DNA of 64,000 nucleotides, from contig JAACMV010000005.1 of NCBI GenBank assembly GCA_010909725.1, positions 434,001-498,000 of the forward strand, read 5' to 3'. Numbering within the stretch: the stretch's first letter is position 1; each line of letters opens with the position of its first letter. This DNA is from Picochlorum sp. 'celeri' (Eukaryota > Chlorophyta > Trebouxiophyceae). A model generated the notes under the pieces. It was not told where the DNA came from, did no database searches, and saw only the letters and a program-made list of their open reading frames with translations. The position numbers and the translations under genes are program-made. Of this stretch, positions 1 to 64,000 are shown one piece after another.

Positions 1-87
1 GTCCCTTGGAAGGGATGATCTCATCAACCAAACCAAAAAAGCTGCCTAAGCAGCACTATGTATGTATGAATGATTTTTTAATTTGTA

Positions 88-1128
88 ATGAAGACGGTGA
101 AACAGGGAACTCGTGCTGAGTATCTCGTGAAATCGCCGCGCTGCTGTTTCTTGTTGAAGACAAAGTCCAACTTCCAATCACGAAGACAACCGAGGTACCC
201 AAAAGACGGCTGTATTCATAGTATTGGCAATAGATTTTTAGATACCACGGTACATATACCAAGAAGAACCGTGACTATGGCACAGGGAACCTCTTCTCAC
301 GAAGAAACCTCCCAGGAGACAACAGCACCCACCGGTGAGCCTGGTACCAGGCTCGTGTTTACAAACCCATCAGGGGAGCAGCTCGTCGGGATACTCGTGA
401 AACCTGAGCAGAAGAACATGAGTAACGATGTCGTTGTACTCTGTCATGGATACATGTCAAACAAGAATAGCTGCAGATTTGCAGAGATTGCAGATGCTTT
501 GGCAGGTGCTGGTCTGTGTTCCTTTCGGTTTGACCATCCCTGTGCGCTGAATGGAGAGAGTCAACGCCATGGAGAGTTCCGTATGGGAAATCATGAAGAA
601 GAAGTCCGTGATATCAAATCCGCAGTCGACTTTCTCCGCCACGACAAGGGCATGAATGTGATCTGTGTCCTTGGACACAGCAAAGGTGGCACAAATGTTC
701 TAAAATATGCCGCCGAGATTGGCGACGTCCCCAAAATGATCAACCTCGCAGGACGGTTTCAACCAATGAATGGATTGGAGAAGAGGTTTGGACAAGGTAT
801 CTTGGAGGCGTTGGAGAAGGCGCACCCAGAGGGTATAGAGAGGACAGAACCTTGGGGTATGACATGGACCATGAGATGGACAGATTTTATGGGACGAGCA
901 AACCTTCCCATGACAGAGTATGCCCAAAAGATTAAAGACGATGGCAAGGTTGAGCTTCTATGCATCCATGGAAAAGATGATGAGACGATTAGCTATGAAG
1001 AATCTAAACTCTGTGCCCGGCTCTCAGGATCAGCATGCTGTCTCACACCAGGCAATCATAATTTCGCCCGTGCTGACGAGTTTATAGGAATCATCGTGCA
1101 ATTCTGTACTGGTACTTTAAAATTGTAA
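88..1128 (+). CDS. alpha/beta hydrolase (serine hydrolase, S33/esterase-like)
   Basis: A 346-residue protein with an alpha/beta-hydrolase fold. The oxyanion-region motif VVLCHGYMSNK lies near residue 112, the nucleophile elbow GHSKGG near residue 196, an acid-loop Asp in HGKDDETI near residue 295, and the final His in PGNHNF near residue 323, so the Ser-Asp-His triad looks intact. The family includes serine-aminopeptidase-like and acylglycerol esterase enzymes; the substrate cannot be read from sequence. The first 60 or so residues are basic and Ser-rich and may be an organelle transit peptide; a second Met at about residue 64 (MAQGTSSHE) could be the start of a cytosolic form. The stop codon lies 2 nt before the ATG of the next gene on the same strand, and a TGTAA overlaps the stop. 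Family call firm, function open. Confidence 0.82.
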   Translation: MKTVKQGTRAEYLVKSPRCCFLLKTKSNFQSRRQPRYPKDGCIHSIGNRFLDTTVHIPRRTVTMAQGTSSHEETSQETTAPTGEPGTRLVFTNPSGEQLVGILVKPEQKNMSNDVVVLCHGYMSNKNSCRFAEIADALAGAGLCSFRFDHPCALNGESQRHGEFRMGNHEEEVRDIKSAVDFLRHDKGMNVICVLGHSKGGTNVLKYAAEIGDVPKMINLAGRFQPMNGLEKRFGQGILEALEKAHPEGIERTEPWGMTWTMRWTDFMGRANLPMTEYAQKIKDDGKVELLCIHGKDDETISYEESKLCARLSGSACCLTPGNHNFARADEFIGIIVQFCTGTLKL

Positions 1129-1130
1129 TA

Positions 1131-2349
1131 ATGTTTCGTGCGTTGCTTGTACAACAGTCGAAGAAGATCTCTTCCGCACAGTTGGTGCCACGTGTGCTTC
1201 GTGGATATGCCACAGAAGCTGGGTCATCCAAGCCGAGTGGGGTACGTTTCATTCGATATTGTATTCATAATTAGGGTTTCATCTCTCTGTGGGAGATTGG
1301 CTCAGCAGGAGGTATTTCTTTCTTCCATTGACGCGACATGAAAAAGACAAATGAACAATCCACTCCGCCTCATAATCACTATTGATGGTTGCTTTCATTC
1401 AATGATATCACATATCTTGCAGGGAGGAGGAGGAGGAGGAACCTTTTTGATTGGTTTGCTTGGTGCCGGGGCTGGGTTGTATTTTGCCAAGGAACAGGGA
1501 TATCTGGACACCTTGCTGGGGATGCCTCCATCTGCCAAGGAGATTACTCCGGAGGATTATGCACAGGTGAAGAAGGCAATTGCTGATCTTTTGGATCATG
1601 ATGATTATGATGATGGTTCTTATGGTCCTGTGTTGGTGAGGCTTGCATGGCATACGTCTGGGACATATGACAAGGCAACTGGGACTGGGGGGTCCAATGG
1701 AGCAACCATGAGGTTTGCACCTGAATCGGCATGGGGGGCGAATGCTGGTCTGAAGGTTGCACGTGACTTGCTTGAGCCAGTGAAGAAAAAGTTTGGTTGG
1801 ATTTCCTATGCGGATTTGTGGACGCTTGCTGGAGCAACTGCCATTGAGGAGATGGGTGGACCTGAGATTCCATGGAGGCCTGGGCGATCTGATAAGGACG
1901 AAGCGACGCACGTTCCTCTTCCTGACGGTCGACTACCAGATGGAGATAAAGGATCGGATCATATCAGGGATATCTTTTATCGAATGGGATTCGATGACCA
2001 GGAGATTGTGGCTCTCGTTGGAGCACATGCTTTGGGTAGATGCCATCCAGATAGGTCTGGATGGGATGGGCCATGGACGAATGCCCCGACAACGTTTTCA
2101 AATCAATACTTTGTGGAATTAAAGGAGAATAAATGGAGAAAGAAAAAGTGGGATGGTCCAGAGCAATATGAGGATAAGAGTGGCACGCTGATGATGCTTC
2201 CCACAGATATGGCTCTCATCTGGGACAGAAAGTTTAGAAAGTATGTCGATTTGTACGCAAAAGATGAGGACAAGTTCCGTGAAGATTTCTCCAAGGCATT
2301 CTCCAAGTTGATGGAATTGGGTGTTCCGTTTCCCCAACAACAAGCATAA
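1131..2349 (+). CDS. APX: mitochondrial ascorbate/cytochrome c-type class I peroxidase
   Basis: Spliced: exons 1131-1241 and 1423-2349, with a 181-bp GTACGT...TTGCAG intron. The product is 345 residues. Exon 1 encodes an Arg/Ser-rich presequence ending [11 protein letters not shown], typical of mitochondrial import. Exon 2 opens with a Gly run (GGA microsatellite) and a hydrophobic stretch ([15 protein letters not shown]), suggesting inner-membrane anchoring as in cytochrome c peroxidase. The distal haem residues are in [11 protein letters not shown] (Arg, Trp, His), the proximal His in [12 protein letters not shown], the proximal Trp in DGPWTNAP and the Asp in [10 protein letters not shown]. 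It therefore looks like an active haem peroxidase of the APX-CCP hybrid group that removes H2O2. The in-frame ATG at 1351 is intronic and was rejected as a start. It converges on another peroxidase gene 46 nt away. Confidence 0.9.
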
Positions 2350-2395
2350 TCTTCTTTTGACCCTTCAAAAAATACCGCACACATGGTGTATACAT

Positions 2396-3427
2396 TTACA
2401 TTGAATACCCTAATTCAGTCAAATGTATATATGATTGTGTAAAATTGTGTAAAAATGCGTCGTTATCGTCCGCAAACCGTTGTATAATAGGCCGCAATGT
2501 AGCATCATCAGGAAGCACTCTATCAGACTGGAGACCAATCATGGATGTCATGGGATCCTTGCTATTCTCCCATGGCTTCTTTAACAAAGACGTATAATAC
2601 GTGTTATCAAACAATAGCGGTTCTCCAAACCCCTTATTTCCGAGCGTATGGGATCCCAGCAGTGCCACCATGTCTGTCGGCCCAAATCCCATGGATTCAA
2701 AGGCAGCAAGCTGCTCTGGCGCTGAGAATGTTTCCTCCGGCATACGCCCCTCTGGATCCGGCGCAGTCGCATCTCTCCTCCCAATACGTATCTTTCGTAT
2801 CATATCAGGACCCTTTGTGCGATACACAGCGTAGGCCCCACTAAGGGCAATCAAATCTGCAAAGGACAATGGTGTCCCTTTCACCTCTTCCTGCAGCTGG
2901 CGGATCACATTCACACCTCTCTTCAACCCAAAATTCTCTGGTCTATCCGTCTCAAATTGAATAGACCCATTCGGTCCACCATCATTGGTGCTGACTCTGT
3001 ATGTGGCAGAATCATGAAAGACTAGCCTGAGCATCAATGGACATTTAATCGGTGGTATACACCGATTCATCGCTTCCATCACAATGCGATACTCGTCATC
3101 CGTCATGTATCGAAGCCCTGGCATACTGTGAGCCTGCTTCGCATACTGTGCAGCAGGCACGAAAGACGCCATCATCACCAGGAGGTTTCTCCTGTGTATG
3201 AATTGAGAGTGGTCACACGTGGTTCCCTCCTGTGGCTCGCTATGTGTTTCATTTTCTCTATGTAATACATGTAAACGGGATCGTTGATCCCGCTGATGTG
3301 GCTGTAGAACGGTCATGCGAGAAGTGTTCGCATGGCACATGATGCCATGTCGCCAACATGTGTGACCACAACCGAATGCCATCTCAAGAGTCCCTTTTCT
3401 ATCGACTAATGGCTGCATATATTGCAT
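2396..3427 (-). CDS. plastid (thylakoid-lumen type) class I haem peroxidase-like protein
   Basis: An open frame of 343 residues. The roughly 95-residue N-terminus is basic, then has a twin-arginine followed by a hydrophobic run and an Ala-rich site (HRRNLLVMMASFVPAAQYA), which suggests Tat-type import into the thylakoid lumen. A second Met at residue 16 (MAFGCGH) may be the true start. The peroxidase domain keeps the distal Arg and His (MLRLVFHDSATY), the proximal His (LLGSHTLGNKG) and the proximal Asp (GLQSD). It has Phe where class I enzymes have the distal Trp, and the segment that normally carries GPWT is missing before LLFDNTYY, so the proximal Trp is absent. This resembles the TL29/APX4-like lumen group more than true ascorbate peroxidase. 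The substrate is unknown and activity uncertain. Confidence 0.75.
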   Translation of the reverse strand: MQYMQPLVDRKGTLEMAFGCGHTCWRHGIMCHANTSRMTVLQPHQRDQRSRLHVLHRENETHSEPQEGTTCDHSQFIHRRNLLVMMASFVPAAQYAKQAHSMPGLRYMTDDEYRIVMEAMNRCIPPIKCPLMLRLVFHDSATYRVSTNDGGPNGSIQFETDRPENFGLKRGVNVIRQLQEEVKGTPLSFADLIALSGAYAVYRTKGPDMIRKIRIGRRDATAPDPEGRMPEETFSAPEQLAAFESMGFGPTDMVALLGSHTLGNKGFGEPLLFDNTYYTSLLKKPWENSKDPMTSMIGLQSDRVLPDDATLRPIIQRFADDNDAFLHNFTQSYIHLTELGYSM

Positions 3428-3609
3428 TTAAAAAACAATCAATTAAGAGTGGGGAGACCATGTATGTATGGCAAGGGACCGATCCGGATTTTACAAAAAC
3501 TGATCTCAAGGGATTCAAATCCAAGAAAGACCAACCTCTGCCAGAGGGGCTTGTTGGTACTTGTTCACCACCTCTGTAGGCCGACGAGAGCATCTCTTTA
3601 CTCAAATCT

Positions 3610-4974
3610 GATTGACATACAGTTACCTAGACAATGCCCAATGCTTCCTTCCATGGTATGTATGAGCTGGTCATACGCGAGATCAGAGTTCCCAAGCAAT
3701 GGCCTCGATATTCCTCTTAACAATCACGTGTCTTGCAGTGACAATGAGTATCTGTCGTGTGGATCCTAGGGAGCAGCAGAAACTCCCATCCTCTGTTCCA
3801 ACCTCCTATATTCAACTTTCATATGGCTTGGCAGCCATCATGAGCGAATGGCTGTTGTCATGCAGATGATTGAAGACGTAGCAGTACACTCAAAGATGGC
3901 TGTGCACCATGGAATATTAGTTGAGTTTACATGAGTACGCATGCTCCTGCCGATGAATTCCGGCAGAGCGGGTGCATATCCACCAGCATACATATTGGAA
4001 ATATTCAAGTCAATATCGAGAGGTTTCGCCAAATGGACTTCGGGCATCCAGACGGTATTTACAGGATCAGTAGGAATGATGGGCAAACCGCAGGCTATTC
4101 TGCAGATGGCTGTTTTGTCTGCCCTCAGGGCGGGAATGGACTGCGCTGCGACTCTGACCTATCCTATCACTGCAGACGTGTGCATCAAATATGCGCTGAG
4201 TATCGCATATCGCCCCTTGATGACTCTGACAGTGGAGATGAAGGCACTCTGGAGGAGGGGGAGGAGAAAGAGCATCTGCTACAGGAGCCTGCAAGGCGGC
4301 ACTCAATACCATTTTCATACACAGAAGACATAAGAAAAGGTGTGGTGAGGATGGCAACGCATGGGTTTGGTCCAAACACAGTTGAGGATCCTGAACTGTG
4401 GTTTGGCAGAGAACTCCAGCATTATATTCCGACAAAAAAAGTGCCTCTGCGGTCTGCGGTGCAAGCAGCTCCATTGCCCAAACCAGAGGGTTGCATCCAG
4501 TGTGCATTATTTAGGCCTCAGCCATGGGTTATTGAGGACCAATGCCACACAGGCTGTTGAATTAGATCTATTGGTTGATTGTGCAATGGATATGAATGAT
4601 TTTAGTGGCGGAGCGCTGTCGGCTCAGTGCGACAAGCTCAGGAAGAAATACGAGTTCTATCATTCAGTAGGCCTGAATGAAGAAAGGTTTATGGAAGTCA
4701 GTACCTTCCGCTCGGCCGTGAACACTTTTTCAAACAGGACATTATTACAGAGTGACCAGCAGTTTGGAGATATATTTTGACAGAATCTTTGACAGATGCA
4801 AGGCGGTGGAGAATTTTGCATACTAATTCGGGAATGTGCCGCTATCAGCTACACTGCCCATTGGATCCCATGGCCATGGGGCCATTCATGATGCATCGCA
4901 TATGCGATGAGGACGCCGGCCGTCATCTTGTTTGCATAAACGCTCACGCACATCTAGCAACGGCATACCGGTAA
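3610..4974 (+). pseudogene. decayed coding relic, frameshifted, family unrecognised
   Basis: Protein-like sequence runs across this stretch but switches frame several times. There is a short open piece near 3633-3720; another near 3760-3930 with a frame change; 3931-4560 open in one frame (209 residues); 4361-4780 open in the next; and 4777-4974 back in the first. The 3931-4560 piece contains a Cys-rich patch (GCFVCPQGG), an acidic Asp/Ser/Glu run and later a CIQC pair; the 4777-4974 piece has further Cys and His residues. No small introns with good splice sites restore one frame, so I read it as a pseudogene or decayed mobile or viral gene rather than a spliced gene. I do not recognise the family. 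The upstream end may extend into 3358-3600. Confidence 0.4.
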
Positions 4975-5061
4975 TACTTTGATAAAGAGGTAATCTTTCT
5001 ATCGATACAACATATTTTACCTAGCCTATATTACAATTTTATCAGCATAAACAGAAGCAAC

Positions 5062-5514
5062 ATGAATGTCACCCTGTCTCACAGTTGGAAAGGATGGAAT
5101 CTTTTCCGGTGCTGCACTGCGCTGCTGGTGCTCTGCGCGTTTGTTGGGCCAGTTCGTGGGGCATGCAATGCACCCGGTTTCGATGGAAACACACAACTTG
5201 AGTGTACTGCAGAGGAGTGCTGGAATAATAACGAGTCGATTGATGATGGCAATAAACCAACGGATTACTCCTACATACGTTCAGATGATGGGAGCTGCTG
5301 CTATATCTACGGGAAGAGTACTAGTCTTGCTGAGTTTTTCGGAGGAACGCAAAGTCGTTCAGCAACACTTTGCCCAAAATCAGGGATTTTTGAAGGGGAT
5401 GCGGTGGCATCCGATTTACCAGACACCGCAAAAAGTGGTGGGAAGAAGAGTGTAGAAATAGGGAAGATTACGATGCTCATCGTCATCATGATGGCTTCCA
5501 TGTTCATGATCTAG
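5062..5514 (+). CDS. small secreted Cys-rich protein, probably GPI-anchored
   Basis: A 150-residue protein. The N-terminus has a charged start and a hydrophobic core ending at a small-residue site (FVGPVRGAC), consistent with a signal peptide cleaved near residue 33. The mature part has six cysteines, in ACNAPG, LECTAEECW, GSCCYIY and TLCPK, and two possible N-glycosylation sequons around WNNNES. The C-terminus has a small-residue/Lys stretch (SGGKKS) followed by a hydrophobic tail (TMLIVIMMASMFMI), the arrangement expected for GPI attachment. I do not recognise a family. The ATG at 5062 is the first in-frame start. A PIG-S-like gene for GPI transfer lies in the same window but is not linked. 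Confidence 0.72.
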   Translation: MNVTLSHSWKGWNLFRCCTALLVLCAFVGPVRGACNAPGFDGNTQLECTAEECWNNNESIDDGNKPTDYSYIRSDDGSCCYIYGKSTSLAEFFGGTQSRSATLCPKSGIFEGDAVASDLPDTAKSGGKKSVEIGKITMLIVIMMASMFMI

Positions 5515-6528
5515 TCAATAATAGCTTGCGGATCTGTCTTATACTCGTCGTCGTCGTCATAACCTGATCTAGATCAGATCTGTCTCTTGCAAGAGACAAT
5601 TGTCACAGCAATCAATGAAGAGTCTACCAGCCAATGCATTCGTGCATAGTGCTGAAAACATATACCGATTTTTGTAAGTCTACTTTGCATCAACTTGCGT
5701 GATTAAGTGTGATCATTATAAACCAGCGTATGTACCCAAGGTACAGCACTGATGGAAGATGAGGAAATTTTATATTCCTCTCCTTCCTTCCTACCACCAG
5801 TGGTGCAGGACAATGGCCATCCTGCAAAAAGTGGTAATCGATGCCATAAATCGTCACATCTCTCTGTGCTTTCTTACTATCTATAAAGAGCATGGGGCCT
5901 CTGCGTACGCAACTATTTCGACGACGCCATACCAGGAGGATGCTGCGCTGTTCCATATAATGTCTAAAGGGAAGTGATGGAGGGCCCCTGCCTGCTTGCT
6001 TGTGTGGGCACACGTGCATGATGTGTCTGTTTGTGTATTTCATGCTCATTCATGTACTATGCTTGTGTAAGAAACAGTGCCCCTTGACCGAAGATGCGAT
6101 GCGATCCTGCTTCTTCTGGCCTCAACTTGAGTGATGCAGGCAAATTTGCCTCCTTTCATTCAAGGAGGTCATGACCCACCCAGCCACGTGGTTGATCGGG
6201 TAAAATCTGTTCGTCTCCAAATGTGATCAAATCACCCTTTAGCCTACACAGCATACCATTGGTGTGCTATATTGACTCGAATGAAAACAAAAATCAAGTA
6301 AACCATGTTTGTATCTGACTCGTGAGAATCGACGGCGAATATTGTTGTTGTTGTTAGTTCCAGTTGCCGTTGTTGTTTGGATTCGGTTGTTGCCTCAGAA
6401 TCCTACTCATATCACGGGTATTTTCATCGTTAATAATACTACCTAAAGGGTTGAATACATCGATAGTGATCTGTGCGCAATCCATTTCGAACGAGAACCG
6501 GCTGTTTGTATTTCACTCGCCAACAACC
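5515..6528. other. intergenic region with short palindromes
   Basis: About 1 kb between the GPI-type protein and the kinesin start. It holds a TGTAA near 5674, a perfect 16-bp palindrome at 5582-5597 (GTCTCTTGCAAGAGAC) just after the upstream gene, overlapping GATC-rich palindromes around 5563-5580, and a GGCAAATTTGCC palindrome near 6137. No convincing coding frame or tRNA was seen. The 3' part is presumably kinesin promoter and 5' leader. Confidence 0.5.
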
Positions 6529-8949
6529 ATGGGAACAGAGGACGAGGTATCCAAGCCAAGCAGGCTTTCTCAGTGTGCCTCTCGTGATGTACATAGACTG
6601 GGTAGTAAAATTCCAAGACACGATGGGAGTCCTCGTGAAAGTGTCAAGGAGAATGTAAACGAGAATGTTGTCGTCTCCTCCCTGAGGCAGAAAAAGGCAC
6701 TTGGTCATGCGTCTCCACGGGTGTCATATTCTTCGAATACGAGTTCTGATTCTAGTGCTAGTACATCGGTCAAGGTTGTGGTGAGAGTGAGGCCTCGTAT
6801 TGAAGGAGAGGGGCGCGGTGATAACGTGGTGGAGTTGTTTGGTGAAGAGGACCATGCCGGGGTTGTGCTGCATGATTTGAATGGAAGGGAGCCGTATGCT
6901 GTGCGGGTGGATCATGCCATGGGTATGGATGCGAGTCAGGAAGATATGTTTCATGTGGTCGGGTGGCCGATGGTGGATCACTGCATGGATGGGTTTAATT
7001 CTACGATATTTGCCTATGGTCAGACTGGGAGTGGAAAAACGCATACCATGATGGGGAGTAGTTGCTGGGATGCCGAGACGGGAGAGTTGGATAGAGAGGC
7101 TGGTTTGATTCCTAGAGTATTCGATGCGTTGTTTGCTGCTATTGAGGAGAGGGAGGGGGAGTGTAAATCTCAAGGAAAGGATGCAGGAGAGAGTGTGAGG
7201 TATTCTGTGAAATGCTCTTTTCTGGAGATTTATAACGAGGAAATTACTGATTTGCTTGATCCTTCGTTGACAGGATTACAGATTCGAGATGGAGATGAGA
7301 AGCGAGGGGTGTATGTGCAGGGTTTGTCGGAGAATGAAGTGTTGAATGCAGATGATGTGTTGAAGCTTATTCAGGCTGGTTCCCAGAATAGATCCATTGC
7401 AGCGACGAGGATGAATGATCGATCGTCCAGATCTCACTCTGTATTTACTGCTACTATTGAGGCGCATCAAAGGCTTCCTAATGGGTTGACGAATGTGAAG
7501 TTTTCAAAGTTGAATTTGATAGATTTGGCAGGGAGTGAGCGTGTGACACGCAGTGGCGTGACTGGGGAGCAGTTGACAGAAGCTCGTTCTATTAATAAGA
7601 GTCTGACCGTGTTGGGAAGAGTGATATCGGCGTTGGTGGAGCGGCAACGGAAGAGTTCTGTTCATGTGCCGTACAGAGATTCTAGGTTGACGTTTTTGTT
7701 GCAAGAAAGCCTGGGAGGGAATTCAAAAACTGCAGTAGTTGCAACGGTGACCCCAGCTGCAGAGTCCAGTGCAGAGACATATTGTACATTGGCGTTTGCA
7801 GCTGGAGCAAAGAAGATCAAGTGTCGAGCAGTCGTGAATGAGGATGTGGGAACAGATGTCAAGGCATTGCAGGCTGAAAATGCACGCTTGGTTGCTGCAT
7901 TGGAGGCAAAGAATAGTAAAGGGGTGGCCGAAAGTGCTGTAGAATCGCTGGAACGTGAATTAGAACAGATTAAAATGTTGTTTGATCAGAATAGCTCGGT
8001 CATTACTGCTTTGAGGGCTGAGCAGTCCATCATTCAGAGAGAGCTTGTGGAAAGCAAGGCCTCTGCAGCACGGGCTACACAGGAAGCTAGCACCTTGAGG
8101 GCGAGCAATGTGAGTCTCAGCAATGCGTTTGAATCGCTTGAGGAAGAAAATTCGTCTTTACAAAAGGAGATTGGGAATTTGCTGGAACGATTGGAGAACT
8201 CGGATGCAGTTGAACGTGAAAGAGATGCAATGGCTGAGGAAATGGAGAAGATGAAGGAAGAATCGGCGAAAGAGCATGCAGATTTGGTAGAGCAGATGAG
8301 ACAAGCAGAGGTAGCACATGCACGTGATCTAGAATCGGAAAAGAAAAAGGTAGAGCAGTTGGAAAAGGGCATGCGTGATGTACAGGCTGAGGTGGATGTG
8401 CTTGGGAATAAAATAGCAGAATTGGAAAAGACAGCATCGCAATGGAAATCAGAAGCGGATACGTACAAATTCAATCTAAAAGTGATGGAGGATGAAGCGC
8501 TCCAGGAAAAGTCAACCCGAGAAAGATTGTCCAAACAAGTGCAAGAGCATCTTGGTGAGATTGAGAGGCTCAAGGTGGCAATGGAGCAGAAAGCTCTGGA
8601 TGCCTCTGAAAGGGAGGCGCAACTCAAAGAAGAATCAAACCGATTAAAATCAATGTATGAAGAATCTATGAAAAAGGTTGAGGGCTGTGAAGAAAAGTTG
8701 GCTGCAGAAAAGGCTTCTGTTGCCAAGTATAAGAGAATGGTGGGTGAGATTAGCAGGCTTGTTGATTGGGCTCAAGCATCAGCACCTGGCTCTGCAGCGG
8801 CGGCAGCGGCACTTGCAGCGGCGAGCTGTTCTACGGATGCTTCGCATCAAGCAAGGCCCTCTCCGGCTGCACAAGCCGCGCTTCGTGTCGCACGAATGAG
8901 TTTGGCTACAAGAACTTCTGTGAGCAGTGGCCTCTCAGTTCCAGAGTGA
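6529..8949 (+). CDS. kinesin motor protein, kinesin-12 type
   Basis: An 806-residue plus-end kinesin. The motor domain spans roughly residues 75-440: RVRP near its start, P-loop FAYGQTGSGKTHTMMG, switch I NDRSSRSHSVF, switch II LIDLAGSE, and YRDSRLTFLLQESLGGNSKT. The neck (AKKIKCRAVVNED) and the following coiled coil that runs to about residue 745 resemble KIF15/PAKRP kinesin-12, which in plants acts at the spindle and phragmoplast. An Ala-rich low-complexity patch (AAAAAALAAA) and a basic tail end the protein. The open frame extends upstream without a good ATG; I chose 6529 (caaccATGG context). A TGTAA lies at 9022-9026, about 72 nt past the stop. It is convergent with the XRN-type gene. Assignment to kinesin-12 rests on the neck and could be refined by phylogeny. 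Confidence 0.9.
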   Translation: MGTEDEVSKPSRLSQCASRDVHRLGSKIPRHDGSPRESVKENVNENVVVSSLRQKKALGHASPRVSYSSNTSSDSSASTSVKVVVRVRPRIEGEGRGDNVVELFGEEDHAGVVLHDLNGREPYAVRVDHAMGMDASQEDMFHVVGWPMVDHCMDGFNSTIFAYGQTGSGKTHTMMGSSCWDAETGELDREAGLIPRVFDALFAAIEEREGECKSQGKDAGESVRYSVKCSFLEIYNEEITDLLDPSLTGLQIRDGDEKRGVYVQGLSENEVLNADDVLKLIQAGSQNRSIAATRMNDRSSRSHSVFTATIEAHQRLPNGLTNVKFSKLNLIDLAGSERVTRSGVTGEQLTEARSINKSLTVLGRVISALVERQRKSSVHVPYRDSRLTFLLQESLGGNSKTAVVATVTPAAESSAETYCTLAFAAGAKKIKCRAVVNEDVGTDVKALQAENARLVAALEAKNSKGVAESAVESLERELEQIKMLFDQNSSVITALRAEQSIIQRELVESKASAARATQEASTLRASNVSLSNAFESLEEENSSLQKEIGNLLERLENSDAVERERDAMAEEMEKMKEESAKEHADLVEQMRQAEVAHARDLESEKKKVEQLEKGMRDVQAEVDVLGNKIAELEKTASQWKSEADTYKFNLKVMEDEALQEKSTRERLSKQVQEHLGEIERLKVAMEQKALDASEREAQLKEESNRLKSMYEESMKKVEGCEEKLAAEKASVAKYKRMVGEISRLVDWAQASAPGSAAAAAALAAASCSTDASHQARPSPAAQAALRVARMSLATRTSVSSGLSVPE

Positions 8950-9030
8950 TCTATTGTACCAGTCAAATATTTACCCGGACAATGATATGTATGTTCAAAT
9001 AAACAAGAATACTCAATATTATGTAACGTA

Positions 9031-11503
9031 TTAAGCAATTCTTTTGAAGAATGAAATTCGTTGAGCAATCACAGCAGCACATGATAGCAGAAGGTGTTGC
9101 CGTGGTCCTGAAGCAATCCGTGCCCTCATCCTTTCGCAACTCTGCATCCCACGCGAGCGGAGCAACATATTGGGAGAAGCATTAGTAGAGCGTTGAACGA
9201 TGCTATGCTGGACAAATGGGACCCTATCGATACCACCCATGGGCGCTGCTGGTGTTGACGTGCTAAAAGCTCTTTTGGGTGGGAGTCGCATGGATCCCCC
9301 TGGCTGCATGTAGGGATGCAACGGAACAACATGCCTGCCGATTGTCTTTCCGATTTCTGAAATGTGCTCTTCATCTGCTACTTTGGGGTATGCCTTTGCA
9401 AACCGCAAACAGTCTTTCATCCATTTTTGATTGTGTTGGTCATTAAGTGAGCTAGCCTCATCTGTTTTCTTGTACACAATTTCCCTGCCAAATTTCGTCA
9501 ACTGCCTCTCCCAATACGGGTACTTGCTTACAGGAACGGCCAACATAGCCTCCTCCAGTTCTTCTGTTGGGAAAGGCTTGTATGGGTGGGATTCCATGAC
9601 ATGCTTATGATGAGATCTTGACAAATCACGCAAAAGGTCCCTCAAAGGCTCTCCTGCTGCCTCCCACTTCTCCAATGCTGCCGCCAAATCACTATCAGCC
9701 TCAATAGCACTCTCCGAATCAAGTCCAACAGAACTCAGCTTATGCTGCAAATCCCCAAGTTCCTTTCTGACTTCTTCAAGCTCTGCATTTGCTTCCCGTA
9801 TACTCCGAGCTAACCTCTGACATTCCTTACACACCGCATAAATTTCAGCCACAGGGGAATCAGCGTCCATAAGGTGTCGAAGGGCTGAAGCAGCCTGATT
9901 TCTGCTGCGTGCTGGAAGAAGTGCTAACGCACATGCTGCCGGGAGAAGAGGCTGCAACGCTGCTTGTTCATGAAAACTGAGTCCCTTTGTGCCAGACACG
10001 AAAACGCCTCCTTCGTTTTCTTCCTTGTCATGATTGCTAGCCGTCGATTTACTCTCAAGGTAGTGTACAAGATTGGTCACTGTCGGTGGCGCTGCAGGAT
10101 ACGAGTACCTATAATCATCAATACCACCTGTAGAATACATGGTCAACGTCCACTCTATCCCCTTGATATACGCAGCAGAATCAGCAGGTTTTCGCATCAA
10201 TAACTGTGGAGTAGGTTGAGCATCCAAACTTGCCTGCATCTTCTTTCTATCCAAATGCTTCAAACCAAACGTCCAATTACCACTAATGTCACTAAAATTT
10301 TTCTTCCTATCACCAGGAATCGACGCATACTTTTGTTCCAGACTGCGCGACAATAATGCAGCAACCATTGCTTCGTTTAATTTCACCTGAACGCTTGGGA
10401 GGGGCAGCGAATCCAGCTTTCCATGCTTGTTCAACACAGGTCCTTGCGCATCTCCAACAGGAACCAGGCGGGTCAAGTTTTGCCCCATCCATTCTGGCTG
10501 ACGTCTCATATCCAAGTATAAATTCCAAATCCCAGGACGTGAGTTATCTTTCAACGTGAGTCCCTGACATCCAGGCAAATAATCATTCCCACTCGAGAGA
10601 ATAGCAAGAAGTGTCAAATCCCGAGCCAAACCAGACACATCATCCCTCCCAGGATCTTCAGGCAACAATGACTTTTTCCAAATCTCCGCAAGCGTATTCG
10701 ATTTGAATATTTTAGGCTTTTTATGCCGTGGAGCCTTCTTACCCTTGCTCGGCTTTTTCTTTGGCAAATCATCAACCACAAACACCTGAGGCTTGAATGC
10801 AATCATGGTCATCAGCAACAAATCAGAATCTGCCCCAACAACCGCATGAGACATATCCACATCATCACTTTGAATCAAACGACTCACAATTTTCAGTTCG
10901 CCTTCCCCTTTCACAGTCGAATCAGAAAACTCATACTCCAAATGCTCATACTTGGGATCACCCAACCTCTTGATAATATAACACATCAAAGAATTGTGCA
11001 CTTCAAGCATAAACAATGTCCCAGTCGTCAGGAATAAAGACGATACTCTATTCGGAGATTCCTTTCTCCCCCCTCTATGCTGATGACTCAACCTAATTGG
11101 CCCAACACCATCAGCATCATCCTCATACGTCTTATCAGCCTCCTTCTTCCTCCTTCTTCTCTGTTCCAGCAACTTTGCAAGCGGAGCTGGACCATCCATA
11201 GCAATCACAACTCTCTTTTGAGGCTGCAGTGAATCAATGAGCTCATCCAAACGCTTATGAAGCAGCATATGAAAAGCATTCCGAGAGTATGCTTTTCGTG
11301 TCACAGTATGCAGCGTGGAAGCCAGGTCAATATACCTGCAATACAGATGCAAATAACTCATGAGATTCATCCAAATCATAACAGATGCTATCGAAGTGAA
11401 GATAGTACACATACACGGCGTCATGGCGACGAGAGGATTTTGGGTCTTCAAATGCCTCTGGATACCTCTGCCTCAGCCACGTCGAAAAGCCTGGTATTCC
11501 CAT
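9031..11503 (-). CDS. XRN-family 5'-3' exoribonuclease
   Basis: Spliced: exon 1 at 11415-11503, 79-bp intron 11336-11414 (GTATGT...TTGCAG), exon 2 at 9031-11335; 797 residues. The first exon gives the family's N-terminal signature MGIPGFSTWLRQRYP, and splicing joins it to a frame reading AVYIDLASTLH. Further XRN hallmarks are VVIAMDGPAPLAKLLEQRRRR, KGEGELKI, GADSDLLLM and SGNDYLPG, which carry the acidic metal-binding residues. These enzymes degrade 5'-monophosphate RNA processively in the nucleus or cytoplasm. The C-terminal half has a coiled-coil segment and is less conserved. At about 800 residues it is shorter than typical XRN2/XRN4. The start ATG is 210 nt from the SEC11 ATG, a divergent promoter. 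Confidence 0.88.
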
Positions 11504-11713
11504 AACTTCCCTACTCTATATAGCATGGGTAAATTTGAATAAAACAGTTGTGCATGCCATGCACCGATCTGGCTGTATTTCTGATCGCATGAGATTCTCC
11601 GTAGTTGAATATTAAGAAATTCTGGCCCAACATCTCTTCATCTCGTTTCCTCGTCATCCATGGCCACTGGTAAATAAAAAACATTTAGTAAAGCACATAA
11701 TAGTAGTACAGTC

Positions 11714-12244
11714 ATGTTTTCAGAGATACGGAATCAGCCCAAAAGGCAGATGGTCCAGCAGGCCATCAGTTTGGCCATGATCATAACGTCAGCTCTCATG
11801 ATTTGGAAGGGATTGATTGTTATTACAAAGAGCGAATCTCCGATTGTTGTAGTGCTGAGTGGGAGTATGGAGCCTGGATTTGCTCGGGGTGATATTTTGT
11901 TTCTGAACCAACCTAGAGGAGCAGTGCACACTGGGGATATTGTTGTGTATAATACAAATCATAGGGACATTCCCATTGTTCATAGGATTATCAAGGTGCA
12001 TCATCATTCGTTAGATAATACAACTGATGCGGATATTCTGACAAAGGGGGATAATAATTATGGAGATGATGTGTCTCTGTACCCCAGGGGTATGTCGTGG
12101 TTGAACAAGACCCATGTGATGGGCAGAGTAGTTGGTTTCCTGCCCTATGTGGGGCGGGCGACAATCATCATGAATGATTATCCTATTGTCAAGTATGCAT
12201 TGATTGCTATCTTAGGAGTTGTTGTGATGACTAGTAAAGAGTAA
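11714..12244 (+). CDS. SEC11: signal peptidase complex catalytic subunit SEC11
   Basis: A 176-residue S26B signal peptidase. An N-terminal membrane anchor (residues 15-36) precedes the catalytic Ser in VVLSGSMEPGF, followed by FARGDILFL and VVYNTN, the catalytic His in IVHRIIKV, and KGDNNYGDD with the conserved Asp. A C-terminal hydrophobic segment (KYALIAILGVVVM) follows. SEC11 removes signal peptides in the ER lumen as part of the signal peptidase complex. Length and motif order match the family. Its stop is only 18 nt from the stop of the convergent phosphatidylserine decarboxylase gene, so the 3' ends of the two transcripts must overlap. Confidence 0.96.
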   Translation: MFSEIRNQPKRQMVQQAISLAMIITSALMIWKGLIVITKSESPIVVVLSGSMEPGFARGDILFLNQPRGAVHTGDIVVYNTNHRDIPIVHRIIKVHHHSLDNTTDADILTKGDNNYGDDVSLYPRGMSWLNKTHVMGRVVGFLPYVGRATIIMNDYPIVKYALIAILGVVVMTSKE

Positions 12245-12262
12245 TATGGTGTCAAATACTTT

Positions 12263-14524
12263 TCAATACAATGCTTCTAGTGGGGACGTCAGAGATGCGT
12301 CTGTGTGGCCTGGCCTGTCCTCCAGTGGAAGGATACCGGCGTCGTCTGCGGCCTTGTTTGCTGCTTGCAGCATGCTTTCGCTCTCGACAGTTGGAATGTG
12401 AGCTCCTTCCTTTCGTCCAATGTGGTCTCCTACCTTGACAAGTGTCTCAAGAGACTTGCTGCTGTTTGCCAGCAGATCAGTGTCCCACATGACTTGCCCT
12501 GGCTGGAAGAGTGCAATGCACGTGGATCCACCAAAGGCAAAGTACCCAAGCTCATCTCCCTTGTTGATCTGTTGACCCTCTTTCACCGACCAGATAATGG
12601 ACCCCACCAATGTGGCGCCAATAGCAACAAAGGCAACTCGCCCAAAGGTATCCGAGTCCAGAATCATGAGTGATCTCTTGTTTATCGTGAACACATCCGC
12701 ATAATTTGAGTTGATTGCTATCGGGTTCACCGTAAGTAAATGACCTGGGATGTTGCTGATGGATACGATACGCCCAGAGACGGGGCTATGGAAACGATGG
12801 TAATCCTGTGGTGCAAGGCGGAATATGGCCATGGATCCATTCAAAAACAAACCTGCTACATCTTTGTCTCCTACCAATCCAGCCACGCTGAAGTTTCTGC
12901 CTTTGATCCAAAATCGAGTCGCTGCATCTATGGAATCAAAAACATGAAGGCGACAGTCGGCGGCAGACGTGACAATGTCCTCTCCTGGGCAAATTGGACG
13001 GGATCCCGGTTTCAATCGTCTGTAGAAAAACTCATTAAACGTCTTGTACTCGTGCATTGGTTTTTCCGCAGATGACACATCTAACTGTCCCTGAAACGAA
13101 TTGACAAACTTTTCAATCTCCTTTTTGGAATCCTCCGAGTCTCGATACGCACCCTCAGATAGGGACAAAGAGGTTAATCTCTTTAGAAAATTTGGATTTT
13201 CCAGAAACGATCTCCCCACTTTGGATTGATACAACGTTCGCATGGCCATCAAGATCACAGGACTCACAATTTCCTCTATAATCATCTTTTTAGATCGATC
13301 AAACACCAAAATATGCTGCGCCAGGGCACCAGACCTCAACCCTCCCAATCGTTTGCTTGCACCCCTGGCTCCTCGAACAGTGCGAACAGGATGCGATGCC
13401 CATTCCGATAGCTTCATGACCCAAGCCCTCGACGCTTCCAAATCAGTTACATATCCAGCCTTCATGCTTTCCATTGAAAAGCCTTCTGAGAGCGCGAGCC
13501 ACACATACAACACATTCGATGCCCCCATGCTTGGATCAGAAGACAACTGTGCTCCATCAACAGGACAAGCTTTCACGTATCTTGAGAGAGAACTCCCGTC
13601 TCCTTGATACGCCATACTCTTTGCTATGCTCTTCATATCCACTGAAGGATTTTCAGGATCACCAGATATTGATCGAGCCCTTTCAAAAACAATCTGTAAA
13701 CTATCTTCATCCACATCTGAGGATTGCTCAAATGTCTGCATCACAGTTCTGAATTCCTCATAATCCAATCTATTATTCTCATTCCAGTCTCCCAGAAGAA
13801 GCAACCGCTCCCACACTTGTTCTTCCAGATGCTGAATAGTCGCACTCTTCGCCTGCAACACCACCTCTCCCACCTGCTCCTGCCCGGATGGCGACAGGAT
13901 ATCCAACGTGTTTTCAAACAATGCCGACTCCTGATCCGTCTCTGACAGAGCACTATTACACAACTCCACCAACGGCCGCACATCAGTCTCAGCATATCCA
14001 AGTAATCTATTATGAAATGCCCCTTCCAGATGGCCTCTTTGGAAGAGAGCAATTCGAACCACACTTGCACCTCCCTTGGTCAACACAAACATGGCTCCAG
14101 TATCAAACTCTACATCTATGTATTCACCATCACCCTTGCCTCTATTCACAGCATCCTTATTCTTACTCACAAATGTTTGCTTCCCAATAGACATGGTACA
14201 GAATACTTTATTCTTCGATTTGCGCAACAGGGCTTGAGACCCTATGAGGACATAAGCAATTGTCAAATGAATCACCTGACACTCACAAGAAAGAGCACCT
14301 TGCGCCCCATCAATATCAACAAGAAACCGAGATGGAATTTTAGCAACCAATCGCCCACCACCCTTCTTCTTTGGAGCATCAGAATCATTCTGGGTGGGTC
14401 TCGTCACCCTATCCTTCAACCACCCATACCAACCACCACCCCGGTTTGCCCCCATTCGCACCGCTATTCTATGTAATTTTCGATGCTCTATGTGTTGAGA
14501 CTGGACAACCCGTGATATATGCAT
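12263..14524 (-). CDS. PSD: phosphatidylserine decarboxylase, C2/EF-hand type
   Basis: A 753-residue eukaryotic type II PSD that converts phosphatidylserine to phosphatidylethanolamine. The N-terminal half has a C2-like region; an EF-hand follows (GDWNENNRLDYEEF, with Asp/Asn/Asn/Asp/Glu at calcium positions), then the catalytic domain with HEYKTFNEFFYRRLKPG, DYHRFHSPV and the C-terminal autocleavage motif FGGST, whose Ser becomes the pyruvoyl group. This domain order matches plant PSD2/PSD3 of the vacuole or ER. The first ATG is at 14524; a second at 14455 (MGANRGG) would expose an N-terminal Gly that could be myristoylated and may be the real start. It shares a 143-bp divergent promoter with the START-like gene. 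Confidence 0.93.
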   Translation of the reverse strand: MHISRVVQSQHIEHRKLHRIAVRMGANRGGGWYGWLKDRVTRPTQNDSDAPKKKGGGRLVAKIPSRFLVDIDGAQGALSCECQVIHLTIAYVLIGSQALLRKSKNKVFCTMSIGKQTFVSKNKDAVNRGKGDGEYIDVEFDTGAMFVLTKGGASVVRIALFQRGHLEGAFHNRLLGYAETDVRPLVELCNSALSETDQESALFENTLDILSPSGQEQVGEVVLQAKSATIQHLEEQVWERLLLLGDWNENNRLDYEEFRTVMQTFEQSSDVDEDSLQIVFERARSISGDPENPSVDMKSIAKSMAYQGDGSSLSRYVKACPVDGAQLSSDPSMGASNVLYVWLALSEGFSMESMKAGYVTDLEASRAWVMKLSEWASHPVRTVRGARGASKRLGGLRSGALAQHILVFDRSKKMIIEEIVSPVILMAMRTLYQSKVGRSFLENPNFLKRLTSLSLSEGAYRDSEDSKKEIEKFVNSFQGQLDVSSAEKPMHEYKTFNEFFYRRLKPGSRPICPGEDIVTSAADCRLHVFDSIDAATRFWIKGRNFSVAGLVGDKDVAGLFLNGSMAIFRLAPQDYHRFHSPVSGRIVSISNIPGHLLTVNPIAINSNYADVFTINKRSLMILDSDTFGRVAFVAIGATLVGSIIWSVKEGQQINKGDELGYFAFGGSTCIALFQPGQVMWDTDLLANSSKSLETLVKVGDHIGRKEGAHIPTVESESMLQAANKAADDAGILPLEDRPGHTDASLTSPLEALY

Positions 14525-14667
14525 GGCATGGTGAATGTATTTTTTTACTTTTAATTAAGGGTCAGTCCGAAGTCTCGTGCGTTTATATACACGTTGATCT
14601 GGGTGCCCCAGGTCATACAATAATTTCAATCAGCATATCAAAATAACCGTCGATACACTACTCCACA

Positions 14668-15600
14668 ATGCATGCGAATGCTCGGCACGTGGTGGTAGGG
14701 TCCCCCACGACGGCATGCAACAGAGGTGCACCTCGACCATACCCACGGGCATTAAGAATACAACAGCAACAATTACATATGACAACAAATAGGCTGAGTA
14801 GTCGTGGGGTCGCGTTATGCCGGGCGACGGGCGATGCTGCTCAACGGGAGCAGGAGTTTAGTAAGAGCGATGATGAGGATCTAGCGAGCAGTAGTATCAA
14901 TAGTAGTAGTGGAGAAGAAGATGAATATCCTTCTCAAGACGGCGGGTATACCCCGTTTGAGTTTATCGAGTTTACCGACATTGCCATGAAGCACGAGGTG
15001 ACTGTTCATGTGGATAGGCCGATATCTGACTGTTATAAAGTCTGGGACTCGAGATTGAACTGGATGCAGTGGTTTGATATGATTGATGAGGTTGGGTTTC
15101 ATGAGGAGGAGCCTTCCTACATGTCCATGTACATGTGGTACCGGTGGGCAACAACACCGTTTTTAGAATTGTATGTGACATTGGATCGAACCGAGGAGGA
15201 GGAGAACAAATACATAGTCGAGGAGCCGGTGGAAGGATTTCCTCTTGTCGCTGCAGTCTTGTTTCATTCAGAGGATGACGATGCAGGGACTGCGGTGACA
15301 CTTCGTATCAGCTATTTGTTGCCAAAAGTCTTGTACGAGTTTGCAGGGCAAATGGCTGTGTATGCAGACGTGAATAAAAAGCTTCAGAAGTGTATGGATA
15401 AGATGAAGAGTGTGGTTGAAGCTGTCGATATGGGTGCACTGGAAAAAATGTTGAAGGAAAATGAGCAAGTATTGGAAGCGAATTTCAAAGAGCAACGCAA
15501 GATGAAGAAGCAGCAAAAGCATGATGCAGCCCCAAGTGTCTCGGCAGATATGGGGGCTGATACCGCCGCTCAGGTCGATAAAGAATTAGATGATGCATAA
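14668..15600 (+). CDS. plastid-targeted START/polyketide-cyclase-like protein
   Basis: 310 residues. The first 50 or so are Arg/Ser/Gln-rich without acids, like a plastid transit peptide; an acidic Ser/Glu/Asp linker follows. Residues 110-250 form an SRPBCC (Bet v 1/START) domain: MKHEVTVHVDRPISDCYKVW, LNWMQWFDMIDEVGF, then LRISYLLP. A charged C-terminal helix (KMLKENEQVLEANFKEQRKM) and a disordered tail end the protein. Family members bind hydrophobic ligands in a cavity; algal and plant plastid versions are mostly uncharacterised. The stop is 2 nt from the stop of the convergent PIG-S-like gene, and a TGTAA lies inside that gene at about 15644. Confidence 0.75.
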   Translation: MHANARHVVVGSPTTACNRGAPRPYPRALRIQQQQLHMTTNRLSSRGVALCRATGDAAQREQEFSKSDDEDLASSSINSSSGEEDEYPSQDGGYTPFEFIEFTDIAMKHEVTVHVDRPISDCYKVWDSRLNWMQWFDMIDEVGFHEEEPSYMSMYMWYRWATTPFLELYVTLDRTEEEENKYIVEEPVEGFPLVAAVLFHSEDDDAGTAVTLRISYLLPKVLYEFAGQMAVYADVNKKLQKCMDKMKSVVEAVDMGALEKMLKENEQVLEANFKEQRKMKKQQKHDAAPSVSADMGADTAAQVDKELDDA

Positions 15601-15602
15601 AT

Positions 15603-16752
15603 TTATGATGTCTCTTTTACAAGGAATTTGATACGTTGTGAAAATGTAAGAGTCAGAGGCAGTGCAAATGGAAGGATCAGGGCAATCACATGCATATCTG
15701 GCATGCGAGGTTCCACACCATAGTCTGGATGATGTAATACGGTGTATGCCAGACGCTCCGCTCTGAAAGAATCTTGCAATAAAACAGTACTATTTTTACC
15801 TGTATCATTATTGGCCGTGTCTGCTGCGTTCAAGGCTATATCTATATCATGGAGAATGCCCTGTCCTATTCGAACATGCCGTGCAGTATGAAACACATGC
15901 AACGAGCGGGACAGTTCCACAGCAGCCTTCTTCCGACACGCCTTTGCAATATCTTGTATGAGATGTGAGCTATCCATGAATGCGTCTCCGTACAACCACG
16001 CATCTACTTCATCCACAAGACTGCTACTGTCATCCATTTCATTCAAGGCATCATCATGTGTGAGTGCAAGTGCCACTGTATCAGATAACACGCCCACTCG
16101 AGGATACCCCAACGTCGATTCCTTCTCATCCAACACCTGAGACACATCAACCAAGATGAGATTCCTCAACATCCCAGACACCCTCTTGGTCTCTGGATAT
16201 TCAGATGCCCCTTGAAACAATGGCCACCCCATCGCATACGCCTGCTCCATATTCAAATGACACACACCCTTCTGCCCTGTACACTCCAGAAGCGGCGACA
16301 CATCCCCATCATAATATATATACTTGGCCACCACATCCTTGACACCCACACGCACACCATCCACCTGCCGCCCCTGCTGCAGAGGACCAAGCACGCCAGA
16401 CACAACACTGTCAGGTATACTCGATGCTCCATCAGACGCAATATGATGCACAACCAACGTCATCATCCCAGCAGATCCACACAACAATCCCTCTGACCCA
16501 TCCAATCGCACTGGGAGTTTTTCATACGTGTCTTGGTATCCATGAAACAAGCCCCACGCTTGAGACACCAACCTGCTACCTCTCGTCCCATCTAACGCCC
16601 ACAACCCATACCAAGCCACTGCATGATGGTTATTCTCGTCATCAATCAACCGATCGGTTGATTTACAATTACGCATCCAACATACCGACACACAGCACAA
16701 GCCCATAGACAACAGTCACAGCGTGAGAGGACAAGAAGGAAGAAAATCCCAT
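15603..16752 (-). CDS. PIG-S-like GPI transamidase subunit (tentative)
   Basis: Spliced: exon 1 at 16686-16752, 67-bp intron 16619-16685 (GTATGT...ATGCAG), exon 2 at 15603-16618; 360 residues. Splicing gives a good N-terminal membrane segment (VTVVYGLVLCVVAWYGLWAL), whereas reading straight through gives a hydrophilic start. The bulk is a lumen-type domain. The C-terminal part has paired helices and then HHPDYGVEPRMPDMHVIALI running into a second hydrophobic segment. This N-TM/lumen/C-TM layout and the tail resemble PIG-S/Gpi17, which helps attach GPI anchors in the ER. It is shorter than most PIG-S (about 500-550 residues) and overall similarity by eye is weak, so the name is tentative. Confidence 0.5.
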
Positions 16753-17067
16753 TCCCTATGCATACTCACTACTACTATCAAATGCGCCAGCAAGTTTTTT
16801 ATTATTTTCCAGTCTTCCATGCCCCACAAGGAGAGAGAGTAGAAGGACATATCACGGTTGTTTTCTAATGTATCTATTTACAGCAGAGTACATTCGCAGT
16901 ACCATAATCCCATCCTTCAAATTGGTACTGTGAATGTATCCGATCCAACACGGGCGGATAGAAATCCATGGGATGGGTGATTCTGTCCCCTCATCAAGTC
17001 GATACAACTCCTTCTTTCCTCATCACTTGAAAATACAATTATTACTATTACTACTCATCACATATTC
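16753..17067. other. divergent intergenic region with a long hairpin
   Basis: Promoter region between the PIG-S-like (-) and VOC-domain (+) genes. It contains an imperfect inverted repeat, 16889-16905 against 16922-16938 (core ACATTCGCAGTACCA), about 17 bp with one mismatch and a 16-nt loop. The position could be promoter or leader of either gene. Confidence 0.5.
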
Positions 17068-17862
17068 ATGAAGACGCAGCAATATCAACATCGAGGCCTT
17101 CTTTTCCAGGATTCAACTGCGTGTCGTTGTCGCCATGTTACTACCACACCGACATCGACACATGTGTCTTGTCTCAGGAACGAGACTGGTCGAACAATTC
17201 TGCCTATGAAAAATGATCGATTGGTCATAGCACGAGGAGAACCAGTTTCAATGCAGTATTCAAGATGGCAGTGTCTGGGTGAACCGGAGCTGCAGCACAA
17301 GAGCCACTTTGCGGGTGGCGCCACCACGACACATGATCGCATTTCCGTGATTGCCGGGGCTCGGCGCAGGGTTGTTTTTAGCAATACATTCCAACCAAGT
17401 AAAAAGATGGTGCATAATGCATCCGTGGATGCAGTGTCAACCAACGAAGATGCTACCGCCCAGAGAGTGGTCTTCCATGGGATGCACCATGTGGGTCTCT
17501 TGTGTGAGAATTTGGAAAAGAGCCTCGAGTTTTACCAGGGCATCCTTGGATTACAGTTGAATCCTGATAGACCTGATAGTAAATTGCCATATAGAGGAGC
17601 ATGGCTATGGATTGGTCCCGAAATGATTCACTTGATGGAGCTCCCAAACCCTGATCCAATGGATGGGAGGCCAGAACATGGTGGCAGGGACAGGCATTTT
17701 TGCGTCGGAGTCAAGGATATTGAGCCATTGGAGGCGCGTTTGAGAGACGCTGGTGTGGAGTATACAAAGAGCATGTCTGGAAGGGCTGCCATATTCTTCA
17801 GAGACCCTGACATGAACTGTTTAGAATGTGTGGAATTGCATGAATCCTGGCGCACCTCATAA
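17068..17862 (+). CDS. plastid-targeted VOC/glyoxalase-fold protein
   Basis: 264 residues with a long (about 130-residue) basic, Ser/Thr-rich N-terminus that looks like an organelle transit peptide. The C-terminal half is a vicinal-oxygen-chelate domain: GMHHVGLLCENLEKSLEFY, MIHLMELPNPD, RDRHFCVGVKDI and FFRDPDMNCLECVEL, which carry the His/Glu-type metal-ligand positions of glyoxalase-I-like enzymes. Plant plastid relatives are annotated as lactoylglutathione-lyase-like, but the true substrate is often unknown. A TGTAA occurs at about 18112. Confidence 0.82.
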   Translation: MKTQQYQHRGLLFQDSTACRCRHVTTTPTSTHVSCLRNETGRTILPMKNDRLVIARGEPVSMQYSRWQCLGEPELQHKSHFAGGATTTHDRISVIAGARRRVVFSNTFQPSKKMVHNASVDAVSTNEDATAQRVVFHGMHHVGLLCENLEKSLEFYQGILGLQLNPDRPDSKLPYRGAWLWIGPEMIHLMELPNPDPMDGRPEHGGRDRHFCVGVKDIEPLEARLRDAGVEYTKSMSGRAAIFFRDPDMNCLECVELHESWRTS

Positions 17863-18319
17863 TGACGAATGTATTCATAGTACCAATCGATGAGAGGACA
17901 GGCATGGTATGGTATCAGCATACAGTTGCTATTGATGTTGATGATGGTGCCTCTCCATCACTTGTATTTCCCTTGTTTTTTCCTTCTCTTGTTTTCCTTC
18001 TTCTTCTCATGAAGGCAATTTTCCACCAGCATGATCTTGTGTGTTTTTTATTTTCCGAATCAGTCATCCTTGTTGTTGTTATATAGAGATCAGATCGAAT
18101 CACATCAGATGTGTGTAACATACATAGTATAATCTAATGATGTATATCTGTTCCGGAATCAATTCCGGATTCTGGATCCAGAGCACCTGCTCTGCCCATG
18201 CCTCCGGCAAGTATCATATGGACGAGAATACACCTTCTCTTCTTCTTCTATTCTTATAATTAATTATATATAAACCATGGGTACCAATTTCTGCAAGGTC
18301 TTGTAGACCTCCCCTGTGG

Positions 18320-18390
18320 CCTCGTGTGGGTATGAGCGACCCGTGCGTTGTTAACGCTCGAGTGATACTCAACCCACACGGGAAACACGC
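18320..18390. ncRNA. candidate structured RNA element (weak)
   Basis: An 8-bp perfect stem GTGTGGGT/ACCCACAC encloses two further hairpins, GAGCG...CGCTC and GAGT...ACTC, giving a three-way junction of about 56 nt. On the minus strand the middle hairpin shows a 7-nt loop TTAACAA, like a Val(AAC) anticodon loop, but T-loop and acceptor features of a tRNA are missing. A TATA-like AT run lies about 60 nt upstream on the plus strand. It could be a tRNA-derived relic, a small RNA or chance structure. Confidence 0.25.
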
Positions 18391-18442
18391 CCGACAAGGT
18401 TGGAGCTTGCCACACTCTGATAACCTTGACAGGTATGCTTGA

Positions 18443-18835
18443 ACTTTACAGAACAATTGCTTACAAGGAGCCGGAACAAATGTCGAGTAGCCCAAGAATG
18501 ACCAACACTTTTCTGGGGCAAACAACTCGCGAATACGTACCAGCCACAACAAGTATGCAACACCGAGGAGGAAAAACGATTGTATTATTTGGAGTAACTA
18601 GTCTGTCCCGGACAAGGACATGACTGATGCGCACACTTTACAAAACAACTGCTTGGAGGTAGCCGGAACAAACATTGAAAAGCCCAAGAATGACCAACAA
18701 CATTCTACAGGCAAAACTCAAGAGTATGAACCAGCCACAACAAGTATGCAACAAGGAGAAGGGTAACGATGGTATTTGGAGTCACTAGTCTGTCCCTCAC
18801 AGCCTGTGAGTCACAGGGGCATGACTGATGCACAC
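18443..18835. repeat. imperfect tandem duplication, two units of about 195 bp
   Basis: Unit 1 (18443-18634) and unit 2 (18635-18835) share many blocks in the same order: AGCCGGAACAAA, CCCAAGAATGACCAACA, CCAGCCACAACAAGTATGC, ACTAGTCTGTCCC and CATGACTGATGC. They differ by substitutions and small indels. Unit 2 has an extra perfect hairpin, CTCACAGCCTGTGAG. No coding frame spans both units. Confidence 0.8.
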
Positions 18836-19400
18836 ACTGCGAGAGCAAAATTTCTACCTGGTCTTTGGACCCAGCTTTCTGTTGCCCGTAATTCAGTGAA
18901 GAAGGAATAGTCTTCACAAGAGAGCTATTTCAACTATCTGAATAAACACCAGCATTCCAGAGAGACTAAAGTCAGATTTGCCTGAAGTATGACGGCCCTA
19001 CTGCTCCTGTACGGTTTAGTGGTACCAAGAGTAAAAATTCACAACCTGGAGCAGTCGTCATACGGACGGTCGAGGAAATCTGTTTCATTCACTATGCTAC
19101 ACTCGCTCCAACAAAACACTACAGAGGAGTATGTCCAATGGACAATGTACAGGTCAGGAGGTTTTGTATCCCTTTATAAATTTCTCAACATTTTATTTAG
19201 GGATTTCCTCCTGTGGGGCTTGTATGATTTGGAGGAAATTCGTCATATTTCTCGACTGTGTAATAATCCCCTATAAAAAAAAAAATTCTAAAAAACATTA
19301 TCATTATTATTATGCATCATGAGTACTGAAAACTAGAGCATTGTGATCACATTGTCGTCTTTTTCAAAAAAAAGAAGAAGAAATTTTGACGCATGCGACA

Positions 19401-20290
19401 ATGCCAACAAAAACAAGTAGCAGCAGTCCTTCTGACAGCGGTATGGAGCAAGATATGAATATAGATAAAAAACTAGAGATGAATGCGTCGAAACTACAGC
19501 GATACATTGACAAGGCGAAGAAGCGAGGGATCATTTACCTGAGTCGACTTCCCCCCAATATGGTACGAATGTCATTTTTGAACATATACATCACAGTGAT
19601 AATAATAACAATAATAACCATAATAGATGTCTTGTTCTCTGTATGCAGAAGCCGCAGAAAATCAGACACTTGCTGGAGCAGTATGGAGAGATTGGAAGGG
19701 TGTATTTGGCAGCTGAAGACCCCTCCGTGAGGAAGAAGAGGAAGAAAATGGGGGGCCACTCTGGTAAAAAGTTTACAGAAGGGTGGGTGGAGTTTGAAGA
19801 TAAAAAGGATGCCAAGCTAGTGGCCAAGCTGTTGAATGGCGAGCCCATGGGAGGGAAGAAGCGGTCTGCGCATTACTATGACTTGTGGTGCATCAAGTAT
19901 CTTCCTAAATTTAGTTGGGATCATCTGACGGAGGAGTTGAATTATCAGCGTGCGGTGAAGGATCAGAAAATGGCGGCTGAGGTTGCTGCGGCCAAGAGAG
20001 AGAGAGACTTTTATCTGTCCAGGGTGGACAAGGCCAAGGCAGTTGAGGCGATTATAGAGCGACAACAACAAGAGGATGTCGATGCCACGCAATTGCCGAA
20101 TACTACTACGAATACCAATGAAGAGGAGAAGAAAAAACCCAACAAAAAGGGACCGCGCAAGGTGAGGACATTTGATCAGAACAAGACGATTGGCTCTGGG
20201 GCAGACCTCAAAGGGACACGTGGCACCGGTCTCAGATCTGATGTGCTGAAGAAATTAGCAGGAATTCAACCATCTCATGGAACCGAATGA
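19401..20290 (+). CDS. ESF2: ESF2/ABT1 ribosome-biogenesis RNA-binding protein
   Basis: Spliced: exons 19401-19562 and 19649-20290, 86-bp intron (GTACGA...TGCAG); 267 residues. The RRM-like domain starts at RGIIYLSRLPPNM, and the intron falls exactly there; it continues with KPQKIRHLLEQYGEIGRVYL, then the family-typical KKMGGHSGKKFTEGWVEF, YYDLWCIKYLPKFSWDHLTE and a basic coiled helix. ESF2/ABT1 acts in the nucleolus in early 18S rRNA processing with the DEAH helicase Dhr1/Prp43 system. The ATG at 19401 is the first in frame. The next gene's ATG lies only 38 nt after the stop, with no TGTAA in between. Confidence 0.93.
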
Positions 20291-20328
20291 ATTAATAGAT
20301 AATAATAATTATATAACTACCAGTGAAT

Positions 20329-21306
20329 ATGTTGTTGACACGTCTTGTGGCGAATGGTTGTTCGACCATTCGCCCTGTCGGAAATGACAAGAAGAGCACT
20401 CGTCTTCATTCGAAAACACCCATCCTGGGTGTTTTCACTCGACATAGTATTGATAGTATCTCATCAGATAGAAGAAGGGTTGCCTGCGAGGCATCCCTGG
20501 GTCCACCGTGGGATTTAAATGCCTTTAAGAATTGGACAGCCATCGGACAGTTCGAATCGAATAGTGAAACCATACAGACGATCAGTCGATTTGAACACTT
20601 GTATTATACCATTAGTGTGACATACTGGGCTATTTTATTGGCATCTATTCTGTCTGGGAACACTGTATTGACGCGTCTGGCAGAGTTTAAAGTATTCGTT
20701 TCTCTCATGTGTATTGCAAGTTTTGCTTTTGCGAGTTGGTTCCTTGCTCGCTGTATTAAAGACGTTCAGAACCACACGGAAAGCATTACGGTTGATAAGG
20801 ATCTGTCTGGGCTGTATAGATATGGATGGAGGGCGCTGTTTTGGTTGGGTTTTGTCCTGTTTTATGCAGCACCCACAGCGTCTGCACCTGTGACTGATTT
20901 GCTTGCCATTCCTGGAGCCGTCATGTGCTTGTACGGGCTGGCATTGGTTGCTTCATCTGCTGTTATTGTTGGAACATGGTCGTTTATGGGAGACCCGAAC
21001 GTTCCTCACCGTTTAATCACGGTTGGGCCGTATGCCTTGCTTCGACATCCTCAGGCTCTGGGGAATATTCTGTTTGTGACTGGGTTTGCCGTCTCTGGGG
21101 GTGCGTTATGGAGTGTGGTTGCATTCTGTGCGTCATTTATACTCTATAGTAGATATATCATCCCACTGGAGGAGGAGATGTTGACGGAAGCGTTTCCGTC
21201 TAGCTATGTGCATTATAAAGAACGGGTGCCTGCGTTTTCTGGGGCACTCATGTTGCTCTTGGTCATACAAGCGGCCTTGTTTTGGAGATTTGGCCTGGTG
21301 CCGTGA
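20329..21306 (+). CDS. ICMT-like membrane methyltransferase, plastid-targeted
   Basis: 325 residues. A basic, Ser/Arg-rich N-terminus (about 60 residues) suggests plastid import. Several hydrophobic segments follow. The C-terminal signature HRLITVGPYALLRHPQALGN then YIIPLEEEMLTEAFPSSYVHY matches the isoprenylcysteine/phospholipid methyltransferase fold, where the RHP segment and the late Glu-Glu bind S-adenosylmethionine. The substrate is not predictable; plastid homologues of unknown role occur in algae. The transit-peptide coding region contains two strong hairpins (20349-20374 and 20412-20436). The upstream ESF2 gene ends 38 nt before the ATG. Confidence 0.78.
   Translation: MLLTRLVANGCSTIRPVGNDKKSTRLHSKTPILGVFTRHSIDSISSDRRRVACEASLGPPWDLNAFKNWTAIGQFESNSETIQTISRFEHLYYTISVTYWAILLASILSGNTVLTRLAEFKVFVSLMCIASFAFASWFLARCIKDVQNHTESITVDKDLSGLYRYGWRALFWLGFVLFYAAPTASAPVTDLLAIPGAVMCLYGLALVASSAVIVGTWSFMGDPNVPHRLITVGPYALLRHPQALGNILFVTGFAVSGGALWSVVAFCASFILYSRYIIPLEEEMLTEAFPSSYVHYKERVPAFSGALMLLLVIQAALFWRFGLVP
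20349..20436 (+). promoter_or_regulatory. two perfect hairpins in 5' coding region
   Basis: GGCGAATGGT/ACCATTCGCC (20349-20358 with 20365-20374; 10 bp, 6-nt loop) and GAAAACACCC/GGGTGTTTTC (20412-20421 with 20427-20436; 10 bp, 5-nt loop). Both lie in the transit-peptide codons of the ICMT-like gene. A role in translation is inference. Confidence 0.45.
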
Positions 21307-21411
21307 TATCTCTATGCCCCCATGCTGATCGCTTTAATTAATTGTTGACCCTATTTAAGAAATTGAAATACTACCATGTATACGCGGTAGTTCTATCTAA
21401 TAATCGATGGG

Positions 21412-23028
21412 ATGCGTCGTCGCGCTGTGCTCGCAGCAGCGGGACGTACAGGAGGAGACACATGGTCTCTGGCATCATTGATGCGGTATCGTCGCTATCA
21501 CCCTGGGATATTTCGTAATGATTCTGATGAGATGATTTTGGCAAAGTATACGCGCGTGTTGGAAGAGTCTGTGGCGCATAGGAGCGATGGTGACAATGCT
21601 GGAAGGGGAGACGAGGTGGTGGTGTCTTGTTCATTGATTGGGGAGATTGCGGAGAAGGCTGTGCGGATGCATGCAGTGAAGCCGAATTCCATGTATGTTC
21701 AGGATGCTGTGGATTCCATGTGTGCGTATTATCTTGGTTGTGATGGGGATGGGCGTAGGGGTATGTTTGATTCCTTGGCGGCAGCGTCTGTGAGGGAGAA
21801 GACGGAGAAGAGGGATGCGGGTGCGCTGGACAAGGCCATGGCGTCGTATCATGACGCTATAGGTATGTTATCCTCATCGTCAGTAGTATTAGAAGAAGAG
21901 AGCGAGAGTGAGGATACCAAAACAGGTGTATGTACCTTGGGTGATGTGAGGGTGCTGCAGGCTCTGGAGGATGTGTCAGTTGCCTGTGTTCCCTTGTATG
22001 AAGAGCTGTTTGATATCTTTTCCAAATTTAGAGGGTTGGAGTTTCTCATCACGTTGAGGGCAGATTTGAACAACATTATTGCAAATATATCTCGTGCGGA
22101 AGAAAAGAAACAGCATGTGTTTGGGATTATGAATGAGAATTTGAAAAGGAATATTTCAAAATGGTTTGTTGATGGGAAACTGTTGCAGTTGGAGAGGCTG
22201 ACGTGGGAACATGCATCGGCTGCTGTGCTTGAACGATTAGTTGTGCATGAAAAAGTTCATCGGATGCGGTCGTGGATGTCTTTGAAGCAGAGGTTTGTTG
22301 GGAATACCAAACGTGTTTATATATGGAAGCATCCAGCACTTCCGGGAGTGCCATTGCTTGCTGTGTACATCAGTTTGGAAAAGAGTATTCCCACCGAGCT
22401 GCCACAGATTTTTAGAAAGGCGTCTTCTCCATCGAGAAAAAGTCCAAATGTTGCGGTATTTTACTCGATCAATAATATGGAGGATGGATTGAAAGGTATA
22501 GATTTGGGGCATAGTCTGATTACAGAGGCCATGAGGAGATTGCAGGAGGAACTGCCGAATCAGTTGGATACTTTTTGTACGTTGTCTCCGATTCCTTTGT
22601 TTTCATCGTGGGTGTACCAGAATATTGAGGAGCTCGCTGATGGGATTGATGATGAGACATGGAATGGTATGATCCATTCTCTTGATGATGGCTCCAGTCG
22701 AGCAGAGGTGCTCTCAGAAATGTTGCAGTCGCTTCAGGCACGTCATGATGAAGATTTGTATGATCGTATGAAAGATAGTATGTTGCGGTGGTGCGCTCAG
22801 TATCTGACGAACACGTCGTCAATGGATCCTGTGACTCGTTTCCATGTTGAAAATGGTGCATCTATTTATCAGATTCACTATGGGGCGGATTTGAGCGCGA
22901 ATGGGAGAGAAAGGAGTTTTGGTCTCATGGTGACGTACATGTATCAGGGTGCTGAGAGTGTGTCAAATTCATATAGGAGAGATGGGGTTATCCCAATGCA
23001 CGAGAATGTGAAACAGTTGATTACATGA
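21412..23028 (+). CDS. MLYCD: malonyl-CoA decarboxylase
   Basis: 538 residues covering both MCD domains: a helical N-terminal domain and a GNAT-like catalytic domain. Diagnostic stretches are LITLRADLNNIIA, VFYSINNMEDGLKGIDLG, FCTLSPIPLFSSW, WCAQYLTNTSSMDPVTRFH and FHVENGASIYQIHYGADLS. The enzyme converts malonyl-CoA to acetyl-CoA, in mitochondria, peroxisomes or cytosol. The Arg-rich first 15 residues may help organelle targeting. Its stop is 7 nt from that of the convergent orphan gene. Confidence 0.9.
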   Translation: MRRRAVLAAAGRTGGDTWSLASLMRYRRYHPGIFRNDSDEMILAKYTRVLEESVAHRSDGDNAGRGDEVVVSCSLIGEIAEKAVRMHAVKPNSMYVQDAVDSMCAYYLGCDGDGRRGMFDSLAAASVREKTEKRDAGALDKAMASYHDAIGMLSSSSVVLEEESESEDTKTGVCTLGDVRVLQALEDVSVACVPLYEELFDIFSKFRGLEFLITLRADLNNIIANISRAEEKKQHVFGIMNENLKRNISKWFVDGKLLQLERLTWEHASAAVLERLVVHEKVHRMRSWMSLKQRFVGNTKRVYIWKHPALPGVPLLAVYISLEKSIPTELPQIFRKASSPSRKSPNVAVFYSINNMEDGLKGIDLGHSLITEAMRRLQEELPNQLDTFCTLSPIPLFSSWVYQNIEELADGIDDETWNGMIHSLDDGSSRAEVLSEMLQSLQARHDEDLYDRMKDSMLRWCAQYLTNTSSMDPVTRFHVENGASIYQIHYGADLSANGRERSFGLMVTYMYQGAESVSNSYRRDGVIPMHENVKQLIT

Positions 23029-23035
23029 TGATGTA

Positions 23036-24799
23036 CTATTCCTGGTATTCCTGTTTTTCAATGCTTTCATTCTCTTCTTCCTCCTTCTTGTCATTTCCAT
23101 GTCCAAATATATTGTGAATCATGTCGTATTTGGAAAAATCGACGTTGAGTGGTGTCTTCAAGTACGTCACCACCGAGTCCAGGGCATCAACAACTTCCCC
23201 TGGCCTGATAGGTGGAGGCCTCGCATCCACAAGGGCCTTCCATGGATCATCGTTATCTCCCGTATCCCTGGTTTTTGCTTGTAATAATGCGTGTACAATC
23301 GAATATTCTGACGATCCTGTTGGTCGAGCATTCAACAGAGCCTGGAAAACTGAATACTCTGAGCTTCCCTTTTGCGGGATGATTGTCATGTCAAAACCTG
23401 TTGATAAAGGATCGTACTTTTTCATAAATTCTGAAATCTTTGGACCATCAAACAATGATGCGTTTTTAATACAAGAGATGATCGGATCGGATCGCCAGTC
23501 ACTCTGTGGCCTTTGTATCTGCTCCAGTCTTGCAGATGGGTCATACTTGTCCAATGTCTTGGGTACTTGGAATCCATGAAAAGATAAGAGAGCACTCGTC
23601 AAAGCATGAAACGGATCTCTATCTGATTTTACTTGTGTACTCTTGTTTGAGTCGGAAACAAAGTCATGCAGATCCGTGAAAGGACTGTACTTTGTAGAAA
23701 ATATGCTCCCAGTTTTCTTCTTCTCCAATGATTTCATCATCGGGGCGAGAGGAGCAAGAAGCACATCGCTACCATGCAGCCTTGTTGATCGTTTCCCGTG
23801 ACTTGTTTGTGCTACACGCTTTTGCGATCCTACAGACAAGGTCTTTCCCCCGGGCTCTCCCTTTGCATTCCTGTATGAGCAACCTAGCACTCTGCCATGC
23901 TCCAACTCAACCTTTGGTATCATGGCTGACACATCGTCTGCCATCACTGACAGTAAAGCAATAGCCAATAAACCAGGGTTCGTAGATGTCGATGAAGAAT
24001 GTGAAGCAACTGGAGGCTCTGTAGCATCTGTGACAGGAGGCGGACTGGCCTCAACCAGAGTGATTGTCTCTGTCCTTTCCACTACAATTGAGGACGGTCG
24101 CTCCTCTTCCTCCTCAATCAAAGCAACTTCATCATTACTTATCGTGCTGGTATCAGGCTCCTGTGCAGCATTTCTTCTAAAGTTTTCCTCAGCTCTCTTT
24201 GCCCTTGCAATCCTACGCATAGCCTCCCTCCTCATCGCCTCCTTCTCTTCCTCAGCCAAACTTGTATTGTCTCGAATCGGCTCGAAATCTCTCAATTCTC
24301 TCTCTATACCATACTCATATGATGGTTTTCTCGAATCCATATACTTCACGTACCCAAGAGCACAAGCAAGTGCAACAAGGACTGCAACAACTGCTTCACG
24401 CCCTCCATCATCGCCCTGGCGAGGAATTTCTGCATCGATTGTTCTGATTCCAGAATCGCTAGTATAATACTCCAACACAGCAGCCATGCTTTCCTGACTT
24501 GGAACAGCCTTCTCTCTTTTCAGAAAAGAAAAGACTCCATTCTTCTTCTCCCCAGAGAACAAAGAAACAGCAGTCCCAGTGTCCCCTCGAACTGTCTGGC
24601 GTGCCACAGCACCAGATGACCATGCTGCCCATAGCACTGGAACTAATGCCACCACTCGCGAAACAGTCTTGGCCAGATCACCAGAGCCCTCCCGTGCAAC
24701 AACAACCACCTGCCTTCTTCCAGTCCCAACACCGACACGCTGATGTTTCCTCACTCCTAGGCGATCCCCTCGAGACCGCCAAGATGGGCATCTAATCAT
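23036..24799 (-). CDS. orphan membrane-anchored protein with repeated K-Y-D-P blocks
   Basis: 587 residues, not recognised. The Arg-rich N-terminus could be a transit peptide; hydrophobic segments occur near residues 45-62 and 135-152 (VVAVLVALACALGYVKY). A charged helical segment follows (EEEKEAMRREAMRRIARAKR), then low-complexity linkers. The C-terminal 200 residues contain repeated units: GSSEYSVFQALLNARPT and GSSEYSIVHALLQAKT in tandem, DNDDPWKALVDARPP, and several K-Y-(S/D)-(P/M) blocks (KYSPFTDL, KYDPSARL, KYDPLSTG, KYDMIHNI). It may be a plastid-membrane protein, but this is inference. Confidence 0.65.
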   Translation of the reverse strand: MIRCPSWRSRGDRLGVRKHQRVGVGTGRRQVVVVAREGSGDLAKTVSRVVALVPVLWAAWSSGAVARQTVRGDTGTAVSLFSGEKKNGVFSFLKREKAVPSQESMAAVLEYYTSDSGIRTIDAEIPRQGDDGGREAVVAVLVALACALGYVKYMDSRKPSYEYGIERELRDFEPIRDNTSLAEEEKEAMRREAMRRIARAKRAEENFRRNAAQEPDTSTISNDEVALIEEEEERPSSIVVERTETITLVEASPPPVTDATEPPVASHSSSTSTNPGLLAIALLSVMADDVSAMIPKVELEHGRVLGCSYRNAKGEPGGKTLSVGSQKRVAQTSHGKRSTRLHGSDVLLAPLAPMMKSLEKKKTGSIFSTKYSPFTDLHDFVSDSNKSTQVKSDRDPFHALTSALLSFHGFQVPKTLDKYDPSARLEQIQRPQSDWRSDPIISCIKNASLFDGPKISEFMKKYDPLSTGFDMTIIPQKGSSEYSVFQALLNARPTGSSEYSIVHALLQAKTRDTGDNDDPWKALVDARPPPIRPGEVVDALDSVVTYLKTPLNVDFSKYDMIHNIFGHGNDKKEEEENESIEKQEYQE

Positions 24800-25135
24800 T
24801 CTTTCTCTTCAGATTATTCCGTCTTCTTTCACACAGTCGACTGAGACAAAATTCAGAGACTTCAGTCACACATTGGCTCTGTTCCTTTGTCGCAGCAAAA
24901 TTCTTCACACACTGGACATTATAAGGCACTTTAGAATTATTAGTAGTTGATTTGAATCCGATTCGCGCCGATCCTCAAGACAACCACAAGATTGGTCTAG
25001 GATTTTCTCACCTTCTTCCGTAAATAAAACGACACTCAAGTTTGTCCTGATACACACCCATAAGCTACATTGTATATTGTGAGATTGGATTACAAGATAT
25101 ACATCACATCTAATTCATATTACTACTAATAAAGC
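24800..25135. other. intergenic region
   Basis: Upstream region of the orphan gene (-) and 3' end of the eL8 gene (-). AT-rich; no coding frame, RNA gene or repeat was recognised. Confidence 0.5.
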
Positions 25136-26030
25136 TTAACGCCCGACCAACTCCTTGGCTAAGGCTTTCTCCTTCTTCTTTGTAGCAGCCTGGGACTTTG
25201 GTCCCATGATACCTCCTCCCCATGAGACACGTGGAGCATCAAGGTACATGCTCTTACTGGTGTCAACAATCTTGGCAAGTTCTCTCTCATCCTCCGACTT
25301 GACGCTGGTCAAAGCAAGGCAGGTTGCATTCTTCTGGTGAACAACAGTTCCCAATCTAGCCTTACCCTTAACAATGACATATGGCACTCCCATCTTCTTG
25401 CAGAGAGCTGGAAGCCAAATAACCATCTCAATTGGATCAACATCGTGGGCGATAACTACGAGCTGAGCCTTTCCTTGCTCAACCAAAGTGGTGACGTGGT
25501 TGATTCCGAACTTGACCACAACTGGCTTCTTCTTCTCAACCTCATTTCCTGCAGCTCTAGCCTCGGCCTCCTTCAAAAGCCTCTCCTTCTTGGCAGCCTT
25601 ATCTTCTGGGCGGTACTTCATCAAGAGCTTGAACACAGTCTCAGCTGAAGACTTGTCCAAAGTCTTTGTGAATCTGTTCAGAGCTGGTGGCACCTTGAGG
25701 CGCATTTTCAGCACTCTTCTCTGCCTCTGAATACGAACATACTTTGGCCAGCGAACGAATCTGTGCATATCTCTCTTTGGTGGAAGATCTCCTCCAATTC
25801 CGAAAGACTTTGTGCGCTTCTCATAGAGAGGATTCGTTGGCTTGGCAGCAGCAGCTGGCTTCCTCACTGCGGCTGGAACGGCCGCGACCTTCTTCTTTGG
25901 TGCCTGCGTACAATATTAATTTCATATCAGTTTGGAATATATCATCCGGGTTTCTCTCGATGTGGCATGACTTCATCCACGCCCACCGCCGCAATGGCCG
26001 ACTCGCCATTCATCGTCGCTCAGACACCAT
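25136..26030 (-). CDS. RPL7A: 60S ribosomal protein eL8 (L7a)
   Basis: Main exon 25136-25903 encodes nearly all of eL8: [47 protein letters not shown], then the kink-turn-binding L7Ae fold ([35 protein letters not shown]). It has no ATG of its own. The best model puts a single-codon first exon ATG at 26028-26030, directly followed by a GTGTCT donor and a 124-bp intron (25904-26027) ending TACGCAG, so the protein would start MAPKKK like plant homologues; 256 residues. The main exon is certain, the one-codon exon is inferred. Confidence 0.93.
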
Positions 26031-26683
26031 CCGACGGATTGAATGCGATTTTTCATGAATTATCAGTATATATTTATATAAAACATGACAATGAATCCAT
26101 ACAGAGCCCCTCTGGCAAAATGAAACAAAGGCTTCTCTGCTGAGGTCTTGGAGGCGGCAATGCCCGCTCTTGTATGGTGGGATTCTTCTATTTCTCAACG
26201 TACCATTGTATTATTCGTATACTATATCACAGATGTGAATAATTTAATGATATGGCGAGCTGAATCGGCGTTACTTTGACATGGGCCAATGCCTGCGCGC
26301 TTTCGTGTTGCAGGCAGCCTTTTGAGCAGGTCCAAAGAAATTCGGGTTGATTTTAAAAGTATTTATATAAGGACTTTTGAACTCTGTCTTCACCAATACA
26401 TGCAGGATGCATGCTGCACCTGGAAAACATTCGGATAAAAATCCTACAGAGCATTAAGGGGTACCAAATGCTGCATGTGCATGGGGTTGGGCTGCAGGGG
26501 ACGAGGACAAATGGCATCTTGACCGATCTGTACGAACCACCTTTTCTTTCCTTCAAATCGCCCTGAAATCCCTTATGAATGCGTGATGTCACCATAAGAG
26601 ACAGTAAAAGTACACAAGTATCGTAATAGCGTCCGAAGTCGAGGACTAGATGCGGTGACTGGGTTTGAAACTTCAACACCGGC
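26031..26683. other. divergent promoter region
   Basis: About 650 bp between the eL8 gene (-) and the DUF218 gene (+). It presumably holds both promoters. No convincing coding frame, tRNA or repeat was seen. Confidence 0.5.
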
Positions 26684-27679
26684 ATGATAAAAATGATGAT
26701 GAGTGATTCTGCGTCATCAACACCGAGTAAAGGGATTTATCATCGATTGTACCATCGTCGACACGGTTTTTTATCGCTTGACAACAAGTATTGCATAGGT
26801 TTGCTTGTGTTTCTGGTGGTTACAGTCTTGTTTTTTCTAGAAAATGCAGCATTGACAGGGAAGGGTGATGGAGGAGTTGCTCTTGTTGGGAATAGAAAGG
26901 CCATGGTGGAGAAGACTGGTCTGAGTAAGAAGAGAGCGCAACCTTCTTTTGAGCATCCTATGCCGCATGTCAAGTCCCTAGTGCTGGTGGCTTGTCACTC
27001 TGTGTTCGCTGGTGTTGACTGGAGAAATGCAGAGGATAAGAACAACTGGGCATTGCTAGAGTATCAAAGGAGAACTCCTGGGCAAGTAGAAAGTTTTCTA
27101 GAGCATATTAAATTAGGTGTAGATGAAGCTGCGCGTGATGAGAATAGCATGCTGGTGTTCTCTGGAGGGCAAACGAGAAAACAGGCTGGACCACGATCAG
27201 AGGCAAATGGGTATTGGACTGTTGCAGAGGCGAATGGCTGGTTTGGTCACGGTGACAGCGTTCGATCAAGGGCGTTTACTGAAGAGCATTCGAGAGACTC
27301 GCTGGAAAATGTATTGTTTAGTTTGTGTCGATTTTACGAGTTGACAGGGTCATACCCTGAGAAAATTGTTGTTGTTAGCTATGAATTCAAGGAGGAAAGG
27401 TTCTTGCAGACCCATAGAAAGGCTATCAAGTGGCCAGAAAATAGAATAGAATTCATTGGAACACCTGCTTTGGATCCAAAGGCGTATGAAGGGGAGGAGA
27501 AGACAAAAAGGTCGTTTGAAAAGGATCCCTATGGATGTCAAGGTGAGCTCTCTGAGAAGCGGGTGAAGAGGGACCCGTTTGCTCAGGGAGGGTACAGTGC
27601 TGATAGGTGTCCTGATATGGAGGGTCTTTTAGATTATTGTGGAACACGCATATATCCCAAAAGGCTTCCTTGGACTTGA
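26684..27679 (+). CDS. DUF218-domain type II membrane protein
   Basis: 331 residues with a short basic N-terminus, one membrane segment (GLLVFLVVTVLFFLEN, about residues 40-55) and a soluble C-terminal domain. The domain carries LVLVACHSVFAG, MLVFSGGQTRKQAGPRSEA, EEHSRDSLENVLFSLCRF and IVVVSYEFKEERF, matching the DUF218/YdcF fold with its phosphate-binding SGG loop and an ENxxF helix. Eukaryotic homologues occur in fungi and algae and are uncharacterised; the topology suggests an ER/Golgi lumen location. The ATG at 26684 is the first of several Met codons. Confidence 0.78.
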   Translation: MIKMMMSDSASSTPSKGIYHRLYHRRHGFLSLDNKYCIGLLVFLVVTVLFFLENAALTGKGDGGVALVGNRKAMVEKTGLSKKRAQPSFEHPMPHVKSLVLVACHSVFAGVDWRNAEDKNNWALLEYQRRTPGQVESFLEHIKLGVDEAARDENSMLVFSGGQTRKQAGPRSEANGYWTVAEANGWFGHGDSVRSRAFTEEHSRDSLENVLFSLCRFYELTGSYPEKIVVVSYEFKEERFLQTHRKAIKWPENRIEFIGTPALDPKAYEGEEKTKRSFEKDPYGCQGELSEKRVKRDPFAQGGYSADRCPDMEGLLDYCGTRIYPKRLPWT

Positions 27680-27968
27680 GGAGGAAGTTTTGCTTACATG
27701 CATTGGATGTGCATGTGAGCAACATGTCAGCCACTCTTGGTAAGCCTCACTTGTACGTATGCGATGAAAGTTTTCATCTCTTTGCGTCAGCATTTTCCCG
27801 ATGTTGTCCGCGAGAAGGAATACCAGGATACCTCTTCTTATTCTTTCTGAAGATGAATGCACTCTCCTCCATCTTCCATGCCTCGTGACGTTTTTGGCGA
27901 TATTCTAAACGCTTCTTGAGGAAATAAGCATAATAATGCCTCGAATACCTCCTGTGAGCATTGAATTT

Positions 27969-30900
27969 CTAAAAAGTGTTGAGCCTGGGTACAACTGCAA
28001 TCACCACCAATACTGTTGCATATAGCAGCCAAGTACCTATCAATATGAGCAGGGAAATGCCAGAGGAAATGGATGAGTAGCCAAAAAATTTCAGTACCAT
28101 TGTCTGTGTCATTGGGCATTCTTCTGGTGGATCTCGTGGGGGGCATTCTACAGATTCCTTATAGAAGTTTGACCATGCCCAGATATTTATGAGGTTGTAC
28201 ATCGGGGTCACATAGAATGACCAATATCTCCATATGACAAAAGCGGCCTGAAATGGAATTATTCTCCCAGAAAATAAAGCATTCCAAATTCCCCAAAAGG
28301 TCCCAGGGAAACGACCATTTTGAGGACCAAATGCCAATCTTCCAATGAAGCTCACTGTACTATGGCAGTCTGTATCAAATAAACAATTTGTGAATGGATA
28401 GTAGTCTGACGCATAATTGAAAATGACAATCTATATATATAAGTCGTACCAACTAATAGTTTCATGCTTGTTAAAGATGCTAGGAATCCATATGCTGTCA
28501 ATTGAACGTTCCAATCAACCACAAAGTAATAGATTGTTGTGTAAGCCACTGCTGGAATAAGGTTAGCCATAAGATATAACAGCCAATGGTTTAGTGCAAG
28601 CGCGGGCAAGTAACTTCCAACAGAAGAACCACGTTTGGAAATGCGAAAATAGGATTCGGAGGACATAAATACTTTGTTGATCGTCAAAGAGGCTGCAAAT
28701 ATCAATCTGTGAACTTAGACAAGATTTCAAGTGCAATTTAATGTCTCAAACACGCACACAAATCACCAAACATCAGGCTCACTATTAGCAAAGAAGACCC
28801 ATGCTGCCAGAGATCACTCACTGAGCTCTTGCCCAATCTGAAGTACAACAAGCAGATCACAGCTGTACCAATCAACTGTGCAATGGCTGCTGGGACAAGG
28901 GCCTTTACTCCAAGCCCATGTATTGTTTGCCAAGTAAAAATTTGCTGAATTCCAGCCCATGTCCTACAGTTTTTCCTGATTTTAGACACTATTCGCTTGA
29001 TCTCCTCGAAGATCTTTCTGCCGCTGGAGTCTTTCGCCATGCCGAATATGACCCCTGTCCCTGTGCCCTGCTCAATGGTCAAGGAGTCCACCTCCCTGCG
29101 CACCTGCTCGCTCGACGGGAATATGGCCGTAACAGGAGATCGATGTTCGCAAAGAGCCACCAGAGCATCTCCCATCGAGTCTCCTGCCAGAAGAGGAGGG
29201 AGGGTCGCCTCATCCTCCTGCAGCATCCACTCCATCTCCTCCACCAGCCTTCCGAGTACAAGAGCTTGGACACCAGGACCGGTGGCATCGCCACTCGCAG
29301 ACACCGACAAGCTGCGCAACACTTTCAGAAGATGTTCCAGACTTACGGGCGCCGAGGGGGTATTTATTCCTGATGCCCTGACCCCCAAGGCACCCCGTAT
29401 GCAAGACACAACATCGTGCAGACTCAGGCCCCTGGCAGCTCGGGTCTCACCTGCATCGTGCATTTCCCGGGACTTCCATGATTCCACAACAGTATCATGG
29501 TCTTCAGAAGGGCGCACAATGCCGTCCAGACTCTCATCTAGCCTCCAGAATGCAGACACAAGCAACTCACAAGCATCACGCCCAAGCCACCCACCATCCC
29601 TGCCATGTACGCATGCATCCATCATTGAAAGAGCATCAGACGAGAGACTCTGTAATTGACTCTTGACGAGCTGATACTCTCCGAGCACAACCACGCGGCC
29701 ACCAAAACCGAGCATGAGTATCGAGTCTACCAAGTCCAGAATGGTGTTTCGAGGTTGGTGCACAGTCATCACCGTGGTCACGCCCTTCCTGGTGAGGGCG
29801 TGCAGCGCCTGCGTAAGGCTCAATGCTGCCTCCGAGTCGAGTCCACTGGTGCCCTCGTCGACCATGAGAATGCTGGGATCCTCCAAGAGCTCGCGGGCCA
29901 GCCTCCACCGTTTCTGCTCCCCACCACTCAGGAACGCCATCTTGCGATGCAGCACGCGATGGAGGCCCATGGCATCCACCACCTCACGAACTTTGACCAA
30001 GGCTTTCTGCATCGCGCTCTCTCTGGAGAAAGCCTCGTCTCCGGGCAGAGGTTGAGAGAGGCCTTCCACCAGGAGGGCATGGGCCATTAGGCTCTCTTCC
30101 ACCGTCAGCTCGGGATGTGCCTTTGCAAGGGACTCCACGTGCTGCTCCACATACCCTAAAGACTCGCCACATGTGGCCAGATGCGTGGCCGTGCCTCCAC
30201 GGCGTACCAGCAGCAGGTCCCCAAACTGCTGGGCATTCTTGACTGGCTTCCCTGACATCAGTTTGAGCAATGTAGACTTCCCAGCTCCACTAGCGCCCAT
30301 GATTGCGACGAGCTCTCCTGAAGAGAAGTAAAACGACATATGACGAAGAAGTGTCCGTTGACGGCCTTCCAGAACCAAGTCCCTGGCAGCAATGCCCAGG
30401 CAGCCAGACCTGCCAGAAAGACATCTTAGGGATTGCTTCGGAATCGACTGCAGTGCATTCTGTTTCTCATGGCCAATTGATAAACATTCGCGCATCATAG
30501 AGAATCCAGAGACGATGAGCAGAAAGTACGAGAGCGCAGGCAGGAAGGCCACCAGAAAGGCCACAACCAGGATGGGCACACTTTGAAACAAGGCAGTGTT
30601 CACGTCTGGCTCGGGCAATATGGGGCTATACTCCCCCATAAGTCGACCAGTGCCGCATGAGTCTTGTAAACACGCCATAGAGTCATTGGAGATCATTGGG
30701 CATGCCGATAGAGGATCAATCTGCGCAGCAGCAGCCCACCTCAGGCGACACATGGACGTGTTCCCAAGGAATGTAGGTTTCCCATCAATGTCGCAACGAT
30801 TGGGAATCGAATCCATGAAATTCAAACACTCTAACACGCTATGAAAAGGAAAAAGAGTCCCAGGACAGGCAGCATTGGCCATTGAACAGATGGCCACCAC

Positions 30901-31509
30901 ATCTGCACCATTCAAACTGGAACGGAACACAAAGTCAAAGGCATCTGCAAGGCCATCCTCCTCGATCAACAGTATCGTATCAGATGCATTTTCGAATACG
31001 CATCGCATAGAAATAGTAAAGTTCAAAGAATCACCTCCATCGGGTGCCGACCAAGTTTCCTGGACGTACATCTGCACTTCGCCCCCTTGGTAGGTTGCGT
31101 TTAGAATCACTGCATCTCCCCTCTCTACAACACCCCCATTCACGTCAGCATTGAAAAGCACCAAGGTTTTGAAGATATTCTCAACTCCTACAACAGGCGT
31201 CCAGACATAGTCCCTTGAAATAAAGGCGGCAGATGGGGATAGGATTTCATACAGCCCATCTCGCTGGGCCGTGATGTTGCTATACTGGCCGATAGCACCT
31301 CCAAGTTGAACGAAACTCTCAGCAGCCTGAACGAACCCGACAAATTCAGGAGCCGCAACGACTTCTCATTTGAGACATTGCAAACAAAAAAGACGTACCA
31401 AAAGCCGTTGGTGCTGTAGAACCGCAGAATCAGCACTGGTCAGGCCTACGAGGAACAGGAGGAATAGAAAGCAACATGTACATGCCGAAACAGGCGCAAA
31501 CATTGACAT
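27969..31509 (-). CDS. ABCG-type transporter, copy A (left palindrome arm)
   Basis: Spliced: exons 31399-31509, 28767-31326, 28450-28692 and 27969-28354; 1099 residues. Introns are 72, 74 and 95 bp. Layout: signal peptide (LFLLFLVGLTSADS), a Cys-containing lumenal/extracellular domain, a membrane segment near residue 290 (VPILVVAFLVAFLPALSYFL), the ATPase with Walker A GASGAGKST, signature LSGGEQKRW and Walker B SILMVDEG, a long linker, then the ABCG membrane domain including FGYSSISSGISLLILIGTWL. The ATPase-before-TMD order and the N-terminal secreted domain recall plant ABCG24/ABCG28. The substrate is unknown. The first ~2.19 kb is almost identical to copy B on the other strand; the membrane domain has strongly diverged. 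Confidence 0.9.
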
Positions 31510-31588
31510 TGCAAACCTGCTCGATGAAATTAATTAAATTCATATGCTCGGAAAACCGGAGACGATCATGCAATTAATGGCAAACCCT
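29401..31588 (-). repeat. left arm of large inverted repeat
   Basis: About 2188 bp, nearly identical in inverse orientation to 31645-33832 (coordinates sum to 63233), with no indels found. It covers promoter, exon 1, intron 1 and the ATPase-coding part of copy A. I found one substitution in the parts I compared base by base (31447 against 31786, a silent Val codon change); translations of both strands in several frames are otherwise identical. Confidence 0.93.
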
Positions 31589-31723
31589 GCAGTACTGCTG
31601 TAGAGAACTATAGCGTGATTATATAACCCACATGAGCATATTTTAGGGTTTGCCATTAATTGCATGATCGTCTCCGGTTTTCCGAGCATATGAATTTAAT
31701 TAATTTCATCGAGCAGGTTTGCA
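31510..31723. promoter_or_regulatory. shared palindromic promoter between ABCG copies
   Basis: Only 214 bp separate the two start codons. Of these, about 79 bp on each side belong to the mirror-image arms, so both genes carry the same proximal sequence including TTTAATTAATTT. The unique 56-bp spacer is 31589-31644, with AT-rich TATA-like runs (GATTATATAACC) and a GCAGTACTGC palindrome. The promoter role is inferred from position. Confidence 0.6.
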
Positions 31724-33832
31724 ATGTCAATGTTTGCGCCTGTTTCGGCATGTACATGTTGCTTTCTATTCCTCCTGTTCCTCGTGGGCCTGACCAGTGC
31801 TGATTCTGCGGTTCTACAGCACCAACGGCTTTTGGTACGTCTTTTTTGTTTGCAATGTCTCAAATGAGAAGTCGTTGCGGCTCCTGAATTTGTCGGGTTC
31901 GTTCAGGCTGCTGAGAGTTTCGTTCAACTTGGAGGTGCTATCGGCCAGTATAGCAACATCACGGCCCAGCGAGATGGGCTGTATGAAATCCTATCCCCAT
32001 CTGCCGCCTTTATTTCAAGGGACTATGTCTGGACGCCTGTTGTAGGAGTTGAGAATATCTTCAAAACCTTGGTGCTTTTCAATGCTGACGTGAATGGGGG
32101 TGTTGTAGAGAGGGGAGATGCAGTGATTCTAAACGCAACCTACCAAGGGGGCGAAGTGCAGATGTACGTCCAGGAAACTTGGTCGGCACCCGATGGAGGT
32201 GATTCTTTGAACTTTACTATTTCTATGCGATGCGTATTCGAAAATGCATCTGATACGATACTGTTGATCGAGGAGGATGGCCTTGCAGATGCCTTTGACT
32301 TTGTGTTCCGTTCCAGTTTGAATGGTGCAGATGTGGTGGCCATCTGTTCAATGGCCAATGCTGCCTGTCCTGGGACTCTTTTTCCTTTTCATAGCGTGTT
32401 AGAGTGTTTGAATTTCATGGATTCGATTCCCAATCGTTGCGACATTGATGGGAAACCTACATTCCTTGGGAACACGTCCATGTGTCGCCTGAGGTGGGCT
32501 GCTGCTGCGCAGATTGATCCTCTATCGGCATGCCCAATGATCTCCAATGACTCTATGGCGTGTTTACAAGACTCATGCGGCACTGGTCGACTTATGGGGG
32601 AGTATAGCCCCATATTGCCCGAGCCAGACGTGAACACTGCCTTGTTTCAAAGTGTGCCCATCCTGGTTGTGGCCTTTCTGGTGGCCTTCCTGCCTGCGCT
32701 CTCGTACTTTCTGCTCATCGTCTCTGGATTCTCTATGATGCGCGAATGTTTATCAATTGGCCATGAGAAACAGAATGCACTGCAGTCGATTCCGAAGCAA
32801 TCCCTAAGATGTCTTTCTGGCAGGTCTGGCTGCCTGGGCATTGCTGCCAGGGACTTGGTTCTGGAAGGCCGTCAACGGACACTTCTTCGTCATATGTCGT
32901 TTTACTTCTCTTCAGGAGAGCTCGTCGCAATCATGGGCGCTAGTGGAGCTGGGAAGTCTACATTGCTCAAACTGATGTCAGGGAAGCCAGTCAAGAATGC
33001 CCAGCAGTTTGGGGACCTGCTGCTGGTACGCCGTGGAGGCACGGCCACGCATCTGGCCACATGTGGCGAGTCTTTAGGGTATGTGGAGCAGCACGTGGAG
33101 TCCCTTGCAAAGGCACATCCCGAGCTGACGGTGGAAGAGAGCCTAATGGCCCATGCCCTCCTGGTGGAAGGCCTCTCTCAACCTCTGCCCGGAGACGAGG
33201 CTTTCTCCAGAGAGAGCGCGATGCAGAAAGCCTTGGTCAAAGTTCGTGAGGTGGTGGATGCCATGGGCCTCCATCGCGTGCTGCATCGCAAGATGGCGTT
33301 CCTGAGTGGTGGGGAGCAGAAACGGTGGAGGCTGGCCCGCGAGCTCTTGGAGGATCCCAGCATTCTCATGGTCGACGAGGGCACCAGTGGACTCGACTCG
33401 GAGGCAGCATTGAGCCTTACGCAGGCGCTGCACGCCCTCACCAGGAAGGGCGTGACCACGGTGATGACTGTGCACCAACCTCGAAACACCATTCTGGACT
33501 TGGTAGACTCGATACTCATGCTCGGTTTTGGTGGCCGCGTGGTTGTGCTCGGAGAGTATCAGCTCGTCAAGAGTCAATTACAGAGTCTCTCGTCTGATGC
33601 TCTTTCAATGATGGATGCATGCGTACATGGCAGGGATGGTGGGTGGCTTGGGCGTGATGCTTGTGAGTTGCTTGTGTCTGCATTCTGGAGGCTAGATGAG
33701 AGTCTGGACGGCATTGTGCGCCCTTCTGAAGACCATGATACTGTTGTGGAATCATGGAAGTCCCGGGAAATGCACGATGCAGGTGAGACCCGAGCTGCCA
33801 GGGGCCTGAGTCTGCACGATGTTGTGTCTTGC
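31645..33832 (+). repeat. right arm of large inverted repeat
   Basis: Mirror partner of 29401-31588. Near-identity stops abruptly at 33832/29401, in the linker between ATPase and membrane domain; beyond this point diverged homology continues. Confidence 0.93.
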
Positions 33833-35295
33833 GTACGGGATGCCTTGGGGGTCAGGGCATCAGGAATAAATACTCCCTCGGCGCGCGTAAGTCTGGAAGA
33901 TCTTGTGAAAGTGTTGCGCAGCTTGTCGGTGTCTGCGAGTGGCAATGCCACCGGCCCTAGTGTCCAAGCTCTTGTCCTCGGAAGGCTGGTGGAGGAGATG
34001 GAGTGGATGCTGCAGGAGGATGAGGTGACCCTTCCTCCTCTTCTGGCAGGAGACTCGATGGGAGATGCTTTGGTGGCTCTTTGCGAACATCGATCTCCTG
34101 TTACGGCCATATTCCCGTCGAGCGAGCACGTGCGCAGGGAGGTGGACGCCTTGAACATTGAGCAGGGCACAGAGACAGGGGTCATATTCGGCGTGGCAAA
34201 AGACTCGATCGGGAGAAAGAACTTGGAAGAGATCAAGCAAGTAGTGTCTAGAATGAGGAAAAACTGGAGAAAATGGCTCATGGTACATCAAGTGTTGGCC
34301 TGGCAAACCATCGCTGCAAATTCAGTAACATACCATCTAGTCTTCTTCATCTTGATATTGGTGTCCTTGGTAGTGATTGCGCTTATATTTCCCCGACTTC
34401 CATATAGAAACCTCGATGAAATGTACCTGTATCCGTCTTCAATGCTTTTGATCTCCGCCGTTATAAACAATGTCGGTAAGTGGAATGTTGTACATGGCCT
34501 CTTGTGACCTGACTTGCATCATAGAATAGTACAATGAACCGAATGCAGTTAGTGCCACCATTAGAACAGACATAGAAACTAAAGCTGATTATATTAGGAG
34601 CAGTGGAGAGCCTCGTGGTCGCCTTAAACGATATACTTCCACGATCACCTTACAATACTATCTGAAGGCATCCTTGTTGTGTTTCCTTGGCTCAACTCTA
34701 ATGGGCATCCCCCTCATATTTATCATTGGATGGTCTATCGGGATGGATTTCGGACGTTTCTGCACATTTATGCTGTCACTCAATTTATTCGCAGGTTTGT
34801 CTTTCACACGATTATAATCGCAAATAATTATTTGTACTAGCACCTAGATCAAACATGCAGAACCATTAACCAATACACTTTGCCTGTTGCCCTGCAGTGA
34901 CTTGTTCAACTGTCTTTTTGATATTTGGTATATTCTTCCCTCAAAAAGATTTATTATCGGCTCTTTTTGTCGGATGGAATGTTTTATTTACGGGACTTCT
35001 CGTCTCTTTCAATAATGTGTTTGTGCTCTGGAAGTATTGGGCATTTTACATAACTCCTTCGTATCATTTAGCAAATTCGTGGATATGGGCGGGATTTTAT
35101 TACGAGAGCCTAGACTGTGACCCACGTGCCTCACCAAAAGTCTGTCCAACCATCGGAGAACTGGCCTTGAATACGTTTGGATACCAAGCTATATCATCTG
35201 GCCTATCCATTTTGGTCCTTTTGGGGATGACTGCTCTCTTTGCAGTGATTCTTGCAATCTACGCTACGTTCAAGAAGCCAATTATATCAATGTGA
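31724..35295 (+). CDS. ABCG-type transporter, copy B (right palindrome arm)
   Basis: Spliced: exons 31724-31834, 31907-34475, 34549-34794 and 34898-35295; 1107 residues. Introns are 72, 73 and 103 bp, at the same positions and phases as in copy A. The signal peptide, lumenal domain, first membrane segment and ATPase are identical to copy A at protein level; the linker then accumulates changes and the C-terminal membrane domain (for example LFVGWNVLFTGLLVSFNNVF, and FGYQAISSGLSILVLLGMTA near the end) is clearly different although homologous. The pair probably exports lipid or related hydrophobic compounds as ABCG proteins do, but the substrates may differ between copies. Convergent with the oxidoreductase gene, 50 nt between stops. 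Confidence 0.9.
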
Positions 35296-35345
35296 TGAAG
35301 GGAAAGTATAGCATACTCAATATGTTGAGTAACTTGCCACAGTCC

Positions 35346-36764
35346 TCACCTCAAGACACAAGTGATCCCCCGTTTCTCCAATAAATCAATGTAAGATGTT
35401 TTATTGTACATCAGGAGAGACGCTGGTGTGAAAACTCCTCCATGTGCTCCACTGATAGGGTGCTTTATTGATTCTCTCTCTGTCAAAAGGATCCGTGCTG
35501 CTGCAACAATGAAGATGGAACAAGCCACATACCCAGGCTCTGGGCCATCTATCTTCAGCGTCACCTTTTTCCCATCAGATTCCTTCCCCTTCCCAATGCA
35601 CGTCACAGTAAATGATGTCTCTTCAAGCTGCTCTTCAGTAGGTCCCTGATGCGTTAAAATTCCACCGGAAAATATCTTGGGATATGAAAGCAATACGCTC
35701 CTGCCAAATTGATACCTGGCCAGGGATTTGAAAATCGTTCCAAAAAAGGCAAACTGATAGAAACTCTTCTTTGTTGGTACACACATATATACTTTACTGT
35801 CGAATGATGACAACGATGATTCCTCCTTCTTGTAACCATGGTACATGGTATTCTGACTCCTTTTGATCACCGAAGGGCAGCTTCCCATAAATGGAATCAC
35901 ATACTGCCCAACTTCTGGATCGAATGTTCCCGGAGATTTCAGTGCTAGAGGAAACTCTGGCTTAGGAAGAGATCCTCGCTTTTTCGCCGCTTCTTTTCTC
36001 AACGAGCGTAATTCCTGGGCTGACCCAAAGCCATGAACTGCACTCTCATAGGTTGGATAATGCAGCGCAAGCCCACTTGGCCCAGAGTGCAATTGAATAA
36101 AAGTCTCTACAGAAGCGCATGATCCAGGAGAAAACTCTCTTGAAACAATATAAGTCCCTATATCTGTTGGAACAGAGTCAAAACCCATTGCTGATGCAAT
36201 AATCACCTCTTTTTGAGATGCTTCATCATGAAAATCAAATTCAATCCGTTCCATGAATTCTGGTTCTCCACATACATCTGCATAATCTGTTTTCGTTTCT
36301 AAACACGCTTGTACAACAAGCCTGCCATGGAACCGGAAAGGGCCAACGGCATTTATGAGAACCTTTGTGCTTCTGGTCATGTCTCTCAAGGACTCACCAT
36401 CGTTGCTATCAGCAACAATCACACCGACATCAGCTTCCTGGGCACCGTCATCGACCAAAGCCTTTTTAAGCTCTTCAAGTCTCTCTCGATTGCGCCCAGC
36501 GAGGGCAAATGTTCTGCAGTTGAAAAAACCGTTGCCATCAGTCAGGACAGTGGACAGACCACGTTTCAGATAGCGCTCGCGAACCCAAGGAGCACACGTG
36601 TTATTGCATCACGCACCCATTAAATCCACATAAAACAATTTCTCTCGAAATTCGTTTACCAGTATAGCCTGCAGAGAGGTGGTTTCGCTGACTTTGGTGG
36701 AAACGAAAGACATGAGACACAAAAAAACCGCACCGGTTGCACCGAAAACAGTAATATCAAACAT
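35346..36764 (-). CDS. saccharopine-dehydrogenase-like oxidoreductase (SCCPDH type)
   Basis: Spliced: exons 36734-36764, 36617-36668 and 35346-36513, with introns of 65 bp (36669-36733) and 103 bp (36514-36616). The 416-residue product starts MFDITVFGATGYTGK, a Rossmann nucleotide-binding loop that only appears after splicing, and continues FALAGRNRERLEELK, LINAVGPFRFHGRLVVQACL, DYADVCGEPEF and a long C-terminal half ending GGVFTPASLL. Homologues are lipid-droplet or membrane-associated oxidoreductases of unknown substrate and are not true lysine-pathway enzymes. The ATG lies 25 nt after the stop of the kinase gene on the same strand, and a TGTAA sits in that gap. Confidence 0.9.
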
Positions 36765-36789
36765 GGTTTTCGTGTTACAATTTAATTTA

Positions 36790-38667
36790 TCAGGCATTCC
36801 TGAGCCTTGCATTCTCCTCTTTCAATTTGGCATTTTCTTCCCTGAGCTCTTGAATTTCAGCTTTGAGTCTGTCATAGTCAGCAGGACTGTGGAAGCGTTG
36901 TCGCTGGTTGAGATAGGCATTCAAAGCTCCATACTTTCCCTTTTCAGCATCTGCTACGGCTGCATTCATCTCTTTGAGACTTTCATGCTGCAACTGGGCG
37001 CTTTCAAGCAGGTCTTTCAACGCATTGTGTAATACCCCAATGCCTGGTGCCCCTGATGTTGGTGGTGGGATTCTGTCAAGTGATACATTTGAGGCAAGTT
37101 TAGACAACCTCGCCTTTGAATCTTCCTCTTGCTTCTCCACATATAAAAATCTACCTTTGCGCTTTGCTTCCTTGTTCATGTCCGGTTCACCGTCATCGAT
37201 TGTGGAACTGGCAGCAGACATGCCCCCCTTGGAAGACATGGCTTCCTCCATGAGATTCTGCCCATCCAGGACTGGAGGACTGAATGGCGGTGGCTCATCC
37301 CCCTCATATATCTTGAAACGTCCTTGTTCCTTCATCGACGATTTTTGACTTGAAATGGCTCGTGCAAGGCCACCAGCGCCTGCGGCAGCGCCTGCGGCAG
37401 CAACAGCCCCAACAACCTTTGATGGAGATCCCGCAAGATTCCCTTCCGTTGATGGGGCATGACCCGCTCCGTCATGCTCCTGAATCGCTTCAAGCCGCTG
37501 CTCTCTCTCCGCTGCTTCATTTGCAGCTTTTTTCAGTGCCTCGACATCAAAATTCCAACTGGAGACACCTCTTCGATACTCTTGCTGACTGGCCAAAATT
37601 TCCTTTTCCTGCTTCTCATTCTTCTGAGCTCCACCACCATGCGCCTGTTTCATCAACTCCACTCTCTGTGGCACAGGTGGAAGCCCTTCCAGAACATGTC
37701 GATGCAAATAATGCGCATCGTGCGCTGTCTTGAAAAACTTGTGCTCCAGCAACTGTGCTGCTGTCGGTCTCTCAGAGGGCTTTTTAATCAAGCATTTCGC
37801 CACAATATCCCGCATTGCTTTTGAAAAATGCTTCTTCGAATCCGGAGACTGATCCAACGTGGGTGGTGGATTATTTAACGTCATCATCAATACCTTCATC
37901 GGCGGCAACTTTGCAAATGGAGCATGACCATGCGCCAACTCCAACAATGTAATACCAAACGACCATATATCAGCTCTCCAATCATACCCTCTCTCGGGCT
38001 CCATCACCTCGGGAGCCATCCAACACGGCGTCCCAACAAACGTCTTCCTAGACATCAATCTATTTCCCCAAGAACCTCCGCGCTCCAATTGCGCAGCCAC
38101 ACCAAAATCTGCAAGCATGACATGCCCATCCCAATCCAGCAAGATATTTCCCGCCTTGATATCCCTATGAATAATTCCATTCTTATGCAAATAATCCAAC
38201 GCTTTCAACACACTCTTCATAATAGTAGCAATGGCTGGCTCCTCCAATCCATCAGCGTACTTGAACCTCATGATGTTCAACACAGACCCACCATGAATAT
38301 ACGGCATCACCATCCACAAATTATTCTCATGAACAAAAGAACAGTACAACGGTAACAAATTAGGATGATTCAGAGTCTTCATGGTATGCGCCTCTTGCAC
38401 AATTTCATCCATACTGCAGTTCAAATTCTCCAAGTCCAAATTCTTAATGGCAACCTCTTCACCCGTCGACTTGACCACTGCCCTCCACACCGTCGCAGAC
38501 ACCCCCTTTCCACACTCCTCCACCAACGCGTACCCATCCGCCGTTTTTGGATACTCTTTACGCCCATGAACCCCAGACGTGTGATATCCTCCAGTTCCAG
38601 ACGCCATGCCACTGAGCTGACCCCTCGATCTATTCACTGCCATGACATTAAAACGCGTGTTATCCAT
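36790..38667 (-). CDS. Ste20-type Ser/Thr protein kinase (OSR1/SPAK-like)
   Basis: 625 residues. The kinase domain spans residues 45-315: glycine loop EECGKGVSATVW, VAIKNLDLEN with the ATP-anchoring Lys, catalytic loop IIHRDIKAGNILLD, DFGVAAQL, the activation-segment GTPCWMAPEVM and a typical Ste20 C-lobe ending ERPTAAQLLEHKFFK. The C-terminal 300 residues are disordered and Ala/Gly-rich, then end in a coiled coil (LKAEIQELREENAKLKEENA). The kinase core resembles the OSR1/SPAK and plant BLUS1/SIK1 groups, which signal in ion transport, growth or stress; I cannot see the conserved C-terminal docking domain of OSR1. Confidence 0.92.
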   Translation of the reverse strand: MDNTRFNVMAVNRSRGQLSGMASGTGGYHTSGVHGRKEYPKTADGYALVEECGKGVSATVWRAVVKSTGEEVAIKNLDLENLNCSMDEIVQEAHTMKTLNHPNLLPLYCSFVHENNLWMVMPYIHGGSVLNIMRFKYADGLEEPAIATIMKSVLKALDYLHKNGIIHRDIKAGNILLDWDGHVMLADFGVAAQLERGGSWGNRLMSRKTFVGTPCWMAPEVMEPERGYDWRADIWSFGITLLELAHGHAPFAKLPPMKVLMMTLNNPPPTLDQSPDSKKHFSKAMRDIVAKCLIKKPSERPTAAQLLEHKFFKTAHDAHYLHRHVLEGLPPVPQRVELMKQAHGGGAQKNEKQEKEILASQQEYRRGVSSWNFDVEALKKAANEAAEREQRLEAIQEHDGAGHAPSTEGNLAGSPSKVVGAVAAAGAAAGAGGLARAISSQKSSMKEQGRFKIYEGDEPPPFSPPVLDGQNLMEEAMSSKGGMSAASSTIDDGEPDMNKEAKRKGRFLYVEKQEEDSKARLSKLASNVSLDRIPPPTSGAPGIGVLHNALKDLLESAQLQHESLKEMNAAVADAEKGKYGALNAYLNQRQRFHSPADYDRLKAEIQELREENAKLKEENARLRNA

Positions 38668-39206
38668 ACTTTTGTCCCTTTATATCGACTTAACGTTACG
38701 TATAGGTATATAACTAATACATTCTACACAAATGTATGCGTCAGAGGCTTTTCTATCGTCCAATTAAGTTGTTGCTGTGGGTTTCTATGGCTCGGAGCAC
38801 TGAATACAACGGGTATCCTATTCGGTTACCCAGTCATACAATTAGAATTCGTAAATTATTGGTACAATGCTATGCTCATGGCAGGCGACAGTCCACGTAT
38901 CATATCAAAACCAGGGCCCTGAGATGCTGACGGAAGGTTATTTTAATGTTCTATTCACAGAGTTCCGTACTTGGGATTTAAAACCTTATCGCCAGGTTGG
39001 CTCAGGTGCGTCAATCTGGATTTGGGAACGCTCTTGCGTCCTCACTATTTTGTTTATTTTACACTCGCATTAATAACATGGGTTTACTTATGACACATCG
39101 CATCAGGTATGGGAATACAAAGACCCTCATCGGGTCTTTTTGTGTTGAATCACTCCAGACATGTCGTTGCTCATGGGACCGTATCGTATGCTGCAGTCAG
39201 CCAACA
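38668..39206. other. divergent promoter region kinase/AGPase
   Basis: About 540 bp between the kinase ATG (-) and the chosen AGPase ATG (+). The AGPase frame is open back to about 38997 and contains ATGs at 39078 and 39093, so part of this could be coding or leader. No RNA gene or repeat was recognised. Confidence 0.45.
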
Positions 39207-40742
39207 ATGTCCATGGGACATGCTTCTACACGTAGACCAAGGTTGGTTTTACCATCCTCTGCCTCTGGGTTTGCTGGCGCACGCCAGAGTTTGTTGATGA
39301 AGAAGAGGGTTGTTTCTGAGAAGAACAAGACACAGCGTGTGTGTGCCTCCGCCGAGGTGGTTCGTAACGATAAGGGAGAGATTGTACAGAAAGGTTCTCC
39401 TCTTGTGATGCCAGAGGGTGGTAGGAATCAGACAAACAGTGTCCTTGCTGTCATCTTGGGAGGTGGAGCTGGAACGAGGTTGTACCCATTGACCAAGAAT
39501 AGGGCAAAGCCAGCTGTGCCTATTGGGGGGGCATACAGGTTGATTGATGTTCCAATGTCCAACTGTATCAACTCTGGTATGTCTAAGATTTATATTCTGA
39601 CTCAGTTCAATTCTACGTCGCTGAATAGGCATCTTGCCAAGACGTACAATTTTGGTGCTGGTGGCGTCAGGTTTGGTGGGGAAGGATTCGTCGAGGTTCT
39701 GGCTGCTACTCAGACTCCTACCGATAAGGAATGGTTCCAAGGTACAGCTGATGCTGTGCGTCAGTATTCTTGGTTGTTTGAGGATATTAAGAATAGGAGT
39801 GTGGAGGATATTGTCATCTTGTCGGGAGATCACTTGTATAGAATGGACTATATGAGGTTTGTGGACCACCATAGGGCGACCAATGCAGATGTCACCATTG
39901 GATGTCTTCCAATGGATGATGAACGAGCATCTGATTTCGAATTGATGAAGATTGATGACCAGGGAAGGATTATTGAGTTTGCTGAGAAGCCAAAGGGTGA
40001 TGCATTGAAGGCCATGGCTGTGGATACGACCGTGTTGGGATTGGATGACAAGGCAGCGGCATTGAATCCATATATTGCATCCATGGGTATTTATGTGTTC
40101 AAGAAGTCTGCCATGTTGGAGTTGTTGAGGCAGCATCCAGAGATGAATGATTTTGGTGGGGAAATCATCCCACTTGCAGCTGCTGATTACAATGTTCAGG
40201 CATTCTTGTTTAACGACTATTGGGAGGATATTGGAACCATCAAGTCTTTCTTCCATGCAAACTTGGCATTGACAGCAAATCCTCCAAAGTTTGAGTTCCA
40301 TAATCCAGAAGGACCAATTTACACATCACCACGTTTCTTGCCACCTGCCAAGGTGATTCAGTCTGAACTCACTGATGCTATTGTGAGTCATGGAGCCATG
40401 GTGAAGAACTCTAAAATTAAGCATTCTATTATTGGATTGAGGTCTCGTGTTGGAGTTGATACCACCATTGAGGACACAATGATTATGGGAGCCGATTATT
40501 ACGAGAGTGATGAGCAGCGCAAGTTGTTGGAGTCTCAGGGCAAGGTGCCAATTGGTATTGGTGCAGGAACGACATTGAAGAATGTTATTGTGGATAAGAA
40601 TGCTAGAATCGGAAAGAATTGCACCATTGTGAACAGAGAGAATGTGCAAGAGGCGTCCAAGGAAGAGGATGGGTACTATATTAGAGATGGCATTGTTGTC
40701 GTCCTGAGAAATGGTACTATTCCAGACAACACCATCATATAA
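39207..40742 (+). CDS. ADG1: ADP-glucose pyrophosphorylase small (catalytic) subunit
   Basis: 511 residues from the ATG at 39207 ([11 protein letters not shown]), which gives a typical plastid transit peptide of about 55 residues. The catalytic domain has [20 protein letters not shown], the substrate-binding [27 protein letters not shown] and [12 protein letters not shown], and the C-terminal beta-helix ends [16 protein letters not shown] and [11 protein letters not shown]. Sequence details ([30 protein letters not shown]) match plant small subunits rather than large subunits. The enzyme makes ADP-glucose from glucose-1-phosphate and ATP for starch. The frame is open further upstream, so an earlier start is possible. 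TGTAA at 40927. Confidence 0.96.
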
Positions 40743-41012
40743 GTTTTCTCGCAGTTGTGTAGGACAGAATGCATGTGGTACATGGCAACCAGGTTTTCCC
40801 TCCATGACTGTGCACGTGTGCAGAGTCTACTCTTCCGGTTTTCACATCTGCCAAAAATGCATGCACAGTTTTTTGTTTCCAATCAGACGTCAAGTTCGTC
40901 TTTAGGCAATGAAAGAGCATTTATTTTGTAAGAATGTCAATCTATGCATATTGTTTACAGGCACGTCTTTGTATCCATTTGTCATCAATTCTGAACATGA
41001 ATTGTCACTGAG

Positions 41013-41403
41013 CTAAGGAGCCTTGGTTTTCAAAGCTAAAGCATGCAAGCCTTGATCAAATTCTTCCGACAGTAGATCGTACACCATGCGATGCTGTTGG
41101 ACTAAACTCTTGCCAGCGAATGCACTCGATTCTATGGACACGTTGAAATGTGTCTCGGCATTTGGGTCTTTACTTGGGTTTCCAGCGTGCCCAGCGTGTT
41201 TTGCCGAGTCGTTCCGTATCGTGAGGGCAGATGGCTTCAATGAGTTGTGAATTTTTCTGCAAAATACAAATATATCGTCATGTGTTGAGCATTTTGCCGA
41301 TTATTGTTCAGACAAGTACTTGCGTTTCAATTGATTGCTGAATGGGCCCAGGACTCATACTCGACTTTGCGGACGAAATTGCTCGAATTATGAGTCGATT
41401 CAT
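41013..41403 (-). CDS. BolA family protein
   Basis: Spliced: exons 41324-41403 and 41013-41256; 107 residues. The 67-bp intron 41257-41323 must use a GC-AG donor (GCAAGT) to join the frames as IETKIHNSLKPSAL; a GT donor 4 nt downstream gives the wrong frame. The BolA core is AGHAGNPSK, ETHFNVSIESSAFAGKSLVQ and QHRMVYDLL, including the C-terminal His ligand used with monothiol glutaredoxins for Fe-S clusters. The N-terminus (MNRLIIRAISSAKSSM) looks like a mitochondrial presequence. The formin gene upstream on the same strand ends 54 nt before the ATG. Confidence 0.88.
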
Positions 41404-41457
41404 CTCAAACAACAATTTTCAGATATTATGTATTACGTCAGTCAGTCATTTGATCAT

Positions 41458-44400
41458 TTACATCTTGAAACCCCACATTTGCATCCTTTCAGCTGCCAAG
41501 GCTGCATTCTCTTTTGAACTTTGCAGCGCATCATCCCGGCTTAAACGCAACCCTGTTGGTCCAAGGCTATCAATATCGCACTGTTCACCAGGCTCTTCAT
41601 TTTGTCCTTTTGGAAGCGACGCTTCCCAGTAGGCATCCGCATCTTCTTCCGGTATGATGTCTGGATTGGAGCAAGGGTGGACTTGGGGTGACAAGGCATG
41701 AGATGGGCCTGCCATGAAGACTGGTTTGGTGGTCTGCTTTTGCCAAGAGGATTTACTCTCACGCACTTCGCTATCCTTCCACTTTGGTGCTTCGTAATAT
41801 TTGTGCCCTGAGTTGGTGTTCTGGGTATGAGATTGTTGCCAGCCAATACTATCTTTGACCGATAGTTTAATAGACGAGTGTTTTGGCCCTGTCTTGTTAT
41901 CCAGACTCTGCTGCTGTACAGTGTCTCCCGTACTTTTAGCGCTGTTTGTATGTGATGCTGAGTTGGAGCGCATATTTGACTGAAGGGATCGAGCAATAGT
42001 CTGTGGCGATATTCCATGTGAGACTGTTTGTGAGACTGTTACTCCCATGCCCAAAGGTGCTGGAATAATTGGCTCTAGGAGCGCTTTCCTGTTCTCATTT
42101 CTCGCCATGTTTCTATATTTTTCATTTTCTTTTGCTCGAAGTTCCTTGGCGGCGTGATCATCGAAAATTTGCGTGTTTCCACCACGGACACCTCTGGCTA
42201 ATGGACCAGTGGGCGTATTTCCAGAATTGGCGATGATTGCTGACAAAATCTTGTCCAAGTCAAGGTTGTTTGTATCAATATGAAGTCCAGATTGTTTATC
42301 TGCTTCTAGAGATGAGAATTTCGGAAGGCTTTTTCTGATGACTTCACCCAATGCTTTGACTGCTCTTGTCTGCTCGGGTGTCAGAGACAGTGTCTCTGCT
42401 TGCTTCTTTAGGGACACAACACTCTTGCTTGCAACTATATTTTCCCTTTCTTGGGAATCAGACTTTGAAGATGACTCTTTTATTGGACTCGATGCAGCCG
42501 ATTGAGACTGTTCTCTGGCCTTTCGTACTCTATCTGCATTGGCCAAGAGTTGAGCTGCCAGCCCAACATCAATGACAGACGATATGTCTGCCTTGACAGC
42601 GCTTTCGTCCACCTTTTGTTCTGTATCTACAACTTCTACGGGCTCAGAGATGGCTGGAGCAGGCTCTGCTGTATCAGCATCCTCGTCTTCCTTCTGTGAT
42701 TCCTGTCCATCCATTTCATCTGCCTCTTTCTCACGTATTTCAGTGGCACCTTCTTCTTGACCAAGTGACTCTTCCTTTGATTCAATTTCTTTGTTTTCCT
42801 CATGTGAAGCTGATGTTTCTTCAATGGGGACTACATCGTCTTCTGGGGTGGCAATTTCCTCAATTGTGCATTTCTGCGATTGAGGAGAGCTCATTTCACA
42901 TATTTGATCGTCTTCCTCGGGTATGTCATCTTCTTTTTCTTCCTTTGGATTGACCTTTGAGCTTGGGATTGGCGAGCGTAGGTCGATACTATTGATCAAT
43001 GCCCTGGATGACTGCAAAAGTTTTCTCACTGGGGTGGACAATTCATCACCAGAAACAGGAGCATTGCTTTCCCCACTGCATTCGTCACTTTGTCTTTCTT
43101 TCTCCTCTTCTTCCACCTCTATGACATCATCGATCGGCGCTTTTTTCTTTTTACTTGACAATATGAGTTCCTCAACAGATATTCGCGATGTTGCCTGTAC
43201 ATGGTCCTTGCCAGCACTTGAGATGTGTGAAAGCTCTTGCTCATGCTTCTTCTTTGGCGTCAATTTTTCTTCCTGGCACTTGGATTTTGTGAGGAATCCT
43301 ACACGTACATTCTCTAGATGCGCATTGTTCAGCTCATCTGAAAAGTCGATGATGGCCAAGAAAAGATCTGGAGACTGTTGAACTGTAGAAGGGTCAATTC
43401 CGGCATCCAACATGCTACCAAAGAATTCAGCCTCCGTCTCCGCAACGATTGCTTCGGTAGAAGAGAATCTCTTGATTGCCGAGTCAATTTTCCTTTCAAC
43501 ACACGCATATCCTGGTTCGTCTCGCCGCCATGCTCCATCAGCTTCGTCCAAACCATCCCTCAACTGCTTCAGCTCAAACTTGATGTCAGACAGAGCAACC
43601 TGGCTGGCGGACGCACAAGATGGCATATCTTTGGCAATGTTGGGAACTTTGACGGATCCAGATGCTTCTGATATGCGAGCTGCGACAAAATGAATCATAG
43701 ATCCCTTGGGACTGTATGGCATACTCTTGAGTTTGCCCAACACATTGATGTCCAATGCTCTGGAACTCTTCCCCAATGCTTCACACTCGTTCAGTATGAT
43801 TTTGATAGCTAATTGCAGTTTTGCTGACTTTTGAATTTCTTGACATGCACGCGATATACCATTAGCCGCATCCTGGGCAACAATGCATCGCATATCCAAG
43901 TCTGCAAGGAAGCAGCACGCCTCTAATTTGCCGTGCACGTTTTCAATATTCAACAGTTCAAGCATAAACTCTTCAGCTTCATTTGATCCCCCAAAGTGAC
44001 CCACAGACTGCAGCTTTTGACGCTCCTCAAGAGTCGGAAGGCATGAAAGAATCTTGTCAACATGAGCCTCATCAAACGACTGCATAACACTCATGTCATT
44101 TCCTAGAGCTACATTCTTAATCATATCGGCCAACTCCATGCCAGTAACATCCAGTTCACTGAATATTTGGGTAATACTATTGACCCTGCTTTCATTCAGA
44201 ACAGGACGGTGCCGAGAAGCGACTCTTACACTGCTTGCAACCTACACCCAAAACATCACCGCATTAAGATACAGAGACATGCCTAACAACATACATGAGA
44301 ACCATACCTGTACTTCTCTTGTAGAATGATCAGGGTTCTTTGACTTCGTCATACTCAAACGCTCCCATACATTCCTAGGAGTACTATGATTGAGTCCTGT

Positions 44401-45327
44401 TGCTCTAGAGGCTGAAGCACGGCCTTGCTTCACTTTTGACACTGATGAAGCCACAGTCTCCTCGAGTTTCCCTTCGTTACTCACCCTAAATTCGACGGCT
44501 TCATCCATGTCAACATTCTCAGAGCTGAAGGACTCATCGTCACAAACACTTGGAGAATCCCCATGGGCTTGCTCCCCACTTATCAACAAGTATGAAACTG
44601 CATGGTATTTTTGGATTTTCACATCAGATATATGCCCCATGCAGCTGATCCGCAAAAACCTGTCGACAAGAACATCTTGTCCCAGATGAAACACGTGTTT
44701 CAGCTGCTTGAGGGACTTTTTCTGCAGTGAGACTTTTCCAAGGGCTTTAAACGCTGCAGTAGCTTTTGGAGCATGCTCAAATAGCAGCCCGGCAGGAACA
44801 CAATCTCCCTCGGCAAATGTAATACGGATAGTAACGTTATTAGAGCGCTTCCAGTTTAACTTGAGCGTACAAGAACTCTTCACAGAGGAGCTCTTGAAAG
44901 GACGAGTCTTCCACACACACCCACTTAAATTCTTTCGATTCTTTTCGCTCTCTTTAATCAATTCTTTGGCACCTTGGCCGCTCGCCGTCACCAAACCTTG
45001 AACAATAGATGGTTGTGCAGCCTTCTCCTTCTTCTCGCCCGCACCATGTCTCAACTTTTCATCCACAGACGACCGAAGTTGGTTCCGAAGAGCATTCAAT
45101 CTCTCATCATATGCCTCCAGCTGCTGTTGCAAATGATTCGTGGCAATATCCACACTCGTTGGTACATACTCTGTAGGAACTGACGCATGCTTCGAATACC
45201 CACCCCCAGAGTACAGAGTTGAAGAGACACCTGGAGTTCTACCCTTCCCAGCATCGCTACCATGCCTTGCCCCATTATTCGCTTTAGCCAAAGCTCTACG
45301 CTTTTCCAATGTCTCAGAATACTGCAT
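41458..45327 (-). CDS. formin-like protein with FH2 domain and no evident FH1
   Basis: Spliced: exons 44308-45327 and 41458-44241, intron 66 bp (GTATGG...TGTAG); 1267 residues. Residues 60-120 are predicted helical (LQQQLEAYDERLNALRNQL). A middle domain of unknown type (residues 140-230) is followed by an FH2-like domain from about residue 340: MELADMIKNVALGNDM, ILSCLPTLEERQKLQ, EAEEFMLELLNIENVHGKLE, IKIILNECEALGKSS. The remaining 700 residues are acidic, Ser/Glu-rich and disordered with coiled-coil stretches and a final conserved-looking tail. Formins nucleate and elongate actin filaments. There is no proline-rich FH1 before the FH2 and the lasso region is hard to see, so elongation activity is doubtful. 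Confidence 0.75.
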
Positions 45328-45883
45328 GATACTCTTCAGCGTAAACAGACTGTTGAAATAGCAGAAGAGACTCGATATCCACGTACCGATTTTCTCACAC
45401 CTGTCTGTGACAGACGAGAATACCCTGTATTCTCTTTATCCACAGATAAAACCATTTAATCAGTACTTAACAGTCAAATTATGAATTAGAAGGGCACTGC
45501 AGTGTCATATACCACTGGGCAAGTGCGTGACAATGCCCGTTCGTTGGTTGGTCGTTTGTTCGTCCTCACGCTCGGCGCCACGAGCCAACTTTCCTGTCTA
45601 AGTCAGATATAGATGAATACGGACTATTTTTTGTACTATCTTAGAGCATACGTGGGCAAAATCAACTTGTTTGTTTGTCATCGCATTCCCAACGGCAACG
45701 TGAAGGCGCCTTCTTAGTTGTCCAAAGTAGTTCGGGAATCGCATTTTGGGCGCCACCCTCGTAACCCTGAGAAGCCTCCTTCGAATCTGATCACGCTACG
45801 TGTTTGAATCCCCAGTCCTGTAAAACGAAAAGAACCATTCTTTACCAAATGTAAATGAATTTTACGTCACTTTTGAAGGAAAG
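45328..45883. other. divergent promoter region
   Basis: 556 bp between the formin-like gene (-) and the secreted hydrolase (+). No coding frame, RNA gene or repeat was recognised. Confidence 0.5.
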
Positions 45884-47819
45884 ATGGCCAAGTTGCGTAC
45901 AATTCTGCGATATTATGTCTTGACGACCCTTGTCCTCTCCTCGGGACTTGCCGTCGTTAGAGCAGCCAATGACTACGACGAGAATTCTGATGATGAGCCT
46001 ATTGGTGCGTGTTTGTAATTTGATAAATACCCATAGTGACCAAAATTATGGGTCGGCTTGTCCGGTTGGAATCTCTATATCGACTAATAATAGTATTGGA
46101 CAAACTTCATTTGCGGATAACTCGTCATCCAGGGCAAATCTGCTCTCGGGGACACCGCCAATCGCTCTATTTTCATCTTTTCTTTCATTTCGTGCCCGCC
46201 AGAATGGCCTCGTGGATGGGGCCATGCCATGCACCATCCTTCCCAGCATTGACCGCCTCCCATGGATGCTTGGTGCTGGGCCATGTGGTGGCCAACAGAT
46301 GGATCTAAGACCAAAAACTGGTGCCCTCCTGGTCAGTCTGAGCATCAAATAATGTGCCCGAAAACTGACCGGCGGGACACTTAAAGATCGACTCGTAATT
46401 TTGGTCACTACGGTACATGTATTCGTCGTGCCTGGACATCGTCTACCGTAGTGCCGTGAGTGGTGTTGTGTTTACCTCATCTTTGCTGCTATTGCAGTTG
46501 ATTCTGGCGATCGATCTCTGTTGTTGGATATCCCCGTGTTGCCAATTGACACTCCAGTAGCATTGCAACGGTTTGGTGACGATGTGTACAAATATGTCGG
46601 GTGTGCTGCCGGTATGTACCAGGATGTGACGGCATATGAAGAGAGTCTTGGCATGGATACCACTGCAAACTTTTTGGGACCTATACAGAGGTTTGAAGGG
46701 GATCGCATCTCGATCCAGTATTTTGACTTTGGAAATAAAGAATCTGGAAAGGCTATGATCTTGCTTCCTGGGCTCGGGTCTTTGATGAGATCCTGGAGCC
46801 CAATTTTGCTGCAAGGATTGGCTGTTCATAACAGGATGCTTATTATGGACTATCCGGGACAAGGGAGGCCACCATCAAAGACGGAAGGTCTGGGAAGTTT
46901 CTTGTATAATTCGTCTTCCAATCCTCTGCCTCAGTATTCTATTGATTTTATGGCCAACAGTGCCTATCAGCTGTTGGAGCATTTGGGATTAAATAATTCC
47001 AATACAGCAGTCTTGGGGCGCTCCATGGGATCCATTGTAGCACTGCAGATGGGTGTCTTGTACGGAGATAGCATTGGAAAAATTATCGCTGTGTCTAACG
47101 TTGTCTTGAATACAGATGAGAGATCAGCATACCTTTTGGAGAATGCCCAGTCGAATGTAGATCAAACCAAAGTTTATTATCCAATTGATTATCAAGAGGG
47201 AGGTTGTGCCATTGCACAGTGGCTATGCTATAAACTTGATGGACAACAAGTATACAGAGACCTGATGACCTGGGACGGAAACAGTAATACAACAGCATAC
47301 CAAAGAATTGCATTGGATCAGTTTATCAACAATGGTGGAATTGAAGGATTCAGAAAAATAAAAAACCCAGTCATGGGAATTCACGGAGAGCTTGACAACA
47401 CAGCTCCTGTAAGAAATTTGGTACGTTCTTTTTGCTCTGTTTGAACCACGGAAATGACATGTGATTTATGGCATGACATGGACACATCGCAGGTATATCT
47501 TGGAAACCTTGTGTCTGACTTTTACCGCTGGGTTGTGATGAGATGGGCTGGCCATGCTGTGACTGACGGATACATGACATTCCTTACAATCGAAATTCAA
47601 GGGTTCTTGGACGATATTGGAGATGAGTTTGAGATGGTTGGTAGATTCCCTGGATCCTGGTATATTGAAAATTATGGTGGAGCATGTGGAGACAGTCCTT
47701 GTCCACAAAATAATGGGCCAGATGCAGATGCAAGACAAGTTCCTGCCTATGTTCGCCCATCCTTCATCAAAACAGGTACATCTCTCAAGGATTTGGAGAA
47801 CATTCTCTCATCGAAATAG
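45884..47819 (+). CDS. secreted alpha/beta hydrolase
   Basis: Spliced: exons 45884-46004, 46498-47420 and 47493-47819; 456 residues. Exon 1 gives a signal peptide (LTTLVLSSGLAVVRA) and an acidic start. The hydrolase fold has ILLPGLGSLMRSWSP, the nucleophile elbow LGRSMGSIV, the acid-loop Asp in IHGELDNTAP and a late His in WAGHAVTD. A C-terminal region of about 80 residues with two Cys follows. The protein is probably lumenal or extracellular; the substrate is unknown. Intron 1 (493 bp, far longer than others here) contains a MITE-like insertion. Intron 2 is 72 bp. Confidence 0.85.
46034..46410. mobile_element. MITE-like element with 15-bp terminal inverted repeats
   Basis: Terminal inverted repeats TAGTGACCAAAATTA (46034-46048) and TAATTTTGGTCACTA (46396-46410) are perfect, and homology extends a few bases further inward. 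If the outer TA on each side is the target-site duplication, the element is 373 bp with 13-bp TIRs and fits Tc1/mariner-type insertion. It lies wholly inside intron 1 of the secreted hydrolase gene and explains that intron's length. An open frame crosses nearly the whole element on the minus strand, but it has no transposase-like motif. Confidence 0.75.
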
Positions 47820-48013
47820 TAATAATACTTGGAAGTCTCTTTTTTTATATTTGAAAAACCTCGCATCTAGATGAAGGATCTTTTTCATCAGTCTGAAGAA
47901 TTTGAATTGCTGTCCATCATCTTTTCAATCATTGTGTTTTACATTGCTATGCGACAACAGTATCATAATAATTATCATTTGCACTTTGTTAACGTAAGTA
48001 AGCACTGGTTGTA

Positions 48014-49276
48014 TTATTCATTTCGATAAAAGTATGGAGGGTGCCCATGTGTTGCCGAGACCAGAGGTAATGGCTTCATGGGTGGACCACGACTCTTTTG
48101 TGTCTTGCTGGTCAACACTTTGCCAGAAATGAAGGCCACAGGGCACGAATCAATCTCCGTTTGCAGACTCATCTCATACGTACCATTCTCATCAATTTTG
48201 AATGGTCTATACTCCAGCATCCAGTCTTGCCCCAGAATCCGATAAAAATGCAGTGGTTTTACCAGCATGGTGCTGCCATCATCTGTATTCCCTACTACAG
48301 TGCGTTTCACTTTGACCGCTATATTCTTCGCCTTTGCGTCTATTGTCATGTGATTCAAATTTTTAAAGACCATGGAATATGTAAACTGGATCAGACCTGG
48401 AGCTCGCGACTGAATACCATGGCGCTTCCTCACAGCATTGCCTTTTGGTGCTCTTCCAACCAAGTCTCCTGGGATGAACGCGTCTTGAAGAAGTCGAACA
48501 CTGTTCGCCATCTCATTTGTAGCACAAGGACTGCTGTCATCTTTACTTCGTTGAGAAAGATCGTCTTCATACTGATGCTCAAACTCGAACGAATCCTCCT
48601 CATGCAAAACCTGTGCAAACGTAAACTCTGAAGCAACCTGGTACTCCACCATACTACTCTCACTGATCGGCGTGACTCTAACCTTGGCAAAATTTCGTAG
48701 CAAATCACTATCTAAAGAATCAATATCAGGAGTCCTTTCATATTCGCTGGATTCATCCAAAGAAGCAATCAACCCTGTACACTGTGGCTCTTGAGATGGA
48801 GAGACATGATCATCAGAAAAGCCCAACATCTCCGGTGTAGAGCAACTCACCTCCCCCATAGGCGTCCACATATACTCCTCAACTCCTTTCTCTTCAAAAC
48901 CAGCCCTCCCATTGTACACTCGACAACGCGCACAGACATCACCCACACGCTCAAACAACCAATCAAGACACACCACTGGGATGCCCTTCTCCCAACATTT
49001 CATCACCTTGTCAGTCTTCAAAACAACCTCGGCATACTCTTGACACAATACCAGGTCTCTCTTTGTCAAAGGAATCAACAGATGAGTCGTCTTCGTCACA
49101 TCCAAATCTCCAGAATACGTAATTCCATGGATGCCACAGAGATTCTTCACATCCTCCCTGCTCGAGTGCAAAAACCCACTCGAGCATACCGTAACGTCAC
49201 AGTCACATGAATCGGAGCATTTTTTATCACGTTGTGAGCTCTGAACCAACTCTCGAAGGTGGACAATACCTTCCAT
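48014..49276 (-). CDS. BRCT-domain protein, otherwise unrecognised
   Basis: 420 residues from the ATG at 49276. The frame is open 24 codons further upstream but there is no ATG there and a TGA blocks it. A BRCT-like domain covers residues 30-115: VTVCSSGFLHSSREDVKNL, GITYSGDLDVTKTTHLLIPL, WEKGIPVVCLDWLFE with the conserved Trp. An acidic, Ser-rich middle segment follows, then a C-terminal domain of about 130 residues (QFTYSMVFKNLNHMTIDAKA onward) not recognised. BRCT domains bind phosphoproteins in DNA repair and checkpoint complexes. A 5-codon upstream ORF (49349-49366) precedes it. Confidence 0.7.
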   Translation of the reverse strand: MEGIVHLRELVQSSQRDKKCSDSCDCDVTVCSSGFLHSSREDVKNLCGIHGITYSGDLDVTKTTHLLIPLTKRDLVLCQEYAEVVLKTDKVMKCWEKGIPVVCLDWLFERVGDVCARCRVYNGRAGFEEKGVEEYMWTPMGEVSCSTPEMLGFSDDHVSPSQEPQCTGLIASLDESSEYERTPDIDSLDSDLLRNFAKVRVTPISESSMVEYQVASEFTFAQVLHEEDSFEFEHQYEDDLSQRSKDDSSPCATNEMANSVRLLQDAFIPGDLVGRAPKGNAVRKRHGIQSRAPGLIQFTYSMVFKNLNHMTIDAKAKNIAVKVKRTVVGNTDDGSTMLVKPLHFYRILGQDWMLEYRPFKIDENGTYEMSLQTEIDSCPVAFISGKVLTSKTQKSRGPPMKPLPLVSATHGHPPYFYRNE

Positions 49277-49592
49277 CGCGAGAGAAGGGTCGTCTGTTGG
49301 TTGCTCAGTACCCAACCACCTTGCTACCAGATTTCTCTCTATACCCAATCATTCGCAGATGGTCATCTAAATATAGTAGGTCTTACTACAAAGTTAATAC
49401 AATTACCGACATGCGTGGGGTATCTGCAATAAAAAGGCTCATGCCCAGGGATGTCGTCTTGAAAATACTCATCTTCCCATCCAAGAATCTATTTGACGGG
49501 ATATCAAGCCAAGGAACTTGGCCCCAGTAGTCTGGCCTCAAATTCATGCACATTTCAACCCACTGTAACCCAAAAAGTTGTCCTATACTGAA
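49277..49592. other. divergent promoter region
   Basis: 316 bp between the BRCT gene (-) and HisRS (+). It holds the short upstream ORF of the BRCT gene; nothing else was recognised. Confidence 0.5.
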
Positions 49593-51179
49593 ATGAATGT
49601 ATCAGGAAAGGCGCAAATGACATCTAAGAGTGGCATGATGAACCGACTCTTCGCCAAAGGTGTTCCCACCACCCACTGCTATCGACTGTGGTCCACAGCC
49701 ACGAATGGCTGCCTGTCAATGCAGCATTCATACTCCCGAGTGCATTATAGGCATTTTGATCTTCGTGGAAATCGATCAATTGGGTTATCGAGACGTACAT
49801 TGGTGTCCCAGTCGAGCAGGGTCGTCTGTGCTGCCACAGATTCTCCCACGTCGACGGATCGCAAGGCGGGAAGCAGTTCTATTGGAGGTGGCAAGGGGAA
49901 GAAGCATAAACAGATGATTGATACAAATCCTCCGAGGGGGACGCGCGATTTCCCTCCAGAGGAGAAGAGGATGCAAAAATGGCTGTTTGGGGAGTTTGAT
50001 CGTGTAGCCACAGGATTTGGATTTGAGCATATAGATTTTCCTGTTCTGGAGAGTGAAGAACTCTTTGTTCGTAAGGCTGGTGAGGAGATTACGGATCAGT
50101 TGTATAATTTTGAAGATAAAGGTGGGAGACGGGTGAGTTTGCGCCCAGAGCTGACACCATCATTGGCTCGGTTGGCTTTGCAAAAGGGCAAGGGGTTGGC
50201 GTTGCCTGCGAAATGGTACGCAATCGGGCAATGCTGGAGATATGAGCGTGCGACACGGGGTAGGAGGCGGGAGCATTATCAGTGGAATATGGATATTATT
50301 GGGGTTGAGGGAGTTGAGGCAGAGGCAGAATTGTTGGCTGCCATTACCCAATTCTTCAAAGGTGTTGGCTTGACATCTGCTGATGTGGGGATTAAAGTGT
50401 CTAGTAGAAAAGTATTGCAGCAAGTGTTAGAGTCCTGTGGTTTAGATAGTGAAACGTTTGGTCCTGTGTGTATCTTGGTGGATAAATTGGATAAATTACC
50501 AAGGGAAAAGGTGGTTGATGGTTTGTTGCAGTTGGGGCTCTCGAATGATACTGCCGAGAAGATTCTCTCCGCATTGAATGTGAAAGATGTAGGTGGTTTA
50601 GAGAGTTTAATAGGAGAAGATAATGATGCTGTGAAGGATCTCAAGCGATTGTTTGATCTCGCGGCAGCCTATGGGTACGATGAGTACCTGGTGTTTGATG
50701 CCAGTGTGGTTCGTGGATTAGCATATTATACAGGAGTGGTGTTTGAAGGTTTTGATAGAGAGGGCAAATTGCGTGCAATTTGTGGAGGAGGGAGATATGA
50801 TAAGCTTCTCGGGACATTTGGAGGCGAGGATCAGCCGTGTGTTGGGTTTGGGTTTGGTGATGCAGTGATTATGGAGCTCTTGTCTGACAAGGGCTTGTTG
50901 CCAACACCGAGTCATTCTGTTGATGACCTCGTCATCGCCATGGATAAAGAGCTGTATCCAGCTGCGTGTAGTATTGCTTCAAAGTTGAGAGCCAACAATA
51001 AGACTGTGGATCTTGTCTTGGATTCAGGAAAGAAGATGAAGTGGGCTTTCAAGCAGGCTGAGCGCTGTGGCGCATCTCGACTCGTGTTGGTTGCTCCAGA
51101 CGAGTGGGAGAAGGGACTTGTTCGAGTGAAAAATCTGGAGACTAGAGAAGAAGAAGATGTACCAATTGATAATATCTAA
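49593..51179 (+). CDS. HARS: histidyl-tRNA synthetase, organelle-targeted
   Basis: 528 residues. The first 110 residues are basic and Ser/Arg-rich, suggesting plastid and/or mitochondrial import; several Met codons follow closely, so the exact start among 49593, 49617 and later ATGs is uncertain. The class II catalytic core begins PPRGTRDFPPEEKRM, with motif 2 QCWRYERATRGRRREHYQWN and SLRPELTPSLARL, the HisRS-specific RGLAYYTGVVFE and motif 3 CVGFGFGDAVIMELL. The C-terminal anticodon-binding domain follows (LVIAMDKELYPAACSIASKL). It charges tRNA-His. A TGTAA lies right after the stop, at 51182. Confidence 0.95.
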   Translation: MNVSGKAQMTSKSGMMNRLFAKGVPTTHCYRLWSTATNGCLSMQHSYSRVHYRHFDLRGNRSIGLSRRTLVSQSSRVVCAATDSPTSTDRKAGSSSIGGGKGKKHKQMIDTNPPRGTRDFPPEEKRMQKWLFGEFDRVATGFGFEHIDFPVLESEELFVRKAGEEITDQLYNFEDKGGRRVSLRPELTPSLARLALQKGKGLALPAKWYAIGQCWRYERATRGRRREHYQWNMDIIGVEGVEAEAELLAAITQFFKGVGLTSADVGIKVSSRKVLQQVLESCGLDSETFGPVCILVDKLDKLPREKVVDGLLQLGLSNDTAEKILSALNVKDVGGLESLIGEDNDAVKDLKRLFDLAAAYGYDEYLVFDASVVRGLAYYTGVVFEGFDREGKLRAICGGGRYDKLLGTFGGEDQPCVGFGFGDAVIMELLSDKGLLPTPSHSVDDLVIAMDKELYPAACSIASKLRANNKTVDLVLDSGKKMKWAFKQAERCGASRLVLVAPDEWEKGLVRVKNLETREEEDVPIDNI

Positions 51180-51448
51180 GATGTAAAGCGGAAACAATGA
51201 GATTTGATGACCGGTTTTCGGATGAGTCGTCACGGCGCACCATCGCGCGATGGTCCGGTGGCGCCCAAAACATGTCGGTTATGCGCATGAACCTCGCCAG
51301 TCGACCCATGTGTGCATTATCTTTCCTCGTTTCAGGTCATAAAATATTATTGATATATTTGATTTGATTGGGATCCATCTAGTTGGTTATTTCGCACAAC
51401 ACGCGTGGACCTCTCCTCTCAGTGCAGTAACCAGATCTTAACGGCAAG

Positions 51449-54243
51449 ATGGAAACAACTTTTCCACAAGGTGCTCCTGTGGATCAGAGCACTGGTATGT
51501 CATTAAATATAGATAATATAATATAAATGTTTGATCTTTGGTCGGTTGATGTGCTGATATGGCTCGGATGATTGGTGCAGGAATCTTGCGGACAAAGTCA
51601 GAGAAACTTTCCCCAAAGTCTACGAATACAGGTGTGTCCGAGTTACACAAGCTTCTGTACTTTAATTATTTCTAATATTTTTTGGTGTATTTCTTTGGGC
51701 AGATGGCACAGGAATGGACAAAAGGCCGCAGCCCCTGCAGGTGGAAAACCTGCAACGGACGAGCAGTAGTACGTTAGCAAGTGAAGCTAGCCAAAGTATA
51801 AAAGCAGGTCATCTAGATTCTTTTGTTTCTTCTCCATCCATGCGAGGATCCATGGATGTTAAAGGCCCCGAAAGTGGTCAATTTGTGGTTCTTCCAGCAG
51901 GGAAGTATGGGCAAATGTCTCCTCGGCGCTTGACCCCACGATCCTCAAGGAGGGGTGGTAGTTCGACCTCTGGACAAACTGTCACAGCAAAAGTGGACCG
52001 GAAAACTCCTAGTCCTAGGAAAGGCTGTACACCTATTAGGGAACTTGATCGTATGGCTATTGAGGCAAAGGCTCCGCCAAGGTTTATCTGCCCCATCTCT
52101 GGCAGAGTCATGAAAGATCCTGTGATCCTTGCGACTGGGACAACGTGCGATAGATGTGCGCTGGAGAAAAGACTTGCAAAAGGACAGAAGAGATGTCCTG
52201 TCACGAATAAAACGTTGCGAGTTCCTATATCAATGACGCCTAATTCGGAGCTCATGATGGCAATCACTGCTTGGGCAAGAAAGAATGCGCCATGGATGAT
52301 GGTATGTACTTACAATTGCGATGTTTATTTATATATATCACATGGATATTGATACTACTTATTGCATTGCGTAGGATCCCTCTGGATCATTTATTCTGAC
52401 AGAGGAGACAAATAGATATGATTTTCAGGGAAATGATACCCAGTATGTCTCAACCCCAGGTGCAGCAGGTCCGGCCAGAACTCCACCTTCAAGGATGAAC
52501 AGCAATGGATGGACGTATACAAATGGAAGCAAGGTAAGACCTGGAAGAATCGATATGAACGCTACACCAGGTACTTTGGAAGCAGGGAATGCACCCTGGT
52601 ATGTCCGCAGAGGCATTGCATCCCCAAGAAGCTCGAGACAAATATCACGGTCTAGATCTTCAAGAGGTGGATCCCCACAAAAATCTAAGAAAAAGGTTGT
52701 TCCAGTTGAATGGTACAGTATTGGATTCCTGACACTCATGACAATAGTCTATGTTGCCATGTTCATCCTCTCACTTTCATTTTCCAACTGGGAAATGGCT
52801 CCAATGTCTGAAAATCCATGGTATGGAGCCACAAGGGACGGGCTCGTCCAATCTGGAGCATTGGTATTGCCTTTGATGAATTCACCTGGGAATGAATGGT
52901 GGAGATTGATATCATCGATTTTTCTGCCAGCAGGTCTCATTCACCTTGCTCTGTGCCTTCTCTTTCTGTGGGTATTTGGGGCGTATGCTAGAACTGCCAT
53001 GCCTTTCCCTCAGGCAACCGTTGCGGGACTGTTCCTTTTGTCCTCTCTCGTTGGATCGCTCGCCTCAGCGAACCTCAATGCTGATTACATAGCATGTGGA
53101 GCATTCTCTGGAATCTTGAGTTTATTGGGTGTCATTGCTGCCAGCCAAACACTGGAATGGCCTAGGCGAAAGCTCCTAAACTTGAAAGAATGGTACCTTG
53201 TTACTCTAATTCTTCTCATTGTGTTCGGAGGCTTGATTGTGCTGAGTCTATTCCCTCTTGTCGATGTCTGGTTTTCAATTGGTGGAGCAATCAGTGGTGT
53301 CTGCCTTGCGTATATTGTGATCTTATTCCCAAAGGTACAAACACGTGCAAATGAGAAGCGAACCAAATGGCTCTCAATTCAAATAGGTTCTGGTGTGGTT
53401 CTTGGTGCCATACTTATTGCTGCAATTGTTGGGTGTGCTCTTCCAACAAAAGTGGGAGAATCAGCCAATTTCCTAAAAAGTGCATCGTGTGTTGAGTTAT
53501 CTTCAAGCATGAATTGTGTACCATTCGGATTCTTGGAGAGTGGATGTGGGATGACATGGTCCAAGGATGTGGATTCAGTGGTGGTCGCATGTCCAATCAG
53601 TGACCCTGGGTCCAGTGAGTCCTACACATACTATCCGACTGCCAATGTGACCTTTGATCAGATTGGAGATCTGGATATCACGGAAGTTCAGTGCCAAAAG
53701 AAATGCGATGTGAGAAATGATCCAATTGACGTCATCAGTGTCCCCCCTGTCGTCAATCCGGAGGAACTGCAGCCAATCAATGTGACTGAGAGTGTTGTTG
53801 AGGAACAAACAGCTGCTGTGGCGCCATCCCCAGAGCAAGTGGTCTCTATTGTGCCTGAGATCACAAATGATGTAGCGCCACAGGCGGATCCACCAATATC
53901 AAGTGCTGTTGTAGAACCTCAGACCACTGCTGATGTCCCTAGTACAAAACCAGCAGGAGTCTCTGTGCAATTGGACATCGCGCCATCAAAACAAGAGGTG
54001 CCACGAGCTGCCGCTCCAGTGGAGGTGCCAAAGATTGAGACACCACCTCAGACAGTCGTGAAGCCATTCGCAGCAACAGAACCAGCACCTGCACCAGTGG
54101 AGGTGCCAAAGATTGAGACACCACCTCAGGCAGTAGTGACGCCATTTACAACAACAGAACCAGCACCTGCACCAGTGGAGCTTCCTATTGTTCCTCAAGC
54201 CCAGGGTGCCCAACCACCAAATCCTCTAAATATTATTGGATAA
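51449..54243 (+). CDS. U-box / pseudo-rhomboid membrane protein fusion
   Basis: Spliced: exons 51449-51494, 51581-51631, 51703-52301 and 52375-54243; 854 residues. Residues 1-150 are disordered. A U-box lies at about 156-226 (RFICPISGRVMKDPVILA, TTCDRCALEKRLAKG, CPVTNKTLRVPISMTPNSEL). After a basic linker, a rhomboid-type membrane domain starts near residue 347: EWWRLISSIFLPAGLIHLAL, the position of the catalytic Ser loop reads CGAFSGILSLLG and that of the catalytic His reads VDVWFSIGG, so both active-site residues look lost. A further membrane segment, a Cys-rich domain and a Pro/Val-rich tail with 26-residue repeats follow. U-boxes recruit E2 enzymes, so this could be a membrane ubiquitin ligase that uses a rhomboid pseudoprotease to recognise clients. 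Fusion supported by continuous frame; function inferred. Confidence 0.85.
54016..54171 (+). repeat. 78-bp tandem repeat, two copies, in coding sequence
   Basis: Two in-frame copies (54016-54093, 54094-54171) plus the start of a third at 54172. They encode 26-residue units beginning PVEVPKIETPPQ and ending TEPAPA. DNA of the two copies is nearly identical, suggesting recent duplication. Confidence 0.9.
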
Positions 54244-54328
54244 AAGCAAGACGATGGAAAATAATGTACTATTACACGGAAAAGTTTTGTTTGCACATAT
54301 GTAGGCTGTAATGCCAGCAAGGCACTAC

Positions 54329-55843
54329 CTATGAAATTCTCAATGACTGTTGCACCTCTTTGAGAGACTTTCCTTTTGTCTCCGGCAGGCAAAAATATAC
54401 AAATACGCCTCCCGACAAAGAAACGAATGCATACACAATAAACGACCCAAATCCAATAGCACTTCGAATTGTCAAGAACAAAGCATCTGCAGCACTACCG
54501 AACAAAAACAGTGCTGCTGTACAAGCTGCAACTGCACCTGATTTATTCTTCATCGAAAATACTTCCGACAATATTATCCAGAAAATTGCACCCCACGACA
54601 ATGAAAAGAAAAAAATGAAAACACCCATGGAGGCCACCATGAGTGGAACAGATGAGAGTGCATCACCAACACTAAGAAGCAATAAACTAGCAGAACTTGC
54701 AACAGATCCCAGGACTAACAAGGGCTTCCTCCCTAATCTATCAACAAGAGACATGGAAACTATTGCACCTAATAACTTTGCGACGCCTGTCGCGGAGGCA
54801 GCAAAAGACGCCTGCGCTAGGCTCTCAATACCTTTCTTCTCCTCCAATACTGTTGGTGCATAATTTATGATGGCTGTTGATGCACAGGCTTGATTGAAAA
54901 ATGCAATTGCTAGAACAACAAAATACGCTCGTCTCTCATCACTGAATCCCAACTTGTACACATCAGTAAAAATGCTGAAATAGGATGGTGATATGGAAGC
55001 CATTCTCTTTGTGCTGTTACCGGCACTGCTCTTATCATTGCTCCCATCAGGTAATAAAGGAAGTGCGTCATTCTCCAATGTACCTTCCATTGAATTCATT
55101 TCTATATTTGAATCAATCTGTTCGCTCCGCTCCTTCTCCACAGAGCTCCACAAGTCGAGCAACTCAGCCTCCACCTGTGCAGTAGAACTATGCTCACCCT
55201 GTGGAAGTGTTGATGATGTATGCACTTTATGCATCACCCGCAGCGCCTCATCCAATCTTCCTTGAGAAACAAGCCATCTAGGAGACTCTGGAATCCACCA
55301 CACAAAAATACCCATGAATAAAGCAGGCACCATTGGCAATCCTACCATGAGCCTCCATGAACATGTTCTTGAATCAACATATGTGTCAATCAGACCATTT
55401 ACGAGTGCAGCACTAAGCATTCCAAAACACAACATGAATTCATACAACCCCACAATTCTTCCTCGATATGCATTGGGAGAAATTTCACCCAAATACGCTG
55501 GTGAGACTCCTGCGGAAACACCTATCCCAAGGCCAATTACAAATCTTCCCACCACCAACAGCGCGACCCCCGATGGATACACAACCATCAGAAAAGGGCC
55601 TACCAGAAAAATCACAACATCCCAGATGAGAGCTGGACGCCGACCGTGCAATTTCATCACAGTTGCGCCAATAAGGGTCCCCACAACAGCACCCAACTTT
55701 GCCATGGAAACAATCAACTCTTCCACCACCTCCGACACATTCAAATCATCTCGAATCAGGGGCAATGCCCCTGCAATCAAACCCAAATCATATCCAAAGA
55801 GAAATGCGCCGATACAGGAGAAGAAAGAGACCAGCAAAAGCAT
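54329..55843 (-). CDS. MFS sugar transporter
   Basis: 504 residues with 12 predicted membrane segments. Sugar-porter signatures: GYDLGLIAGALPLI in TM1, LHGRRPALIWD between TM2 and TM3, VGRFVIGLGIGVSAGVSPAYL, PESPRWLVSQGR after TM6, LVDRLGRKPLL between TM8 and TM9, and PETKGKSLKEVQ at the C-terminus. The central loop is acidic and Ser-rich. Members move hexoses, polyols or inositol, often with H+; substrate and membrane are not determined. The ATG at 55843 follows an in-frame stop, so it is a sound start, though the preceding KYNA-like frame resembles typical family N-termini. Confidence 0.93.
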   Translation of the reverse strand: MLLLVSFFSCIGAFLFGYDLGLIAGALPLIRDDLNVSEVVEELIVSMAKLGAVVGTLIGATVMKLHGRRPALIWDVVIFLVGPFLMVVYPSGVALLVVGRFVIGLGIGVSAGVSPAYLGEISPNAYRGRIVGLYEFMLCFGMLSAALVNGLIDTYVDSRTCSWRLMVGLPMVPALFMGIFVWWIPESPRWLVSQGRLDEALRVMHKVHTSSTLPQGEHSSTAQVEAELLDLWSSVEKERSEQIDSNIEMNSMEGTLENDALPLLPDGSNDKSSAGNSTKRMASISPSYFSIFTDVYKLGFSDERRAYFVVLAIAFFNQACASTAIINYAPTVLEEKKGIESLAQASFAASATGVAKLLGAIVSMSLVDRLGRKPLLVLGSVASSASLLLLSVGDALSSVPLMVASMGVFIFFFSLSWGAIFWIILSEVFSMKNKSGAVAACTAALFLFGSAADALFLTIRSAIGFGSFIVYAFVSLSGGVFVYFCLPETKGKSLKEVQQSLRIS

Positions 55844-56398
55844 GGCGTTGTATTTTGTTACTCGACTTTATCCATCCACCTGCTTCCAGAATGAAGCCAA
55901 GAAAAGTGCTCCATACTTTCTATAGATTTGTTTTGAGGTTTTTGCTCTGTGGATGTGTCACGAAAACAAAGGAATTCAAATGTCGTAAATAGGATTGACT
56001 CCGTAAATTGAACATTAAAAGAGACACCAATACAGAATCTCATCCAATCTTGTCAAGAAATCGCCCATTCGGAGTTTTAAAAGGTGCACTAGAGCGGCTG
56101 TTACCCCAGATGCAAATGATTAAATACGTGTGAATCGTAATATTCGTGTCTTGATCGTGTACGTTGTTGCCAGGAGGGCTTGTATCGCAAACGCGACTGG
56201 CTAGGTGTGAGAGAATTCTGGACACGTGACACTCATCGAATCAGGATTATCCTGATCCTTGCGTCTCACCAATCGCATTTTTAAATCAATATAAACGCAT
56301 ATTGAAGGCTGCGTGAACAGAATTGCATACATCAGTAGCAAAAGGAGTGACAACGTAACGAAGAACACTTGGTACCAGAGGATATCCAGCAAAGCGAC
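55844..56398. other. divergent promoter region
   Basis: 555 bp between the sugar transporter (-) and CAO (+). No coding frame, RNA gene or repeat was recognised. Confidence 0.5.
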
Positions 56399-58099
56399 AT
56401 GTATACGTCCACATGTAGTACTTCTGGTCGCCATGGGCCTTCTGTCTTGCACAAGGTCTCTGAGAAAAGGCGTGTGATGGATGTTCATCCTAGGGGTGGT
56501 GGTGTCACTGTTGTGTGTAGTAGTCAGAGTGACAGAGAGGCAGAGAGTGGGTCCCTTCAGACCGTCGTGGCTTCAGCCCCGCAAATTCGGTTTAGGAAAG
56601 CTACGGATCGAGCAAGAGATCAGCTTGCCGATCTTGCTGTGTTGAATGAGAGGTTGAGTCGGGCAGATGGCGTGGAAGCTGCTCGGGCACGGAGAAGGGT
56701 TGATTTTATGAAGAGAAGCAGAAAGACTTGGGCAAAAGTCTATGATTATGTCATGGATAATGACGTCGAGTGCACGTTATCAGCTATCGAAGAGGCCAAT
56801 CTGAAGGTGTTGCAGATGCTGGATGAACAGTATAAAGATCGCTCCTCTATTGACTCCATGAAGGCAACTCTGGAGTCTCTGCAGACGCAGGTGGAGGAAG
56901 CCCAGGACAGACTTCAGCGCACACAGAAAAATATTGATGCTAATGTTGAACGTGTGAATGAGTTGAAACAGACTGCAAGAATTTTGGAGCAGTCCTTTAG
57001 CCCAACCAATGATATTCTTCAAGAGCAGGTGCCTGGACAGAGTGGAAAGAAGAATGGGCTGCAAAGCAGCTTACGCCTTGAGCCGGAGTTGAAGGAGCAT
57101 TGGTTTGCGGTGCAGTTTTCTAGCAAATTAGAGGAAAATATGATGATTCCATTCGATCTTTTCAACGAGCCATGGGTTCTGTTTAGGGATTCTGAAGGGA
57201 AGGCAGCATGTGTGAAAGACGAGTGCGCTCACAGAGGATGTCCCATTTCCCCAGGGAAAGTGATTGATGGAGAAGTGGCATGTCCTTATCATGGTTGGCA
57301 ATATGATGCAAACGGTTCATGTACAAAGATGCCGTCAACAAAAATGTGCCCTGGCATCAAAGTCAAGGCATTGCCAATTGTTGAGGTGGATGGGCTGGTG
57401 TGGGTCTGGCCAGGTGCTCAGAAACCTGTTGGCAGTCCAGAAGGCTTGGGTGCTCCTCCAGAAGGCTTTAAACTTCATGCAGAGATAGAGGTGGAAGTAC
57501 CTGTAGAACACGGACTTCTGATCGAGAATCTGCTGGATCTTGCGCATGCTCCATTCACTCACACGTCAACATTTGCCAAGGGATGGCCAATTCCTGATAT
57601 TGTCAAGTTCACCGCAAATAAAGCTCTTTCTGGTGTTTGGCATCCATATCCTATTAACATGGAATTCAGGCCTCCATGTATCACAGTGTCCACAATTGGT
57701 TTGGCACAGCCAGGAAAGATTAAACGGGATGTGACTGCAGAGGACTGTGAAAATCATCTTCACCAAATTCATTTCTGCTTGCCTTCTCGTGAAGGTCACA
57801 CTCGTCTTTTGTATCGTATGAGCATGGACTTTTTGGGATGGCTGCGATATGTTCCAGGTATTCAAAACGTATGGAAGCATGTAGCTGGACAGGTCCTTGG
57901 TGAAGACTTGGTGCTTGTTGTTGGCCAACAGGATCGTCTGAAAAGAGGCGGTGATACCTGGGCACATCCAGTCTCGTACGATAAAATGGCAGTCAGATAC
58001 AGAAGATGGCGTAACAGAATAGCAGAGGGTGGACACGTGAGCCAGACGCCTGTGGAGGCGTCAATGAGTGCTGGAGACCTCTTTGAACTCGAAGAATGA
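56399..58099 (+). CDS. CAO: chlorophyllide a oxygenase
   Basis: 566 residues. Transit-peptide-like start, then a long coiled coil (residues 70-215, e.g. [20 protein letters not shown]) corresponding to the A/B domains, then the catalytic C domain. The Rieske cluster is CAHRGC followed by CPYHGWQYD, i.e. C-x-H and C-x2-H, and the mononuclear iron site is in [20 protein letters not shown]-typical strings follow: [41 protein letters not shown] and [13 protein letters not shown]. It oxidises chlorophyllide a to chlorophyllide b in the plastid; the N-terminal part mediates stability control in plants. The ATG at 56399 is the first good start. TGTAA at 58112. Strong evidence for a green-lineage genome. 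Confidence 0.96.
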
Positions 58100-58262
58100 A
58101 CAGGCTACGAATGTAATCATTATTTGCAATAACATTGTATTATTATTCATGTGACAATCAATTCATTTAGTTGTTGGCCGAATGCCTTCATCAGGGAGTA
58201 TGTATACAGTAGGCACAGACACAACCAACCCTTTGTTGTTGGGAGAAAGTCTTGGCAATCAG

Positions 58263-60419
58263 TCAATTCGCGGTAAAGTCAACAAGACGGGGGCGCTCCT
58301 TGGCAAACATCAACGACAAAAATCTACTTGGCTTGTTTGAACGCCCGTGTCGCGCATCTTTATTATACGATACACACAAGCTATCTTTAGCTCGTGTGAT
58401 TGAGACAAACATCAGCCTGGTTTCTTCATCCATCTGTTCCCAAGGATCCATGCTAGAATCTTGTTGAACAACACAAGGAATGAGACCCTCTGTGACAAAA
58501 GGAATATATACCCTATTAAATTCCAGGCCTTTGGCTGCATGCATAGTCATTAACTGAACAGGTGCATTTCCAGGGGCATCTTCGTCGCCATACATGGCAG
58601 CAGCATCAACAAAGGCTTTTGCTACTAGCACACTATTTCCATCACTCATGTCCTCCTCTACAACATTGTGTGACATATCAATCAACTGATCAATGTTGGA
58701 TAATCTCACTTGTTTCTTTGAATCCTCCTCCTTCACACCAAGAATATATTCTCTATAGCCTGTGTTGTCCACAATGTAGTTGAGAACATCATGGAGAGGC
58801 TCATTCTGCTCCAGTTTCTCGCGTATTGAACTAATGAGGTCCCTGAAACCACTCAAAGACTTCCTCACAGACTTTGATGTCACATCTTCCTCATTCAGAG
58901 CTCCAAAGACATACTCCGCCACATTGATACCTTGTCCATCGGCAGCCGTGCTCAGACCTTTGATGGCAGCTGGACCAATCCCTCGTTTCGGCGTATTGAT
59001 CACGCGTTCAAGAGACAAGACATCCGATACATTCAGCGCAAGTTTCAAATACGCCATAATATCCCGAATCTCTGATCGCTTCCAAAAAGACACCCCTCCA
59101 ACCACAGTGTATGGCACCTGTGCAGAGGCAAGGGCTGTCTCAATAAACCTTGCACTTGCATGAGTTCGAAGCAATACAGCAATACGACAATCATCATGTT
59201 CACCTAATCGAGACTTGATATCCTGTACAATACCCACCCCCTCTTCTACAGGGTTGCTATATACAAATACATCCACGGGCACGCCGTGTCCATCTTTGCG
59301 TACAGCACGAAATTCATCAACTCTGTCTGAATTCTTCAGCGTTGATATCAAACTCTGAGCGACTCCCAAAATATCTTTGGTCGATCTATAATTATCCTTC
59401 AATCTATAGCACACACTATGAGGAAAATCTTTGAGAAACATATCCCTCATGTGATCCGCCGATGCTCCCCTCCAGGTATAGATGGTCTGATCCACATCCC
59501 CAACAACAAACACATGCTTTGCATCATCGTTACCACGACACAAATGCTTTATAATATTATACTGCACTACATTCGCGTCTTGGAACTCGTCAACTAGTAT
59601 ATACTTGAACTTGTTCCGCAATCCCATCGCAACCTCATCCTTGGTCTTTAAAACATGTTCAAAAACCCCCAACAAATCTTCAAAATCCAAAGCACCTGCG
59701 TCCCTCAACGCCTTCTCATACGCCATAGTCCAGAACAACAGATTTTCATCACCACTAATATATGCCTCATATCCAACCGATGGATCCAAATACCCAACGC
59801 TGTTCTTCAGCCGCTTTATCTTTGACAGAAGAGACCGTGCCAACGCCACATCCATATCATGTTCTGCATCTTTGACAACCTTTTCCATCAGCCGTCGACA
59901 ATCATCCTGATCCATGACCATCCAATCAACATCACGCCCAGGAAAGACAACATCCATCACGTGTGCAGAGTACTTTTTCAGTTGCCTGTAACAAAAGGAA
60001 TGAAATGTCCCAAACACCACACCTTCCATCCCCACACGCTGTTTCATTTCTTCCGCCGCTTTATTCGTAAACGTCAACGCTACTATCCTTGACGCATCCT
60101 CCGGATTCATTTGCAGTACGTAATGAATCCGACCAGCCAGAACCCGTGTCTTCCCTGACCCAGGCCCTGCCACAATTCTTACTGGCACATCCAATGGGGC
60201 AGTGACTGCATCCCACTGCTCTTCACTAAATGTCATACCACCCAACGAACCGGGAGAAGAATACAATCTATGCCCATCCAGGGTATGACTCTTCAGTCTT
60301 TCGACTCCTGCTCCTCCTCCTCCTCCTCGAAAACCAAAACATGAGCAAGAAGAAGAACCAGCATAGAGTCTGGAATATGCTGACAAGCGCCCAAATCGCT
60401 TATACACGATTGCCATCAT
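58263..60419 (-). CDS. UvrD/Rep-family superfamily 1 DNA helicase (SRS2/PcrA-like)
   Basis: 718 residues from the ATG at 60419; the frame stays open to an ATG at 60632, but those 71 codons look like leader sequence. The chosen start gives a mitochondrial or plastid-like N-terminus (MMAIVYKRFGRLSAYSRLY) and a Gly run from a TCC repeat. Helicase motifs: Q motif SEEQWDAV, I GPGSGKTRVL, Ia FTNKAAEEMKQRV, II LVDEFQDAN, III GDVDQTIYTWRGA, IV LKDNYRSTKDIL, V MHAAKGLEFNRVYIP, VI FVSITRAKDSL. It unwinds DNA 3'-5' in repair or recombination; plants have an SRS2-like member, and an organelle role is possible here. Confidence 0.92.
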   Translation of the reverse strand: MMAIVYKRFGRLSAYSRLYAGSSSCSCFGFRGGGGGAGVERLKSHTLDGHRLYSSPGSLGGMTFSEEQWDAVTAPLDVPVRIVAGPGSGKTRVLAGRIHYVLQMNPEDASRIVALTFTNKAAEEMKQRVGMEGVVFGTFHSFCYRQLKKYSAHVMDVVFPGRDVDWMVMDQDDCRRLMEKVVKDAEHDMDVALARSLLSKIKRLKNSVGYLDPSVGYEAYISGDENLLFWTMAYEKALRDAGALDFEDLLGVFEHVLKTKDEVAMGLRNKFKYILVDEFQDANVVQYNIIKHLCRGNDDAKHVFVVGDVDQTIYTWRGASADHMRDMFLKDFPHSVCYRLKDNYRSTKDILGVAQSLISTLKNSDRVDEFRAVRKDGHGVPVDVFVYSNPVEEGVGIVQDIKSRLGEHDDCRIAVLLRTHASARFIETALASAQVPYTVVGGVSFWKRSEIRDIMAYLKLALNVSDVLSLERVINTPKRGIGPAAIKGLSTAADGQGINVAEYVFGALNEEDVTSKSVRKSLSGFRDLISSIREKLEQNEPLHDVLNYIVDNTGYREYILGVKEEDSKKQVRLSNIDQLIDMSHNVVEEDMSDGNSVLVAKAFVDAAAMYGDEDAPGNAPVQLMTMHAAKGLEFNRVYIPFVTEGLIPCVVQQDSSMDPWEQMDEETRLMFVSITRAKDSLCVSYNKDARHGRSNKPSRFLSLMFAKERPRLVDFTAN

Positions 60420-60710
60420 TCCATCGCGTGCTACTATATTAACATTGGGTTTATTGATCTGTATACAAGGTTGATTTTGGATAATATTCTTAAAATACTC
60501 CATGCAAGGTATTTTCTTTTCGTATCTGTTTAAGGAATCCACAGTGCAAGAAGACAACATGTTTGACAATATTCCTGGCAAAATGCATACAGAAATGGTA
60601 CTTAAGAAGCATAGAAATATTATATAGTCCATCTATGCGATACGTGTTCAGGGTCAGCCCAGATTCGTCGTCGATCAGCCCATTGAACAATTTTTAGACC
60701 ATTAGCAACA

Positions 60711-62147
60711 ATGGGATCATTCCGTAGTCTCCATAATGCACTGATAGTATGCCTACTCTCATCACTGTATAGCCTAGTATACGGATCAATAGTCATCGAT
60801 CGTGTGGATCGAGAAGTTGGTGTTCTGCCGAGCAAATTACTTCAACGTGCTGCTTTGACGATTCGTCATGACGGTCGCCGCGGTGATGATATTGATGTGT
60901 TCAAATTTTGTGGGAGGAAGGAAGATATGGAGGCGAGTGCGGTGATTCAGATCGGAGAGGTTGATAAGGAGAAGGGTGAGGAGGTCAAGGAGGACTTGGT
61001 ATATCGTGGCATCAGCGAAGATACGTCTATTCCAGAAGGGATCTTGTGCTATGAGTACGATTTTCCTTCTCCTTTGAAGAAGAAGGAGACCCGGACGTTG
61101 CTTACGATGCAGATTTCTACGAATCATTTGGTTGCGTCTCCAAAGGAGAGGAAGCAGTCTGAATCTCCAAAGGTAGAGGTGACGATGCCTGGGGCATTCA
61201 TCTCTGGATATCCAATCGGCGAGGAAGAAACAACTCTTATTTTAACGACAGCAAGAGATATCGAGTCGTACACGGGGAAGAGAGAGTATACCCAGGAGAA
61301 GCAAAAGGTTTTGTTTGATTCTGTGAAGAGGCTTGCTCCATATGACGGTGCCAAGGATATTGTGCGCATGCGCATTTCTATGAGACAGGGATTGCTTCGA
61401 GCAAAGACTGTTGAAAAAGATGTATATGTATCTCCATGGGGAGGTGTGCGGGTGAAGGAAGTGTTTGATATTAAGAATGATGCTTCACTCATCCGAGGAG
61501 AGTTTTCCAGGCTTGATTTGATGCTGTTGGGCGACAGTGGAGCTGCAGGAGCCGCCCTGTCGTTTTCGGCCAAGATTCCTGGATCTGCGTATGATATTAG
61601 GTTTAGGGACGAGATTGGTAATATATCCACGTCTGAGATTACATCTGCCAAAGAATGGAAGAAGCTGTTGTTGCAGCCACGGTATCCCGTCTTTGGTGGT
61701 TGGTCCACGTCATTCATGCTCGAATACTCGTTGGATATACCCTCAGTGACCATGTCCAAAAAGGGTGGATCTCATACGTTGGCCTTCACCTCGGTGCCGT
61801 CGATTGTTGACCTGGTGTATGATGAGATCCATACAACAATTCACTTGCCAGAAGGATCTCATCTCGTTGGAGATGCATCCCTCTCTCAAGAACATACGCA
61901 GTCTGTGTCCAAGGAATATACGTACTTTGACGTGTTGGGACGGCCAGTCATCTCTATCGGCCAGAAGAATGTCGTCCCTGAGATGATGACCCTGATCGAA
62001 GTGACATATTCGTTTTCAGACATATTGTCCTATGAAAAACCCGTGTTGATGGGAGGATCTGTTGTTGCCTTGGCGATCCTCGTCAAGGCCATCCTTAGCA
62101 TCGATTTGGGCCCCGCACAGGGACAGAAAGCGACAAAAGTAGACTAA
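60711..62147 (+). CDS. OST1: oligosaccharyltransferase subunit ribophorin I (OST1)
   Basis: 478 residues with a signal peptide (LIVCLLSSLYSLVYGS), a large lumenal domain and a single C-terminal membrane segment (VLMGGSVVALAILVKAIL) with a short cytosolic tail. Family hallmarks are FDIKNDASLIRGEFSRLD, YDIRFRDEIGNISTSE and LQPRYPVFGGWSTSFML. Ribophorin I is a non-catalytic OST subunit that helps N-glycosylate proteins in the ER. Slightly shorter than plant OST1 (about 610) at the C-terminus. TGTAA immediately after the stop (62151). Confidence 0.93.
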   Translation: MGSFRSLHNALIVCLLSSLYSLVYGSIVIDRVDREVGVLPSKLLQRAALTIRHDGRRGDDIDVFKFCGRKEDMEASAVIQIGEVDKEKGEEVKEDLVYRGISEDTSIPEGILCYEYDFPSPLKKKETRTLLTMQISTNHLVASPKERKQSESPKVEVTMPGAFISGYPIGEEETTLILTTARDIESYTGKREYTQEKQKVLFDSVKRLAPYDGAKDIVRMRISMRQGLLRAKTVEKDVYVSPWGGVRVKEVFDIKNDASLIRGEFSRLDLMLLGDSGAAGAALSFSAKIPGSAYDIRFRDEIGNISTSEITSAKEWKKLLLQPRYPVFGGWSTSFMLEYSLDIPSVTMSKKGGSHTLAFTSVPSIVDLVYDEIHTTIHLPEGSHLVGDASLSQEHTQSVSKEYTYFDVLGRPVISIGQKNVVPEMMTLIEVTYSFSDILSYEKPVLMGGSVVALAILVKAILSIDLGPAQGQKATKVD

Positions 62148-62959
62148 TTGTGTAATAATATCCATAAATTGTGTCATCGAATGCATCACCCCAGTCGCAT
62201 GAAATCGGAGATACGATGCATGGTCCCATGCATCCTCGGAGGGACCGATTCTGGCACACACGCCCACGAGGGCTTGAGCCTCGTCACTACCACACCCTCG
62301 TCAACGCGTTTCACGTTCTCTCGCGATACACACTTACAGATAGTCGAATCATATACACATGACAAGAATACTATGCGCCTTGGCCGTGTATCGACCGAGG
62401 TGGATCGATTGACACCTTGAGCAGCTACGCTCTAGGTCTCTGCCCACACAGCCATCGAAGGTCCCAGAAATGGTCCCAGAGTACATGCTCCTAGAATCTT
62501 ACCCACGTCAGGAGGATCTGACACTGCCAATGCATATACATCGGGTATCTGTAGATATTTTGAGTATATATACAAGTTTAATTACAAGGAGTATTTGACA
62601 AGAAGCTTTGTCGTCACGAATACACGCGTCGCCAAGGCTTGTTGTTGGCTTTGGAGCAGCAGCACCACTTCCAGAGTTGTGGACCGTCATGTATGACGCA
62701 TGATGGCCTTGTAAAGAACTATAAAACTGTTTTACATTGTATGTCGAAGCGTGCATTCCAGTTTTACTGAAGCATTTGAGAAGCAGGTGCCGTGGTTGTC
62801 GTTGGCGGGCAGCAGTCAGTCAGAAGCGTGGTTGTCTAGGACTGACCCACGAGACAGAAAAGAATCCTAGTTTTAGCGGTGGTATCTCAGATTGATATCA
62901 CATACATACATCGTTTGATTCTTATTTGAGTATTCCATAGAGGTTGAGAGAAGGAAAAG
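62148..62959. other. intergenic region
   Basis: About 810 bp between OST1 and the glycosyltransferase gene. It contains a perfect dyad ATGCATGG/CCATGCAT near 62215-62232 overlapping a GGTCCC/GGGACC pair. No tRNA or coding frame was recognised. Confidence 0.5.
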
Positions 62960-64000
62960 ATGCTGGAGCACGTCTTTCAAGGATACTATCCAGTGTATGT
63001 GGCAGTGCTAAACATCCTAGTCCATGTGGCTATTGCATTGTCCGTGCTGGTGTCGTTGGATCGCCTGGTATGCATTTTGAAGTATGCTTTCATTAGATTG
63101 AAAGCGTTTGTGACGGGTAAAAGGCCGCAGCAATGCTGGAATTTCCAGCCATTGCCACAGGATAGTCACGAGTATCCCATGGTGGCGATCCAGTTGCCCA
63201 TGTTCAATGAGCGGGCTGTGTGTCAGGCTATTATTGATTGCTGCTGCGAGATGAATTGGGAGCAATCTAAATTGCATATTCAAGTATTGGATGATTCGAC
63301 CGACTCAAAAACGAGAGAGTTGGTGGATGAGCGAGTTCTGACGTGGAAAGAGAGGGGTGTGAGTATCAGCTGTTTACGGAGGACAAATCGGCAAGGGTAC
63401 AAGGCTGGTGCTATGAAGGAAGGCATGGAGATTCTTTCGAGGCAAGGGTATCGATATGTGGCTGTTTTTGATGCAGATTTCAAACCAGAGCCGGACTTTT
63501 TGATGAGAACTATTCCTCATCTTCATGCTAATCCTAATGTGGGTTATGTCCAAACCCGATGGGTTTTCACCAATCCTGACGAGTCGTATCTGACAAAGGC
63601 ACAGGAGCTCAGTCTCAATTACCATATGAAGTGCGAGCAGTATGTTCATTCTGCCACAGGATCTTTCTTCAACTTTAATGGAACGGCAGGGATTTGGAGG
63701 GTCCATTGCATTGAGGATGCTGGTGGGTGGAACAGTAGGACAACAGTGGAGGATATGGATTTGAGTCTACGAGCCTATCTGAAAGGATGGAAGGCCATCT
63801 TTTTAGACGATGTGACATGTTTGAATGAGGTATGTTGTATTGTCGAATTGTGTGCCGCTTGCATGTTGTGCACTACCTTTTATGGTTTCATATTGTGCAG
63901 CTGCCAGCCTCATTCTTTGCCTTTCGAAAGCAGCAACATCGTTGGACGTGTGGGCCCGCACAGCTGTGGTTAAAAGCACACAAAGATATATGGTCTTCTG
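62960..64000 (+). CDS. cellulose-synthase-like glycosyltransferase CSLA/CSLC type (partial)
   Basis: Runs off the window end. Exon 1 is 62960-63829, then a 71-bp intron (63830-63900, GTATGT...GTGCAG), then exon 2 from 63901. An N-terminal membrane segment (residues 12-35) precedes the GT2 domain: VAIQLPMFNERAV, VLDDSTD (first Asp), KAGAMKEGM, VFDADFKPEPDFL (DxD), NFNGTAGIWR, TVEDMDLSLRAYLKGW (catalytic ED) and, after splicing, KQQHRW (Q-x-x-R-W). These match CSLA mannan and CSLC glucan synthases of the Golgi. In green algae a CSLA/C ancestor-type gene makes cell-wall mannan or glucan; polymer identity is not certain. Confidence 0.92.

Follow-up and report, generated by a model that had tools for sequence, protein, structure and literature searches.

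A conserved U-box/pseudo-rhomboid fusion of Picochlorum as a candidate single-chain membrane ubiquitin ligase

iRhoms mainly escort clients and regulate them. The link between a dead rhomboid fold and ubiquitin-dependent degradation is exemplified by Derlins with Hrd1 and by UBAC2. A division of labour in yeast Golgi quality control is described in the available sections of two papers (PMC11513148, PMC11555709): assessment of transmembrane helices falls to Dsc2, a pseudo-rhomboid, and ubiquitination of the clients to Tul1, a RING ligase; Orm2 and Hmx1 are no longer degraded when the L1 loop of Dsc2 is mutated. Among plants, the inactive rhomboid-like protein KOMPEITO (KOM) of Arabidopsis is required for callose accumulation, according to the part of the paper that is available (PMC9180352). 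For plant U-box (PUB) ligases, the available parts of a review and of a Chlamydomonas survey name ARM, TPR, WD40, kinase, UFD2, ankyrin and other partner domains (PMC8875423, PMC4378952); in one Chlamydomonas U-box subfamily, the accessible part of the survey describes transmembrane segments with the U-box at the C-terminus (PMC4378952). Neither of these two PUB papers uses the word ‘rhomboid’ in its main text, and ‘U-box’ is absent from that of a rhomboid review (PMC12615303). In the literature searched, mostly open titles and abstract openings, no paper describing a U-box/rhomboid fusion was found, in agreement with a preliminary description of the locus presented here, whose author knew of none. 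Since the Pfam labels in databases already display this architecture, it is, as far as seen, undescribed rather than unseen.

The fusion gene lies in a window of 64,000 nucleotides of the Picochlorum sp. ‘celeri’ genome, which is the whole stretch of DNA that was analysed and to which all positions refer. A single 854-residue frame, assembled from four exons via three GT-AG introns, contains both domains, as the preliminary description had claimed. The features are as follows.

51449..51494, plus strand: exon 1, coding for residues 1-15 and part of 16, with the N-terminus predicted to be cytosolic (GT donor, frame kept; second haplotype identical; the database protein P0001 from Picochlorum sp. 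SENEW3 starts likewise)
51581..51631, plus strand: exon 2 (AG/GT borders, frame kept; second haplotype identical)
51703..52301, plus strand: exon 3, which bears the U-box and terminates after ...NAPWMM (splice-joined frame; Pfam for the U-box)
52071..52286, plus strand: U-box, residues 156-227 (Pfam PF04564, E 1.3e-14, 54.5 bits versus a curated cut-off of 21.4)
52302..52374, plus strand: intron 3, 73 bases, phase 0 (the unspliced frame hits a stop 16 codons beyond exon 3)
52375..54243, plus strand: exon 4, with linker, seven predicted membrane helices, predicted luminal domain and tail, including the stop (single open frame, 622 codons)
52705..52779, plus strand: TM1, residues 343-367, with a basic segment before it (11 K/R, 0 D/E in 35 residues; predicted model, charge pattern)
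52780..52935, plus strand: L1 loop, residues 368-419, 52 residues, with Trp408-Arg409 (alignment)
52891..53322, plus strand: Pfam Rhomboid match, residues about 405-548 (PF01694, E 7.9e-15, 55.7 bits versus a cut-off of 22.6)
52927..52956, plus strand: pseudo-active site 1, Pro417 at the first His position, His422, and Cys426 at the Asn position (alignment)
53095..53112, plus strand: pseudo-active site 2, CGAFSG, Phe476 at the Ser position (alignment)
53260..53286, plus strand: pseudo-active site 3, VDVWFSIGG, Ser533 at the His position (alignment)
53350..53439, plus strand: TM7, residues 558-587, a helix beyond the six-helix core (domain model m2890e95cd818, pLDDT 85.6, pTM 0.83)
53440..53748, plus strand: domain after TM7, residues 588-690, predicted luminal, six conserved Cys (604, 613, 623, 638, 672, 676; alignment, model)
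53749..54240, plus strand: C-terminal tail, Pro/Thr-rich and poorly conserved (pairwise identity averages 0.24, and across 20 relatives none of 148 columns is invariant)

The second haplotype (contig C20) is identical in the layout of exon borders, splice sites and open frame. The alleles differ in 12 synonymous and nine amino-acid-changing codons, too few for a selection test, none of them within the U-box. The SENEW3 protein P0001, from another trebouxiophyte green alga, spans all three exon joins in the same way; it is the nearest protein found, with 97% identity over residues 340-680. In five relatives (P0002, P0003, P0014, P0018 and P0019), the conserved border Asp follows a stretch of 5 to 29 unrelated residues whose last is Gln, which at the protein level is the pattern of an unspliced CAG acceptor, so the position of intron 3 seems conserved. 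The assembly comprises 27.4 Mb in 30 contigs, and its matches are paired on two contigs almost throughout (U-box 12 of 13, rhomboid 12 of 12, Derlin 8 of 8); the genome therefore looks diploid with both haplotypes assembled. A histidyl-tRNA synthetase frame on the same strand ends upstream at 51179, a sugar transporter lies on the opposite strand from 54329, and Rfam and tRNA scans of the 64-kb window gave no matches.

Three protein searches yielded 29 relatives, 20 of which carry U-box and Rhomboid together by precomputed Pfam labels. The nine others comprise the five with Gln-then-Asp starts, P0015 and P0016, which begin at a Met just past the intron 3 border, P0010, which begins at a Met deeper in the linker, and P0029, which begins inside the U-box; judged by these starts, we take them to be incomplete predictions and not U-box-free members. 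When Pfam was rerun, both domains were found in P0012, P0021, P0022 and P0030, and Rhomboid only in P0018 and P0019. Named members come from Picochlorum sp. SENEW3 (‘RHOMBOID-like protein 6’) and Nannochloris sp. ‘desiccata’, both Trebouxiophyceae. The second search returned one new relative, P0019, and P0020, and missed earlier relatives, so none of the three shows the full range of the family. P0020 combines TPR and rhomboid, has the usual GASG and His, and was excluded as lying outside the family; 33 pattern matches in viral contigs included no relative. Together these data support a conserved, real U-box/pseudo-rhomboid fusion.

We aligned 30 family sequences (the 29 relatives and the window protein) with five further rhomboids encoded in the Picochlorum genome and 19 from bacteria. 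The bacterial loci served as rhomboid controls only; prokaryote genome contigs gave 125 relatives, of which 80 were kept, 20 of these were chosen by hand, and 19 were aligned after a length filter excluded L032. The motifs quoted in the preliminary description are present (FLPAG, IHLALC, CGAFSG at 473-478, VDVWFSIGG at 528-536), and its reading that the Ser, the His and the first His are substituted extends to all 30 family sequences. The first His position is Pro in 28 and Thr in 2, and the Asn of HxxxN is replaced throughout (Cys 18, Ser 5, Ala 4, Val 3). There is no Ser at the catalytic Ser position (Phe 22, Leu 4, Ala 3, Met 1) and no His at the catalytic His position (Ser 15, Thr 6, Ala 4, Pro 2, Gln 2, Val 1), so that the features of an active protease, the Ser-His dyad and the HxxxN Asn, each occur in 0 of 30. 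In contrast, all 19 bacterial controls carry the expected residue at each of the five catalytic-site positions, none of which was part of the patterns used to find these controls. The other rhomboids of the genome have it in 5/5 (first His), 4/5 (HxxxN His), 5/5 (Asn), 4/5 (Ser) and 4/5 (His), the exception always being the same locus, L015 (G000:C7:334258-334704, minus strand; second copy L016). L015 reads GARG for the expected GASG and has Asn for the HxxxN His; it is possibly a second pseudo-rhomboid of the genome, although a His (PLNHAGNF) follows after an insertion.

Trp408-Arg409 of L1 is kept in 30 of 30 family sequences, against Trp in 4/5 and Arg in 3/5 of the own-genome controls; the 19 of 19 in the bacterial set is largely by construction, because WWRL was among the search patterns. 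Loss of the chemistry with retention of the fold and of L1 fits a client-binding pseudoprotease.

The predicted model of the membrane domain (m2890e95cd818) has the rhomboid fold with seven membrane helices, and the conclusions on the fold are based on it. The full-length model (m061b1f3ed553) has a mean pLDDT of 51.3 and a pTM of 0.38, and its fold comparison ranks structures in the same order. A U-box on the cytosolic side is the orientation predicted from the charge pattern. GlpG lacks TM7, and part of the lead of iRhom in Z therefore comes from length. The nearest solved structures are iRhom1/2, by fold as well as by profile. The preliminary description had placed the protein among the rhomboid pseudoproteases, with Derlins and UBAC2 named beside iRhoms; this reading, including the dead rhomboid, holds in outline, but the kinship is closest to iRhom1/2 and not to Derlins or UBAC2.

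With iRhom1 and iRhom2 the algal protein shares the seven helices, as predicted, and the lost dyad. It differs in having a U-box and in the placement of its six-Cys domain after TM7. The iRhom homology domain (IRHD), described in the available part of PMC6451368 as a Cys-rich segment of about 230 residues with 16 Cys between TM1 and TM2, is absent, since L1 spans only 52 residues (368-419). Where iRhoms have GPx for GxS, the algal protein reads GAF, and GPF occurs in 4 of the 30 family sequences. The six Cys (604, 613, 623, 638, 672 and 676) are present in 30, 30, 28, 28, 28 and 28 of the 30 rows, and three strands and helices are predicted for this domain within the larger domain model. Beyond TM7, 26 of the 30 sequences have N-glycosylation sequons, a count to which we give little weight. 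Near the C-terminus, P0021-P0028 share GRKLRAG (8 of 8). KOM is similar in being an inactive rhomboid of a green plant with a long luminal C-terminal part, as the accessible part of PMC9180352 describes it; the likeness is one of description, and ‘U-box’ is absent from the main text of that paper.

Membership of the Derlins or UBAC2 was rejected on the absence of the corresponding Pfam domains, supported by a weaker fold match. Neither DER1 nor UBA, the domain expected of UBAC2 and fission-yeast Dsc2, was listed for the algal protein by Pfam at E up to 10, a setting at which the HMMER filters drop most weak matches. A DER1 profile search of the genome gave no match at the fusion locus, and other loci matched at 1.4e-54 and 1.8e-33. 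Ordinary Derlins thus reside elsewhere, at two loci per haplotype (G000:C11:1115355-1115870 and G000:C5:813699-814283, with second copies on C19 and C20). A search for DUF2921, which we take to be the Tul1/FLY domain, found no match, but the controls likewise gave none. Budding-yeast Dsc2 also has no UBA, according to the available sections of PMC11555709. Of the chains compared, iRhom fits the rhomboid core better than those of Derlin type.

A functional parallel is the yeast Dsc complex, in which, as far as the accessible sections of the papers cited above describe it, a pseudo-rhomboid client reader is coupled to a membrane E3. The algal protein unites both parts in one chain, with a U-box instead of a RING and without a listed UBA or UBX match. 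From this division of labour and its union in one chain, we propose as the most likely reading, and with somewhat better than even confidence, that the gene product is a ubiquitin ligase which is embedded in membranes of the secretory pathway, consists of a single chain and marks membrane clients. To a fusion, its conservation, the loss of catalytic residues and a predicted fold, all established by computation, the proposal adds E2 and client binding, ubiquitination and client fate by analogy with known families. The seven-helix pseudo-rhomboid, with hydrolysis lost, would bind the transmembrane helices of membrane proteins that are misfolded, orphaned or under regulation, as the retained rhomboid fold and L1 Trp-Arg suggest. 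A long basic linker would hold the U-box on the cytosolic side, where it would recruit an E2 and ubiquitinate the bound clients. Cdc48 could then extract these clients, or they could be delivered to the vacuole, and the six-Cys domain may contact the luminal side. Several observations weigh against this reading: the U-box deviates from the usual form in 19 of 20 relatives, with E2 contacts judged from sequence; domains linked to Cdc48, such as UBA or UBX, are missing from the Pfam listing; iRhoms are the closest among solved structures; and L1 Trp-Arg occurs in active rhomboids too and is not special to client readers.

The iRhom resemblance is one basis for a narrower role, which we rank second and consider unlikely though worth weighing: the protein would, like an iRhom, escort or stabilise a few specific cargo proteins, and the U-box would set the level of the cargo or of the protein itself and not serve general quality control. 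The conserved six-Cys domain, which suggests a specific luminal partner, and the requirement for inactive KOM in callose accumulation (PMC9180352, available part) agree with such a role; the missing IRHD speaks against it, as does the U-box, whose mean conservation is the highest of any region, which would be odd for an accessory part.

The U-box was placed at about residues 156-226 in the preliminary description, and the Pfam match confirms it there. It is the most conserved region by mean pairwise identity (0.74), and across 20 relatives 22 of its 72 columns do not vary. All 20 fusion proteins share F160, I164, P172, G178, C197-P198-V199 and W223; the E2-facing positions of U-boxes, from work on CHIP, are an Ile and a Pro. 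However, in 19 of the 20 relatives with both domains TTCDR stands in place of the usual TYDR, and R, Y or H replaces the Trp of the usual ‘WL’; P0030 retains the usual Tyr and Trp, and a U-box locus of the same genome, L005, has TYDR and WI. With these deviations beside the invariant residues, use of an E2 is likely but not safe. Among solved structures, the U-box is best matched by other U-box chains, for example ‘U-box domain-containing protein 12’, which we presume to be plant proteins. Closer to the N-terminus, an Ile-Lys-Ala motif (residues 65-67, window 51798-51806) is invariant in 20 of 20 fusion proteins.

The same TYDR and WL deviations would agree with a U-box that acts mainly on its own protein, as a self-degradation switch, or that docks without ligase activity towards clients, and self-ubiquitination, common among E3s, counts in favour of the former. 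We consider this improbable, since much of the core (F160, I164 and C197-P198-V199 among others) does not vary in the 20 fusion proteins and the long linker would allow reach to neighbours. That two neighbouring genes were falsely joined at the 73-base intron is hardly credible, since, although the join depends on splicing at 52302-52374 as predicted from the DNA, one predicted protein holds both domains in 20 of 29 relatives, the JGI metagenome proteins P0012 and P0021, which by protein-only inference resemble unspliced gene calls, contain both, and the second haplotype keeps the intron borders. Equally far-fetched is the idea that the protein still cleaves, through an atypical active site: CGAFSG retains a Ser one residue along (Ser477) and His422 is present in the window protein, but the former column is Ser in 17, Ala in 12 and Gly in 1 of the 30, the latter His in 12 and Gln in 18, the catalytic His position is without His in every member, and four positions are lost in 30 of 30.

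For the preferred reading, a membrane-client ubiquitin ligase, we speculate, with confidence evenly divided, that a green-algal lineage added a U-box to a retired iRhom-like secretory rhomboid, merging client reader and ligase into a self-contained reader and ubiquitinator of transmembrane helices. Known cooperation between a pseudo-rhomboid and a membrane E3 uses separate subunits, as in the Dsc complex. If the proposal is true, the one-chain version would be a minimal system to test whether a dead rhomboid suffices for choosing ubiquitination clients, and a second route, iRhom-like and not Derlin-like, would link the rhomboid fold to degradation. It would also add a partner domain of the U-box, which the algal protein shares with the PUB ligases; the rhomboid is absent from the PUB domain lists in the available parts of PMC8875423 and PMC4378952.

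Elsewhere in the window, a frame on the minus strand at 48014-49348 has a weak BRCT match, barely above the Pfam cut-off. A frame on the plus strand at 56351-58099 has Rieske and PaO domains by Pfam and is perhaps, we assume, a chlorophyllide a oxygenase.
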